Assembly (NCBI GenBank): GCA_001657295.1 | Contig: LYSW01000010.1 | Location: forward strand, 1 to 54,629 | Source of the DNA: Oceanicaulis sp. BBD 1991-10 | GTDB taxonomy: Bacteria > Pseudomonadota > Alphaproteobacteria > Caulobacterales > Maricaulaceae | Direction: 5' to 3' | Length of the DNA stretch: 54,629 nt | Part shown: positions 1 through 54,629 of the stretch, piece by piece | How the letters are laid out: each line of letters begins with the position of its first letter | Position numbering within the stretch: the stretch's first letter is position 1 | Translations under genes and position numbers: made by a program | The notes under the pieces: generated by a model | What the model saw: only the letters and a program-made list of their open reading frames with translations | What the model was told of the DNA's origin: nothing | The model's database searches: none

Positions 1-42
1 CGCCGCCGCTGAATAGGCCGTCGCGGACAGCCCTTGAAGACC

Positions 43-74
43 GCCCGTCCGGCGCAAGCCGGGCGGGCTTTTTC
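43..74 (+). terminator. Rho-independent terminator of an upstream gene
   Basis: A perfect 11-bp stem (43-53 with 58-68, one G-T pair) closes a GCAA tetraloop and is followed by TTTTTC. It lies just after in-frame stops at about 10-16, so it most likely ends a plus-strand gene located before the window. Confidence 0.85.
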
Positions 75-144
75 TTGCCAAGTTTTCACGCTTCTCACGC
101 GATCGCGTTTTCACCGCGGCGGCGGTGCGGACCACAATCGCACC

Positions 145-882
145 ATGGCCGGCCTGTGGATCAATCGCCTCGGCGTCTATCAGGAAACCCGCGCGCAGCG
201 CGGCCGATCGGCCGTCGCGTGGCGCCACGAAGTCGGCTTTGACGCCGCCCCGCCGCCCCATCTCGTCCTGCCTGAAACCCGCCTGAGTCTGGTGACCGAA
301 ACGCGGTTCGACGCGCACGGCGACATCGTCGAACAGCGAGAATGGATTTTCGGCCCGATCGAAACGCCGCGCATTCATGCTCCGGCGCCGGGCACGCGGC
401 TGGAAGGACATTATGTGGCGCCGGAGGACGCACAGCGCATCCTCGGCCTTCGACCCGACGAGATCACCGACGCGATCCTGCCGGCCCGGGACTTCGGGCT
501 GAGCCGGATCCACGCACCTGTCCAGCCTGGCGCGCTCGACGGCGTAAGCTACGCCGCGCGCCTGATCCGCGCCAGCCGCGGTCAGGCCAGGATGGAGGCG
601 GTCGCCGACCGGGTTGGAATGTCCGTCCGTCATCTGCGCCGCAGCTTCAGGCGGCGGACCGGCCTGGCGCCGAAGACTTTGGCCCGCCGTCTGCAGGTGC
701 AGGCGGCGATCGAACGCGCCGACGCCTGCGCGCAGCCGGCCTGGGCGGATATCGCATTGGCCAGCGGCTTCAGCGATCAGGCGCATCTGTCCCGCTCGAT
801 CCGCGAGCTCACGGGCCACTCCCCGGCCCGCCTTCACGCCCAGCGGCGGCGGCAGTCCGATTTCTTCAATATTCCGGCCTGA
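145..882 (+). CDS. AraC-family transcriptional regulator
   Basis: A 245-residue DNA-binding protein with a C-terminal AraC/XylS double helix-turn-helix (about residues 150-235): a first helix pair around VADRVGMSVRHLRRSFRR, then a second with the family pattern IALASGFSDQAHLSRSIRE. The N-terminal ~130 residues are a small sensing domain of unrecognised ligand. I start at the ATG at 145. The longer open frame back to 34 would run through the terminator at 43-74, so it is unlikely to be coding. The next gene starts 45 nt downstream on the same strand with its own ribosome binding site. AraC regulators often control an adjacent gene, so the exported protein next door is a candidate target (inference). 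The target and effector cannot be named. Confidence 0.8.
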   Translation: MAGLWINRLGVYQETRAQRGRSAVAWRHEVGFDAAPPPHLVLPETRLSLVTETRFDAHGDIVEQREWIFGPIETPRIHAPAPGTRLEGHYVAPEDAQRILGLRPDEITDAILPARDFGLSRIHAPVQPGALDGVSYAARLIRASRGQARMEAVADRVGMSVRHLRRSFRRRTGLAPKTLARRLQVQAAIERADACAQPAWADIALASGFSDQAHLSRSIRELTGHSPARLHAQRRRQSDFFNIPA

Positions 883-927
883 CTTTCAAACAGGCTGACC
901 TCCCCGTTCCCCATTGGAGGTTTGACC

Positions 928-2035
928 GTGAGAGTATTCGCTGCAACGGCCCTGACCGGGCTCGTATCCGCCGCGGCGGCGTCGCAATCGCCAGCTCATC
1001 TCGAATTTGAGGGCGATCGCTGGCGCGTCGAGGCCGAACACGCCCAGATCGTCGAATATCTTGGCGCTGAAGCGCTGCATTGGCGCGACGGGCTGATCTG
1101 GCTCGACGGCCGGCAGTTGGACACCGGCGAGATCCGTTTCGAGATCGCGCTCAACGGCCGGCCGGGCCATAGCGGCGTGATCTGGCGCTCCCAGGGCGCC
1201 GGCGACTGGGAGAAATTCTATTTCCGCCATCATCTCAGCGGCCTGCCGGACGCCGTCCAGTACACGCCGGTTTTCGGCGATGTCACCGGCTGGCAGATCT
1301 ATTCGGACGCCGACGCCATGAGCGCGGTGGATCATGGACTCAACCGCTGGATCCCGGTCCGGGTGGTCATCGCCGCGGATCAAGCCGATATCTTCGTCGA
1401 CGGCGAACTGGCGCACCATATTCCCGACCTCGCCCGCGAGCGGGCCGCAGGCGGCGTCGGCTTCTGGCAATTATCCCCGAATGATCAGGCGTCCGCTTAC
1501 GTGCGCAATGTCGAGATCCTGCCGGCCGCCGCGCCGCAAATCGTCGGCCGCGCCGCCGAGCGGGCGAACCTGCCGGACGGGCTTGTGCGCGAATGGCGCG
1601 TCTCCGCGCCGTTTGACGCCGAAGACGTTGCGGGTCTGTCCATCGAGGCGATCCGAAGCGGCGTTCCGGCCTGGTCCAACCTGGAGGTCGAGCCCAACGG
1701 CATCGCCAATCTGGCGCGCGCCGCCCGCTTCAGCGAGGGCGATACGGTCCTCGCCGAAGTCACGGTGACCGCACAGACGGCGCAGACCGCCATGGCGCAG
1801 TTCGGCTATTCCGACATCGCCCATCTCGCCCTGAACGGCGAGGGGCTCTTCACCGGAGACAATGGCTGGTCCAGCCGGGATTACCGCTATCTCGGCACCG
1901 TCACCCGCCATATCGGCGTTCCATTGCGGCTCGAGAGACAACACGCTCAGCTTCATGGTCACCGAGCGCTTCGGCGGCTGGGCGGTGACCGCGGACATCG
2001 AGGCGGCGCCGGGCGTGCGGGTGAGCGCGGACTGA
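928..2035 (+). CDS. Exported ConA-like (DUF1080-type) protein, frameshifted near the C-terminus
   Basis: A secreted or periplasmic protein with an N-terminal signal peptide (VFAATALTGLVSAAAASQ) and a beta-sandwich domain resembling DUF1080 / 3-keto-disaccharide hydrolase-like concanavalin-A folds (residues ~25-190: patterns such as GVIWRSQGAGDWEKFYFR and GVGFWQL). Start: the GTG at 928 sits 7 nt after GGAGG, whereas the TTG at 922 is only 1 nt after it. The reading frame breaks near 1930-1940. The starting frame continues into low-complexity Arg/Gly sequence. Shifting by one base restores a sensible end (NTLSFMVTERFGGWAVTADI...) with a stop at 2033-2035. So the gene is either mildly broken or carries a 1-nt sequencing error. 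Substrate unknown. Confidence 0.65.
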
Positions 2036-2049
2036 GCGGCGAACCGAAA

Positions 2050-2077
2050 CCGCCCCGCCAAGGCTCTGGCGGGGCGG
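2050..2077. terminator. Bidirectional hairpin terminator
   Basis: An 11-bp perfect stem (2050-2060 with 2067-2077) with a 6-nt loop lies between two convergent genes. The T-tract is weak on both sides (TGTCTTG on plus, TTTCGG on minus). It probably serves both the exported protein and ftsH. Confidence 0.65.
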
Positions 2078-2109
2078 TGTCTTGAACGGCGGCGCCCTGC
2101 GCGAGCGCG

Positions 2110-4059
<1,950 letters not shown>

Positions 4060-4129
4060 ATTGGTCACACCCTATTCGTGCGGATCGCCCCTCACCTCAG
4101 GGGCGGCGGGCCAGGAGCCCCATCGTCTC

Positions 4130-5431
4130 TCACGCGTTAATATTGGGCCTGGCGGCCGCGTTCGCCAGTCCAGCCTCGATTTCACGCGCACATTGATCCC
4201 TATCAAACCATGCCGGGAAGGTCGGCGAAAGCAGGCGCGCTTCAATTCGTGTCTCCGCAAGCAGCTCGCACCGGGCCATCGGTTCGGCGTTAACCCCCGG
4301 TAAAGCAAGAAGCTCGCCAGTCGATCCGTCCCTCAGCGCGGCGAGACCGGGCCGCAGCTTTGCGGGAATGTCCGCATCGCCATCACATTTTTGTCGAGGC
4401 CCCAGCGAAGCGGCCCGCAACGGCTGATGCGCGGTTATGCCCCAGCGGCCGTCGAAGACGCCGGTTTCACCCGCGGCCAAAGACAGCGGCGCGGCCCCTG
4501 GCGCGCCGTCCGCGCGCCCGGCGGCGGCGCCAGGGTCGCGGCCGAGCCAGCCGTCGGCGGTCAGCATGGCCCCGCCGACCGTCGCGGCGCGACCCGCTGC
4601 GACAGCCTCAAGGAGCGCCCGGGTCTGGTCCGGCGCCGGCGGCCCGGCGTCTCCGGACACCGCCAGAACCAGTGTCTCCAGCGCCAGGCAGGCGATGGCC
4701 GCATCACGCGATGCGAACGCGGCGGCGTCGAGCTTCACCCCGCCCCAGGCGGCAATCTGCGCCGCCTGCTTGATCAGAGCGAACGCCGAGGCGCCGCGAG
4801 TTTCACGCGCCGCCCGGACGTCATCGCTGAGGGCGAGCAGCGCCCGCTCCCGCTCGCCGCCGGCGGGCCATGCATCCTTGCGGACGCGCACCCGCTCATA
4901 GGCGATATCCTCATTGCTGGGATCTTCCAGCCAGCTTTCACCCAATGCGCGCAGATAGCGGCGAAGCCGGTCCCGCCTCAGCCCGAGAAAAGGGCGCAGG
5001 ATCACAAGACCCGCACCCTCCGGCCAGACCGGAGACGGATCGGCCATGCGCGGTCCGGCCAGGCGGTCCGGACCGCCCGCGCGGCTTTGCCGGATGCGCA
5101 GGGTCTCCACCCGGTCATCGAGCGTGTGGCCGAGGCAAAGATGAGACAGTCCGCGTTCCAAGCAGGCCCGCGCCAGCAAGCGGTGGCGCGCCAGGCGGGC
5201 GTGAGCCTGACCCTTGCGCGGCTGGTCCCAGCGTAAGATGGCGGCCCGGGCGCCGGCCTTGAGCGCCGCCGCCTGTGCGAATTCAGCCTCCCGGGCGCTT
5301 TGCGGCCGCAGACCGTGATCCACGATCAGCGCATGGAGCTCAATATCCGGACAGGCGCGGCGGAGCGCGTGCAGCAGAGCGAGCGAATCTCCGCCGCCCG
5401 AAAGCCCCAGCGCGAGGCGGCGGTCAGCCAA
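4130..5431 (-). CDS. tilS: tRNA(Ile)-lysidine synthase TilS
   Basis: Ligates lysine to C34 of the tRNA-Ile CAU anticodon in the cytosol, switching it from AUG to AUA decoding. The PP-loop motif SGGGDS is at residues ~10-15, followed by LxLGHTLDDRVET and the region ending EDPSNED. The C-terminal half is Ala-rich and less conserved. 433 residues is normal for alphaproteobacteria. The only plausible start is TTG at 5431, because an in-frame TAA lies about 30 codons upstream and no ATG or GTG falls between. The TTG follows the cpoB stop by 5 nt with no clear ribosome binding site, which suggests translational coupling. The N-terminus before the PP-loop is short for the family. Confidence 0.95.
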   Translation of the reverse strand: MADRRLALGLSGGGDSLALLHALRRACPDIELHALIVDHGLRPQSAREAEFAQAAALKAGARAAILRWDQPRKGQAHARLARHRLLARACLERGLSHLCLGHTLDDRVETLRIRQSRAGGPDRLAGPRMADPSPVWPEGAGLVILRPFLGLRRDRLRRYLRALGESWLEDPSNEDIAYERVRVRKDAWPAGGERERALLALSDDVRAARETRGASAFALIKQAAQIAAWGGVKLDAAAFASRDAAIACLALETLVLAVSGDAGPPAPDQTRALLEAVAAGRAATVGGAMLTADGWLGRDPGAAAGRADGAPGAAPLSLAAGETGVFDGRWGITAHQPLRAASLGPRQKCDGDADIPAKLRPGLAALRDGSTGELLALPGVNAEPMARCELLAETRIEARLLSPTFPAWFDRDQCAREIEAGLANAAARPNINA

Positions 5432-5436
5432 GCCGG

Positions 5437-6348
5437 TCAGCTGCAGCCGATGCGCGAGATTTCCCGCTGGGCCTTGCGGCGCGCATCCGCGCTGGCGTTA
5501 GGAAACTCCTGCGGGAAGGTGGCGAGCACCTGACAGGCGCGATTGGTCTCTCCGAGCGCCGACAGCGACGCGGCGAGGCGTACGAGCGCGTCCGGCGCCC
5601 GCGCCCCCTGACGGTCTTGCTGGAGAGAATTGATATAGGCGTCGGCCGCCGCGTCGTGATCTGCGTTGATGAAATAGGTTTCGCCAAGCCAGAACCAGGC
5701 TTCGCCCGCCTGATCGCCTTGAGGGTAGGCGGCGGTGTAGGCTTCAAAAGCTTCCCGCGCGCCGCCGAAATCGCCGTCAAAGAGACGCGCTTCGCCTTCG
5801 TTGAACAAGGCGTCCGGCTCGGGCACGGCGTTGGCCGGAGCGAGAAGACCTTCCGCCGGCAACACCTCATCGACCCGGCCGGGGTTGCGCGCGGGCGGCA
5901 GGCCCTGATCGTCGGGCCGCTGGGCCTGCATGCCGGGCGGCGCCTGCAAAGGCTGAACGCTGGCGGCGCGGTCCGCCGCGAAGGGATCGCCCGGCTCCAG
6001 GTCTTCCGGGCTCAAGACGGCCGGCCCGTCGCCGAACGCCGGTTGCACCGGTGCGCGCATCAGCGCATCGACATCCCGCCCCATGGATTCCAGCTCGGTG
6101 CGCAAACGGCGGTTTTCAAACGCCAGGCGCTCAATCTCGCCGGTGAGAACACGCTGCTCGCGCTCCAGGGCGTCGAGCCGGCTCATCAGCACTTCGGCGA
6201 CCGGGTCGCCCTGCAGCGCGCGCGCTTCCACCTCCGCCAGCCGGGCTTCGGCCGCATCGAGCCGCGCAGCCAGCTCGCGGCGAGACTGCGCCTCGACCGG
6301 GGCGGCGATCGCGAACAAGAGGACGAGGAGGACGAGCGCGCGCACCAT
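5437..6348 (-). CDS. cpoB: Cell division coordinator CpoB (YbgF)
   Basis: Periplasmic protein that links the Tol system to septal peptidoglycan synthesis. 303 residues: signal peptide (ALVLLVLLFAIAAPVEAQ), an N-terminal coiled coil (~22-90) as in the TolA-binding trimerisation domain, a Pro-rich linker, and a C-terminal TPR domain (~180-300) with the typical LFNEGEARLFDGDFGGAREAF and GEAWFWLGETYF patterns. GAAGGAG lies 7 nt before the ATG. The gene closes the tol-pal cluster, separated from pal by one unknown gene, and is followed immediately by tilS. Confidence 0.92.
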   Translation of the reverse strand: MVRALVLLVLLFAIAAPVEAQSRRELAARLDAAEARLAEVEARALQGDPVAEVLMSRLDALEREQRVLTGEIERLAFENRRLRTELESMGRDVDALMRAPVQPAFGDGPAVLSPEDLEPGDPFAADRAASVQPLQAPPGMQAQRPDDQGLPPARNPGRVDEVLPAEGLLAPANAVPEPDALFNEGEARLFDGDFGGAREAFEAYTAAYPQGDQAGEAWFWLGETYFINADHDAAADAYINSLQQDRQGARAPDALVRLAASLSALGETNRACQVLATFPQEFPNASADARRKAQREISRIGCS

Positions 6349-6427
6349 GGCTGGGCTCCTTCAATTCACGCAAAAAACAACCTGGCTGCGGAGCATCCCG
6401 GTTTGCTTGGCGAAATCAAGGCGGCCG

Positions 6428-7045
6428 TCAGCCGGCGACATGGAGGCCGATGCTGCCCGGGACGATGACCCAATCGCCGTCTGCGTCCTGCTGCATGGAG
6501 AAACGATAGGCCTGGGAGCTCGCCACAGTCCAATGGTCGCCATCCGAGCTTTCGCTGTACCAGACGGCAGTCCCCGTCTCCACAGAGCAGGCCAGCATTA
6601 CGTGGCTCGCCTGGCAACTTGCATCATGGGTGGTGACCTCGTCATTCAGCTGAGGCTGGGCCGGCCGCTCCGGCTGCGGCCATGCGGCGCGGGCGGCAAG
6701 ATCCGCCAGGTCGACTTCGACCGTCGCATCGCCGTTATTGAGCTGAGCCTGGTGCGGCCCCGTGCCCGTCAGCACCTCGAACAGCCACATCGCCGCGGCG
6801 CGCTCCCCCTCGCCATAGGGCAGCGCAAGGGGCGGCTCGCCCTCGAATTCGGCCTCGGCGCTTTCGCTTTCCGGTTCACCGGGCTCGATATCCGCCGCTT
6901 CGGCAGGCGCCGCTTCATCGTCCTCGACCAGCGCGCCAAGGCCAGGTTGGTGCGCGCTCAGGCCCAGATACGTGTAGGCGCCATAGAGCGCCGCAGTCGA
7001 CAAGGCGCCGCCCAGTACGATGCCGGTGATGGCTCGAATAAACAT
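6428..7045 (-). CDS. Unknown membrane-anchored protein between pal and cpoB
   Basis: I do not recognise this 205-residue protein. It has an N-terminal membrane segment (ITGIVLGGALSTAALYGAYTYLGL) with few preceding residues, then an acidic Glu/Ala/Pro-rich stretch (~40-75), and a compact C-terminal part (~80-205) with two cysteines about ten residues apart (ASCQASHVMLACS) and a run suggestive of beta strands (TAVWYSESSDGDHWTVAS). The topology suggests a periplasmic domain tethered to the inner membrane. A G-rich stretch ending 8 nt before the ATG can serve as ribosome binding site. It lies between pal and cpoB, where the usual order has no gene. Because pal ends with a strong terminator just upstream, it may have its own promoter. 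A Tol-related role is only a guess. Confidence 0.75.
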   Translation of the reverse strand: MFIRAITGIVLGGALSTAALYGAYTYLGLSAHQPGLGALVEDDEAAPAEAADIEPGEPESESAEAEFEGEPPLALPYGEGERAAAMWLFEVLTGTGPHQAQLNNGDATVEVDLADLAARAAWPQPERPAQPQLNDEVTTHDASCQASHVMLACSVETGTAVWYSESSDGDHWTVASSQAYRFSMQQDADGDWVIVPGSIGLHVAG

Positions 7046-7126
7046 GATTCACCCCCCCGATGACCGCGCCCCCCAGCGCGATGAGCGGGAGGGTAGCCGG
7101 TATGGCGGTCCCCAACAATCGAGGCT

Positions 7127-7162
7127 GAAAAAGAAAACGCCCGCACGCAAGGCGTGCGGGCG
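7127..7162 (-). terminator. Rho-independent terminator after pal
   Basis: On the minus strand an 11-bp perfect stem (7162-7152 with 7148-7138), 3-nt loop, is followed by TTTTCTTTTT. It lies 25 nt after the pal stop and separates the tol-pal unit from the unknown gene and cpoB. Confidence 0.9.
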
Positions 7163-7186
7163 CGTCTTCGTCAGAGGCGTCGCGTC

Positions 7187-7708
7187 CTAGGTATTGGCGC
7201 CGGACTGAATCGTCGTCGTCGCATTGCGGTTCAGCGCCCAGCAACGCTCGGTGGACTGCCGGCAGACCGGGCGTTCCTTGCCGTAGGACGTGGTGGAGAT
7301 CCGCGACGGATCCACGCCCTGGCTGACCAGGAAGTCGCGGGCGGCCGCCGCACGGCGGGCGCCGAGCGCGAGGTTATACTCGCGGGTGCCGCGTTCGTCG
7401 GCATTGCCGGCGATCAGGATACGGGTGTTGGGATAGGCGTTCAGCCAGGCCGCCTGAAGACGCAGCGTCTGGCGCGCGGAATTGGTCAGGCGGAATTGAT
7501 CGAAATCGTAGAAGACCCGGTCGCCGGCGTTGACCTGGAAGTCTTCGATCGAACCCGCCAGCGGACCTGACGGCGCGGGCGCCGGCGCCGGCGCCGGTGC
7601 GGGGGCCGGCGCGGGAGCGGGCGCCGGCGGCTCGGGTTCAGGCTGTGTGGCGCAGCCGGCGGCGAACAGGCCGATGGCGGCGATGGCGGCGAAAGCAATC
7701 CGGTTCAT
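7187..7708 (-). CDS. pal: Peptidoglycan-associated lipoprotein Pal
   Basis: Outer-membrane lipoprotein that binds peptidoglycan and TolB/TolA and drives outer-membrane constriction at division. 173 residues: a lipoprotein signal with Cys at ~19 (LFAAGC), an almost pure Pro-Ala linker (~25-47, encoded by a GC-rich repeat), and a C-terminal OmpA-like domain (~55-170) with FDQFRLT, GNADERGTREYNLALGARRA (the DAP-binding loop region) and SYGKERP. 140 nt separate it from tolB. A terminator follows directly. Confidence 0.97.
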   Translation of the reverse strand: MNRIAFAAIAAIGLFAAGCATQPEPEPPAPAPAPAPAPAPAPAPAPSGPLAGSIEDFQVNAGDRVFYDFDQFRLTNSARQTLRLQAAWLNAYPNTRILIAGNADERGTREYNLALGARRAAAARDFLVSQGVDPSRISTTSYGKERPVCRQSTERCWALNRNATTTIQSGANT

Positions 7709-7848
7709 GGTGTCGTCCCTCTAGTCGGTGAGCGGTGAGCCCGCTCTACCGTGCTCGATGTCCAATCTGCGTCTTAGTATTATCTGTCGCGCGGGCTAAC
7801 CCCTCATATTTCGCGCGCTAGTCTTACCAAAGCTTAGACGAGGCCCGA

Positions 7849-9213
7849 TCAGTCGATCAAGGGCGACCATGCCGGGTCCGAGGCGGGGCCCTGCGTGGGC
7901 AGGCGCCGCAGGTTGAAGCCCGCCAAGTCGACGCTCCAGATGGAGTATCGGGTCCCCTCGCGCGCCGCGTCGCCGCGCGTGAACAGGATCACCCGGCCAT
8001 TGGGCGACCAGGCCGGCGTGTCGACGAAATATCCTTCATACAGGATCCGCTCGGCGCCGGATCCGTCGGCCGCGATCACGCCGAGCATGAAGCGGCCGGA
8101 AAGCTGTTTGGTGAAAGCGATCAGATCCCCGCGCGGCGACCAGACCGGGGTCGTATAGCGCCCCTCGCCGAAGGAGATGCGCACCGGATCAGTGCCGTCG
8201 GCGTTCATCACATAAAGCTGGGACTGGCCGGAACGGCTGGAGGAGAAGACGACCTGCTCGCCATCGGGCGAATAGGACGGCTCGACGTCGTCGGACGGGT
8301 GGGTCGTCAGCTGATTCAGCGTCCGCGCGCGCAAATCAAAGCGGAACAGGTCGTGGCCGCCGCGGCGCTCGGCCGAGACGACCAGTTCGCGCCCATTGGG
8401 ATGGAATCGGGCGGACAGGGACTGACCCTCCATCGTCGAGCGCGCCGAGCCGGAATCAAACAGCGCCTCCTGTCGCCCGGTCTCCAGATCATAAAGATAG
8501 CTGGTCGCCTGCCCGTCACGGAAGGAGACATAGGTGATCTGCTGGGCGTTGGGGGCGTAGTTGGGCAATAAGGCCATATAGCTGCGGTCGGTCAGGAAGG
8601 AGGGATTGGCGCCGTCCTGATCCATAGCCGCGAGCCGGCGGATCGGCTCGCCGTCCGGGCCGACGCCTTCGGACACATAAACGATGCGCGTATCGAAATA
8701 GCCCTCTTCTCCGGTCAGACGCTGATAGACCGCGTCGGAGACCTTGTGCGCGATGCGCCGCCAGTTTTCCGGCGAGGTCACGAAACGCATTCCGAGCAAT
8801 TGCTGCTCGGTCGCGCTGTCCCACAGGCGGAAGGCGACGATCATGCGGTTGTCCTGGTCGATCGTGACCCGGCCGACCAGCAGCGCGGAGGCGTCGATCA
8901 CCCGCCAGTCGCCGAAGCGCGGGCGCAAGTCGATATCCGTGATCTCTTCAATGAAAGCGTCCGGATCGACCGGCGCAAACAGGCCGGTATTGCCCAGATT
9001 GCTGGTGACGACGCGCGCGATCTCCGCGCCGGTCTCCGCTTCGCGCCCATCGCTGTTGGCGCTGATGAAGTCCGTGATCGCGATCGGCAACGGATCAAGA
9101 TGGCCTTCAGTGACATCGACCCGAAGCGGGGATTGCGCCGAAGCAAGGCCGGCGAAGACCGCCATGGCGAGAAGCGCGGCGAAGGCGCGGTCAATCACGG
9201 TCACGACTCTCAT
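7849..9213 (-). CDS. tolB: Tol-Pal system periplasmic protein TolB
   Basis: Periplasmic shuttle that binds Pal and TolA. 454 residues: signal peptide (AFAALLAMAVFAGLASAQ), N-terminal alpha/beta domain (~30-160), then a six-bladed beta-propeller with WD40-like PD40 repeats (DDVEPSYSPDGEQVVFSSSR, TTPVWSPRGDLIAFTKQ, DTPAWSPNGRVILFTR). I start at the ATG at 9213 because AGGAG lies 10 nt upstream and the signal peptide follows directly. The open frame continues 13 codons further upstream, which would overlap tolA. Position between tolA and pal is canonical. Confidence 0.97.
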   Translation of the reverse strand: MRVVTVIDRAFAALLAMAVFAGLASAQSPLRVDVTEGHLDPLPIAITDFISANSDGREAETGAEIARVVTSNLGNTGLFAPVDPDAFIEEITDIDLRPRFGDWRVIDASALLVGRVTIDQDNRMIVAFRLWDSATEQQLLGMRFVTSPENWRRIAHKVSDAVYQRLTGEEGYFDTRIVYVSEGVGPDGEPIRRLAAMDQDGANPSFLTDRSYMALLPNYAPNAQQITYVSFRDGQATSYLYDLETGRQEALFDSGSARSTMEGQSLSARFHPNGRELVVSAERRGGHDLFRFDLRARTLNQLTTHPSDDVEPSYSPDGEQVVFSSSRSGQSQLYVMNADGTDPVRISFGEGRYTTPVWSPRGDLIAFTKQLSGRFMLGVIAADGSGAERILYEGYFVDTPAWSPNGRVILFTRGDAAREGTRYSIWSVDLAGFNLRRLPTQGPASDPAWSPLID

Positions 9214-9248
9214 GGACAACTCACTCCTGGCTGGGCGTGCAAGGTCAT

Positions 9249-10058
9249 TCAACGGCCTCTTTGCGTGTCAACATTGACCTCAAGAAGGCGCCATTCCTGA
9301 TAATTCTGCGCGGGCAGCTGATAAGGCGCGCAATCGATCACCGCGCGCAAGGCCCGCTCGCCGGCGACTCGCAGGAAGGGATTGGTGGAGTTGAGGATGC
9401 GGCCCCGGTCCCGCAATTGCGGCGGCGAGGCCAGCGAACCGTCGCGCTCCAGCCGGACCTCCACGACCACGCGCAAATCCATATCGACCGGCGCATCGGC
9501 GTTGGAGCGCACGCAGCGTTGAATCTGGCTGGCCGCCATGGCCTGCAAGGTCGCGGTCATCGCCGTGCCGGCGCCGGCCGATTGGCGCGCCTCGCCCGCT
9601 TCGCCGCGATTGGTGTCGCGCGTTTCGCGCGACCGGTCGACCAGGCGTGAGATATCCCCGAGATCCAGGCGCTCCGGTTCAGGCTCCGGCTCCGGTTCCG
9701 GCGCCGGCGGTTCAGGCTCGGGTTCGGGTTCGGGTTCGGGTTCGACCGGGTCAGGCTCTTCGGCGGGGGCGGGCGGAATGATTTCCGGCTCCGGTTCGGG
9801 CTGCACCGGCTCGGGTTCCGGCTCGGGGAGCGCTTCGGGCTGTGTCTCGGGCTCTTCCGGCTCAGGCTCTTCCGGTTCGGGCTCTTCTTCGACCCGCGCG
9901 GCGCGCACATTCGTGGTGTCGGCCAGGCTGACCAGTTCGATGGGAATGACCACCGAATCCGACGCCATGCGCGACGCGGCCGGGAAATAGATCAGCGCGC
10001 TCGCGACCACCCCGCCGTGCAGCAGGATCGAAACGAGAATGCCCAGGACCTGACGCAT
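9249..10058 (-). CDS. tolA: TolA-like energy-coupling protein
   Basis: Inner-membrane protein that transmits the proton motive force from TolQR to TolB/Pal. 269 residues: one N-terminal TM (VLGILVSILLHGGVVASALIYF), a middle domain of Glu-Pro repeats (~57-130), and a C-terminal TonB/TolA-fold domain (~165-269). The middle region is a PE-rich, probably rigid extended linker rather than the long Ala/Lys helix of the enterobacterial protein; it resembles TonB-type spacers. The identity rests on position between tolR and tolB. It lies 15 nt after tolR. Confidence 0.9.
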   Translation of the reverse strand: MRQVLGILVSILLHGGVVASALIYFPAASRMASDSVVIPIELVSLADTTNVRAARVEEEPEPEEPEPEEPETQPEALPEPEPEPVQPEPEPEIIPPAPAEEPDPVEPEPEPEPEPEPPAPEPEPEPEPERLDLGDISRLVDRSRETRDTNRGEAGEARQSAGAGTAMTATLQAMAASQIQRCVRSNADAPVDMDLRVVVEVRLERDGSLASPPQLRDRGRILNSTNPFLRVAGERALRAVIDCAPYQLPAQNYQEWRLLEVNVDTQRGR

Positions 10059-10073
10059 CGGTCCGGCGCGCTC

Positions 10074-10505
10074 CTATTCGCGAATGGGATCGGTCACAAG
10101 ACCGATATTGCCGTATCCCGAGGCCGAAACCCGCGCCATCACCCGCATGACCTCGCCGTAATCGGTGCCGTCATCGGCGCGGATATAGATGCGCGCGTCA
10201 GACCCGACGCCGGCGATCGCCTGCAGCCGCGGGCTGAGCTCGTCAAAGCTGATCGGGGTCTCCATCAAAAACAGAGTGCCGTCGGCCTGGATGGTGATGG
10301 TGATGGGCTCTTCCGAAGTGGTCATCGCCCGCGCTTCAGTGTCGGGCAGGTCGACTTCGATGCCCACGGTCAGCAACGGAGCGGAGACCATGAAGACGAT
10401 CAGCAGGACGAGCATCACGTCGACGAAGGGCGTCACGTTGATCTCGGCGTTCGGCTTCCAGCGCCGGCGGCCGTTTCCGGAGCTGATATTGATGCCTTCG
10501 GCCAT
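10074..10505 (-). CDS. tolR: TolR (ExbD-family) membrane protein
   Basis: Part of the TolQR proton channel that energises TolA. 143 residues with one TM segment ([18 protein letters not shown]) that carries the conserved motor Asp in [10 protein letters not shown], and a periplasmic domain ending in [18 protein letters not shown], as is usual in ExbD/TolR proteins. The start codon follows the tolQ stop directly (coordinates abut), so the two are translationally coupled. Confidence 0.97.
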
Positions 10506-11159
10506 CTAGCCCTCCCGGCTCGCCATGGCGGCGAGGTCGTCGACAAAGCCTTCCAGCTTGGCCGCATACTTGCCCAGATTGGAGGACAGGGCGTTGAAGA
10601 AGATCACCGCCGGGATCGCGGCCAGGAGGCCCAGCGCGGTGGCGAACAGGGCTTCCGCGATGCCCGGCGCCACGACCGCCAGAGAGGTGTTGTCGGTGGC
10701 GGCGATGGCCCGGAAGGAGTTCATGATGCCCCACACCGTGCCGAACAGGCCGATGAAAGGCGCGGACGAGCCGATGATGGCCAGTACGCCCAGCCCGCCT
10801 TCCATTTTGGACAATTCCCGATTGGCTTCGGCGCCGCCGGCTTTGGCGACAGAAAAGCCGTCCCAGTCGCGCAGCGCGGCGGCGAGCACGCGGCCGAACG
10901 GATTGCGCGTGTCACGGCCGTATTTCTCGGCGAGCTGATCAAGCGGCGTGCCGGACCAGAAATCCTGCTCGAAGCGGCGCGCGCGGCCATGGTGGCCGGA
11001 GAGCTGCAACGCTTTCTCCACCGCGATCGCCCAGGACCAGACCGACATGAACGCCAAAATGGCCATGACGATCTTCACCACGATGTCGGCCTGCATGAAG
11101 AGATAGACGATGGTCAGCTCTTCAGCCGGGCTCGCCAGTTCGACAGCGACGCTTTCCAT
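10506..11159 (-). CDS. tolQ: TolQ (ExbB-family) membrane protein
   Basis: Inner-membrane partner of TolR. 217 residues with three TM segments: [22 protein letters not shown] near the N-terminus, then [24 protein letters not shown] and [24 protein letters not shown], the family signature region. I start at the ATG at 11159 ([15 protein letters not shown]) preceded by GAGGG; the open frame extends 35 codons upstream but that part lacks TolQ features. The 445-nt gap before it separates it from ybgC and contains a dispersed repeat. Confidence 0.96.
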
Positions 11160-11494
11160 GGCGGTATTTTCCCTCAAACAACGCGCCTTGTGAGTGGCGC
11201 TGACACGTCCCGCGGCGGGTTGTGTACCGATCTGCAAGCCGCACGCCAAGCAGCCCGCCTGCATTGGCGGTTCTGCGCCGTCGTCTCAGGCCGCGGTGAT
11301 GGGCGCCGAATACGGCGATTTGAAGGTGGGAAGTCATACGCTTTGGTCATCCTGACCTTGAGCCAGGACCCAGCCTTCCTGTCCTCCGACCCGTCCGGGT
11401 CGTCGGGCGCGACGACAGCCCCCTCACCCGGCTTCAACCGCTCGAGACCGTCGCTAAGCTCTTGCAGCGCCGGGGTTGAGAGAGCCGAGCGCCC
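11160..11494. other. Non-coding stretch upstream of tolQ
   Basis: No convincing gene. The interval is presumably the tolQ promoter region. It includes an imperfect palindrome around 11351-11372 (TCCTGACCTTGAGCCAGGA), of the kind seen in degenerate palindromic intergenic repeats. Open frames here are shadows of the repeat that follows. Confidence 0.4.
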
Positions 11495-11594
11495 CGAGCC
11501 CGCAGGGCTTGCAAGGCGAACAGCCGCCCGCAGCAAAGGTGAGCTTGCCCACCGAAAGCGAGGAACCGACCGCACGGAGGTGCGGGAGGACAGG
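11495..11594. repeat. Dispersed ~100-bp repeat, copy A
   Basis: This segment closely matches 43180-43278. The first ~50 bases differ at about two positions, and the second half is diverged but still alignable. It contains the small palindrome AGCCCGCAGGGCT. Here it lies between ybgC and tolQ and is non-coding. The second copy overlaps the 5' end of the Ada-like gene 31.7 kb away. Confidence 0.8.
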
Positions 11595-11605
11595 AAAGAA
11601 ACAGC

Positions 11606-12049
11606 CTATCGCGCCGCCGCCTCGACCGCGGCGATCACCGCCTTGGGCAAGCGCCGGGGCCGGCCGTCCAGATCAATGCAGGCCGCGTCCACTTCCGCGG
11701 CGAGCAACACCTCACCGCCGCGCAGCACGCGTTGCGCAAAGCTGATCCGCGCACCTTTCGCCTGTGTCACGCGCGTCTCGACCGTCAGCGCGTCATCAAT
11801 GCGCGCGGGGACCAGATACTCCGCGGAAATCTTGCGCACCGCAAAGCCCAGGGGCGGCTCGCCCTTGAGCAGATCCGCATGCGCGATCCCGGCCGATCGC
11901 AGCGCGTCGGTCCGCCCCCGCTCCAGGAATTTCAGATAGTTGGCGTAGTAGACAACGCCGGTGAAGTCGGTGTCCTCATAATAGACGCGGACAGGGAGGC
12001 GGTGGACGCCGGAGATCCAGGCGCCGGAGGTGGGGGCGGGTGTGGTCAT
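11606..12049 (-). CDS. ybgC: Tol-Pal-associated acyl-CoA thioesterase YbgC
   Basis: Cytoplasmic hotdog-fold thioesterase acting on short or long acyl-CoA/ACP; always found with the tol genes although its role there is not settled. 147 residues. The N-terminal signature YYEDTDFTGVVYYANYLKFL holds the catalytic Asp of the 4-hydroxybenzoyl-CoA thioesterase family, followed by the helix RGRTDALRSAGI. It stands at the head of the tol cluster, 25 nt after the TPR gene stop. Confidence 0.94.
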   Translation of the reverse strand: MTTPAPTSGAWISGVHRLPVRVYYEDTDFTGVVYYANYLKFLERGRTDALRSAGIAHADLLKGEPPLGFAVRKISAEYLVPARIDDALTVETRVTQAKGARISFAQRVLRGGEVLLAAEVDAACIDLDGRPRRLPKAVIAAVEAAAR

Positions 12050-12073
12050 GCGAGTGGGATAGCGGGCGGCAGG

Positions 12074-13423
12074 CTATTCGCCAAGATCAGCCTTTAGCCC
12101 ATTATACATCTCGCGATCTCTCGGCGCGAGCCGTCGGGTCTCGACGAGCTGGTGAAGCAGGTCGAAAGCCTGTCGCTTCTGCGCGTCAGCATCTTCCTCG
12201 CCAAGATCAGCAATCATGAGCCGAACCACGGCGATGAAGCGCGGCCAATCTGAGTTGGTCGGATCGCGCCCGGCCAACTCGTGGGCGATCTCAAGCTCCT
12301 GCTCCCAATTCTTACGCGCCGCGTCGCGATCCCCAGTATTAAGCGCCACCATCCCAACGCGCTCGTGGCTGATCGCCAAGTCCCGGCGCGCAGACGCGCT
12401 CGACGGGTCCGACGCGCTCAGGGCGCGGCCAATCTCAAGGCTCTCCTCATAATGCCCCCGCGCCGCCGCCAGATCGCCCTCGGCCACCGCAACATCACCA
12501 AGCTTGTTCAGGCTCACCGACACATCCCGGCGCGCAGACGCGCTCGACGGGTCCGACGCGCTCAGGGCGCGGTCGATCTCAAGGCTCTCCTCATAATGCC
12601 CCCGCGCCGCCGCCAGATCGCCCTCGGCCCGAGCGACATCACCAAGACCATCGTGCAACGCGGCATGATCGCGGTCCGACACAGCGTCGGGATGCAGCGC
12701 GGTTTCCAAGAATCGGCGCGCGCGGTGTAGATCGCCACAGGTCTGCGCCAGGCGCGCAGCGTAGATCGTCGCCCAGACATCGGAGGGATTGAGCTGCACG
12801 ACTTTTTCAAAGGCCTTTAGAGCCCTGGCAGAATCGACCTCGTAGGCAAGTAAACCGATCCGAAGCCAAGCCGCCGCAGCATTGGCGCGTTTGTCTTCCG
12901 TCTCGGCCTGCGCCTGAAGCGCTGCACTCTCAAGCTCGCGGGCCTCTATTTCGAGTCGTTTAAAGGCCGCGCCGGTGTCGCCTTCCTCAATATTCTCAAC
13001 AATCTCCTGCTCGTCTGGATCATCAAGCAGGTCTTCGACCGCTTCCTCTCGTGCTTCCTGCAACTGTTGCTCGTTGGGCTCAGCTGCCGCGGTGGGGTCG
13101 ATCTTTATGCCGAGAACCTCAAAAAGTCGGGACTTCGCCGCCTCTCGTTCGGTGAGCGACAGCGATTCATCCTGGACAAGGTCTCGCAGTATCGAAGTCG
13201 TTCCAGGGTCGAGAGGCGGCGGGGGTGAGGGCGGAGCGCCATCATTTTCTGGCGGGGGATCATTCTGACCGCGACGCGGCTGTCCGAGGTCTCGCAGAGC
13301 CCGAAGCATCTCACCCAGCTTCTTAAAGACATCTGTGAAGGCCACCAACAGGGCCGTCAATCCGCCCAGCACGGTAAGGATAACGGTGACGACCGTCTCA
13401 ATTCCCAAACCTTCAAAGCTCAC
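12074..13423 (-). CDS. TPR-repeat protein with N-terminal membrane anchor
   Basis: I do not recognise a named family. 449 residues: one N-terminal TM (IETVVTVILTVLGGLTALLVAF), a Pro/Asp-rich linker, an acidic helical region (~85-165), then TPR units (~180-430). Two successive 48-residue units (GDVAxAEGDLAAARGHYEESLEI...) are almost identical in protein and DNA. The layout resembles scaffold proteins with a membrane tether and cytoplasmic TPRs. Start: GTG at 13423, 9 nt after AAGGGG; a TTG at 13441 is also possible but lies on that putative ribosome binding site. It sits between ruvB and ybgC, which are usually adjacent, and its base composition looks less GC-biased than its neighbours, so it may be an insertion. 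Confidence 0.75.
   Translation of the reverse strand: MSFEGLGIETVVTVILTVLGGLTALLVAFTDVFKKLGEMLRALRDLGQPRRGQNDPPPENDGAPPSPPPPLDPGTTSILRDLVQDESLSLTEREAAKSRLFEVLGIKIDPTAAAEPNEQQLQEAREEAVEDLLDDPDEQEIVENIEEGDTGAAFKRLEIEARELESAALQAQAETEDKRANAAAAWLRIGLLAYEVDSARALKAFEKVVQLNPSDVWATIYAARLAQTCGDLHRARRFLETALHPDAVSDRDHAALHDGLGDVARAEGDLAAARGHYEESLEIDRALSASDPSSASARRDVSVSLNKLGDVAVAEGDLAAARGHYEESLEIGRALSASDPSSASARRDLAISHERVGMVALNTGDRDAARKNWEQELEIAHELAGRDPTNSDWPRFIAVVRLMIADLGEEDADAQKRQAFDLLHQLVETRRLAPRDREMYNGLKADLGE
12381..12632. repeat. Intragenic 144-bp tandem repeat (TPR units)
   Basis: Copies begin at 12381 and 12525 (period 144 bp = 48 codons). The first ~105 bases of the two copies differ at two positions, after which similarity fades. 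The near identity at synonymous sites points to a recent in-frame duplication of a TPR unit. Confidence 0.85.
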
Positions 13424-13487
13424 CGGCCCACGCCCCTTCAATCTATTCGGGTAGTGAAGCCCAAGGCTGCAAGGCGCTCAACCGCTT

Positions 13488-14510
13488 CTAGTCAAACAAC
13501 CCCGCGTCCGCCCCGCGCGGCGGCTCCAGCCCAAGATGGCTCCACGCTCTGGGCGCCGCGATGCGGCCGCGGGGGGTGCGCTGGATGAAGCCCTGCTGGA
13601 TCAGGAAGGGTTCGACGACGTCTTCCAGAGCGTCGCGCGCTTCCGCGCAAGCCGCCGCCAGCGTGTCGAGGCCGGCCGGGCCGCCGGCGAAGCCTTCGAT
13701 GAGGACTTTGAGATAGCGCCGGTCCAGGCTGTCGAGGCCGACGGCGTCGACCTCCAGCCGCTTCAATGCGGCGTCGGCGACCGCGCGATCAATCTCCGGC
13801 GCGCCGTCGGCTTCGGCGAAATCGCGCACCCGGCGCAAGAGACGCCCGGCGACGCGCGGCGTGCCGCGGGCGCGTTTGGCGATCTCGGCGGCGCCGTCTT
13901 CGCTCATCGGCGCGCCCAGCTTGCGGGCGCCGCGCGCGACAATGCTGGCGAGCTCGGCGGTGTCGTAAAACTCCAGGCGCACCGGCACGCCGAAACGGTC
14001 GCGCAAGGGCGTGGCGAGCAAGCCCGCCCGCGTGGTCGCGCCCACCAGGGTGAAGGGCGGCAGATCGATGCGAACGGTGCGCGCGCTCGGCCCCTCCCCG
14101 ATCACCAGATCGAGGGCGAAATCCTCCATCGCCGGATAGAGGATCTCCTCGACCGCCGGCAACAGGCGGTGAATTTCATCAATGAAGAGGACGTCGCGCT
14201 CCTCCAGATTGGTCAGGATCGCGGCGAGATCGCCGGCCTTGGCGATCACCGGGCCGGAGGTGGCCCGGAAATTGACGCCCAATTCCTTGGCCACGATCTG
14301 CGCCAGCGTCGTCTTGCCAAGGCCGGGCGGGCCGGACAGCAGGACATGATCGAGCGCTTCATTGCGGCGGCCGGCGGCGCTGACGAAGACTTTGAGGTTC
14401 TCGATGGCGGCCTTCTGACCGACGAAATCGTCGAAGGATAAAGGCCGCAACGCCTTGTCGCGCGTGTCGCCGGGGGCTGCATCGGCGGAGATGAGGCGGT
14501 CTTCGGTCAT
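13488..14510 (-). CDS. ruvB: Holliday junction branch migration ATPase RuvB
   Basis: Hexameric AAA+ motor that, with RuvA, drives branch migration. 340 residues: N-terminal [16 protein letters not shown], Walker A GPPGLGKT (~60-67), Walker B DEIHRL, sensor region [18 protein letters not shown], and a C-terminal winged helix ending IQRTPRGR. It follows ruvA but is separated from it by 172 nt containing a palindromic element. In alphaproteobacteria ruvC-ruvA-ruvB normally form one operon. Confidence 0.98.
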
Positions 14511-14537
14511 GAGACGTCACCGCCATATTCGCAGGCA

Positions 14538-14663
14538 GGTGTCCTCCCCTGCTTGCGGGGGAGGCGCCTGCGAAGCGGGCGGAGGGGGCGGAGGGGGCTA
14601 GCAGCGCTGCAAAGCCCCCCTCGTCCCTTCGGGACACTCCCCCCGCAAGCAGGGGGAGACACC
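14538..14663. repeat. Palindromic MITE/REP-like element between ruvA and ruvB
   Basis: Near-perfect ~25-bp terminal inverted repeats (GGTGTCCTCCCCTGCTTGCG at 14538 against its complement ending at 14663) enclose a second inverted repeat (GGGGGCT ... AGCCCCC, ~14594-14618). No open frame resembling a transposase. The structure would fold into one long hairpin in the ruvCAB transcript. Confidence 0.8.
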
Positions 14664-14682
14664 ACGGCGACGCAGAAGGCGC

Positions 14683-15315
14683 TCACCGCGCCAGCTCTTT
14701 CAGCGAGGCTTTGATCAGCGCGCCCTCGCCGGCGTCTTCGCCCAGCTCCGTCAGCGCGGAGGCGCAGGCGCGGCGCGCATCGCTCTCGCCATAGCCCAGA
14801 TTGATCAGCGCGGAGACCGCCGCTTCGCGCGCGCCGCCGCCTGAAGCCGGCGGGGCGGCTGGCGTACCCAAAGCGATGTTGAGCGCCGCGGCGCCGCCGG
14901 AAAGGGTCCGGCCCAATGGCGGCGGCTTGTCTTTGAGCTCGGTGGCGATGCGCTGGGCGAGCTTCTTGCCGACGCCTTTGGCGCGTTCAAAAGCCGAGGC
15001 GTCGCCCAGCGCGGCTGCGCTTTCCACCTCGGCGGGGCCCAGCGCGTCCAGCAGCGCCAGCGCATGCTTGGCGCCGACGCCCTGCACCGATTGCAAGCGG
15101 ACGAACCAGGCGCGTTCGGCCTCCGCCAGGAAGCCGAACAGCTTGAACTGGTCCTCGCGCACATAGGTTTCGATATGAAGGCTGGCGTCCGCTCCAGCCT
15201 CCAGCCTGGCGAGCGTGCGCGATCCGGCATGGACCAGATAGCCCACGCCATTGACGTCGATGACGGCCTCGTCTTCCCCGACGCTGTCAACGACGCCTTT
15301 GAGCTTGCCGATCAT
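14683..15315 (-). CDS. ruvA: Holliday junction DNA-binding protein RuvA
   Basis: Tetrameric junction-binding subunit that loads RuvB. 210 residues: N-terminal OB fold (MIGKLKGVVDSVGEDEAVIDVNGVGYLV), helix-hairpin-helix region (LQSVQGVGAKHALALLDAL and FERAKGVGKKLAQRIATELK), flexible linker, and a C-terminal domain III (SALINLGYGESDARRA) that contacts RuvB. Its start overlaps the ruvC stop by 4 nt. Confidence 0.98.
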   Translation of the reverse strand: MIGKLKGVVDSVGEDEAVIDVNGVGYLVHAGSRTLARLEAGADASLHIETYVREDQFKLFGFLAEAERAWFVRLQSVQGVGAKHALALLDALGPAEVESAAALGDASAFERAKGVGKKLAQRIATELKDKPPPLGRTLSGGAAALNIALGTPAAPPASGGGAREAAVSALINLGYGESDARRACASALTELGEDAGEGALIKASLKELAR

Positions 15316-15806
15316 GAGGCGAGCCTTTGCGCGCTGCGATGGTTGGCGTGGCAGATGGCGATGGCGAGCGCATCGGCGTCATCGGCGGCCGCGGTCGCGC
15401 CGGGCAGCAGCACGGCGATCATGGCGGCGACTTGCGCTTTGTCGGCGCCGCCGGTGCCCACGACCGCCTTCTTGACCAGGCGCGGCGCATACTCGCCTAC
15501 CGGAAGCCCGGCGCGCGCCGGCGCCAGCATGGCGGCCGCCCGGGCCTGACCCAGCTTAAGCGCCGTGCCCGGATTGGCCGAGACGAATTGATCTTCGATG
15601 GCCGCTTCCTGGGGCTGGTGCTCGTCGAGCAAGGCTTCGACGGCGTCGTGAATGAAACACAGCCGGCGCGCCATCGCGTCCTTCGCCGGCGCCTTGATCA
15701 CGCCGTGGCCGATCAGGGACAAACGGCTTCCGGCCTGCTCGATCACGCCCCAGCCGGTGGCGTTGAGCCCAGGGTCGATGCCCAGAATGCGAATCGCGCG
15801 CGTCAT
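15312..15806 (-). CDS. ruvC: Holliday junction resolvase RuvC
   Basis: Endonuclease that cleaves four-way junctions. About 164 residues. Acidic catalytic residues visible: Asp in ILGIDPGLNATGWG, Glu in AAIEDQF, and the Asp pair in AAADDADALAIAICH. I use the ATG at 15806 (MTRAIRILGIDPG); the open frame extends nine codons further upstream without conservation. It heads the ruvCAB operon and overlaps ruvA by 4 nt. Confidence 0.97.
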   Translation of the reverse strand: MTRAIRILGIDPGLNATGWGVIEQAGSRLSLIGHGVIKAPAKDAMARRLCFIHDAVEALLDEHQPQEAAIEDQFVSANPGTALKLGQARAAAMLAPARAGLPVGEYAPRLVKKAVVGTGGADKAQVAAMIAVLLPGATAAADDADALAIAICHANHRSAQRLAS

Positions 15807-15992
15807 GACGTCAGCATAGCCGCTTTGGATCAAAGAACGACCGGGCCAGGCATCGGCTTATTCTCCTTTCCTGTCGATCGGGATTTCTCCTGTCCTCGGC
15901 CACGCCCGTCCAGTCAGGCGCGAGGACCGCCCGGCCCGCCTCGCCGACGACGAGGACGCCATGGACCGGACGGCCGGGAGCCCGGGCGACGC

Positions 15993-16250
15993 CTATCGAT
16001 TGTCCGGCTGGCTACGCACCAATTCCAGGCCCCGGCGCGTGATGCGGTAAGGCCCGCCGCTGTGTGAAGCGATGGCGCGCTTGGCTTTCAGCTTGCGGAA
16101 CAGGCGCGGCGCGATGGCCGGCAGGCGCCAGCCCTCACGCGTGAAGCCTTCGACGTTGAGAATACGGCCCGCGCTGGTCTTGCTCACCGCCAGGCGTCCG
16201 CCTTGAGCGAGCACGTGAAGCACGCGCTGCTCGTCCTTTGAAATGTCCAC
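15993..16250 (-). CDS. yjhX: YjhX-family (UPF0386) protein
   Basis: 85 residues that match the YjhX family nearly end to end: N-terminal MDISKDEQRVLHVLAQGG, central GRILNVEGFTREGW, and C-terminal PYRITRRGLELVRSQPDNR. It looks like a small winged-helix fold. In E. coli YjhX is described as a topoisomerase-inhibiting toxin paired with YjhQ. No acetyltransferase-like YjhQ partner is adjacent here, and the gene stands alone between ruvC and a plus-strand lipoprotein gene, so the toxin role is doubtful in this setting. Confidence 0.85.
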   Translation of the reverse strand: MDISKDEQRVLHVLAQGGRLAVSKTSAGRILNVEGFTREGWRLPAIAPRLFRKLKAKRAIASHSGGPYRITRRGLELVRSQPDNR

Positions 16251-16304
16251 TGATCATTGTCCGGTCTTCGGCCGCAGCGCTGGGCGCTACGGGCATGCGC
16301 AAAC

Positions 16305-16373
16305 GGGCCGCTCTTAGAGCGGCCGGCTCGGTGATGCGCCTCGCCGGGTCAGTCTTAAGCTGACGGGCGAGGC
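16305..16373. other. Two tandem strong hairpins in an intergenic region
   Basis: Within the 287-nt gap between yjhX and the repeat lipoprotein gene lie two hairpins. The first is 8 bp (16306-16313 with 16317-16324, loop TTA). The second has an 8-bp outer stem (16338-16345 with 16366-16373) and a 5-bp inner stem (16348-16352 with 16360-16364). No T-tract follows on either strand. They could be a leader structure of the downstream pair, a small RNA, or a palindromic repeat. Confidence 0.45.
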
Positions 16374-16537
16374 CCTAACGGGTCTCTGACTGAGAATACG
16401 TCATATGCCGGGCGTCATACCGCAAAGCGCAAGCGCTGTCAGCGCCCTTGCGCCAAAGACCGCGGTCTTTCGGTTCAGCTGGCGTTCATCGCCTAATCCC
16501 CATAGACTGTTGGGATAAGGACGAAGGGGACACGTCC

Positions 16538-17209
16538 ATGACCAAGATGCGAAAGCTTTCAAGACGATCCTTCCTCGCCCGCGTCGCCGGAGCGGGGGTC
16601 GCGGTGGGTTCGGCCGCGCTGACAGGCTGCGCGACCACAGGCGTCACCGATGCTGACTCCGGGCCCTATGCCGACCCGGTCGGCGGAGGGCGGGGCGGAC
16701 GCGGGGCGCGCGGCTGCACGGACTCCGACGGCGGCGTCTACGCGGACCCGGCGGGCGGCGGGCGCCATTGCAGCGCCACCGGGATCACCGACGCGGACAG
16801 CGGCGCCTATGCCGATCCGGCGGGCGGCGGGCGCGGCGGGGGATATAATCAGCGCGGCTGCACCGACGCCGACAGCGGCGTTTACGCGGATCCCGGCGGG
16901 CAGGGCCGCAATTGTCATGGTCAGGGCTATACCGGATACACCGACCGCGATTCCGGCCAATACGCCGATGCGAGCGGCTATGGCCGGCGCGGCGGACAAG
17001 GCGCGCGCAATTGCACGGATTCCGACAGCGGCCGTTACGCCGACCCGGGCGGCCAGGGCCGCAATTGCGGCTATGGCCGCACCGGCGTGACGGATTCAGA
17101 TTCCGGTCCTTACGCCGACCAGGCCGGTTATGGCCGAGGCGGGCGAAACTGCAGCGACTCCGATAGCGGGGTTTACGCCGATCCGGGCGGTCAGGGCCGG
17201 CGCTGCTGA
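16538..17209 (+). CDS. Tat-exported lipoprotein with eight Asp/Gly/Cys repeats
   Basis: Not a family I can name. 223 residues: a twin-arginine signal (KLSRRSFLARVAG, R9-R10) merges into a lipobox LTGC with Cys31, so the mature protein should be lipid-anchored outside the cytoplasm. From residue 37 to the end the protein consists of eight ~23-residue repeats with consensus (T/S)D-x-D-(S/G)-G-x-YADP-x-G-x-GR. Each even-numbered repeat is bracketed by cysteines (C just before TD and after GR-x), giving four two-repeat units. The D-x-D-x-G pattern could bind calcium or be modified; the paired cysteines could form disulfides. Repeats differ at synonymous sites, suggesting selection on the protein rather than recent copying. 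AAGGGGA lies 7 nt before the ATG. A JmjC oxygenase starts 9 nt downstream. Confidence 0.85.
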   Translation: MTKMRKLSRRSFLARVAGAGVAVGSAALTGCATTGVTDADSGPYADPVGGGRGGRGARGCTDSDGGVYADPAGGGRHCSATGITDADSGAYADPAGGGRGGGYNQRGCTDADSGVYADPGGQGRNCHGQGYTGYTDRDSGQYADASGYGRRGGQGARNCTDSDSGRYADPGGQGRNCGYGRTGVTDSDSGPYADQAGYGRGGRNCSDSDSGVYADPGGQGRRC

Positions 17210-17218
17210 CACGGCGCG

Positions 17219-18394
17219 ATGACGTCCCGTTTTGATCCCGAGACGGGCCTTGTCGGCCTGCTGTCGCCGGTGAGCGAAGACGTCTTCTTCGCCACGCACT
17301 GGGAGCGCGCGCCGCTCCATGTGACGGGGCGGGGCCGGAAAGACTTCACCGGCCTGGTTTCGACCGCGCGCATGGATGCGCTGCTGGCCGAGCAGGTCTT
17401 TGACGGCGACAGCCTGTCCATGGCGCGCACCGAGCCGCGCCTGAGCGCGGAAGCCTATCTGACCGAAAACGGCTTTGCGGATCGCGGCCTGGTCGCGCGG
17501 GCCTTTCAGCAGGGCGCCACGCTGATCCTGCCGCAGCTTCAGCGGCGCGAACGGCCGCTGGCGGCGCTGTGCCGGGGGCTTGAGCAGCGCTTCTCCCACG
17601 CCGTGCAGACCAATATCTATCTCACCCCGCCCAACGCCCAGGGCTTTCAGACCCATTACGACACCCATGACGTGCTGATCCTGCAGGTGGAGGGCCGCAA
17701 GCGCTGGCGGCTCTATGACACGCCCGTCGGCGCGCCGTTTCGCGGCGAGGGTTTCACGCCCGACGCGGTGGCGGCGGGCGAAATCACCGCGGAGCTCGTG
17801 ATGGAGCCGGGCGACGTGCTCTACGTGCCGCGCGGCCTGATGCATGACGCCATCAACGCCGACGAAGACGGGCCGAGCCTGCATATCACCACTGGCATCC
17901 TGGTGCGCACCTGGGCGGATTTCCTGCTCGAAGCGGTGTCTGAAACCGCGCTGAAATCACCGGCCTTGCGCGCCGCCTTGCCGCCGGGCTTTGCGGCGAT
18001 GGAGGCCGGCGCGTTGCAGCCTCAGTTTGACGCTGCGATCGAGGCCGTGCGCGACGGCGCGGATGTCGAGGCCGTGCTCGCCCTGTTCTCCGACCGCTTC
18101 GTGACCACGCGTCAGGCCGACACCGCCGGCGCGATCACGCTGGGCGCCCCGGGCGAGGCCGTCTGCGTGCGGCGTCGGGCCGGCATTCCGCTGCACCTGG
18201 CCGAAGACGGCGATCACATCGCCCTGGTGGCCCCGGGCGGGCCGCTGACTTTCGACGCCCCGGCTGAAGACGCGCTTTCCCGCTTCATCGACGGCGAGAC
18301 GATCAGCGCGGCGGATTTTGAGGCGCTCGGCGAAGACAAGGCCCGCGACGCGATTGCGAGGCTGATCGCATTCGGCGCGGCGCAGGCGGATTAG
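17219..18394 (+). CDS. JmjC/cupin 2-oxoglutarate oxygenase (YcfD/RoxA-like)
   Basis: Predicted Fe(II)/2-oxoglutarate-dependent hydroxylase of the Cupin_4/JmjC type, the family of the ribosomal arginine hydroxylase YcfD and the NO66/MINA enzymes. 391 residues. Iron ligands are visible as H146-x-D148 in FQTHYDTHD and His209 in [11 protein letters not shown]. The [18 protein letters not shown] stretch after the HxD is typical of the group. A C-terminal ~150-residue region probably forms the dimerisation/winged-helix part. Only 9 nt separate it from the repeat lipoprotein gene, so the two are most likely co-transcribed and perhaps coupled. Its target may be that protein (inference) or a ribosomal protein as in the family. 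Its stop overlaps the convergent tkt stop by 4 nt. Confidence 0.88.
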
Positions 18395-20388
18395 ACCCGC
18401 TTCAGCGCTTCCTCGACCACCGCCTCCGCCGTGACGCCGAAATGCTGATACAGCGCCGGCGCCGGCGCTGACGCGCCAAAGCCGCGCATGCCGACAAAAC
18501 CGCCCTTGCGCCCGATCAAGGCGTCCCAGCCCCAGCGCGCCGCGGCTTCGACCGCCACCACCGGCAAGGCCGGATCCAGCACGCCGTCGATATAGGCCGC
18601 ATCCTGGGCCAGGAAGGTTTCAAGGCTCGGGCAGGACACCACGCGTGCGGCGACGCCTTTCTGCTTGAGCTGCGCCTGCGCCTCGATGGCGAGGTGGAGT
18701 TCGGTGCCGGTGCCGATCAGGGTGATCTGCGCCGCGCCCTCCGCGTCGGAGAGCACATAGGCGCCGCGCGCGGACATGTTGACCGGCGCCTCGACCGTCC
18801 GCAGCGCCGGAACCTTTTGACGCGACAGGATCAGCGCGGTGGGCCCGTCGGTACGCTCCAGCGCAGTGAGCCAGGCTTCCGCGGCTTCCACGGCGTCGGC
18901 GGGACGGATGACGGCGAGATTGGGAATCGCGCGCAAAGCCGCGAGATGCTCGACCGGCTGGTGGGTCGGCCCGTCCTCCCCCAGACCGATGGAATCGTGG
19001 GTGAAGACATAGATGACCGGCTGATTCATCAGCGCCGACAGCCGGATCGCCGGGCGGCAATAATCAGAAAACACCAGGAAGGTCCCCGAATAAGGCCGGA
19101 CGCCGCCATGGAGCGCCATGCCGTTCATGGCCGCCGCCATGCCATGCTCGCGCACGCCATAATGGATATAACCGCCCGCATAATCCGGCGCGCTGACCGC
19201 CGTGTGGACCTTCGCTTTGGTGTTGTTCGAGCCGGTTAGATCCGCCGAACCGCCGACCAGGCCCGGATACGCCGCCGCGAATGCATCGATCGCTTTGCCC
19301 GAGGACGCCCGGGTGGCCAGAGCGGGCGCCTCCGCCGTCATCGCCTTAATATGCGCCTTTAGCGCCTGAAGCGCCGCCAAGGGCGGCTCGCCGGACAGCT
19401 GGGCGATGAAGGGCTCCAGATGCTCGGAGGCCTGCAGGCGTCGTTCCCACGCCGCCCGGGCGTCAGCGCCTTTGGTCATCGCTCCGCGCCAGCCGTCATA
19501 GACGGCGTTGGGGATCACGAAGGGATCATGGCGCCAGCCCAACGCTTCGCGAGCGCCGGCGATTTCGTCCGCGCCCAACGGCGCGCCGTGGGAGCCGGCC
19601 GTGCCCGCCTTGGTCGGCGCGCCGAAGCCGATCGTCGTCTTGCATGCAATCAGGACCGGCCGGTCGCTGCTTTTCGCTTCACTCAGCGCCGCGTCGACCG
19701 CCGCCGCATCATGTCCGTCTACGGACAATGTGCGCCAGCCCGCGCTTTCAAAGCGCGCGCAATGGTCCACCGTGTCGGACAAATCCGTTGAACCGTCTAT
19801 GGAAATCGAGTTGTCGTCCCAGAGAACGATCAGCCGGTTGAGCTTCAGGTGACCGGCGAGCGCGATCGCCTCCTGGCTGATCCCCTCCTGCAAATCCCCG
19901 TCCGAGGCGACGACCCAGGTATGGTGATCGACCAGATCGTCCCCATACTGAGCATTGAGCATGCGCTCCGCCAGCGCCATGCCGACCGCCGTGGAGACGC
20001 CCTGCCCGAGCGGGCCGGTCGTGGTCTCAACGCCCGGACAATGGCCGTATTCGGGATGCCCCGCCGTCTTCGAGCCGAGCTGGCGGAAATTGCTCAACTC
20101 GTCCATGGACACGCCATCCACCCCGATCAGGTGCAGGATGGAATAGATCAGCATCGAGCCATGGCCGGCGGACAAGACGAAGCGGTCCCGGTCCGGCCAG
20201 TCCGGATCGGCGGGATCATATTTCATATGCCGGGTCCACAGGACGGCCGCCGCGTCCGCCATGCCCATGGGCATGCCGGGGTGGCCGGAGCCGGCGGCTT
20301 CAACCGCATCCATGGACAGGGCGCGCACCGCATCGGCGAGCGGCTTGAGCGCGGCGGGATCAAGCGGAAGGGTCGACGTATCGGTCAT
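18391..20388 (-). CDS. tkt: Transketolase
   Basis: Thiamine-diphosphate enzyme of the pentose phosphate pathway moving two-carbon units between sugar phosphates. 665 residues: N-terminal [23 protein letters not shown]/metal-binding region [11 protein letters not shown] ... DDNSISIDG, pyrimidine-domain signature [15 protein letters not shown] and [20 protein letters not shown], then a C-terminal transketolase domain. pgi lies 140 nt upstream on the same strand, so sugar-phosphate enzymes are grouped. Confidence 0.97.
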
Positions 20389-20528
20389 GGCGGGCCTTCA
20401 AAGCGGCGGGCGCGCACGCTTGGCGCGCGTCGGATCGCGGCCTGTTTAACGGGATTCGCCCCGCAATCCGCGAAGAATGAATCAATGCGCTCCGCAGCGT
20501 GAAACCGGGAGTGCGGCGATGGTGCGGG

Positions 20529-22076
20529 TTACTTCGTGTCGACGCCCAAACGCCCGGCCAGATCACGCGCCGGCGCATCAAGCGCGCCCGTGTCGCCCGA
20601 AAGCAGGGCGCGGGCAAGCGCCTTGCCCAGCTCCACGCCATACTGATCGAACGGGTTAAGACCGTAGACCAGGCTTTCCACGAAGACCTTGTGTTCGTGC
20701 AATGCGACAAGGGCGCCGAGGGTTTCCGGATTGAGGCCGTGCATGATGATCGTGCTGCTGGCCCGGCCGCCGGCGATCGCAGCGTGCGCCGCCAGCGCGC
20801 CCTCGCCGACCTTGCCGCCGGTCAACGCCGCGCCCTGGGCGGCCAGATTGGCGTTCAGCGCCCGGGCGCGCTCGTCCCGGGTGAAGTCCGGATCGGCCAG
20901 GGCGATGAAATCGACCGGCGACTCATCCTGCCCCTGGTGCAGCCACTGGAACACCGAATGCTGCAGGTCCGAGCCGCGCCCGCCCCAGACCAGAGCGCCG
21001 GAATGGACCGGACCTAGCGGTGCGCCGGACGCGGTGACCGATTTGCCGAGGCTTTCCATTTCAAGCTGCTGAAGATAGGCGGGCAGGCGTTCCAGGCGCG
21101 AGGAATAGGCCGCGACGCACCGCGAGGGACGGCCCCGATAGGTCCGGTTCCAGACATCCGTCAGGCCCTTGGCGATCGCCATATTCTCTGTGACCGGAGC
21201 GTCGAGCGCATGATCGTCCATGGCCGCGGCGCCGGACAGAAGCCGGTCATAAACCTCCGGACCCAGCGCCGCTTCAAGGCTCAGCCCGGCGGGCGACCAG
21301 ATCGAATAGCGCCCGCCAACGCCGTCCTCAAAAGGGAAAACGCGTGACGCGTCGATGCCGAAGGCCGCCGCCTTGTCCGGCGCAGCGGTCGCCGCGGCGA
21401 ACCGCGCATCCGCACCCGCTTCGCCGAGCGAGGCTTCCAGCCAGGCGCGCGCCGCGCGCGCATTCATCAGGGTTTCCTGAGTGGTGAAGGATTTCGAGAC
21501 GACCAGGATCAGCGTGGTTTCCGGCTCCGCGCCCTCCAGCGCATCCTCCAGGTCGGCAGGATCCAGATTGGAGACGAAACGCGCCTCCACGCCGGGCCGG
21601 CGAAACGCCTTGAGCGCGTCATAGACCATGCGCGGCCCCAGATCCGAGCCGCCGATCCCGATATTGACGATTCGGCGCACACGATGGCCCTGAAGCGCGT
21701 CGGCGCGGTTCAGACCCTGCGAGAAGGCCCGCGTGCGATCGCGCGCATCGCGCAGGCGGGCGGCCAACGCGCTGTCGCTGAGGCGAGACGGATTTCGGCA
21801 TGCGGTGTGAAGCGCAGGGCGGCCCTCGGTGGGATTGGTGATGTCGCCGCGCATCAGGCCGGCGATCCGCGCGGGCATCTCGGCCTCATCAGCATGTTCG
21901 GTCAGGGCGCGCCAGGCCGGCGAATCCAGGCGTTGACGACGGGCGTCGAAGCGCAAGCCGGCGGCCGACCACTGCAATGCGGCGCCGCGGACCTCGTCCG
22001 CGATCAGCGCAGGCATATCCGCCTGGGCCAGGCGTTGGGCGTGGGCGAACAGGGAGTCAGACATTGTGGGATTCAT
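20529..22076 (-). CDS. pgi: Glucose-6-phosphate isomerase
   Basis: Interconverts glucose 6-phosphate and fructose 6-phosphate. 515 residues (511 if it starts at the second ATG, 22064). Visible: VNIGIGGSDLGPRMVYDAL, the phosphate-binding SKSFTTQETLMNA, PYLQQLEMESLGKSV, and the C-terminal signature GLNPFDQYGVELGK. Its start lies inside the end of the ArsR-methyltransferase gene (overlap 20 nt, or 8 nt from the ATG at 22064), so translation is probably coupled. Neither ATG has a strong ribosome binding site. Confidence 0.97.
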   Translation of the reverse strand: MNPTMSDSLFAHAQRLAQADMPALIADEVRGAALQWSAAGLRFDARRQRLDSPAWRALTEHADEAEMPARIAGLMRGDITNPTEGRPALHTACRNPSRLSDSALAARLRDARDRTRAFSQGLNRADALQGHRVRRIVNIGIGGSDLGPRMVYDALKAFRRPGVEARFVSNLDPADLEDALEGAEPETTLILVVSKSFTTQETLMNARAARAWLEASLGEAGADARFAAATAAPDKAAAFGIDASRVFPFEDGVGGRYSIWSPAGLSLEAALGPEVYDRLLSGAAAMDDHALDAPVTENMAIAKGLTDVWNRTYRGRPSRCVAAYSSRLERLPAYLQQLEMESLGKSVTASGAPLGPVHSGALVWGGRGSDLQHSVFQWLHQGQDESPVDFIALADPDFTRDERARALNANLAAQGAALTGGKVGEGALAAHAAIAGGRASSTIIMHGLNPETLGALVALHEHKVFVESLVYGLNPFDQYGVELGKALARALLSGDTGALDAPARDLAGRLGVDTK

Positions 22077-23016
22077 CCGGTTTGACCGCCGCCCAGATCA
22101 GGACGGTGAGGCCGCCCTCAATGCCATCGGGTTCGAGCGCTTGCAACGCCTTCAAAGTCAGTCCCGACGCTTGCAGCCAGCTGGCCACCTGGGCGGGCGG
22201 GAATCCGAGATGGCGATGGTGGTGTTCATCCCGCAGGGCGGCGTGGCGATGCTCGTCGAAATCCACCACAAGCAAGAGCCCGCCGGGCGTGAGGACACGG
22301 GCGCACTCCGCGAGCGCAATCCTGGGATCTTCAAGATAGTGCAGCACCTGGTGCACGGTCACGAGATCGACCGCGCCGTCTTCAAGCGGCAGAGCCGACG
22401 CGTCCGCCTGGCGCACGAAGCGCGTGGCGAGACCGGCTTCGGACAGCTTCGCGCGCGCCACATTGAGCATGTCGCGGGACAGGTCCACGCCCATGCCCTC
22501 GTCGGCCTGATCACTGAAAATCTCCAGCATGCGCCCGGTGCCGGTGCCGACATCGACATGACGCTCGAAGGTCCGCCCCTCGGTCAGCGCCAGCAAGGCG
22601 CCTTCGACAGCCTCTTCGGAGTATTGCAGCGAACGGATATGCGCCCATTCCGGGGCGGCGGCCTTGAAATACTGCTCCGCGGTCGCGGAGCGCAGCTTCT
22701 TCAGCTCGGCAAGACGCTGCCGGTCCCGCTGCGCCTGCGGATCGTCGCGGTTGGAGAACTCTTCCACAACACCGGCCAGACTGGTCACCGGGCCCGTGCG
22801 CACCAGGCGGTAAAACACCCAGCCGCCTTCGGGGAGGCGCTCGCAAAGGCCGGCGTCCGCGAGGAGTTTGAGATGACGCGAGACGCGCGGCTGAGATTGT
22901 CCCAGCACCTGCATGATTTCGCTCACCGTCATTTCGCCGTGGGCGAGCAAGGCGACGATGCGCAGCCGGGTCGGCTCCGCCAAGGCCTTCAACATGGGCA
23001 GCAAATCACCCTGCAT
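22057..23016 (-). CDS. ArsR-type regulator fused to a SAM methyltransferase
   Basis: 319 residues. The N-terminus (~1-95) is an ArsR winged helix (LKALAEPTRLRIVALLAHGEMTVSEI ... SQPRVSRHLKLLADAGL). The C-terminal ~190 residues are a class I methyltransferase with motif I VDVGTGTGRMLEIF and the ALPLEDGAVDLVTVHQVLHYL stretch. No metal-binding Cys cluster is visible in the ArsR part. In many alphaproteobacteria such fusions stand next to methionine-cycle genes such as metF/metH; here it overlaps pgi instead. A role sensing SAM or methylation state is plausible but unproven. Confidence 0.88.
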   Translation of the reverse strand: MQGDLLPMLKALAEPTRLRIVALLAHGEMTVSEIMQVLGQSQPRVSRHLKLLADAGLCERLPEGGWVFYRLVRTGPVTSLAGVVEEFSNRDDPQAQRDRQRLAELKKLRSATAEQYFKAAAPEWAHIRSLQYSEEAVEGALLALTEGRTFERHVDVGTGTGRMLEIFSDQADEGMGVDLSRDMLNVARAKLSEAGLATRFVRQADASALPLEDGAVDLVTVHQVLHYLEDPRIALAECARVLTPGGLLLVVDFDEHRHAALRDEHHHRHLGFPPAQVASWLQASGLTLKALQALEPDGIEGGLTVLIWAAVKPDESHNV

Positions 23017-23085
23017 GCTTCTTCCCGCGGCTCACTGCCAATGGGGTAGCCTTGCTGACGCCGGTTGTCACGCGGCGGGGGCTTG

Positions 23086-24333
23086 TCACGTCATCAGGCC
23101 GAGCTGTCTGAGCGCTTTGGGGATCGCCTTCTTCAACTTGAAGAAGCCGCGCTCGGCGTGCGGGTGGAACACCGCGTCCCAATCGCGGCGCCATTCGGTC
23201 AGCGTCACACCCGCCGCATCCAATCCGCCGCGTTGCGCCTCAAGCCAATCGCGCAGCGGACCGACATGGGGCCGCATCGTGACGATCTGGCTCGCCCCGG
23301 CGGCCCGGGCCGCCTCTGCAAGTCCTCCGGCGTTCACCAGAGGCGCGGCTTCGATCCCCAGATGCGTCTTGGCGCGCGCACAGGCGTCTTCAAGCGCGGC
23401 CATCGTGAAGGCGCGCGACGCCGCGCCGGGGGCCAGCGAGCTGACGGAGCCCAGGCCGTGAACGCAGGCGGCGCCGCGCAGATCGACGCCGCTCAGCGGC
23501 CAGTCCTCCACCCGCCCGTCTTCGTCATGGATCAACAGGAGCGACGGCTTGCCCGGATCAGGGCGCGCGCCATTCTTCGGCGGAATCGGGGCGGGATGAG
23601 CCGGATCGCCAAGCGGCGGCGCCTCGGAGGCGAGCTCAAGAGGCTGCATCTTGAAGCGTCGGCTGGAATAGATGCTGATATTGCGGGCGCGCGCCAGATA
23701 GGTCTTGCCCGCGGTGTGCAGCCCGCAAATCCAGCGCCAGCTCAGCGTGTTCGAAGCGGCGTCGCCGTCGATCAGGTGGCGCAGGAAGAAGTCTGCGCCC
23801 AAACGCCAGGGAAGCCCCAGCGTGTACACCCAGATCGAGGCGAACCACATGCGCGCATGATTGTGCAGATACCCGGTTTCGATCAGCTCGCCGGCCCAGA
23901 CGTCGAAACACTCAAGTCCGGTGCGCCCGGTGACCGCCGCCTGATAGCGCGCGTGCAGCCGCCCGTCGCGGTCCAGGGCGCCGAGATCGCGCGCCAGCCC
24001 CGTGCGATATGCGCGCCAAACTGACGGACGATGCTCAAGCCAGCCCTTCCAATAGGTCCGCCAACAGACCTCCTCGATGAATTTTCCGGCCGCCTCAAGA
24101 CCGTGGGCGTCGAGGGCCGCGGTCACGAGCTCGGCTTCAGTCACGAGCCGGCGGCGCACGTGAGCGCTCAAGGCGGACACGTTCGAGCGGTCATCCGGGC
24201 CGAGATCATGATTGCGCGTCGCTGCGTATCGCCGGCCCATGACGGGCGTGAAGGCGCGCAGCCGGGCCAATCCCGCCGCTCGTGTCGGCGCCGGCGATTC
24301 GGCGGACGGCTCAAAAAGACTCGGCTGGTTCAT
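23086..24333 (-). CDS. Photolyase/cryptochrome-like flavoprotein, apparently permuted
   Basis: 415 residues. The FAD-binding domain characteristic of DNA photolyases/cryptochromes occupies the N-terminal half (~20-225): SALSAHVRRRLVTE, then GYLHNHARMWFASIWVYTLG, GADFFLRHLIDGDAASNTLS and WRWICGLHTAGKTYLA. In ordinary members an antenna-binding alpha/beta domain precedes this part; here it begins almost at once, and an alpha/beta-looking region follows instead (~270-415: SLLLIHDEDG, ASQIVTMRPHVGPLRDWLEA, WDAVFHPHAERGFFKLKKAIP). That order suggests a circular permutation or a distinct subfamily. Substrate (CPD, 6-4 or signalling role) cannot be told. Confidence 0.82.
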   Translation of the reverse strand: MNQPSLFEPSAESPAPTRAAGLARLRAFTPVMGRRYAATRNHDLGPDDRSNVSALSAHVRRRLVTEAELVTAALDAHGLEAAGKFIEEVCWRTYWKGWLEHRPSVWRAYRTGLARDLGALDRDGRLHARYQAAVTGRTGLECFDVWAGELIETGYLHNHARMWFASIWVYTLGLPWRLGADFFLRHLIDGDAASNTLSWRWICGLHTAGKTYLARARNISIYSSRRFKMQPLELASEAPPLGDPAHPAPIPPKNGARPDPGKPSLLLIHDEDGRVEDWPLSGVDLRGAACVHGLGSVSSLAPGAASRAFTMAALEDACARAKTHLGIEAAPLVNAGGLAEAARAAGASQIVTMRPHVGPLRDWLEAQRGGLDAAGVTLTEWRRDWDAVFHPHAERGFFKLKKAIPKALRQLGLMT

Positions 24334-24371
24334 GGCGGCGGATCTAGGCCCCGCCGGCGCGCCGGGAAGCC

Positions 24372-26561
24372 CTAGTCGCCGCCAATTCCGCCCAGCGTGA
24401 ACAGAATGAATTCGAACTTGATGGATTCTGACGGACCCAAATCGCCGATGCGCAAATCTTCGCGTTCCCAGAACACGCGGAATTCAGTGCACTCGTCTTC
24501 ATATCGAATGCCCGCGGAGGTTCGGCGTGTGACGGACTCGTCCAGGTCCCGGATGATGTCCCAGGTCAAGCTCCAGCGCTGCGTGACGTTGAACTCGGTC
24601 CGCGCGTTAATCTCGCGGATCACGGTCGTCGCCGCCGGGTCGTTGAGGTCCGTATAGATCGCCAGCGCGTCGACGCGCCAGGCTCTGACCATCGCCTCGA
24701 CGTCCAGACGGTTCAGGTCCCCGGTCTCGGTGTCCAGGCGGGTCCGCGCGGCGAGACTGGCGTATCGATTCGAGGCCTCGACTTCAGCAACCCAGTCAGA
24801 CTCGTCTTCAAACACGCCGGAGGCCTGCGACAGGCGCGGCTCGCCATCAAGACGGTAGCTGCGGCCGACGAACGCGTCCAAGCGCAGACGGTTTCGTCCC
24901 AAGCCCTCAAGCGAGCCGGACGCGCCAAGATCAAGCCGGGCGCCGTCTTCCCAGATATCGTTGCCGCCGACCCGGTTCGACGAGAACATCGCCGTGCTGT
25001 CCAGATCGAATACATCCCCCTCCGCGGCGACCGGAATTTGATCGTCATCAAGGCCTGAAGCGGTCACGACAAAGGCGCGCGGCGCCAAAATCGTATTGAA
25101 GTGATCGCCCGGGCGAAGGAAGGGCCAGCTCACGTCCAGCCCGGCCGCGCCCAGCGCGCGCGTGAAATTGGTGGTGTCGGTCTCGACGCCGGCGCCATTG
25201 ACCGTATTGAAGCTGTAGCCGTCCACGCGGCCCGTTGCGAACGCTTCGGCGCGCACGCCGCCCGGCAGGATGGCCGGCGCCGTCCACTCGAAGCCGACGC
25301 TGGCGCGCGCATGGTCCTGGCCCCGCTCCCGGCGCAGATTCACGGCGCTCGCGCCGACATCCAGATCACCCATGCCGCGCGGCAGCGGAACTTCGCCGGT
25401 GAAGCGCAGAAGCGGCGCGACCACCGGCAAACGGTCATTGTCGAAATCCTCGGTCAGGCGCTGGAACCGGATGGAGGCGAGATCGGTGTAATAGCGCTCG
25501 CCGCGGCCGGTGATGTAGAGCTGGCTGATCAGCGTGCGCTGATCAAACTCAAACAGGGTGCTGCTTTCTTCCGGACTTTCGGAATAATCGTAACGGCGCA
25601 GGTAAAGCGCATCGTCGACCGCTTGCGCGCCGAAGCCCCAGGACCACCCCGGCGCCAGGTCGAAACGGCCCTCGGCGAAGACATGTCCGCGGAATTCATA
25701 ATCGCCGGACCATTCGCCTTCAGAGTCGGCATCGGGCCCGTCGACATATTCCTGCTCATTGGTGAAGCTGAGCTCGACATTGATCTCGCCGGAGTAAAAC
25801 CGCCGGCGGTAATCCAGCTCCAGAAGCGGATTGGCCTCGGTCATGATCCGCGGCGCGATCACCAGGTCCTGGTAGGGGCTGATGGCCCAGTAATACGGCT
25901 GCTGATAGCTGAAGCCGAGCCGGTTGGAGATGTCGACCGCCGGCAGAAGAAATCCCGACCGGCGCTTGGCGGAGGGATCGGCATGGGCGAAATACGGCGT
26001 GTAGAAAATCGGCACGCCGGCGACTTCCAGGCTCATATCGCGATAGCGGATGACCTCGTCGTCGAGATCACGGATCACCTCGTCGGCGCGCAGACGCCAT
26101 GCGGGCTCGCGTCCGTCTTCACACAGATCGCACGCGGTGTAGTAGGCGTCTCGCAGCTCCACCGAGCCGTCCGGCCGGCGCAAGGCCGCGGCGGCGGCGG
26201 CGCGGCCGTTATTCTCAAGCAGCGTCGCGAAGCCGTAGGCGACCCCTTCGACCATGTCGTCGTCAAGGATGATTTCCTCGGCGAGCTGGGCGGGTTGCCG
26301 GCCTTCAAACAGCCGAACCGATCCGCGTGCGGTCACCCGGCCGGAAGCGGGATCATAGGTCAGCTCATCGGCGTACAGGACCCGCTCGCCGGCGGCCAGG
26401 CGCACATCGCCGCGGGCGATGTAGACGCCGCGCTCGCGATTCTCGATCAGTTCGTCGGCTTCAAGATAGACCTGGTCGGGATCAGTGGATTGCGCTCCGG
26501 CGACCGCTGCGGCCAAGGCGCCGACCGCGCAGGCCGCCATCAATACGCGCGCGAATTTCAC
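24372..26561 (-). CDS. lptD: LPS-assembly protein LptD
   Basis: Outer-membrane beta-barrel that, with LptE, inserts lipopolysaccharide into the outer leaflet. 729 residues: signal peptide (VLMAACAVGALAAAVAGAQ), an N-terminal OstA/LptA-like jellyroll (~30-140: YLEADELIENRERGVYIARG, LYADELTYDPASGRVTARG), a CDLC cysteine pair (~145), then a barrel domain beginning VPIFYTPYFAHADPSAKRRSGFL. A late Cys (DECTEF) could pair with the earlier ones, as in known LptD disulfides. The usual downstream neighbours surA and pdxA are absent here. 190 nt of non-coding sequence precedes it. Confidence 0.95.
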   Translation of the reverse strand: MKFARVLMAACAVGALAAAVAGAQSTDPDQVYLEADELIENRERGVYIARGDVRLAAGERVLYADELTYDPASGRVTARGSVRLFEGRQPAQLAEEIILDDDMVEGVAYGFATLLENNGRAAAAAALRRPDGSVELRDAYYTACDLCEDGREPAWRLRADEVIRDLDDEVIRYRDMSLEVAGVPIFYTPYFAHADPSAKRRSGFLLPAVDISNRLGFSYQQPYYWAISPYQDLVIAPRIMTEANPLLELDYRRRFYSGEINVELSFTNEQEYVDGPDADSEGEWSGDYEFRGHVFAEGRFDLAPGWSWGFGAQAVDDALYLRRYDYSESPEESSTLFEFDQRTLISQLYITGRGERYYTDLASIRFQRLTEDFDNDRLPVVAPLLRFTGEVPLPRGMGDLDVGASAVNLRRERGQDHARASVGFEWTAPAILPGGVRAEAFATGRVDGYSFNTVNGAGVETDTTNFTRALGAAGLDVSWPFLRPGDHFNTILAPRAFVVTASGLDDDQIPVAAEGDVFDLDSTAMFSSNRVGGNDIWEDGARLDLGASGSLEGLGRNRLRLDAFVGRSYRLDGEPRLSQASGVFEDESDWVAEVEASNRYASLAARTRLDTETGDLNRLDVEAMVRAWRVDALAIYTDLNDPAATTVIREINARTEFNVTQRWSLTWDIIRDLDESVTRRTSAGIRYEDECTEFRVFWEREDLRIGDLGPSESIKFEFILFTLGGIGGD

Positions 26562-26751
26562 CTGACTATTCCCTCCGGCGACGCGGCCCTGAGCCCTCCA
26601 AGCCGGTGTATCGGATTGCGTCGCAAACGTCTATCGCCGGACCCTCAGCTGCGCGCCGCGGCGCGCAGGTCGCGGCGCAGCCGGAGATCCAGGCCCGGTC
26701 ACCCGCCCCAGGACGGACCGGAGAATCGCGCGTGTGAAAGGCCGCGGTCGT

Positions 26752-27540
26752 CTAGAGCGTCATGGTTTCGCGCCGCGTCATCCAGCGCACCACAGGCGCC
26801 GGCGCCAGCTTCAGCAACAGCATCGCCCGGCGCATCGCCGCGCCGGTGATCACGCTGCTCCGGCCTGCGTCCAGGCCTTTGATGATGTCGCCGGCCACCT
26901 CGTCCACCGTCGTTGCGGTGAAGCTGGAGAAGGTCCGCACACGATCCATCTTCGCGCGCACCCTGAAAGGCGTGTCGGACACCGCGGATGGAAACACCGT
27001 CATGACCTTCACCGGCGAACCCGCCGCAGCGATTTCTTGCTGCAGCGCCTCGGAATAATGCTTCACGAAGGCCTTGGTCGCAGCATAAACCGCCAGCCGG
27101 GGCGCCGGGGTGAAGGCGGAGTTCGACGCGATGTTGACGATGCGCCCTGCGCCGCGCCGGGTCATGTCCGCCAGGAAAAGACGGGTCAGGGCGTGGAGCG
27201 CGCCGATATTGACCGCGATCATGGTCTGCTCGGCGCCGATCGGCAGGCTGGCGCTTTCGCCGTAAACGCCCAGGCCGGCATTGTTCACCAAAAGATCGGC
27301 GCCGCCCTGGCGCTTCGCCCAGTCGAAGACGCGTTGGGGCGCGCCGGGTTCGGACAGATCCAGGGCCAGGGTCTCGATTTGCGCGCCTTGCGAGGCCGCG
27401 CGCACCTGCGAGGCGGCGCCGGCCAGCTCGTCCGCGTCAAGGCTCGCCCAGAGCAGGCGATGACCGCGCGCGGCCAGGCGGCGCGAAAGGGCCAGGCCGA
27501 TCCCGCTGGATCCGCCGGTCACCAGCGCTGTCCGGCTCAT
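26752..27540 (-). CDS. Short-chain dehydrogenase/reductase (SDR)
   Basis: 262-residue NAD(P)-dependent oxidoreductase with classical SDR marks: TGGSSGIG near residue 8, NNAG (~90), and the catalytic Ser-Tyr-Lys in IVNIASNSAF and YAATKAF. The C-terminal ~60 residues are unusually basic and hydrophobic (RSSVITGAAMRRAMLLLKLAP), as in DltE-like SDRs that sit near membranes. Its start overlaps the stop of the upstream propeller protein by 4 nt, so they form an operon. Substrate unknown. Confidence 0.9.
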   Translation of the reverse strand: MSRTALVTGGSSGIGLALSRRLAARGHRLLWASLDADELAGAASQVRAASQGAQIETLALDLSEPGAPQRVFDWAKRQGGADLLVNNAGLGVYGESASLPIGAEQTMIAVNIGALHALTRLFLADMTRRGAGRIVNIASNSAFTPAPRLAVYAATKAFVKHYSEALQQEIAAAGSPVKVMTVFPSAVSDTPFRVRAKMDRVRTFSSFTATTVDEVAGDIIKGLDAGRSSVITGAAMRRAMLLLKLAPAPVVRWMTRRETMTL

Positions 27541-28601
27541 GGCAATTCCGCCGGCACGGGATAGGCGTCTATGCCGTCGCGTTCCAGACCGGCGACAAAA
27601 ATCGCATCCTCAAAGGGCACGGCGGTGGTGATTCCGAAGGGCGCGTCGTCCGGGCCGTAGAGCGCATGCACCGGCACGCCCTGCTGCGTGATCGCCAGAG
27701 CCATCACCGGCCGAGGCGGCAAGGGCGGCAAGCCGGCGATCTGAATCCAGCGCCAACTCAGGCGCTTGATGAAGGGCCTCGGGTGCAGCGCCTCCAACTC
27801 GGCCGAGCGCCGCGACGGCAACGCCACCCAGATGAATCCGGTTTGCGGATCGAATTCCAGATTGTCCGGATACCCGGGCAGGCCGTCGATCAAGACCTCC
27901 ATGACGCGGGTGTCGGGATCATAGACCCAGACCCGGCCGGCCCAGGTCTCGTTTATATAGACCAGCCCGGTCTCCGGATCGTGATCGACGCCGTTGATGA
28001 AGGCGTGGCCTTCAGCCACCGCTTCATACCGGCCCGGCGCGGTGACATGATAGACGACGCCGCTCTGCTCGCCCTCCAGGAAGGAGTTCATGTATTCGCC
28101 GTAGCCATAGCGCAGAGACGCGTCGGTGAGGATCACGCTGCCGTCTTCCAGGACGGTGAGATCATCTGTGAAAACCAAGGGCCCGCCTTCGCTTTCATCC
28201 GCCATCCAGACCTCGAACGCGCCGTTTTCGGCGCGGCGCAGAAGCCCTCTGAGGGCGTCCGCCACGAACAGCGCGCCGTCCGGCGCGAAGGCCAGGCCCA
28301 GCGGCCGCCCGCCGGTGTCTGCGAATTCCGCCCACTGGTCGGGCCCTTCACGCACCATGATCCGGCCGTCGGCCAGGCTGGCGTAAAGACGGCCGTCCGG
28401 ACCGATCTCCAAATCCTCCGGACCGGACAGATCGGTCGCTTCGCGCGCAAGCGGCTGGGCGGGGCGGGTGAAAAACGCGTCGATCGCCGGATCGGGCGGG
28501 GTCGGATCAAAGCGCTGGGCGTTCAAGGCGCCGGGCCCGTAGACCGCCAGCACGATCAAAAGCGTCAGCGTGGCAACGACGATCACGGCGATGCGCAGCA
28601 T
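27537..28601 (-). CDS. Membrane-anchored SMP-30/strictosidine-synthase-like beta-propeller
   Basis: 354 residues: N-terminal TM/signal anchor (IAVIVVATLTLLIVLAVYGPGAL), then six-bladed propeller features of the SMP-30/gluconolactonase/strictosidine synthase group: LSGPEDLEIGPDGRLYASL, PLGLAFAPDGALFVADALRGL, HAFINGVDHDPETGLVYINETW, and LPGYPDNLEFDPQTGFIWVAL. The PDN segment typical of strictosidine-synthase-like and APMAP proteins suggests a lactonase/arylesterase-like enzyme facing the periplasm. Overlaps the SDR gene by 4 nt, implying a shared pathway that cannot be named. Confidence 0.85.
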   Translation of the reverse strand: MLRIAVIVVATLTLLIVLAVYGPGALNAQRFDPTPPDPAIDAFFTRPAQPLAREATDLSGPEDLEIGPDGRLYASLADGRIMVREGPDQWAEFADTGGRPLGLAFAPDGALFVADALRGLLRRAENGAFEVWMADESEGGPLVFTDDLTVLEDGSVILTDASLRYGYGEYMNSFLEGEQSGVVYHVTAPGRYEAVAEGHAFINGVDHDPETGLVYINETWAGRVWVYDPDTRVMEVLIDGLPGYPDNLEFDPQTGFIWVALPSRRSAELEALHPRPFIKRLSWRWIQIAGLPPLPPRPVMALAITQQGVPVHALYGPDDAPFGITTAVPFEDAIFVAGLERDGIDAYPVPAELP

Positions 28602-28664
28602 CTCTCCCTCCCCTTTTCTGCCAGCTTGGGCGAGGCGGGACGGAACGGCAAGCCGGGCGAGCTC

Positions 28665-29729
28665 TCAGTCGCCGAGCAGGGTGACGTGGCCCATTTTCCG
28701 GCCCGGCCGGGCCCGCCGCTTGCCATAAAGATGCAGCACGGCGCTCGGATCGGCCAGCCAGTCGGCCCATTGCGCCGCGTCTTCTCCGATCAGGTTGATC
28801 ATGCGCGCGGGCCGGACCGGCGCCGGATCGGCCAGCGGCCAGCCGGCGACGGCGCGGATATGCTGCTCGAACTGGCTGACGCGGCAGGCCGCTTCGGTCC
28901 AGTGGCCGGAATTGTGGACGCGCGGGGCGATCTCGTTGACCAGGACGCGGCCGCCCTCCAGTTCGAACAGCTCGACGGTCAGGACGCCGACATAATCCAG
29001 CGCCGACAGGATGGCTTCGGCGATGCGCCAGGCCTCGGCGGCGACCGCGTCGCTCGCCGCCGCCGGCGCGCGCGTTTCGCGCAAGATTCCGCCGCCATGG
29101 ATGTTTTCGCTGAGCGGAAACGCCGTCACCTGACCCTCGAGACCGCGCGCGGCGATGATGGAGAGCTCGCGGGTGAACGGCGCGAAAGCTTCAAGGATGG
29201 CGGGTCGCGCGCCGATCTGATCGAAGGCGTCGGCGGCCTGGGCGGGATCGCGGACCACCGCCTGGCCTTTGCCGTCATAGCCCATGCGGCGCGTCTTCAG
29301 GATGCCTGGCGCGCCCAGTGCGTCGGCGGCGGCGCGCGCGCCCTGCGCGCTGTCGACCGGCCGGAACTCCACCGTCGGCGCGCCATGGGCGTTGAGGAAG
29401 CGCTTCTCAGTCACCCGGTCCTGCGCCGCCTCCAGCGCTTTCACGCCCGGGCGCAGAGGCGCATGCCGGGCGGCCTCGGCCGCCGTTTCGACCGGGACAT
29501 TCTCGAACTCATAGGTGACCGCATCCACGCTGGCGGCGAAACGCGCGACCGCGTCCAGGTCCGCATAGGGCGCGGTGACGGTGTCCGCGGCGACGCGCGA
29601 GGCGGGGCAATCAGGCTCGGGATCGAAGATGACCATGTCGAGGCCCAGCCGGGCGCCCGCCATGGCCAGCATGCGGCCCAGCTGGCCGCCGCCCAGAATG
29701 CCGATGCGGGCGCAGGGCTGGAGGCCCAT
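28665..29729 (-). CDS. purK: N5-carboxyaminoimidazole ribonucleotide synthase PurK
   Basis: ATP-grasp enzyme of purine synthesis converting AIR plus bicarbonate to N5-CAIR. 354 residues: RIGILGGGQLGRMLAMAG at the N-terminus, FENVPVET, the ATP-grasp loop ILKTRRMGYDGKGQ, and NEIAPRVHNSGHWTEAAC near the C-terminus, all typical. It lies 3 nt after the purE stop on the same strand, forming a purEK operon. Confidence 0.97.
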   Translation of the reverse strand: MGLQPCARIGILGGGQLGRMLAMAGARLGLDMVIFDPEPDCPASRVAADTVTAPYADLDAVARFAASVDAVTYEFENVPVETAAEAARHAPLRPGVKALEAAQDRVTEKRFLNAHGAPTVEFRPVDSAQGARAAADALGAPGILKTRRMGYDGKGQAVVRDPAQAADAFDQIGARPAILEAFAPFTRELSIIAARGLEGQVTAFPLSENIHGGGILRETRAPAAASDAVAAEAWRIAEAILSALDYVGVLTVELFELEGGRVLVNEIAPRVHNSGHWTEAACRVSQFEQHIRAVAGWPLADPAPVRPARMINLIGEDAAQWADWLADPSAVLHLYGKRRARPGRKMGHVTLLGD

Positions 29730-29732
29730 TGT

Positions 29733-30224
29733 CTAGTCCTCGACCGTCTCGGCGACCGAGGCGGTCTGCGCCTCGCGCCAGGCTTCCAGCCGCGCCATCA
29801 GAGCCGGATCGGTCTGTCCCACGATGGACGCGGCCAGCAGCGCGGCGTTCTTCGCCCCCGCTTCGCCGATGGCCAGCGTGCCCACCGGCACGCCGCCCGG
29901 CATCTGGACGATCGACAACAGGCTGTCGAGCCCGGACAGGGCTTTGGATTGAACCGGCACGCCCAGCACCGGCAGCGCGGTCATCGACGCGATCATGCCC
30001 GGCAGGTGCGCCGCGCCGCCGGCGCCGGCGATGATCACCTTCACGCCCTTGTCTTTCGCCGACTTGGCGAACTCGACCATGCGGTCCGGCGTACGGTGGG
30101 CGGAGACGACCTTGGCCTCATAGCCCGCCCCCAGCGCATCCAGGATCGCCGCGCCGGCCTTCAAGGTCGGCCAGTCGGAGCGCGAGCCCATGACAATGGC
30201 GATGGGATTGGCGGCGTCGGCCAT
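29733..30224 (-). CDS. purE: N5-carboxyaminoimidazole ribonucleotide mutase PurE
   Basis: Class I PurE, moving the carboxyl group of N5-CAIR to give CAIR. 163 residues: [15 protein letters not shown] at the N-terminus, [11 protein letters not shown] (catalytic His), [16 protein letters not shown], and [30 protein letters not shown]. PurK directly downstream fits the two-step bacterial route. The gene is divergent from the PhoX-type gene, with about 170 nt between them. Confidence 0.98.
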
Positions 30225-30393
30225 GGAATTTGCCTTCAGCAGTGTTCAGAAGGCGGCGAACCATAGTCAGGCCGCCTTTCAGGTCAAGGAAAACCGGTAT
30301 GCGCCGCGGGCGCATTTCATCATGGACCCGTCACACGGGCCGGATATGTTTGGCGTTGATCCACTCCTCCATTTCCGCCAGGACCTCTCGACC

Positions 30394-32316
30394 ATGATCG
30401 ACCAGAGCGAAAACACTTCCGTCAATCCGCACAGCGAAAGCCGGCCGGGCATCCAAGACCTGATCGCCGAGCGCCTATCGCGCCGAAGCTTCCTGGCCGC
30501 CGGCGCCGCGGCGGGCGCGGTCGGCGTCGCCGGCTGCACGCAAGCCGGGCCTGAACAAGCCGGAGACGGCGGCCCGCATGCGGGATCGGTCAGCTTTTCC
30601 GAGATCACGCGCGACGTCAGTGACACCATCGCCTATCCGGACGGCTATGGCGCGGACCTGTTGATCCGTTGGGGCGACGCCCTCTTCGCGGACAGCCCGG
30701 CCTTCAACCCCGAAAGCCAAAGCGCGGCGGCCCAGGCGCGCCAGTTTGGATATAACAATGATTATATCGGCTTCATCGAGATGGATCGGATCGATGGCCG
30801 GGTCACGCGCGGCATATTGTGCGTCAATCATGAATACACCAACACGCTGCTGATGTTTCCGGGCATCGCGGAAAGCTTCCCCGATTCCATGACCGCAGAG
30901 CTGTGCGCGGTCGAGCAGGCCGCCCATGGCGGCACCATCATGGAGATCGAGCGCGGCGCGGACGGCGCCTGGGCGCCGGTGGTCGGCTCGCCGGTCAATC
31001 GCCGGGTCACCGCACGCACGCCGATGCAGATCACCGGCCCCGCCGCCGGACATCAGCGCCTGCGCACCAACGCCGATCCGACCGGAACCCGGGTCTTCGG
31101 CACCATCAATAACTGCGCCGGCGGCATCACGCCCTGGGGCACCTATCTGATGGCGGAGGAGAACTTCAACGGCTATTTCCTGGGCGACCTGGCCGATGAC
31201 CATCCCGAAGCCGCCAACCATGCCCGCTACGGCGTGCCGGGCGGCTGGTATCAGTGGGGCCGGTTTGAGGACCGCTTCAACTTGAACGCCGAACCGCGCG
31301 AACCCAATCGCTTCGGCTGGGTCGTCGAGGTCGATCCGCGCGATCCGAGCTCCACCCCGAAAAAGCGCACCGCGCTGGGCCGTTTCAAGCATGAAGGCGC
31401 GGAGAGCGTCGTCGCGCCCGACGGCCGGGTCGTGCTATATATGGGCGACGATCAACGTTTTGATTATGTGTATAAATTCGTCACGGCTGGGACCTTCGCG
31501 CCGGGCGATCGCGCGGCCAATATGAATCTGCTCGACGACGGCACGCTTTATGTCGCGCGCTTTGACGCCGACGGCACGCTGGCGTGGCTGCCGCTGACCT
31601 TCGGGACCGGGCCGCTGACCGAAGCGAACGGGTTTGACGGCCAGGGCGAAGTGCTGATCGAGGCGCGACGGGCCGCCGATCTGTTGGGCGCCACGCCGAT
31701 GGACCGGCCTGAGGACGTCGAGCCGAGCCCGCAGACCGGGCGCGCTTACGTCATGCTGACCAATAACCACCGCCGCACCGAAGATCAGGTCGACGCCGCC
31801 AACCCGCGCGCCGAGAACTGGCATGGCCATATCATCGAGATCATCGAGCCGGACGGCGACTTCGCCGCCACAAGCTCGCGCTGGGAGATTCTGGTGCGCT
31901 GCGGCGATCCGAGCGATCCTGAGGCGGGCGCGATGTGGAACCCGGCGACCAGCGAGAACGGCTGGTTCGGCTCGCCGGACAATTGCGCCATCGACCCGGA
32001 CGGCCGGCTTTGGGTCGCCACCGACGGCAATCCGCGCACCGGCGCCAATGACGGCATTTGGTCATTAGGCCTTGAGGGCGAAGAGCGCGGCGCGGGCCGG
32101 GCCTTCTTCCGCGCGCCGGCGGGCGCTGAAGTATGCGGTCCGAAATTCACCGGCGACGGGCGCACGCTGTTCGCCGCGGTCCAACATCCGGGCGACACCG
32201 ATGGCGCGACCTATGAAGCGCCGGGCACGCGCTGGCCGGACTTTGACGACGCCATGCCGCCGCGCCCCTCAGTGGTGGCCCTGCGCAAGCATGACGACGG
32301 GCCGGTGGGGAGTTAG
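30394..32316 (+). CDS. phoX: PhoX-type (DUF839) alkaline phosphatase, Tat-exported
   Basis: 640 residues. A twin-arginine signal LSRRSFLAAGAAAGAVGVAGC follows ~29 leading residues, as is common in PhoX proteins; the Cys may also be a lipidation site. The body has PhoX features: CVNHEYTNTLLM, TPWGTYLMAEENFNGYF, GWVVEVDPRDPSSTPKKRTALGRFKHEGA, YMGDDQRFDYVYKFV and SPDNCAIDPDGRLWVATDG. Family members are calcium/iron phosphomonoesterases induced by phosphate starvation. I start at the ATG at 30394 with AGGA about 10 nt upstream; the open frame begins further upstream, overlapping purE. No clear Pho box was seen in the upstream 170 nt, so regulation is unresolved. Confidence 0.88.
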   Translation: MIDQSENTSVNPHSESRPGIQDLIAERLSRRSFLAAGAAAGAVGVAGCTQAGPEQAGDGGPHAGSVSFSEITRDVSDTIAYPDGYGADLLIRWGDALFADSPAFNPESQSAAAQARQFGYNNDYIGFIEMDRIDGRVTRGILCVNHEYTNTLLMFPGIAESFPDSMTAELCAVEQAAHGGTIMEIERGADGAWAPVVGSPVNRRVTARTPMQITGPAAGHQRLRTNADPTGTRVFGTINNCAGGITPWGTYLMAEENFNGYFLGDLADDHPEAANHARYGVPGGWYQWGRFEDRFNLNAEPREPNRFGWVVEVDPRDPSSTPKKRTALGRFKHEGAESVVAPDGRVVLYMGDDQRFDYVYKFVTAGTFAPGDRAANMNLLDDGTLYVARFDADGTLAWLPLTFGTGPLTEANGFDGQGEVLIEARRAADLLGATPMDRPEDVEPSPQTGRAYVMLTNNHRRTEDQVDAANPRAENWHGHIIEIIEPDGDFAATSSRWEILVRCGDPSDPEAGAMWNPATSENGWFGSPDNCAIDPDGRLWVATDGNPRTGANDGIWSLGLEGEERGAGRAFFRAPAGAEVCGPKFTGDGRTLFAAVQHPGDTDGATYEAPGTRWPDFDDAMPPRPSVVALRKHDDGPVGS

Positions 32317-32332
32317 GCGCGGGTTCTTTTTC

Positions 32333-32416
32333 CGTCATCCCCGCGAAGGCGGGGACCCAGATCCATAGAACTCATCGCTTGACGATCTCTGGGCCCCCGC
32401 CTTCGCGGGGGTGACG
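32333..32416. repeat. REP-like palindrome downstream of the PhoX-type gene
   Basis: Inverted arms of about 28 bp (CGTCATCCCCGCGAAGGCGG... at 32333-32362 and its near complement at 32388-32416) flank a 25-nt loop. This CCCCGCGAAGGCGGGG palindrome is a common dispersed intergenic element in proteobacteria. It lies in the 147-nt gap between two convergent genes and may also act as a terminator. Confidence 0.8.
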
Positions 32417-32463
32417 ACATAAGAGTGCGTGCGCCTTTCTAGATGAGGCGCGACCTCACGCCC

Positions 32464-32823
32464 TCACCGCTCCAATTCGCCGAAGAAGCCGATCACTTTG
32501 ACAACCTTGCCGGCGTCATTGATCTCGCTCACGTCGAAGCCGGACATGACCAGCGCGTCGTCGCGATGAATCGCCCAGTGATACCGGCAGAAATTATTCT
32601 GGACGTCGACTTCGCTGGTCCGCGTGTAGGCCGCGCCAGGGATCAGCGCCTGGACCTGCTTGACCATGGCCACGAAGGCCTCGCGGCCGATGATGTTGTG
32701 GTTCGGGTCGACGAAATGAACGTTGTGTTCAAGAGCCTGCTCGGTGAGCGCGCGAATCTCGGCGTCCTCGCTGGTGTTCCAGATCGCCATCATCTTTTCG
32801 AGGCATGCAAATCTGTCGCTCAC
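32464..32823 (-). CDS. SnoaL/NTF2-like small protein
   Basis: 119-residue cystatin-like alpha+beta barrel protein of the SnoaL-like type: N-terminal helix CLEKMMAIWNTSEDAEIRALTEQAL, then VHFVDPNHNIIGREAFVAMVKQV and strands ending VVKVIGFFGEL. Start: the GTG at 32823, 6 nt after GGGAGG. The frame is open far upstream but that part overlaps the divergent tetR gene. It is transcribed away from tetR across an 87-nt gap with an operator-like dyad, so TetR probably represses it. Enzyme or binding role unknown. Confidence 0.85.
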   Translation of the reverse strand: MSDRFACLEKMMAIWNTSEDAEIRALTEQALEHNVHFVDPNHNIIGREAFVAMVKQVQALIPGAAYTRTSEVDVQNNFCRYHWAIHRDDALVMSGFDVSEINDAGKVVKVIGFFGELER

Positions 32824-32853
32824 CGGAATCCTCCCGCTCAGGCTTGACCTGAC

Positions 32854-32876
32854 AACAAACCGACCAGCGGTTTGTT
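32854..32876. promoter_or_regulatory. Operator-like dyad between tetR and SnoaL-like gene
   Basis: Perfect 9-bp inverted repeat AACAAACCG-N5-CGGTTTGTT, centred in the divergent intergenic region 35 nt before the tetR start and 31 nt before the SnoaL-like start. The sequence resembles known TetR-family operators (AAACCG...CGGTTT). Confidence 0.8.
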
Positions 32877-32910
32877 TATCAATTGAAGCAAAGCGTGTAA
32901 AGAGGCGGGC

Positions 32911-33489
32911 ATGGCGACTCAGCAAGAACGCACCCGCGCAACCCGAGCCCGGCTCATCGAATCCTTCCGGGCGAGCGTTTTGGATCAGGGGTTTGATCAC
33001 ACCACGACCCAGCGCCTGCTGGACGAGACCGGGCTGAGCAAGGGGGCGCTCTATCATCACTTCAAGAGCAAGACCGAGCTGATGGAGGCGGTTTATGCGG
33101 CCGAGGCCGGGGGCGCGATCACGCGCGCCATGCAGGCCGTGCCGCCCGACAAGCCGGCCCTGACGCGCTTGAAGGAGGCTTGCCGCGCCTGGCTGGCGGA
33201 AGTGCAGGCGGAAGAAGTGTCCATCATCCTGTTCGAGATCGGGCCCGCCGCCCTGGGATTTTCACACGCCCGCGCCATTGAGGACCGCCTGAGCACCGTC
33301 GCGTTCGACCGATTGCTCGCTGAGGCCGCCGAACGCGGCGAGATTCGCCGGGATCCGCCGCGCCTGATCGCCCGGCTGCTCAACGCCCTCATGGCCGAGG
33401 CGTCCATCGCCCAGCGTCAGGGCGACGCCGGCGCTGCGGACACGGTCATGCAGGCGGTCGAGGCGCTCCTGGACACCTTACGGCCCTGA
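32911..33489 (+). CDS. TetR-family transcriptional regulator
   Basis: 192-residue repressor. The N-terminal helix-turn-helix (~10-60) shows FDHTTTQRLLDETGLSKGALYHHFKSKTEL, a standard TetR pattern. The C-terminal domain (~70-192) is helical and should bind a ligand of unknown nature. GAGGCGGGC precedes the ATG. It is divergent from the SnoaL-like gene with a perfect dyad in between, the usual set-up for autoregulation and control of the neighbour. Confidence 0.92.
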   Translation: MATQQERTRATRARLIESFRASVLDQGFDHTTTQRLLDETGLSKGALYHHFKSKTELMEAVYAAEAGGAITRAMQAVPPDKPALTRLKEACRAWLAEVQAEEVSIILFEIGPAALGFSHARAIEDRLSTVAFDRLLAEAAERGEIRRDPPRLIARLLNALMAEASIAQRQGDAGAADTVMQAVEALLDTLRP

Positions 33490-33597
33490 CGCCGCCGCTC
33501 GTCGCGCCGCCTGGCCGCCTCGGCTTGGTGAACGCTTTCTTAACCGCGCATGCGGGAGGGTGAGGCGTGTATTTGTCCTGCGTGAGGAGGCGCGAGC

Positions 33598-34329
33598 ATG
33601 CGCATTCGTCCCGGAGACCCGATCGGCGCGGCCGCCCGCCGCGACACCGTCAGCGCCCCGTCCAGGACAGGCTCGGCCGGCGCGTCGGCGTCCGCCGGCG
33701 GCGCGTCCGCGACCCAGGACACCGCCTCCATCATGGGCGTGCCGGAAAGCGAATTGACGCCGAATGTCCAGCGCGCCCTCCTGTCTTTGATGGGCGAGGT
33801 CGATCAACTGCGCAAGGAAACCGAAGCTCTTCGCGCCAAGATCCGCGATCTGGAGAGCCTGGCCGACCATGACGTCTTCCTGCCGGTCCTGAACCGCAGG
33901 GCCTTCCTGCGCGAGGTCTCCAAGGCCCTGGCCCTGGCCGAGCGCCATGATGCGCCCTCCGCCCTGCTCTACATGGATCTCAACGGCTTCAAGCACATCA
34001 ACGACACCCATGGTCACGCCGCTGGCGACACCGCGCTGCGCCAGGTTGCGGAATTGATCGCCGCCCATGTCCGCGAGACCGATGCGGTCGGCCGTCTGGG
34101 CGGGGACGAATTCGGCGTGGTGCTCACCCTCACGCCCGCCGCCGCGGCCGAACGCAAGGCGGAGGAATTGGCCGAAACCATCGCCAGCACGCCGATCCTG
34201 CATGAGGGCGTCGAATTGCGCCTCGGCGCGGCCTGGGGCGTGCGCGCCCTGGACGCGAATGTCGATGTTGAAACCGCCATGGCGGAAGCGGATGCGGCGA
34301 TGTACGCGCGCAAGATCGCGGCGGCTTAA
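33598..34329 (+). CDS. Diguanylate cyclase (GGDEF) with coiled coil
   Basis: Makes cyclic di-GMP from two GTP. 243 residues: an Ala/Ser-rich N-terminus, a short coiled coil (~60-90: LMGEVDQLRKETEALRAKIRDLESLAD), then a GGDEF domain with LLYMDLNGFKHINDTHGHAAGDTALRQV and the active-site RLGGDEFG (168-172). The inhibitory site R-x-x-D (RETD, 159-162) is five residues before it, so product inhibition is expected. No TM segment. The layout resembles the cytoplasmic Caulobacter DgcB type (from memory of the family). GGAGG lies 7 nt before the ATG. Confidence 0.93.
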   Translation: MRIRPGDPIGAAARRDTVSAPSRTGSAGASASAGGASATQDTASIMGVPESELTPNVQRALLSLMGEVDQLRKETEALRAKIRDLESLADHDVFLPVLNRRAFLREVSKALALAERHDAPSALLYMDLNGFKHINDTHGHAAGDTALRQVAELIAAHVRETDAVGRLGGDEFGVVLTLTPAAAAERKAEELAETIASTPILHEGVELRLGAAWGVRALDANVDVETAMAEADAAMYARKIAAA

Positions 34330-34386
34330 GCGCGTTAAAACCGACCCGTATCGCCTGGACAGCTTTTGCGCCGCTTGCGGCCCGCG

Positions 34387-34803
34387 CTATCCGTCTCGCC
34401 CTGCTTCGTTCGGATCGACCGAGAACAGCGCAATCTTATTGCCTTGAGGGTCGCGCAGATAGCCGACATAGAATTGGGGTCCGTATGAATCGCGGAAACC
34501 GGGCTGACCTTCGTCGGATCCGCCCGCGGCGAGCGCGGCGGCGTGAAGATCACGAACCTGCTTTTGACTGCGAACCTCGAAGGCGACCATGGCCCCGTTG
34601 CCGGCGGAGGCCGGGCGTCCATCGAAAGCGGGCTTGACGTAAAAATCCGGCAAGGCGGGCGACCGCCCCGCCGGGGCAGGCAGCGAATAGCTCAGCCCGT
34701 CGGGACGCTCCACCAGCCGGTAGTTGAGAGCGGGCAGAAAGGCGGAATAAAACCGCTTGGCGCGGGCGATGTCGTCGGCTCCGACCGTAACGTAGGCGAT
34801 CAT
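34387..34803 (-). CDS. VOC/glyoxalase-like protein
   Basis: 138-residue vicinal-oxygen-chelate fold protein: N-terminal MIAYVTVGADDIARAKRFYSAFLPALNY and C-terminal YFVGYLRDP-like segment (YVGYLRDPQGNKIALFS). The metal ligands usual for glyoxalase I are not all evident, so it may be a dioxygenase-like or binding member. I start at the ATG at 34803 (MIAYVTVGADD); the frame continues 12 codons upstream. It is convergent with the diguanylate cyclase. Confidence 0.83.
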   Translation of the reverse strand: MIAYVTVGADDIARAKRFYSAFLPALNYRLVERPDGLSYSLPAPAGRSPALPDFYVKPAFDGRPASAGNGAMVAFEVRSQKQVRDLHAAALAAGGSDEGQPGFRDSYGPQFYVGYLRDPQGNKIALFSVDPNEAGRDG

Positions 34804-34921
34804 GTTTCGCGCATCTTTCCGGAAGTTCCGATATCCCAATGCGGCGGCCGGGACGGAATCAGCAGGGCCTAGTCCGGCCGCCGCCCCTTCGATGTCCGCA
34901 TCCAGGGCACGCCGGGGCCGC

Positions 34922-35131
34922 CTAAGCGATGATGTCCGGGTTGAGGATGTCCTCGATCCGGTAAATCTCGTCCTTTAAGGACAGCTTGCGCCGCTTCAGG
35001 CGCATCACCTTGAGCTGATCGACCACGCCGCACATGGTCAGGGCGCGCACTTCCTCGTCGAGCGCGCGGTGCTCGTCCTGAAGCTCCAGCAATCGGCGTT
35101 CGAGCGCCGCAACATCAAGCTCGCCGTCCAT
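34922..35131 (-). CDS. DUF465 (YdcH-like) small coiled-coil protein
   Basis: 69 residues, almost all predicted coiled coil: LERRLLELQDEHRALDEEVRAL, then VMRLKRRKLSLKDEIYRIEDIL, the conserved K/R-rich second helix of DUF465. Function unknown; the family forms a helical hairpin. A second, shorter member lies at 39537-39704. The 124 nt between it and the next gene upstream hold no clear feature. Confidence 0.85.
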   Translation of the reverse strand: MDGELDVAALERRLLELQDEHRALDEEVRALTMCGVVDQLKVMRLKRRKLSLKDEIYRIEDILNPDIIA

Positions 35132-35255
35132 CGTGTCGATCGAACGCCTCCAATCGAGCCGGTCACCCGCCCTATGCTGGGCGTTCCATCTGACCGAGAG
35201 AACCCTTCAATGCGCGCTGAACTAACCCGCGCGGCGCTGCTCTATGACGCTAATC

Positions 35256-35747
35256 TTACACGTTTTCAAGAGCGTCGAAAACGGTCTGGACGAAATGAGC
35301 CGCCGGCGCCGCCGTCCCGAGCCGGGCCGCATAGGATTCCAGACAGGCCAGCGCCAGGGGGCGCAATTCGCGTCGTCCATGCTCCGGACAGCTGCGGGAC
35401 AGGCCTTCCAGCGCCAGCTGCTCGAGCCGCTCCGCCTCCAGCTCGCAGGCCAGCACCTTGCGGCGCAGGCTTAAGGCGTTGTCGCCGCCGGCCCAGTCCG
35501 GCGGGTGTTTCAGATGATCGCGGGCGGCGCGCAACGGCTTGACCACGCGCGCGCTCCACAGGGCGGACCGGTCGATGGCTTCACCAAAGGCCGGCCTGGG
35601 ATCACGGCCATAGACGATCGTCCAAACAATCCACAGCGCGAGATTGACGTCCAACCCGTCCGCCTGCAGCGCGAGACAGGCCTCTTGAACGCCGTCCTGG
35701 GCGTAGACCGCTTTGGAGAAATCCCAGAAGGCCAGGCGGGGCGTCAT
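35256..35747 (-). CDS. TIGR02444 family protein
   Basis: 163 residues resembling the TIGR02444 (DUF2390) family: N-terminal FWDFSKAVYAQDGVQEACLALQADGLDVNLALW, middle ARVVKPLRAARDHLK, and LRRKVLACELEAERLEQLAL. Function is not established. Helical, cytosolic, no signal. Its start overlaps the end of the upstream channel-like gene by 4 nt (ATGA), so the two are translationally coupled and may act together. Confidence 0.82.
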   Translation of the reverse strand: MTPRLAFWDFSKAVYAQDGVQEACLALQADGLDVNLALWIVWTIVYGRDPRPAFGEAIDRSALWSARVVKPLRAARDHLKHPPDWAGGDNALSLRRKVLACELEAERLEQLALEGLSRSCPEHGRRELRPLALACLESYAARLGTAAPAAHFVQTVFDALENV

Positions 35748-38700
35748 TCAGAGGCCCTGGCCGAGCGCCCGTCACCGGCTTCAAAAAGCTCGAAACACGC
35801 GGCGAAAATCAAAAGATCGCCCTCCTGCACCTCGGTCTGGCGAATGCGGTCATTGATAGAGGTCCGGAAATGATAGTCAAAATCGCCGGTGCGGTTCCGC
35901 AGCACCTCCTGCATTGTTTTGGGAAGCCATCCCAGCAAGCGCAGCCCGCGGACCCGGTATCCAAGAAGGCCGGCGTAAGTCTGGCCGATCAAAGGATCGC
36001 CGGGCGCGACGTCGTGGGCGAAGAGATGGGTTCCGTCGCGCATATTCATGATCGCCACAAGATAGTCGTGCACGGCGTTGCCGTCGGCGGCTTCTTTGAC
36101 CAGGAAGCGTTCGACCAGCGTGGAACTGGGCACGATGGTGTCCGCAATCGCATCATCGTCGGCCTCGCCGGCGGAAAATGCGTCGCGGTCATTGGCGCTG
36201 AGAACTTCCGCGGTGATCCTGCAGGACCACTTGGCCCGCCTTGCGTGTTCCCGGATCAGCTTACTGGTCAACAGCGTTCCCGCGTCGATGGCGCGAATCG
36301 CATCGGCGGTCGCCGCTGAGTGACGCGCTTGCGCCGAGGCCATGACGATGGCGTGGTCGAACGCCGCGTCGTCCGGCAGGCACCGCTCAAGGCGCTCGCG
36401 AGTCAGGAAGGGGCTGTCCTCGATCGCAATGCGGTGAATGACCGGGTCCAGGTGAAAGGCCTGCAAATTCGCCTGCAGCCGGTCAAGATGGGCGGTGGAG
36501 CCATAGAGCAGGAAACGCTTGCCGCGCGGGCGCTTGAAACTCAGTTGCGCCGGCGTGACCGGGTCGGCCGGCTCAGACGCGGCGCCGCGCCTGGCACGGG
36601 TGATCAGGCTTCTCTGGCTCGCCGAGTAAATCACCGTATCGCTTGCAGCCAGTCGCCGGTCCATGTCGCCGGGGTCGACCAGAGGACGCACCGGACCCTC
36701 AGCGGAAATCTCGGCCTCGTACGCCGCCTCCCGGTCGTCGCGCGCCTCGACCAGACCAATAAGGTTCAGCCCGCGCGCCATGAGTAAGGATTCGAGCTCA
36801 GCGACGGACATATCGACGGAAATCAAGGGGTCTTGCGCGGCGAGATCCTGGACTGCGATCCCGTAAATCTCGTCGAAGACGTCGTAGGTGAGCACCTCGA
36901 AGAGAAAGTCGATCAGACGCGGGTGAATGGTGCTGAGCGCCGCCGCCTTGGCGACAATGACGTCCGGCGTGATCAGCGTCCGGCACCCGAAAGACGCAAA
37001 ATGATCGGCGTTCTGGGAGAAGGCCAGCTCAGCCGAGACGCCGATCTCAGGATTGAGCCGGCGTAAATTCATCGCCGTCAGCACCGCACCGAGATTCTCG
37101 CTTTCCCGCCTGGCATAGTCGGCGAGAATGATCGCGTGCTGCGCTCCCTCCGCATTGGCGAGCGAAAGCACGTCTTTTTCGGCGCTGTCGCCGCGCACGA
37201 AGCGGACCCGAGATTTGTCGAACCGATTGCCGGTGAAGGGCGTCGCTTCGCCGGACTCGGCGATGATGCAGACCCGGCGTTTATTCTCGGCGTCGTCAGA
37301 GGTGATCGCATAGACCAGGCCGTCGAGCTTCTCATTCCAGCCGCAGACCAATATATGGTTCCGCCAGGACAGCGCGTTCGGCGCGAGTCCCGCCTCCACC
37401 CTGGCGTTGCGGCGCGCCCAATAGCGCACGCCCCATATGATCGCCCATATCGGACCGGTGACCCCGACCAGCGCGAGAGCGGCGACGATGAAGCGCCCCG
37501 CGACTGTTGCTGGAAATGCGTCGTTCTCCGTGAAGCCGCTCGAGACATAGGTGAGCATCCACATGAAGCCCTCGCGCAGGGTCAGCTCGAGAAACGGGCT
37601 GTCCAGATTGAAGTTGCGCGCATGCTCAGCTTCAACCCAGCGCAGACAGACGAGAAATCCCAGCAGCAAGGCCGCAAAGACGCTTAAGCCGACAAACCAG
37701 GAGCCGACCGGCGCCCAAAGATCGATCGCCGTCTGCAGCCCCGCCCAGCGGCCCCGGCGCTCGAACCGGCCCCCGGTTCGGCTGTAATTGGACTGCGCGT
37801 AAAACGCGATCAGGCTGAACGCGAACAGCAGCACCCAGGCCGCCCCGCCCCAGGCGACATAATTCGGCCTCGGGTCGGCGTGTCCGGATGCGATCAGCAG
37901 GGCGCGGGTTCGAGGGTGAACCGGAAACGGCTCGCTCTCCGAAATGAAGCCTTTCGGCGGCCACAGGCCGGGAAAAATGCGCGACAGCGCCGCCCACTCG
38001 GAAATGAGGGCCTGGGATATCGCCTCGACGGTTTCGCGATCCGCATCCGATCCCGCAAGCAAAAGGCCTCGCACGGCGATGGTCTCATACTCGCCGTGCG
38101 ACGAGGTCATGAACGCCGTCTCATAATAAGGACGGCTCGCGCTGAGCTCGCGGATCAGGCGCTCCGGCGGCGCCAAAAGCCGCATTCGCTGGCCGCGCTC
38201 GCGAAAGTCCGAGGCGCTCGTCACGATCATGGCGTCGATCTGACCGCCGTTAAGCGCGCTCAAATTGTCCTCGATCGATCCCGCCTGCACCATCAGGGAG
38301 ATGCCGGGAACCAGCCCGGCCTCTTCGAGGAGTTCGCGGGCGTTGAGCGCGCTGCCGGAACCGGGCAATCCAATGCCGACAACCCGCTGGCGAAGGGCGC
38401 CAAGCGATGTCGGCGCCGCCGGTTCGTCTCGCACGACGATTTGAACATATTCCGGAAACAGGGGCGCGATCGCGGTGAATCCGCGCCATCGCTCAAACTC
38501 GAAATTTCCAAAATACTGGTGGTGCGCGATATCGCTCTGAACCACCGCGAATTGAAACGCGCCGCTCTTCAGCCCCTGGAGATTCTCGCGGCTGCCGGCG
38601 GTCTCCACGATAACGGGCGGGCCGCCATCGAGCTGCTCTGCAAGCCGGACGACAAACTCATGGTAGCGGCCGTCAGGGTCGCCCGCGCCGATGCTGGCCG

Positions 38701-38767
38701 GCGCGGCTTCGCCCTGGGCGACGGCGCCGCCCAGAAGGGCCACGGCGCCAAGCACAGCCGCAAACAT
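35744..38767 (-). CDS. TAXI binding domain - ion channel pore - double RCK fusion
   Basis: 1007 residues with an unusual domain order. Signal peptide (~1-21); a TRAP-TAXI solute-binding domain (~25-295: VETAGSRENLQGLKSGAFQFAVVQSDIA, VGIGLPGSGSALNARELLEEAGL); a TM segment (~306-325); TM2 (~357-376); a pore-loop region (~391-416) with SSGFTEND where K+ channels have TVGYGD, followed by PATVAGRFIVAALALVG, which resembles the inner helix start of K+ channels; TM3 (~425-447); RCK/TrkA-N-like domain 1 from ~470 (NHILVCGWNEKLDGLVYAI) and a second from ~750 (KRFLLYGSTAHLDRL). So a periplasmic ligand sensor is joined to a cation pore and cytosolic nucleotide- or ion-binding RCK gates. Start: ATG at 38767, with GGGAG 8 nt upstream. 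Ion, ligand and oligomeric state are unknown. Confidence 0.85.
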   Translation of the reverse strand: MFAAVLGAVALLGGAVAQGEAAPASIGAGDPDGRYHEFVVRLAEQLDGGPPVIVETAGSRENLQGLKSGAFQFAVVQSDIAHHQYFGNFEFERWRGFTAIAPLFPEYVQIVVRDEPAAPTSLGALRQRVVGIGLPGSGSALNARELLEEAGLVPGISLMVQAGSIEDNLSALNGGQIDAMIVTSASDFRERGQRMRLLAPPERLIRELSASRPYYETAFMTSSHGEYETIAVRGLLLAGSDADRETVEAISQALISEWAALSRIFPGLWPPKGFISESEPFPVHPRTRALLIASGHADPRPNYVAWGGAAWVLLFAFSLIAFYAQSNYSRTGGRFERRGRWAGLQTAIDLWAPVGSWFVGLSVFAALLLGFLVCLRWVEAEHARNFNLDSPFLELTLREGFMWMLTYVSSGFTENDAFPATVAGRFIVAALALVGVTGPIWAIIWGVRYWARRNARVEAGLAPNALSWRNHILVCGWNEKLDGLVYAITSDDAENKRRVCIIAESGEATPFTGNRFDKSRVRFVRGDSAEKDVLSLANAEGAQHAIILADYARRESENLGAVLTAMNLRRLNPEIGVSAELAFSQNADHFASFGCRTLITPDVIVAKAAALSTIHPRLIDFLFEVLTYDVFDEIYGIAVQDLAAQDPLISVDMSVAELESLLMARGLNLIGLVEARDDREAAYEAEISAEGPVRPLVDPGDMDRRLAASDTVIYSASQRSLITRARRGAASEPADPVTPAQLSFKRPRGKRFLLYGSTAHLDRLQANLQAFHLDPVIHRIAIEDSPFLTRERLERCLPDDAAFDHAIVMASAQARHSAATADAIRAIDAGTLLTSKLIREHARRAKWSCRITAEVLSANDRDAFSAGEADDDAIADTIVPSSTLVERFLVKEAADGNAVHDYLVAIMNMRDGTHLFAHDVAPGDPLIGQTYAGLLGYRVRGLRLLGWLPKTMQEVLRNRTGDFDYHFRTSINDRIRQTEVQEGDLLIFAACFELFEAGDGRSARASE

Positions 38768-38818
38768 TAGATCGCTCCCTTGGCGGTTGTCCAAGCGAGC
38801 CGAGCTTATATCACAAGT

Positions 38819-39439
38819 TCAGGCGCTTGTCGGGCGCGCCGCCGCCGGCCGGCGGCCTTCCTTGATGTCTTCGCCCCAGCGCCGCGTGCCGTCCCAGCTT
38901 AAACCAAACAGGTCCAGCGCCCGGCCCACCGACTGGTCGACCATGTCGTCGAGGCTTTTGGGATGGGCGTAAAAGGCCGGCAGCGGCGGCATGATGATCG
39001 CGCCCATCTCCGAGAGCTGGGTCATGGTCCGCAAATGGCCGAGGTGAAAAGGCGTCTCGCGCACCATCAAAACCAGGCGCCGGCGCTCTTTCAGAACCAC
39101 GTCGGCGGCGCGGGTCAGCAAGGAGGAGGTCACGCCGGTGGCGATTTCGCTCATGGTCCGCACCGAGCACGGGGCGATCAGCATGCCGCGCGTCTTGAAC
39201 GAGCCGGAGGAGATCGGCGCCCCCACATCGGGCAGCTTATAGGCGTGGTCGGCTCGGGCGCGCAGCTCGGACGGCTTCATCCCGGTTTCATAGCTCAGCG
39301 TCATCTCCGCAGCCTTGGTGGCCACAAGATGGCTTTCAACGCCGATCGCGCTGAGCGCCTCAAGCGCCCTGAGGCCGTAAATGACGCCGGACGCGCCCGA
39401 AATGCCGACGATCATCCGTTCTGGGGTATCCGGTAACAT
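38819..39439 (-). CDS. ubiX: Flavin prenyltransferase UbiX
   Basis: Makes prenylated FMN, the cofactor of UbiD decarboxylases in ubiquinone synthesis. 206 residues: IVGISGASGVIYGLRALEAL at the N-terminus (phosphate-binding loop), SGSFKTRGMLIAPCSVRTMSEIATG, and RRLVLMVRETPFHLGHLRTM, all typical. No ubiD is in this window. The start is divergent from the small DUF465 gene. Confidence 0.96.
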   Translation of the reverse strand: MLPDTPERMIVGISGASGVIYGLRALEALSAIGVESHLVATKAAEMTLSYETGMKPSELRARADHAYKLPDVGAPISSGSFKTRGMLIAPCSVRTMSEIATGVTSSLLTRAADVVLKERRRLVLMVRETPFHLGHLRTMTQLSEMGAIIMPPLPAFYAHPKSLDDMVDQSVGRALDLFGLSWDGTRRWGEDIKEGRRPAAARPTSA

Positions 39440-39536
39440 GTTTCACCGCCTGGTCTTTTCCCGGACGCAGATTGGGGAATTGGCAAAGCGCCCGTTTCGG
39501 TGGTTCAATCTAGGCATAAATCGCAAGGAGGCACGT

Positions 39537-39704
39537 ATGGCTACTGAAGCTCGTATCCGTGAACTGGACGCCCGCCACCACCAGCTGGACGCCCGGATCG
39601 AAGAGGCCCTCAAGTCGCCCTCGTCGGACACGCTTCACATCGCCACCCTTAAAAAGCAGAAGCTTAGGCTCAAGGAAGAAATCGAGCGATTGCGAAGACA
39701 ATAG
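39537..39704 (+). CDS. DUF465 (YdcH-like) small protein
   Basis: 55 residues: ATEARIRELDARHHQLDARI and LHIATLKKQKLRLKEEIERLRRQ, a two-helix coiled coil of the DUF465 type. AAGGAG lies 6 nt before the ATG at 39537, which settles the start although the frame is open further upstream. A strong terminator follows. Function unknown; the member at 34922-35131 is a distant paralogue. Confidence 0.88.
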   Translation: MATEARIRELDARHHQLDARIEEALKSPSSDTLHIATLKKQKLRLKEEIERLRRQ

Positions 39705-39726
39705 CCCATATCGGCCCTGACAGCAG

Positions 39727-39758
39727 GGGCGGCTGCGTGGTGCGGCCGCCCTTTTTTT
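39727..39758 (+). terminator. Rho-independent terminator after DUF465 gene
   Basis: A 7-bp stem GGGCGGC/GCCGCCC (39727-39733 with 39745-39751) is followed directly by seven Ts. Confidence 0.9.
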
Positions 39759-39850
39759 GTCACACCAACTGCGGCGATCGGTCCGGACGGCGTTTACAGA
39801 CCGCCCGGCGATGGCTTTGATCGCACCGGTCTTGAGAACGGAGGAGTCCC

Positions 39851-40669
39851 ATGCCCGCCTCTGATCGCGTCGCCATCGTCACCGGCGCCGCCAACGGCAT
39901 CGGCGCCGCCTGCGCCCGCCGCTTCGTGGACGAAGGCCTGCGCGTGGTCATCGCCGATATTGATGAGGACGCCGGCGAAGCGCTGGCCAAAGATCTCGAC
40001 GCCGGCAAGGAGCGGGTGATCTTCGTGCACTGCGATGTCGCAGACAAGCTGTCGGTCAATAATCTCATGGCGGAGACCCGCTCGGCTTTCGACCGTGTCG
40101 ACGTGCTGGTCAACAACGCCGCGATGGTGTGCGGCGGCGACATCCTTGAGCTTTCGGTCGACGATTTCGACAAGGTGATGGGGGTGAATCTGCGCGGCGC
40201 CTTTCTGGTCGCCCGGGCCGTCGCCAAGCAGATGGTCGAGCAGATCGAAGACGAGCAAACCCGCGCCGAGGACTGCCGCAAGCGCTACGCCATTGTGAAT
40301 ATGAGCTCGGTCAACGCGGTCGTCGCGATCCCCGACCAGCTCGCCTATGTGGCCAGCAAGGGCGCGCTGAATCAGATGACCAAAGCCATGGCCCTTTCGC
40401 TCGCGCCCTGGGGCGTGCGCGTGAACGCGGTCGGACCAGGCTCGATCAACACGGAGATCCTCAAGGCCGTCGCCGACGACAAGCAGGCGATGAACCGGAT
40501 CAAATCGCGCACGCCGCTCTTGCGCCTGGGCGATCCGGATGAAATCGCCGGCGTGACCTGGTTCCTCGCCTCAAAGGACGCCAGCTATGTCACGGGCGAA
40601 TGCGTCTATGCCGACGGCGGCCGCCTGGCGCTGAACTATGTCGTGCGGCCTGAGGATTACGAGGATTAA
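39851..40669 (+). CDS. Short-chain dehydrogenase/reductase (SDR)
   Basis: 272-residue oxidoreductase with TGAANGIG (~12-19), an acidic residue after strand 2 (IADIDEDAG, suggesting NAD preference), NNAA, catalytic Ser in NMSSVNAV and YVASKGA, and the C-terminal ASYVTGECVYADGGRLAL. GGAGG lies 6 nt before the ATG. Its stop overlaps that of the convergent lolA gene. Substrate not predictable. Confidence 0.92.
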   Translation: MPASDRVAIVTGAANGIGAACARRFVDEGLRVVIADIDEDAGEALAKDLDAGKERVIFVHCDVADKLSVNNLMAETRSAFDRVDVLVNNAAMVCGGDILELSVDDFDKVMGVNLRGAFLVARAVAKQMVEQIEDEQTRAEDCRKRYAIVNMSSVNAVVAIPDQLAYVASKGALNQMTKAMALSLAPWGVRVNAVGPGSINTEILKAVADDKQAMNRIKSRTPLLRLGDPDEIAGVTWFLASKDASYVTGECVYADGGRLALNYVVRPEDYED

Positions 40670-41583
40670 CGCCGGCCGCGGCGCCGATCCCCGCCCATCA
40701 CGTCTTCATCGTCCAGAATGAAGAGGCGCGGATCGAGGCGGTCGTTGAGCCGGGCCTCGGACAGGCGCACCTCCGTCAGGCCGCCCGTGGGATCCACGAC
40801 ATACCAGCCTTCCAGCGCCATGGTTTCAGCCGCCGCCTCAGGCTCTGCGTCATTGAAGATCAGCGTCAGCCGGCCGTCCGTCTCGCCCTCCGGGTCCACG
40901 AGGGTGACATAAAGCCGTCCGTCGGCGCGATTGATCTGGTCCACCGCGCCTGATCCGGCCAGGGCTTCTGCGCCGAGCATGAAGCGCAGCGGCGTCGCCC
41001 GGATCGGAATGCGATCAATCGTCTCCAGCTGGAAATCCGCGAGCGCCACCGTGGCGCCGTCGGCGACCATCAAGATCGGACTGGGATCGTCATAGTCGAA
41101 GCGGACGCGGCCGGGCCGGTCCAGAGCCAGATCACCACGGGTTTCCGTTCCGTCCGGCGAAAACTGCAGAAAGCGCGCCTGCAGCGTATCCAGCGCGGCG
41201 AACCAGGCGTCCGCCCGCGCGATGGCCGCAGCCCGCTCGGCCTGAGCGGCGGCGATCAGGGCGGCCCGGTCGGGCAGCGCAACAGGGTCGTCATCCAGCG
41301 CCGGCGCGGCCTCTTGCGGCACGGGTTCCGCCTCCTCAGGCGGCGGCGATTGCGGCGCCTCCTGATCGGGTGCGGCGTCATGCGACTCCGCCGCCGCTTC
41401 CCGCCCGCCGCCGGCGTGTGAAAGCGCGCCGTCAGACGCCGGCGCCGCGACGGGGGCCGCCGGCGCCGGGGCGTCCTGGACGACAGCGTCCGCCGCCTGG
41501 ATCAGGTCGTCATAGGTCGGCGTCTGGCCGTTGAGCGCAACGGGCAGCACCGCGGTGAGGAGGAGGTGGGCGGTAAATATCAT
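40666..41583 (-). CDS. lolA: LolA-type outer-membrane lipoprotein carrier with long linker
   Basis: Periplasmic chaperone that carries lipoproteins from LolCDE to the outer membrane. 305 residues, longer than the usual ~200. After a signal peptide (IFTAHLLLTAVLPVALNG) comes a ~80-residue Pro/Ala/Glu-rich low-complexity stretch, then the LolA domain (~115-290): AWFAALDTLQARFLQFSPDGTETRGDLALD, RPGRVRFDYDDPSPILMVADG, GWYVVDPTGGLTEVRLSEARLN. A basic tail ends the protein. The extra linker is the odd feature. Confidence 0.88.
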   Translation of the reverse strand: MIFTAHLLLTAVLPVALNGQTPTYDDLIQAADAVVQDAPAPAAPVAAPASDGALSHAGGGREAAAESHDAAPDQEAPQSPPPEEAEPVPQEAAPALDDDPVALPDRAALIAAAQAERAAAIARADAWFAALDTLQARFLQFSPDGTETRGDLALDRPGRVRFDYDDPSPILMVADGATVALADFQLETIDRIPIRATPLRFMLGAEALAGSGAVDQINRADGRLYVTLVDPEGETDGRLTLIFNDAEPEAAAETMALEGWYVVDPTGGLTEVRLSEARLNDRLDPRLFILDDEDVMGGDRRRGRR

Positions 41584-41694
41584 GGGATTAGCTCTAGCGC
41601 CCGATTGGGGCGCGAGAAAGGCTCATCCGTTCATCTTCGATGCAGAATGCAGCTTGCGCCCTCTGTGCAGCGCAGCATCAGCACTCTATGTTGA

Positions 41695-41709
41695 GTGAAC
41701 ACTGTTCAC
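41695..41709. promoter_or_regulatory. Operator-like dyad upstream of thioesterase
   Basis: Perfect palindrome GTGAACACTGTTCAC (6-bp arms, 3-nt centre) in the divergent lolA/thioesterase gap, 24 nt before the thioesterase start. The pattern resembles TetR-family operators of lipid-metabolism regulators such as DesT. No regulator gene is adjacent. Confidence 0.7.
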
Positions 41710-41733
41710 CCCCCGCCGAGATGAGCCCGATCC

Positions 41734-42528
41734 ATGAGCTTCGCCGACTTTCTCGCCACCCTCGACCGAAGCGGCGACGCGCTCGTCGCCGAGATTCCGG
41801 ACAGCTGGACCCAGGGGCGCACCACCTATGGCGGGATCAGCGCCACATTGTGTTTGATCGCCGCCCGGGAGGCGCTGCCGGAGGACCGGCCGCTGCGCAG
41901 CGCGCTGGTCAGCTTTGTCGGCCCGTCCGCCGGGCAGGTCTGCGTCAAAACCGACGTGTTGAGGTCCGGCCGCACCGCCAGCGCAGTGCGCGCGGCGTTG
42001 ACCAGCGACGCCGGTCAAGGTCTGGAGACCAGCTTCACTTTCGGCGCCGGCCGCGACAGCGTCTTGTCATTGCCCGGTCTCGGACTGCCGGACGGCGTCA
42101 CCGCGCCGCCCAAAGGCGCCGCGGGCGGCCCCTTCCCGCCCGGCGCGCCCAGCTTCACGCAGAATTTCGAGCTCTTCCTGGCCGCCGGCGCGCTGCCGTT
42201 CTCAGGACAGGCGGGCCATGAGCCCATGCGCTTTTGGACCCGGCATCGCGACCCCGCCGCCTGGTTCGGACTCGATGCGCTCTTCTGCCTGGCCGACGCC
42301 CTGCCGCCGGCGATCACGACGCATTTGACGGAATTTGCGCCATTGTCCTCCATGACCTGGATGATCGATCTGCTGAGCGAGGACGTCTCGACCGAGGAGG
42401 GCTGGTATTTGCTGGAAACCACGCCCGACCACGCCGCCGACGGCTATTCCGCCCAGACCATGACGATCTGGTCGACGGACGGGCGCTGCCTGATCAAGGG
42501 ACGGCAAATGGTCACGGTGTTCGCATAA
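41734..42528 (+). CDS. TesB-like acyl-CoA thioesterase
   Basis: 264-residue double-hotdog thioesterase: N-terminal domain with WTQGRTTYGGISATL and RPLRSALVSFVGPSAGQV, C-terminal domain with LTEFAPLSSMTWMIDLLSE and GYSAQTMTIWSTDGRCLIKGRQMVTVF. The latter is the typical end of TesB-type proteins, which hydrolyse medium- to long-chain acyl-CoA. A GTGAAC/GTTCAC operator upstream fits regulation by a fatty-acid-responsive repressor. DUF2244 follows 28 nt later. Confidence 0.9.
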   Translation: MSFADFLATLDRSGDALVAEIPDSWTQGRTTYGGISATLCLIAAREALPEDRPLRSALVSFVGPSAGQVCVKTDVLRSGRTASAVRAALTSDAGQGLETSFTFGAGRDSVLSLPGLGLPDGVTAPPKGAAGGPFPPGAPSFTQNFELFLAAGALPFSGQAGHEPMRFWTRHRDPAAWFGLDALFCLADALPPAITTHLTEFAPLSSMTWMIDLLSEDVSTEEGWYLLETTPDHAADGYSAQTMTIWSTDGRCLIKGRQMVTVFA

Positions 42529-42556
42529 GGCCGATTGCGGCCTAGTCTTCTGTGCC

Positions 42557-43126
42557 ATGGAACGCCGCCGCGTATACGAGACCTGGCCCGCCGATCCAGG
42601 CGCGCCGCCGCTGCGCGGCGGCGAGCGGCTGTATCTGGATGCCGAGATCCGGCCCAATCGCTCTCTGCCCAATCCGGGATTCTACGCCCTAATGGCGGCG
42701 ATCGCCGTGATCAGTTTTTCCGCCGGGATCGCCTTCATGCTGCTCGGCGCCTGGCCGGTGCTGGGGTTTTTCGGACTGGACGTGCTGCTGGTGTGGCTGG
42801 CCTTCAAGCTGTCCTACCGGGACGGGCGGCGGCGCGAGACCATTCAGATCACGGCTGAGGAGATCCGCGTGTCCCGGCAAAGCCCGTTCGGGCATCAGAC
42901 CGCCTTTCGCCTGCCCGCCGCCTGGACCCGGGTTGAGATCGCCGGAGAAGGCGAACCGGACGTCCAGGCCCGGCTCCACGCCAGCGGCAAGACGTTGATC
43001 ATCGGATCGCTCTTGTCCCCGCGGGAGCGGGAATCCCTGGCGGAGGCCGTCCGCGAGGCGCTTGAAAATGCGCGCCGCGGCGTCATCGCCGGCCGGCCGC
43101 AAGAAGCGGGTGGCGCCTCGGGCTAG
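42557..43126 (+). CDS. DUF2244 membrane protein
   Basis: 189 residues: a short N-terminal part with LDAEIRPNRSLPNPGFYALMA, two adjacent TM segments (AVISFSAGIAFMLLGAWPVLGFFGLDVLLVWLAF), then the DUF2244 core YRDGRRRETIQITAEEIRVSR and SLLSPRERESLAEAVREAL. Function unknown; the family is widespread in alphaproteobacteria. Same strand and close spacing to the thioesterase and the Ada-like gene suggest co-transcription. Confidence 0.9.
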   Translation: MERRRVYETWPADPGAPPLRGGERLYLDAEIRPNRSLPNPGFYALMAAIAVISFSAGIAFMLLGAWPVLGFFGLDVLLVWLAFKLSYRDGRRRETIQITAEEIRVSRQSPFGHQTAFRLPAAWTRVEIAGEGEPDVQARLHASGKTLIIGSLLSPRERESLAEAVREALENARRGVIAGRPQEAGGASG

Positions 43127-43145
43127 GCCGCGCCAGTGTGAGGCC

Positions 43146-44135
43146 ATGACCTATGCAAAGACATACGACGCACCCGAATCGAGCCCGCAGGGCTCGCAAG
43201 GCGAACAGCCGCCCGCAGCGAAGGTGAGCGCCGCTCACCGACAGCGCGGACCCGACCGAGCGGACGCGAGGCAGGACTTGATAACAGAAGACATGCACGC
43301 CGACCTCGCCGCCTCCCGCGATTATGACCGCATGACGGCGGCGCTGGCCTATCTGTCCGAAAACTGGCGCGACCAGCCCGACCTCGCCGCCGCCGCCGGC
43401 GCCGCCGGTCTGTCGCCGCATCACTTCCAGCGCGTCTTCACCCGCTGGACCGGGGCGAGCCCGAAACGCATGGTGCAGGCGCTCACCCACGCCAGCGCGC
43501 GCAATCTGCTGATCGACGGCGCCAGCGTCCTGGACGCCGCATTGGAGAGCGGCCTGTCCGGTCCCTCGCGCCTGCATGACGTCTTCATCGCGGAGGAGGC
43601 CGTGACTCCGGGCCAGGCCAAGGCCGGCGGTGAAGGATTGGTCTTCAAGGCCGGTGCGGCGCCGACGCCCTTTGGGACCGGCGTCTTCCTGATCGCGCCG
43701 CGCGGCCTGTCCGCGCTGGCTTTCGCCGATCCGGGCGAAGAAGACGCGGCGCTGAAAGATCTGACCGACCGCTTCCCGGAAGCGAAGATCGAAACCGATC
43801 ACGCCGCCGCGGCCGACTGGGCGGCCCGGGTGTTCGAGGCCCGGCCGGGCGAAACATCATTGCCGGTCGCGCTTTACGGCACGCCCTGGCGGCGCCAGGT
43901 CTGGCGCGCCTTGCTGCGCATTCCGCCCGGCCGAACGGTCAGCTATCGCGACATCGCCGTGGAGGTCTGCAGCGCCAAGGCCAGCCGCGCGGTCGGAGCC
44001 GCCGTCGGCGCCAACCCGATCAGCTGGCTGATCCCGTGTCACCGCGTGCTGGCCAGCGACGGGCGCTTGACCGGTTATCACTGGGGTGTGCCGCGCAAGC
44101 GCGCCATGCTCGCCTATGAGGCCGCGAGGGGTTAA
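43146..44135 (+). CDS. Ada-like O6-alkylguanine-DNA alkyltransferase with AraC HTH
   Basis: Repairs O6-alkylguanine by suicide transfer to its own cysteine. About 329 residues from the ATG at 43146 (280 if it starts at 43293). A single AraC-type HTH (~65-140: AAAAGAAGLSPHHFQRVFTRWTG, then MVQALTHASARNLLIDG) precedes the alkyltransferase domain with RIPPGRTVSYRDIA and the active-site IPCHRVLASDGRLTGYHWG. The Cys-rich zinc-binding Ada N-terminus is absent. A dispersed repeat copy (43180-43278) is translated in frame as residues ~12-45, so the N-terminus has apparently been extended or replaced by it. Start choice is uncertain. Confidence 0.88.
   Translation: MTYAKTYDAPESSPQGSQGEQPPAAKVSAAHRQRGPDRADARQDLITEDMHADLAASRDYDRMTAALAYLSENWRDQPDLAAAAGAAGLSPHHFQRVFTRWTGASPKRMVQALTHASARNLLIDGASVLDAALESGLSGPSRLHDVFIAEEAVTPGQAKAGGEGLVFKAGAAPTPFGTGVFLIAPRGLSALAFADPGEEDAALKDLTDRFPEAKIETDHAAAADWAARVFEARPGETSLPVALYGTPWRRQVWRALLRIPPGRTVSYRDIAVEVCSAKASRAVGAAVGANPISWLIPCHRVLASDGRLTGYHWGVPRKRAMLAYEAARG
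43180..43278. repeat. Dispersed ~100-bp repeat, copy B
   Basis: Matches 11495-11594 with the same orientation; the first ~50 bases are almost identical. This copy lies at the 5' end of the Ada-like gene and keeps its frame open. It contains AGCCCGCAGGGCT as in copy A. Confidence 0.8.
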
Positions 44136-44147
44136 ACACCTCTCACC

Positions 44148-44687
44148 ATGATCGAGACGAACGCCCTGATCCTGGCCGGCCTGATCGTCGGCTTCATCCT
44201 GGTCTGTCTGGTGCGCTGGACGCTGGCCGTGCGCAGCCTGAACCAAGAGGCGGAGGCCGAGTACCGGACCCGCCAGGCGGAAAAGCCGGCGACCATCCTC
44301 AACGTCACCCAGGACGAGTTCCGGTCTCTTTACGTGACCAGCTTTCAGCCGCGCTGGATGCTCTACGCCGCCGCGGGGGCCGGCGCCGCGCTTCTGGCCA
44401 GCCCGCCCTCCATGGTGCTGGTGCCCTGGGCCTATGACTGGATCTGGCGACTGTCCGGCGCGCCGGAATGGGGCGGCCGCACGGGCTATGTCTATATGTT
44501 CTCGCTGTTTTTCTCGATGACTCTGATCTGGGCGCTGGTGGCGGCGATCTTTGCGCGCGCCTTCCACAGGCGAACGCCGGAGCCCTTCACCCACGCGCTC
44601 GCCCGCGCCCGCGGCGAGCCCATTCCCGAAGACACCGGTTGGCGCCGGCGGCCCAAATGGGCCCGGCGCGTGCGACCCGATCCTTGA
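44148..44687 (+). CDS. Unknown three-TM membrane protein
   Basis: 179 residues, family not recognised. TM1 at the N-terminus (ALILAGLIVGFILVCLVRWTLAV), a charged cytoplasmic stretch (~33-65), TM2 (WMLYAAAGAGAALLASPPSMVLV), a loop, TM3 (YVYMFSLFFSMTLIWALVAAIFA), and a basic C-terminal tail rich in Arg/Pro. It begins 13 nt after the Ada-like gene and is probably in the same operon. Confidence 0.78.
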   Translation: MIETNALILAGLIVGFILVCLVRWTLAVRSLNQEAEAEYRTRQAEKPATILNVTQDEFRSLYVTSFQPRWMLYAAAGAGAALLASPPSMVLVPWAYDWIWRLSGAPEWGGRTGYVYMFSLFFSMTLIWALVAAIFARAFHRRTPEPFTHALARARGEPIPEDTGWRRRPKWARRVRPDP

Positions 44688-44735
44688 TCGGATCAGACAG
44701 CCGGCTAGACCCGATCGCCCGACGAAGGAGCCGAT

Positions 44736-45203
44736 ATGGACTATCTTCACGCCATGGTTCGCATCAGCGATGTCGACGCTTCGCTGCGGTTTTTCTGTGA
44801 GGGCCTGGGCCTGAAGGAGGTCCGCCGACGCGACAGCGAGCAGGGCCGTTTCACGCTGATCTTCCTGGCGAGCCCCGATGATCTCGCGCGCGCCGGCGTA
44901 TCTGCGGGATTTGAGGGCCCGCTGCCCGCCGGCCTCGCGATGATCGAGCTGACCCATAATTGGGACCCGGAAGACTATTCCGGCGGGCGCAATTTCGGCC
45001 ATCTCGCCTGGCGCGTGGCCGACATCTACGCCCTGTGCGCGCGTCTGGACGGCATGGGCTTTGTCATTCACCGCCCGCCGCGCGACGGCCGCATGGCTTT
45101 CGTGAAATCGCCGGACGGCATCTCCATCGAGCTGCTGCAGCGCGGCGAGCCCCTGCCCCCGGCCGAGCCTTGGGCGAGCATGGAGAATAGCGGCAGCTGG
45201 TAG
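44736..45203 (+). CDS. gloA: Lactoylglutathione lyase (glyoxalase I)
   Basis: Converts the methylglyoxal-glutathione hemithioacetal to S-lactoylglutathione. 155 residues. The metal-binding set His5, Glu71, His89 and Glu132 is visible (LHAMVRI, IELTHNW, FGHLAW, SIELLQ), which matches glyoxalase I rather than other VOC proteins. AGGAG lies 5 nt before the ATG. The small linker to the upstream membrane gene suggests loose grouping. Confidence 0.92.
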   Translation: MDYLHAMVRISDVDASLRFFCEGLGLKEVRRRDSEQGRFTLIFLASPDDLARAGVSAGFEGPLPAGLAMIELTHNWDPEDYSGGRNFGHLAWRVADIYALCARLDGMGFVIHRPPRDGRMAFVKSPDGISIELLQRGEPLPPAEPWASMENSGSW

Positions 45204-45578
45204 CAAGAGGCCGTGCACTTTTTCTTGTCCCTCTGACCGTCGGCCGGCCGGATCTTCGCTCTCAACGCGGCGCGCGCGCCGTCGCTGCGGACGGACGCCC
45301 GCCCCGGCGTCGGCAAGGGACCCCCTTGTGTGTCCTGACAGAGTTGAAGCGCCGCAGCCTCGGCCCCCCAAACGTCATCGCGAACCGGCGTCAGGGCCCA
45401 ATTGCGCCTGCGGCCGTGCTGGGTCCTGACCGGCCTTGATGTCGATCAGGACAGGCGTCTGGAGGGCGGCGAGGCTGAAGGCGTCGCGGGAATGGCGGTC
45501 TTGGGCGGCCGGCGCCGGACTATGGGAGCGACGGCGCGCCCGACGGCGCGGAGGCGCGGAAGGCCCCGCACGAGCCTA
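45204..45578. other. Non-coding stretch between gloA and the SOS promoter
   Basis: No gene with coding character on either strand. Open frames present are antisense or GC-rich random frames without start signals. A T-rich run (CACTTTTTCTTG, ~45216-45227) just after gloA may help termination but has no convincing stem. Confidence 0.4.
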
Positions 45579-45628
45579 GAACAAATTTAGAACATCATTG
45601 ACTCGCTGTGATTGTTCTGCTTATGTTC
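45579..45628 (+). promoter_or_regulatory. SOS promoter with two LexA boxes
   Basis: Two copies of the alphaproteobacterial LexA site are present: GAAC-N7-GAAC at 45579-45593 (the complement orientation) and GTTC-N7-GTTC at 45614-45628. A sigma70-like promoter lies between and across them: -35 TTGACT (45598-45603), 17-18 nt spacer, -10 TTATGT/TATGTT (45621-45627). The second box covers the -10, and the first sits just upstream of the -35. LexA bound at both would block the promoter until DNA damage. Confidence 0.85.
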
Positions 45629-45652
45629 CTATCCACGGAACAGGAGCGGATT

Positions 45653-45964
45653 ATGACCTCACGGCAGAACGCCCAGGGCTATACGCGCAACGCCGGCAAG
45701 CGCTGGCGGCGGGAGGATTTGGCGCTGTTGCGCGCGCTGGCGCGCAAGGGCGCGCCGCTGCGGCTGATCGGATTGAAGCTGGGTCGGCCGGACGCCGCGA
45801 TCCGGGCCAAGGCCAGCGAGCTGGGCCTGTCGGTCAGCGCCGCCGAACCGGTGATCGCCCCGCCGCCCAAGCGCACCCTGTCGCGCCGTCCCGCGCCGCT
45901 TCAACACGCCGAGCGGCCGGTCGATCTTGATCTGCGTCAGATGGATTTATTCGCCGCCGCCTAA
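45653..45964 (+). CDS. Small SANT/Myb-like protein under SOS control
   Basis: 103 residues, with no named family I can give. The N-terminal ~50 residues look like a Myb/SANT-like helix-turn-helix: RWRREDLALLRALARKGAPL then LIGLKLGRPDAAIRAKASEL, with the W...L...G...I...LGR...A pattern. The C-terminal half is Pro/Ala-rich and ends in DLRQMDLFAAA. AGGAG lies 6 nt before the ATG at 45653. The double LexA box directly upstream makes it a probable DNA-damage-induced gene. A role as a damage-response DNA-binding protein or division checkpoint factor is a guess. Its stop overlaps the convergent membrane gene by 4 nt. Confidence 0.85.
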   Translation: MTSRQNAQGYTRNAGKRWRREDLALLRALARKGAPLRLIGLKLGRPDAAIRAKASELGLSVSAAEPVIAPPPKRTLSRRPAPLQHAERPVDLDLRQMDLFAAA

Positions 45965-47016
45965 GCCAGACGGCCCAGCAGCAATTCAGCGGCCGCCGCG
46001 CCGAACCAGGCGAGCACGGGAATGAAGCCGTAAAGCGCCAGGCGGCGGCTCACCGGCGCGGAGATCGGCCAGACGGGCCGTTTCTCCAGCCAGGCTTCAT
46101 AGGCGGCGAGCTCGCTTATCGGCGTTCCCGGCGCGGCTTGCCCGGCCGCCAGCATGTCTCCGGCCGCGGCGATCTGCTCGCGAATATCGGCCAGGCGGGC
46201 GTCGCGCGCCCTGGAGACCCGCTGAACCACCGGCCCCACCGTGGACGCGAAGGCGTAGGCGCCCGCCAGCAGCGACAGAACCAAAGCGCTGATCGACACG
46301 GCCACCGGCGCCGCGAACACGAAAAACAACAGGATGATCGCCGCCATCACCAGCCAGGACAACGCGCTGCGCAGCGCCAGCCGGCCATAGACTTCAAGCC
46401 GGTCGAGCCGCGCTAAATCCACCACCAGATGGTCGCGCACCAAAGCCGCCATGTCCTGGTCGTCATGGCGCAGCTGCACCCCGGCCCGGGCGGCCAGGCC
46501 GAACAGCACCGGCTGGGTGATCAAAAACCAGGCACCGGTCGACCGCAGAAAGGTCTCCAGGTCCAGACCCGAAGACATCAAAAGCCAGTAAACGAAGACC
46601 AGACCGCCGGCGGCGCCGAGCGCGAAGGCGATCACGGCGCCGGTCACCCGCCGGCGCGGCGGTCCGATCGTCATGACCTCCGCCAGCGCGCGCCCGTCTT
46701 CATCAAGCGTCTCGCGCAGGTCCGCCAGCGAGGCGCGCCATTGGGCGTGGCTGCGCGCCGGGATCGAAATAGCCGCCGCGAAGACGAGCGACAGCACGAA
46801 GGCCGCCCAGGCCCCGGGATTGACCGCCACCTGATCGCCGCGGGTCTCAAGCAGATCCTGACCGGTCTGCAGGCTGATCGCGACATAGGCGCCGTAAAGC
46901 AGCGCCACGATGATCACGCCGTTGAGCACCGGTCCGAAGGGTGAAGGCCGGTGCAGCCGGACCTCCAGCAGCGGCGCATGCGCGGCCGCGACGGCGCCTG
47001 ACCGCGGCGCGCTCAT
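45961..47016 (-). CDS. Unknown multi-pass membrane protein
   Basis: 351 residues, not recognised. About seven hydrophobic segments (VLNGVIIVALLYGAYVAISL, WAAFVLSLVFAAAISIP, VIAFALGAAGGLVFVYWLL, WFLITQPVLFGLAA, SWLVMAAIILLFFVFAAPVAV, ISALVLSLLAGAYAFAS, YGFIPVLAWFGAAAAELLL). A polar stretch (~95-120) and a loop (~285-325) lie in between. Its start overlaps the dapB stop by 4 nt (ATGA), so it is coupled to dapB. Confidence 0.75.
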   Translation of the reverse strand: MSAPRSGAVAAAHAPLLEVRLHRPSPFGPVLNGVIIVALLYGAYVAISLQTGQDLLETRGDQVAVNPGAWAAFVLSLVFAAAISIPARSHAQWRASLADLRETLDEDGRALAEVMTIGPPRRRVTGAVIAFALGAAGGLVFVYWLLMSSGLDLETFLRSTGAWFLITQPVLFGLAARAGVQLRHDDQDMAALVRDHLVVDLARLDRLEVYGRLALRSALSWLVMAAIILLFFVFAAPVAVSISALVLSLLAGAYAFASTVGPVVQRVSRARDARLADIREQIAAAGDMLAAGQAAPGTPISELAAYEAWLEKRPVWPISAPVSRRLALYGFIPVLAWFGAAAAELLLGRLA

Positions 47017-47828
47017 CCGATCACGTCCTGCATGGTGTAATATCCGGCGGGCTTACCTTTGAGCCACAACGCCGCCTCCACGGCGCCGCGCGCGAAGATC
47101 ACCCGGTCAAAGGCTCGATGACCGACGGAGATTTCTTCGGCGTCGGCCAGAAAACGCGCCGCGTGCTCGCCCACCACGCCGCCGCCGCGCACGGCGGTGA
47201 AGCCGATCGCCCCGATCGGCCGGCGCTCCGAGGTGCGCGGCCGCTCATAAAGCGCCAGGCGGTCGAAATCGCCGCCGCGCGCCGCCGCCGCCGCCCGGCC
47301 CAGCGTCAGGGCGGTGCCGGACGGCGCATCGACCTTGTGCTTGTGATGGGTCTCGCCGATCTCCAGATCGAATAGCTCGGCCGGCAGCCGCGCCGCGGCC
47401 TCCGCGATCAAGCGCTCGACCACCGCGACCCCCAGGGAGAAATTGCTCGCCTGCAGCAGGGCGAATTTCGCCGAGGCCGCGTTCAGCGCGGCCTGCTGCG
47501 CGCCGTCAAACCCCGTCACGCCGGTCGCCAGCGCGGGCCCGCCGGTCTCGGCGAGACGCGCGGCGATCGCGATCGTGACATGGGGTGCGGACGCGTCAAT
47601 CACGACGGCTGCATCCTTGGCCGCATCCTCCAGCGCCACGCAGGCGGTGAGGCCCAGATAGCCGGCGCCGGCCATATCGCCGATATCGGCGTCCAGATAG
47701 GCCGAGTCGGAGCTGACCATGCCGCCGACCAGTTCGGTGTCGCCCCGGCGAATCAGCTCCGCCGCGATCGCCCGGCCCAATCGCCCGGACACGCCCGTCA
47801 CGCAGGCTTTCAGTTTCTTATCCGCCAT
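47013..47828 (-). CDS. dapB: 4-hydroxy-tetrahydrodipicolinate reductase DapB
   Basis: NAD(P)H-dependent enzyme of the lysine/diaminopimelate pathway, cytosolic. 271 residues from the ATG at 47828, with GAGG 5 nt upstream (the frame extends ten codons further upstream). N-terminal KACVTGVSGRLGRAIAAEL binds NAD(P)H; the signature ETHHKHKVDAPSGTAL and the C-terminal SVGHRAFDRVIFARGAVEAALWL are diagnostic. It is between dnaJ and the membrane gene on the same strand, a common order in alphaproteobacteria for dnaKJ-dapB. Confidence 0.97.
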   Translation of the reverse strand: MADKKLKACVTGVSGRLGRAIAAELIRRGDTELVGGMVSSDSAYLDADIGDMAGAGYLGLTACVALEDAAKDAAVVIDASAPHVTIAIAARLAETGGPALATGVTGFDGAQQAALNAASAKFALLQASNFSLGVAVVERLIAEAAARLPAELFDLEIGETHHKHKVDAPSGTALTLGRAAAAARGGDFDRLALYERPRTSERRPIGAIGFTAVRGGGVVGEHAARFLADAEEISVGHRAFDRVIFARGAVEAALWLKGKPAGYYTMQDVIG

Positions 47829-47893
47829 ACCCGCCTCACGTCCTGACCCGGTAGTCAATACGCCGCAATCAGGGTGAACAAGAGATAAAGGCG

Positions 47894-49078
47894 CTAAGCC
47901 CCCGGCCGCGCTCCGCCGTCCTCCTCGCCGTTGAGGTCGTCCCAGAAGCGTTTGACCTTGCCTAAAAAGCCGTCGCTTTCGGGGTTGCAGCCATCGCCGG
48001 AGATTTCGCAGAACTCCTGGAGGATCTCCTTCTGACGCTCGGTCAAGCGGCGGGGCGTTTCAACGAAAAGCTCGACAAACATCTCCCCGCGCGCGCCGCC
48101 GGAATTGAGCTTGACCATGCCTTTCTGGCGCAGGCGCATGCGTTCGCCGGTCTGGGCGCCCTCGGGCACCTTGATGGAGACTTTGCCGCCGTCGATGGTC
48201 GGCGCCTCGATCGTGCCGCCCAGCGCCGCGGTGGTCATGGGCACCGGCGCGCGGCAGTAGAGATTGGGTCCGTCGCGCTCGAAGATTTCATGGCCGCGCA
48301 CGGAGATGAAGATGTAGAGATCGCCGCGCGGGCCGCCGCGGGCGCCCGCCTCGCCTTCTCCGGCCAGGCGGATGCGCATGCCGTCCTCCACGCCCGGCGG
48401 GATCTGCACGCGCAGTTCGCGCCGCTCGCGCACCGTGCCGACGCCGTCGCACTTGGTGCAGGGCGTCTCCACATAGGAGCCGCGCCCGCCGCATGTGGGG
48501 CAGGTCTGCTCCATGGTGAAAAAGCCCTGGGTGCGGCGGATGCGGCCGCTCCCGCCGCAGGTCTCGCACGTGGTCACGCCGGTGCCCGGCTCCGCCCCGT
48601 CGCCATCGCAGCGATCGCAGGTGATTGTGGTCGGCACATGAATGGTCGCGTCCTTGCCGTGGAAGGCTTCTTCCAGGGTGATGTCCATATCATAGCGAAG
48701 ATCCGAGCCGCGCGCGGGACCGGACCGCCGCCCGCCGCCGCGCCGGCCGCCGCCCATGCCGAAGGCGTCGCCGAAGACCTGTTCGAAAATATCCGCGAAA
48801 TCCGCCGCCGAGGCGCCGCCGCGCCCGAACGGACCGGCGCCGCCCCCGCCGTTCTGAAAGGCCGCGTGGCCCATGCGGTCGTAAGCGGCGCGCTTTTGGT
48901 CGTCGGACAGGATGGAATAGGCCTCGCCGACTTCCTTGAACTTGGCTTCCGCCTCGGCGTCGTCGGGATTCTGGTCGGGATGATATTTCATCGCAAGCTT
49001 GCGATAGGCGGATTTGATCGCCTTGGCGTCCGCGCCGTTCTCGACGCCCAATACCTCGTAATAATCGCGCTTGCTCAT
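47894..49078 (-). CDS. dnaJ: Chaperone protein DnaJ
   Basis: Hsp40 co-chaperone that stimulates DnaK ATPase. 394 residues: J-domain with HPD ([10 protein letters not shown], ~35), Gly-rich region (~75-120), four CxxCxGxG zinc motifs ([32 protein letters not shown]), and a C-terminal substrate-binding domain. I use the ATG at 49078 ([11 protein letters not shown]); two earlier in-frame ATGs exist. It follows dnaK by 111 nt, with the dnaK terminator in between. Confidence 0.97.
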
Positions 49079-49120
49079 TGAGTGCATCCGCATTCGCGCG
49101 CCGAAATCGGCGAAGTCATC

Positions 49121-49161
49121 AAAAAATCAAACGGCCCCGCCCCGGGCTCGGGACGGGGCCG
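49121..49161 (-). terminator. Hairpin terminator between dnaK and dnaJ
   Basis: On the minus strand a GC-rich stem of about 12 bp (49161-49150 with 49143-49132; one bulge/mismatch) is followed by TTTGATTTTTT. It would attenuate dnaK transcription before dnaJ, giving more DnaK than DnaJ. Confidence 0.85.
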
Positions 49162-49189
49162 CAGCGTGCTTGGACAAGCGTCACGCCGA

Positions 49190-51115
<1,926 letters not shown>

Positions 51116-51252
51116 CGGTATTTACTCTCCTTCTTGCGGCGACGCGGCGGAGCGCTGTCAGGACCCGTAGCGTCCTGAAGGGTCCGGGCCGCATCCCGGT
51201 TTGGTCTCTACTGTTCAATCGCGCCGGACAGGACCGGCCCTTAATGCTTCAA

Positions 51253-51272
51253 ACTTCACACAGACGTGAAGT
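51253..51272. promoter_or_regulatory. Dyad upstream of dnaK
   Basis: ACTTCAC-N6-GTGAAGT, a perfect 7-bp inverted repeat 138 nt before the dnaK start. It is not a CIRCE element (TTAGCACTC-N9-GAGTGCTAA); none was seen in the window. It could be a regulator site or the base of a leader hairpin. Confidence 0.5.
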
Positions 51273-51325
51273 CTGCGCGGGTCATGCGGCGATTTAGGGA
51301 GGCGAGCGGGTTGGTGCAAGTGGGC

Positions 51326-51676
51326 TTAGCGATTCAGTTGCGCTTCGCGCACACGCCGAACACCCGCCAACAACAGCCCTCCCAGGAAAAGAGGCGCGGT
51401 GATGATGACGGTGTCCAGCGCCCACGGCTCGGGAATGAACAGCAGATCGCGCGCCCAGCCGTCCTCGATTCCGGTGAGCTGCCTGGCCCAGGTCTGAAAG
51501 ATGCAGTCGCCGCCATTCAGCAGCAGGCCCAGGCTGATCACCGCCGGCATTCCGAAGAATAGCGGCAGGCCGGACCGCCAGCGCCCGGTCAGCCCGTAAA
51601 CCCATAAGCCGGTCAGGCAGCCCCAGGCGGCCAGATAAATCAGGGTGTGCCCCAGCTGAAGCAGGAAGAGCCACAT
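51326..51676 (-). CDS. Small unknown membrane protein
   Basis: 116 residues with three or four hydrophobic segments: LFLLQLGHTLIYLAAWGCLTGLWVYGL, GLPLFFGMPAVISLGLLL, and LDTVIITAPLFLGGLLLAGV. In between is a conserved-looking loop GGDCIFQTWARQLTG. Not recognised. Start: ATG at 51676 (MWLFLLQLGH). It lies 10 nt after the stop of the unknown gene upstream and so is probably co-transcribed with it. Confidence 0.75.
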   Translation of the reverse strand: MWLFLLQLGHTLIYLAAWGCLTGLWVYGLTGRWRSGLPLFFGMPAVISLGLLLNGGDCIFQTWARQLTGIEDGWARDLLFIPEPWALDTVIITAPLFLGGLLLAGVRRVREAQLNR

Positions 51677-51686
51677 CACGCGCGCC

Positions 51687-52061
51687 TTACCGCATCGCCT
51701 CGGCCTTGGGATAAGGCGCAAAGTCTTCCAGCGACACCGAAGCGTCATCGTCCTGGACCCGCCGCACATGCGTGCGGTTCAGGGCGCGCGGTTCAGGCGC
51801 GCCGGCGGAGCGGGCGATGGTCTCCACCTCGTCGAAGAGGGCGCTCGCAGAGGCGGACGCCTTCTTCGCCTTGCGCCTGGGCGCCGGCGCGCGCTGCAGC
51901 GATTTCTTGTGGTTGCGGTCCTTCACGCCGTGCCGGACCAGGATGTCGCAGACCAAGAATAGGCGTTCGCGCACCGTCAGGCCGACATGACCCATCAGCG
52001 GCATGGCCGCCGCGCCGGCGCCGCCATCGCCGGAATCGATCATGATGACGTCCGGCGCCAT
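51687..52061 (-). CDS. Unknown small soluble protein
   Basis: 124 residues, not recognised. An Ala/Gly-rich N-terminus, a helix GLTVRERLFLVCDILVRHGVKDRNHKKSL, a Lys/Arg-rich stretch (PRRKAKKASAS) and a C-terminal acidic part (RRVQDDDASVSLEDFAPYP). GGGAGGGG lies 6 nt before the ATG at 52061. Divergent from the AlkB-like gene. Confidence 0.7.
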   Translation of the reverse strand: MAPDVIMIDSGDGGAGAAAMPLMGHVGLTVRERLFLVCDILVRHGVKDRNHKKSLQRAPAPRRKAKKASASASALFDEVETIARSAGAPEPRALNRTHVRRVQDDDASVSLEDFAPYPKAEAMR

Positions 52062-52164
52062 GGCGCACCCCTCCCGCCCCGATTAGTCTTGGCTCAAACC
52101 CTAACCTGCGGACGGGCCGGGCTTAACCGCCATCGCGCCCCTCGCCCCAAGATGTGATCCTTCC

Positions 52165-52803
52165 GTGACCGCCAAGCCTCGCTTTGTTCAACCGGACGGC
52201 TTCAAGCTTTTGCCCGGCTATTTCAGCCCGGATCAGCAGCGCGCGCTGGCGCGCACGGTTCTGGCCGCGCTGGACGCCGCCCCGCTTTATCGCCCCTGCA
52301 TGCCGCGCACGGGCGCGCCGCTCTCGGTGCAGATGAGCAATTTCGGGCCGCTCGGCTGGATCAGCGACCGTGAGGGTTACCGCTATCAGACGATGCATCC
52401 GGACACCGGCGCGCCCTGGCCGCCCCTGCCGCAGGCCCTGCGCGACCTGTGGGCCGGCGTCGGCGACTGGCCGGATGCGCCGGAGGCCTGCCTGATCAAC
52501 TGGTATGACGCCGGCGCGCGGCTGGGGCTGCATGTGGACGCCGATGAGGACGCGAAATTCGCCCCTGTGGTGTCCGTCTCGCTGGGCGACAGGGCGCGCT
52601 TCCGCCTGGGCGGCGCCGACCGCAAGGCGGCGACCGCCTCCTTCATCCTGTCGTCCGGCGACGTGGTGGTGCTGGGCGGGCCGAGCCGGCGCTGCTTTCA
52701 CGGCGTCGACCGGATTTATCCGGGCACGTCGAGCTTATTGCCGGAACGCTGGCGGCCGGGCCGTATCAATCTCACCCTCCGGCGCGTTCATCGAAGCGGA
52801 TGA
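52165..52803 (+). CDS. alkB: AlkB-like DNA/RNA repair dioxygenase
   Basis: Fe(II)/2-oxoglutarate dioxygenase that removes methyl groups from alkylated bases. 212 residues. Iron ligands HxD in LGLHVDADE and a distal His in RRCFHGVDRI; a C-terminal Arg pair in GRINLTLRR for 2-oxoglutarate. LINWYDAGARLGLHVDADED and SVSLGDRARFRLGG are typical of the E. coli AlkB group. It begins with GTG at 52165, with no strong ribosome binding site visible. Together with the Ada-like protein this adds a second alkylation-repair function to the window. Confidence 0.94.
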   Translation: MTAKPRFVQPDGFKLLPGYFSPDQQRALARTVLAALDAAPLYRPCMPRTGAPLSVQMSNFGPLGWISDREGYRYQTMHPDTGAPWPPLPQALRDLWAGVGDWPDAPEACLINWYDAGARLGLHVDADEDAKFAPVVSVSLGDRARFRLGGADRKAATASFILSSGDVVVLGGPSRRCFHGVDRIYPGTSSLLPERWRPGRINLTLRRVHRSG

Positions 52804-52895
52804 TGCGCCGTTCAGCCTCAATTCAGACGCGAATGGGTGAAATGGTGATCCTGAAGCGCTTGGCAGGTCAGGCGCAGGACTTAAGGAGGACTGAC

Positions 52896-53258
52896 ATGGT
52901 TCGTAAATGGGCTCTTCTGGCTGTCGCGCCTCTGGCGCTGGCGGCCTGTGCGACCAATCAAGGCGTGCAAGGCGCCGCGGTCGGCGCCGGTCTCGGCGCG
53001 GTGGCCGGCGCGGTGATCGGCAACAATGTCGGCGACGGCGATGCGGAGACCGGCGCCCTGATCGGCGCGGTGGTCGGCGGAGCGGCCGGCGCCTATGCCG
53101 GCTGTCAGCGCTCGGGCGGCTGCGGCTGGAACCAGAATAATCAGAACCATTCCGAGCTGTATTATGACCGCCATACGGGCCGCTACTGGTATGAGGATTA
53201 CCGCGACGGCTCGACCTGGTGGCAAAACGGCGAACCGCGCACTGCGCCGCGGCGCTAA
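52896..53258 (+). CDS. Glycine-zipper lipoprotein
   Basis: 120 residues: lipoprotein signal (KWALLAVAPLALAACA, Cys at ~17), a glycine-zipper region (GAAVGAGLGAVAGAVIGNNVG and GALIGAVVGGAAGAYAG, ~25-65), and a Tyr/Trp-rich tail (YYDRHTGRYWYEDYRDGSTWW). The zipper resembles the SlyB/Rick_17kDa surface antigen type. AAGGAGGA lies 5 nt before the ATG. A terminator follows 40 nt downstream. Confidence 0.88.
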   Translation: MVRKWALLAVAPLALAACATNQGVQGAAVGAGLGAVAGAVIGNNVGDGDAETGALIGAVVGGAAGAYAGCQRSGGCGWNQNNQNHSELYYDRHTGRYWYEDYRDGSTWWQNGEPRTAPRR

Positions 53259-53298
53259 GAGGTCCGGCCTCCGGTCCGAGGCCCGCGACTGAAACAGG

Positions 53299-53327
53299 AA
53301 AGGGCGGCTCCAACGGGGCCGCCCTTT
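53299..53327 (+). terminator. Hairpin terminator after glycine-zipper lipoprotein
   Basis: A 10-bp perfect stem (53299-53308 with 53318-53327) with AAA at the 5' arm and TTT at the 3' arm, between two convergent genes (lipoprotein gene and grpE). It should work in both directions. Confidence 0.85.
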
Positions 53328-53358
53328 GGCTTGAGGCTGCGTGTCAAAGGCTAAGCGC

Positions 53359-53970
53359 TCACATCGACCCCGTCGCCGGGCTTGGCGTCGCCGTCTGAGG
53401 CGGGCTTGGGTGCGGCGCCGCCGGCGGGTCCGGCGGAGACCACGACCATCGCCGCGCGCAGCGGATGACATAGCCGGGCTGCATCACGTGAGCGATCGCG
53501 CCCTTGGCTTGCTCGGCCGGCACCTGGGCGGCGGCCTGGTGCAGATTGGGGTCGAGCGGTTCGCCGGGGGCGGGATCGATCTTCTTCACCCCATGGCGCT
53601 CCAGCGAGGACAGCAACCGTTTTTCGGTCAGCTCCACGCCTTCCAGGACCGCCGCCAAGGTCGGCTCGGCGGTCTTGCGCGCCTCGGCGTCGACGCTTTC
53701 CAGCGCCCTGGAGAAATTATCCGCCACATCCAGCATGTCGCGCGCAAATCCGGCGATCGCGTAGCTGCGCGCGTCCTTGACGTCTCGCGCGGCGCGCTTG
53801 CGGGTATTCTCCACTTCCGCCAGGGCGCGCAGCAACTGGTCCTTGGTCCTGGCCAGCTGCTCTTCCACACTCGGTTCGGCCGCTTCGGTCTCGGCGGCCT
53901 CAGCGGCGGCTTCCGCCTCAGGCGTTTCGGCGTCGTCGGCGGGCGGGGTGTTTTCAGGTGTCTCGCTCAT
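53359..53970 (-). CDS. grpE: Nucleotide exchange factor GrpE, C-terminus frameshifted
   Basis: Dimeric exchange factor for DnaK. The frame gives 203 residues: an acidic Glu/Ala-rich N-terminus, the coiled-coil region (VEEQLARTKDQLLRALAEVENTRKRAARD) and the GrpE core up to AQVPAEQAKGAIAHVMQPGYVI. After GYVI the frame turns into a Pro/Ser/Arg-rich tail. Another frame restores the expected LRAAMVVVSAGP ending and a stop at 53351-53353. So about 7-10 nt appear to be missing near 53461-53467, where other GrpE proteins have a few residues between GYVI and LRPA. Either the assembly has an indel or the protein has an altered tail. Confidence 0.93.
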   Translation of the reverse strand: MSETPENTPPADDAETPEAEAAAEAAETEAAEPSVEEQLARTKDQLLRALAEVENTRKRAARDVKDARSYAIAGFARDMLDVADNFSRALESVDAEARKTAEPTLAAVLEGVELTEKRLLSSLERHGVKKIDPAPGEPLDPNLHQAAAQVPAEQAKGAIAHVMQPGYVIRCARRWSWSPPDPPAAPHPSPPQTATPSPATGSM

Positions 53971-54010
53971 GGGCGCTTAGATCAAATCGGAAAGGCCAAA
54001 GGTCAAGGGG

Positions 54011-54629
54011 TCAGCGCGGTCCGGCGATCAGGCGGCCCACCACTTGGGCGGTGTAATCGACCAGCGGAATGACCCGCGCATAGTTTAAACGCGTCGGCCC
54101 GATGACGCCGATCGCGCCGATGATGCGGTTGTCCCGGTCATGGTAGGGCGCGACGATCACGCTGGACCCGGACAGGGAGAAGAGCGGGTTCTCCGAACCG
54201 ATGAACAGCTTCACGCCCTGGCCCGCCCGCGCCTCGTCGAGCAGCGCCAGCAAACCCTCCTGGCGTTCGATATCATCGAATAACAGGCGGATGCGTTCCA
54301 GGTCCTCGGCGGCCTCCACCGTCTCCAGCAGGCGCGCCTGACCGCGCACGATCAAAGAGCGGCTGTCCGGCCCGGACCAATCCGCCAGACCCTGCTCCAC
54401 CAGGCTCGCCGCGGCGGCGTCGAGCTGGGCGCGCCGTTCGGCGATCTCTGTGCGGATCTCGGTGAGCGCTTCGCCCAGCGTGCGCCCGCGCAGGCGCGCG
54501 GAAAGATAATTGCCCGCTTCCGTCAGCGCCGCCGGCGGAAGGCCTGACGGCGCCTTCATCAATCGATTCTCGACCCCGCCGTCTTCGCTGACCAGCACGG
54601 CGAGCACCTCGGTGGGCGACAGGCTGACG
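54011..54629 (-). CDS. hrcA: Heat-inducible transcription repressor HrcA (3' part)
   Basis: The C-terminal 205 residues of HrcA, open to the window edge (5' end missing). Present: [20 protein letters not shown], the central domain, and the conserved end [52 protein letters not shown]. HrcA binds CIRCE operators upstream of heat-shock genes. It lies 40 nt upstream of grpE on the same strand, the standard hrcA-grpE arrangement. Confidence 0.96.

Follow-up and report, generated by a model that had tools for sequence, protein, structure and literature searches.

A TAXI domain, a membrane part and an RCK region in one reading frame

The window, i.e. the whole stretch of DNA analysed, is 54,629 nucleotides long and comes from Oceanicaulis sp. 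BBD 1991-10 (contig LYSW01000010.1). Its minus strand holds an open reading frame (35744-38767) that starts with an ATG at 38767 and encodes 1007 amino acids followed by a stop; an earlier examination of the letters alone (hereafter the sequence-only reading) had proposed a frame of this position and length and had given no strand. An in-frame TTG nine codons 5' of the ATG is also a possible start. Hydropathy places, after a signal peptide, membrane helices at about residues 303-325, 350-376 and 417-447. The features are as follows.

35744-38767, minus strand: whole gene, TAXI domain, three membrane helices with a P-loop-like segment, RCK1 and RCK2 (frame and near-full-length homologues)
38775-38781, minus strand: AAGGGAG, resembling a ribosome-binding site, 5' of the ATG (read by eye)
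38705-38767, minus strand: predicted signal peptide, about residues 1-21 (hydrophobic stretch, read by eye)
37883-38704, minus strand: TAXI solute-binding domain, residues 22-295 (NCBIfam, Pfam and PDB profile match)
37793-37861, minus strand: membrane helix 1, residues 303-325, predicted to run from outside to inside (hydropathy)
37721-37792, minus strand: putative cytosolic loop, residues 326-349, 5 K/R and 2 D/E (charge count)
37640-37720, minus strand: membrane helix 2, the outer pore helix, residues 350-376 (hydropathy)
37520-37639, minus strand: outer loop, pore helix and filter segment, residues 377-416, 2 K/R and 7 D/E (MthK alignment, charge count)
37520-37546, minus strand: filter segment V408-D416 (VSSGFTEND), at the TVGYGD position (alignments)
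37427-37519, minus strand: membrane helix 3, the inner pore helix, residues 417-447 (hydropathy; aligned with the MthK inner helix)
36698-37372, minus strand: RCK1, residues 466-690 (Pfam Slo-like_RCK, MthK alignment)
35798-36550, minus strand: candidate RCK2, residues 740-990, on weaker evidence (profile alignment with L052, Foldseek on a low-confidence model)

The sequence-only reading had named a signal peptide, with which the hydrophobic N-terminal stretch agrees, and had suggested a profile search segment by segment, which matched TAXI and RCK1 and left the membrane part and RCK2 without a Pfam match; no Pfam ion-channel model matches the protein.

The TAXI domain and its putative ligand

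The N-terminal domain scores 91.9 bits against NCBIfam TIGR02122, above the curated cut-off of 84.35, and matches Pfam NMT1_3 (E 5.4e-19); a profile of the fusion family matches PDB entry 1us4 (E 2.2e-40). The match is continuous and lies N-terminal to all three membrane helices, which bears out the earlier description of a clear, uninterrupted TAXI domain. The whole domain and the key ligand residues are common to the fusion and to solo TAXI proteins such as VcGluP and TtGluBP (1us4); the latter are, however, separate proteins serving transporters, whereas the TAXI domain is fused here.

Residues Y35, S59, Q77 and E106 of the glutamate site map to Y45, S75, Q93 and E125 of VcGluP, in which glutamate contacts Tyr, Gln and Glu. 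Y35, Q77 and the Glu are invariant in the seven aligned fusions, while the second aromatic residue of VcGluP, Y200, is replaced by V182 in all seven. Given the conservation of three residues that contact glutamate in VcGluP, the ligand may well be an amino acid or an organic acid, a proposal of the sequence-only reading that thereby gains support, and a glutamate-like compound would be the first candidate. Two cysteines of the domain co-vary, both being present in five of seven sequences and both absent in two, the pattern expected of a periplasmic disulfide.

Pore, filter and RCK domains

Hydropathy, the charge pattern and the co-varying cysteine pair point to a topology in which the TAXI domain would be periplasmic and the pore would have the normal K+ channel orientation. 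The outer loop is acidic in 7/7 sequences, and K/R outnumber D/E in 6/7 in the loop that joins helix 1 to helix 2, the exception being L039 with 3 and 3. Against MthK, a Ca2+-gated K+ channel of the 2TM-RCK type, the family profile aligns pore helix, filter, inner helix and RCK1 in one stretch (E about 2e-11), and the same pore-RCK profile matches BK (Slo1) over pore and RCK1 (E about 1e-5). Taken together, pore and RCK1 are thus homologous to those of these channels. The P-loop-like segment aligns with MthK only in company with RCK1; the membrane part alone gives no significant match to solved channels (best E 1.4, KCNQ3), and the structural models are of low confidence. Of the membrane segments with a pore loop claimed earlier, the three helices and a segment aligned with the MthK pore loop stand. 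The alignment speaks against the refuter named by the sequence-only reading, a TM region lacking a re-entrant pore loop, and makes the segment a candidate for such a loop.

None of the seven aligned sequences has the K+ filter signature TVGYG(D), and their filter does not number among those of established selectivity. The MthK alignment places GFTEND at the filter position, and the segment reads SGFTEND, SGFTENN or SGLTLQD in the fusions, only S-G-[FL]-T being invariant within it. S410, G411, T413 and P419 are identical in 7/7; E414 and N415 become L and Q in L039. The sequence thus does not support a K+ pore, contrary to what a K+-channel-like pore would imply if taken literally, and because SGFTEND replaces the TVGYG filter the conducted ion is probably not purely K+.

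RCK1 follows the inner helix directly, the MthK alignment continuing from pore to RCK, and scores 27.7 bits against Pfam Slo-like_RCK (cut-off 24) and 22.5 against TrkA_N, below the cut-off of 23.8. Two RCK domains had been announced: the first exceeds its Pfam cut-off, and the second is more weakly identified. Taken by itself, the putative RCK2 gives weak matches or none: it matches no Pfam model, and a search of PDB sequences up to E 10 yields nothing. Both RCKs are spanned by a profile alignment with L052, a bacterial CASTOR-like protein (P 3e-6, probability 88%), and plain blastp against the same protein reaches only E 0.061, at RCK1.

The Ca2+ ligands of MthK are D184, E210 and E212. The first two have counterparts in D550 and E580, which 7/7 fusions share, but the third is A or N in all seven. 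The fusion further differs from MthK in lacking TVGYG and in having three additional elements, namely an external binding domain, a further membrane helix and a putative second RCK in the same chain; it differs from BK in its filter, in showing no sign of a voltage sensor and in its external solute-binding domain. With CASTOR/POLLUX/DMI1 it has a non-TVGYG filter and, putatively, tandem RCKs in common. CASTOR carries two tandem RCKs after a pore without TVGYG and is Ca2+-selective, and the excerpt of its description used here mentions four TM segments and a soluble domain and no external binding domain (PMC6697748). Its filter is ADS(A)GNHA, as opposed to SGFTEND. Membership of the CASTOR/POLLUX family was rejected: Castor_Poll_mid (PF06241) matches neither the fusion protein nor anything in its own genome, and L052 aligns through the RCKs, not the pore.

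AlphaFold models have a low mean pLDDT, 41 for the whole protein and 46 for pore-RCK1, so that the following Foldseek results lend weak support. A search with the full model finds Slo, MthK or CASTOR at every rank from 1 to 43 (E <= 0.001), two of these entries bearing no name more specific than 'ion channel' or 'potassium channel'; BK (Slo1) is first, across 794 columns, and the alignment with the gating ring of CASTOR has 492 columns when gaps are counted. TM-scores at these ranks are low (0.10-0.23 by query length), and the rmsd of the matches is 8 to 29 A. The pore-RCK1 model retrieves MthK first; it has 79 matches at E <= 0.001, and the best 50 belong to MthK, Slo1, GsuK or entries labelled simply as channels.

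Proposed function, alternatives and distribution

The reading that I favour, with moderate confidence, is that of an inner-membrane ligand-gated cation channel with a TAXI sensor outside and a BK/CASTOR-like ring inside. The periplasmic TAXI domain would close on an amino acid or organic acid and thereby pull on the pore via helix 1 and the loop that follows it in the cytosol. The pore, one for every four subunits, would be built from the P-loop and helices 2 and 3, and eight RCK domains would form the ring below it, which would open or bias the gate in response to a signal in the cytosol. In this way a single channel would integrate a nutrient signal from outside with a second signal from inside.

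Alternatively, the pore may have degenerated while the channel fold was kept, the protein being a non-conducting sensor that passes the TAXI signal through the RCKs to a cytosolic partner. The loss of the K+ filter signature, the substitutions at E414 and N415 in L039 and the absence of a significant channel match for the membrane part alone would fit such a sensor. A dead pore should drift, however. In two close pairs, dN/dS is 0.15-0.16 for TAXI, 0.04-0.07 for helices 1-2, 0.05-0.09 for RCK1 and 0.06-0.07 for the linker plus RCK2, and it is lowest, of the parts measured, for the pore (P-loop and helix 3), at 0 and 0.05. This constraint and the four invariant residues (S410, G411, T413, P419) count against a non-conducting sensor, which I consider unlikely.

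A ligand-gated channel whose unusual filter is nevertheless K+-selective, as the title given by the sequence-only reading suggests, appears improbable. The nearest solved relatives are K+ channels, and the five ordinary 2TM-RCK proteins retrieved with the same profile from the phylum sample all carry TVGYGD; this motif is missing from 7/7 fusions, the MthK alignment putting GFTEND in its place, and CASTOR, likewise devoid of TVGYG, conducts Ca2+ selectively, according to the part of PMC6697748 cited above.

The protein could also be a membrane-tethered solute-binding protein that feeds a separate permease, with a pore-RCK part regulating uptake. TAXI-GltS systems show that TAXI proteins can serve non-TRAP transporters, and in the Lachnospiraceae TAXI is even joined to such a membrane protein (part of PMC12344293); GltS is a symporter, though, whereas the membrane part here is channel-like. 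DctM-type matches occur elsewhere in 6/6 genomes searched, and a sodium:sulfate/citrate-type symporter adjoins the fusion gene in L035. Against this idea, neither the window nor L034 shows a permease next to the gene, the identified neighbours vary from locus to locus, and helix, P-loop, helix and RCK follow one another as they do in channels; I therefore regard it as rather remote. TRAP transporters had been reported as absent: no component was found among the eight window genes scanned (32.9-42.5 kb) and no DctM on the contig, but the genome has four DctM matches on other contigs. A partnership with a nearby TRAP system was accordingly rejected. So was a conserved operon, since tblastn finds the UbiX and DUF2390 genes of the window in none of eight locus records of relatives, of which L033 and L049 hold the same gene and several include no more than about 1 to 1.5 kb of flanking DNA.

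An assembly or frame artefact joining two genes, a refuter foreseen by the sequence-only reading, is ruled out by the same full-length fusion in five other genome records (Maricaulis, Oceanicaulis) and in two genomes of another family, and by purifying selection on either side of the TAXI/channel junction in the two close pairs; the fusion of TAXI, membrane part and RCK in one frame is confirmed.

The genome survey proposed earlier found the fusion to be rare (6/398 sampled genomes of the order), and samples of the phylum (398 genomes) and the class (385 genomes), all drawn within the phylum of the window, gave none beyond the order; these counts could be low, the best two or three first-look candidates per genome having been scored. 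All eight distinct full-length pore-RCK sequences seen (window, L031-L035, L039, L050) carry TAXI. In a tree with 29 solo TAXI proteins, the TAXI domains of seven fusions group as a single, separate clade (100/100), and the fused domain is the sole TAXI match in five of six genomes. L019, considered as a further fusion, consists of two TAXI copies in one stop-free frame. Spread by viruses or plasmids was rejected: IMG/VR contigs contain no relative, and the sole plasmid match (Priestia, 30% of the query covered) is a plain 2TM channel with TIGYGD. No description of a TAXI-channel fusion was found in the open-licence literature.

More tentatively, the fusion may be a separate bacterial invention of a nutrient-gated receptor-channel for Ca2+ or mixed cations, in which TAXI was taken from transporters and joined, within the order holding Maricaulis and Oceanicaulis, to an RCK channel with a changed filter. 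This would provide a cation pathway gated by glutamate or an organic acid, responsive also to a cytosolic signal by way of a BK/CASTOR-like ring and constructed independently of iGluRs; I hold this fuller scenario to be possible rather than likely. If the protein conducts, it would represent a second, independent route by which evolution turned a periplasmic binding protein into a ligand-gated channel. It would unite external and cytosolic gating in one chain, a compact model for the coupling of two gates, offer a new filter sequence for probing the determinants of ion selectivity in the K+ channel fold, and link nutrient sensing in bacteria directly to the flux of ions.

The likeness to GluR0 drawn by the sequence-only reading holds in that both join a periplasmic solute-binding fold to a P-loop pore, and is an analogy only. 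GluR0-type receptors are not known to have an RCK. In prokaryotic ionotropic glutamate receptors the binding domain is in two sections flanking the membrane helices (PMC2950845, in part), and the pore of GluR0 has the opposite orientation to that of K+ channels (PMC13099474, in part). In the fusion, by contrast, the TAXI domain is uninterrupted and the pore would be oriented as in K+ channels. The TAXI structure 1us4 was itself deposited as 'putative GluR0 ligand binding core'.

Domain order and spread of the fusion

35744-38767, minus strand: fusion gene, an open frame with its ATG at 38767, 1007 aa

The TAXI part of the encoded protein is matched above the model cut-off by TIGR02122 (TRAP_TAXI) and also by Pfam NMT1_3; C-terminal to it, Pfam Slo-like_RCK lies above its cut-off and TrkA_N just under its own. 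The nearest solved proteins retrieved by phmmer are TAXI binding proteins, the first being 1us4, deposited under the title putative GluR0 ligand binding core, and the MthK RCK domain is also matched, weakly (E about 0.01). Hydropathy predicts a signal peptide and three membrane helices, and the parts follow each other in the order signal peptide, TAXI, helix 1, helix 2, P-loop-like segment, helix 3, RCK1, RCK2.

When GTDB genome contigs were scanned with the fusion protein, a search limited to close relatives, five further loci emerged, four in Maricaulis and one in Oceanicaulis, all matched over nearly their full length (best segment 47–51% identity). TAXI is also present in L039 and L050, the two fusions from outside the family. 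The sequence-only reading, which took the gene for a one-frame fusion and not a join of two genes, is borne out by these homologues. The survey of genomes that it proposed did find the same fusion, but rarely: an order-wide profile search detected the pore-RCK part in 6 of 398 genomes (own genome counted) and 3 of 59 genera, and in a separate search it was present in 4 of 61 genomes comprising the own genome, also counted, and its relatives, and in 2 of 15 within the genus. In a phylum sample (398 genomes, E ≤ 1e-6), two of the seven matches came from the order (the own genome and one other), and five were short matches, which were rejected as fusions, all being ordinary channels with TVGYGD. 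The own genome was the only match in a class sample of 385 genomes (E ≤ 1e-8).

When the whole protein was used as query against 190 genomes of the class, 29 matched; excluding the own genome, no match extends beyond query residue 347, and 28 genomes therefore match in TAXI alone. TAXI places outside the own genome number 33, and the 29 with loci were examined: 27 end at most 58 residues after TAXI, and none of the 29 has a channel-like tail. L022, one of the TAXI loci examined, has a frame of 339 and, among the pieces listed, the short first piece only. Another, L019 (1249-3324, minus strand, from another genome of the class), is a frame of 692 codons without a stop that contains two TAXI-type copies, and was discarded as a second kind of TAXI fusion, its tail being the second copy. 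Compared with those 29 proteins, the TAXI domains of the seven aligned fusion proteins form one clade (support 100/100), and may have a single origin. dN/dS, measured in two close pairs, shows purifying selection on all parts of the protein; it is highest in TAXI (0.15–0.16) and lowest in the pore (0 and 0.05). Judged from these comparisons, the TAXI-channel-RCK fusion is real, rare and conserved.

Predicted topology, pore and RCK domains

K and R outnumber D and E in the loop that joins helices 1 and 2 in six of the seven sequences (three and three in L039); all seven have an acidic outer loop. By the positive-inside rule, these charges predict an external TAXI domain and internal RCKs. Helix 1 would let an external binding domain precede a pore oriented as in ordinary K+ channels. 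A TAXI cysteine pair (columns 44 and 71 of alignment A1) is complete in the Maricaulis and Oceanicaulis loci L031–L035 and wholly missing from the window protein and L039, as for a periplasmic disulfide, both cysteines of which would have been acquired or lost together.

From the pore helix onward, MthK can be aligned with the family profile, and GFTEND stands opposite TVGYGD. All seven sequences share S410, G411, T413 and P419; L039 departs at F412, E414 and N415, and L035 at D416. Since the membrane part alone, though in register at the pore, gives a best E of only 1.4 (against KCNQ3), kinship of the pore depends on contiguity with RCK1. The pore loop of the sequence-only reading gains support where the segment is aligned with MthK alongside RCK1, but not from the membrane part alone; TVGYGD is replaced, and neither a K+ pore nor K+ selectivity is supported by the sequence. 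Of the two RCK domains that it named, RCK1 is clear, whereas no PDB sequence matches RCK2 at E 10 or below, and by profile RCK2 weakly resembles RCK1 (P 0.003) and the RCK2 region of L052, a bacterial CASTOR-like protein (P 0.003).

The available part of PMC6697748 describes CASTOR as a Ca2+ channel with tandem RCKs that lacks TVGYG, so that by analogy a pore for Ca2+ or mixed cations is plausible, but no more. The CASTOR family carries PF06241; the fusion protein, by contrast, has no match to it. Profile comparison of the pore and both RCKs with L052 gives P 3e-6, the alignment running through the RCKs only, and plain blastp of the two proteins gives only E 0.061. L052 itself (667-2592, plus strand, 642 codons) is a tandem-RCK protein that carries PF06241, a domain that turned up in one of the 115 genomes of the class that were searched; its pore segment likewise lacks TVGYG, and it matches the CASTOR and DMI1 structures with E 1.5e-51 and 3.2e-47.

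With a low-confidence full model, Foldseek returned 43 matches at E ≤ 0.001, to Slo, MthK and CASTOR entries (two of them named merely as channels), with low TM-scores (0.10–0.23 by query length) and large rmsd; with a pore-RCK1 model, MthK ranks first. Of the three Ca2+ ligands of MthK, located by counting residue numbers along the MthK chain of the alignment, two are kept, as D550 and E580. With A or N in place of the third, gating by Ca2+ as in MthK seems doubtful.

Predicted ligand site and proposed working mode

According to the accessible portion of PMC11574862, glutamate recognition by VcGluP depends chiefly on Y45 and Q93, with S75, E125, Y200 and M201 as further contacts. Chain 8s4j was taken as VcGluP, having been identified by the fit of its residues and their spacing to that text. 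In profile alignments, Y45, Q93, S75, E125, Y200 and M201 correspond to Y35, Q77, S59, E106, V182 and T183 of the fusion protein. Y35, Q77 and E106 are invariant in all seven sequences and the S59 position is S or T; V182 and T183, also invariant, differ from VcGluP. The best guess for the predicted ligand is a small amino acid or organic acid. Five of the six genomes searched have no TAXI match other than the fused one; the sixth, G700, has two more.

The fusion protein is best read as a putative receptor-channel that, by analogy, would work like a binding-protein-gated channel. To that extent the comparison with GluR0 stands, as an analogy. As far as sequence tells, however, the protein is no iGluR, no K+ channel by its filter and, by PF06241, no member of the CASTOR family; moreover, the GluR0 pore is inverted relative to K+ channels in the part of PMC13099474 at hand, whereas that of the fusion protein would have the normal orientation.

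No report of a TAXI-RCK, TAXI-ion channel or binding protein-RCK channel was found in the open-licence papers searched. The words TAXI, TRAP and RCK are absent from the available text of a survey of prokaryotic glutamate receptors (PMC2950845). The TAXI-GltS paper, in the part available, describes a symporter as the fusion partner of TAXI and never uses the word channel (PMC12344293), in contrast to the present joining of TAXI to a channel-like pore and RCK.

Genomic context

Upstream of the fusion gene: UbiX-type flavin prenyltransferase gene
35256-35747, minus strand: DUF2390/TIGR02444 gene, downstream, its first four bases overlapping the end of the fusion gene

The four-base overlap suggests translational coupling in this genome. 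Neither neighbour was detected by tblastn in eight locus records of relatives, several of which have only about 1 to 1.5 kb of flank. Among the neighbours identified at other loci, an RlmL-like methyltransferase lies at L034, FtsK lies about 3 kb upstream at L033, and L035 has an MFS protein and a sodium:sulfate/citrate-type symporter, whose gene (L035:8958-10415, minus strand, Oceanicaulis HTCC2633) is tail to tail with the fusion. The absence of a nearby TRAP transporter, as originally noted, holds: none was seen among the eight window genes scanned, and the DctM matches of the own genome are on contigs other than the window's. Judged from the loci examined, the fusion gene seems to function on its own. 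A GGDEF diguanylate cyclase gene (single Pfam match) lies near it on the opposite strand, at 33598-34329 (plus strand).
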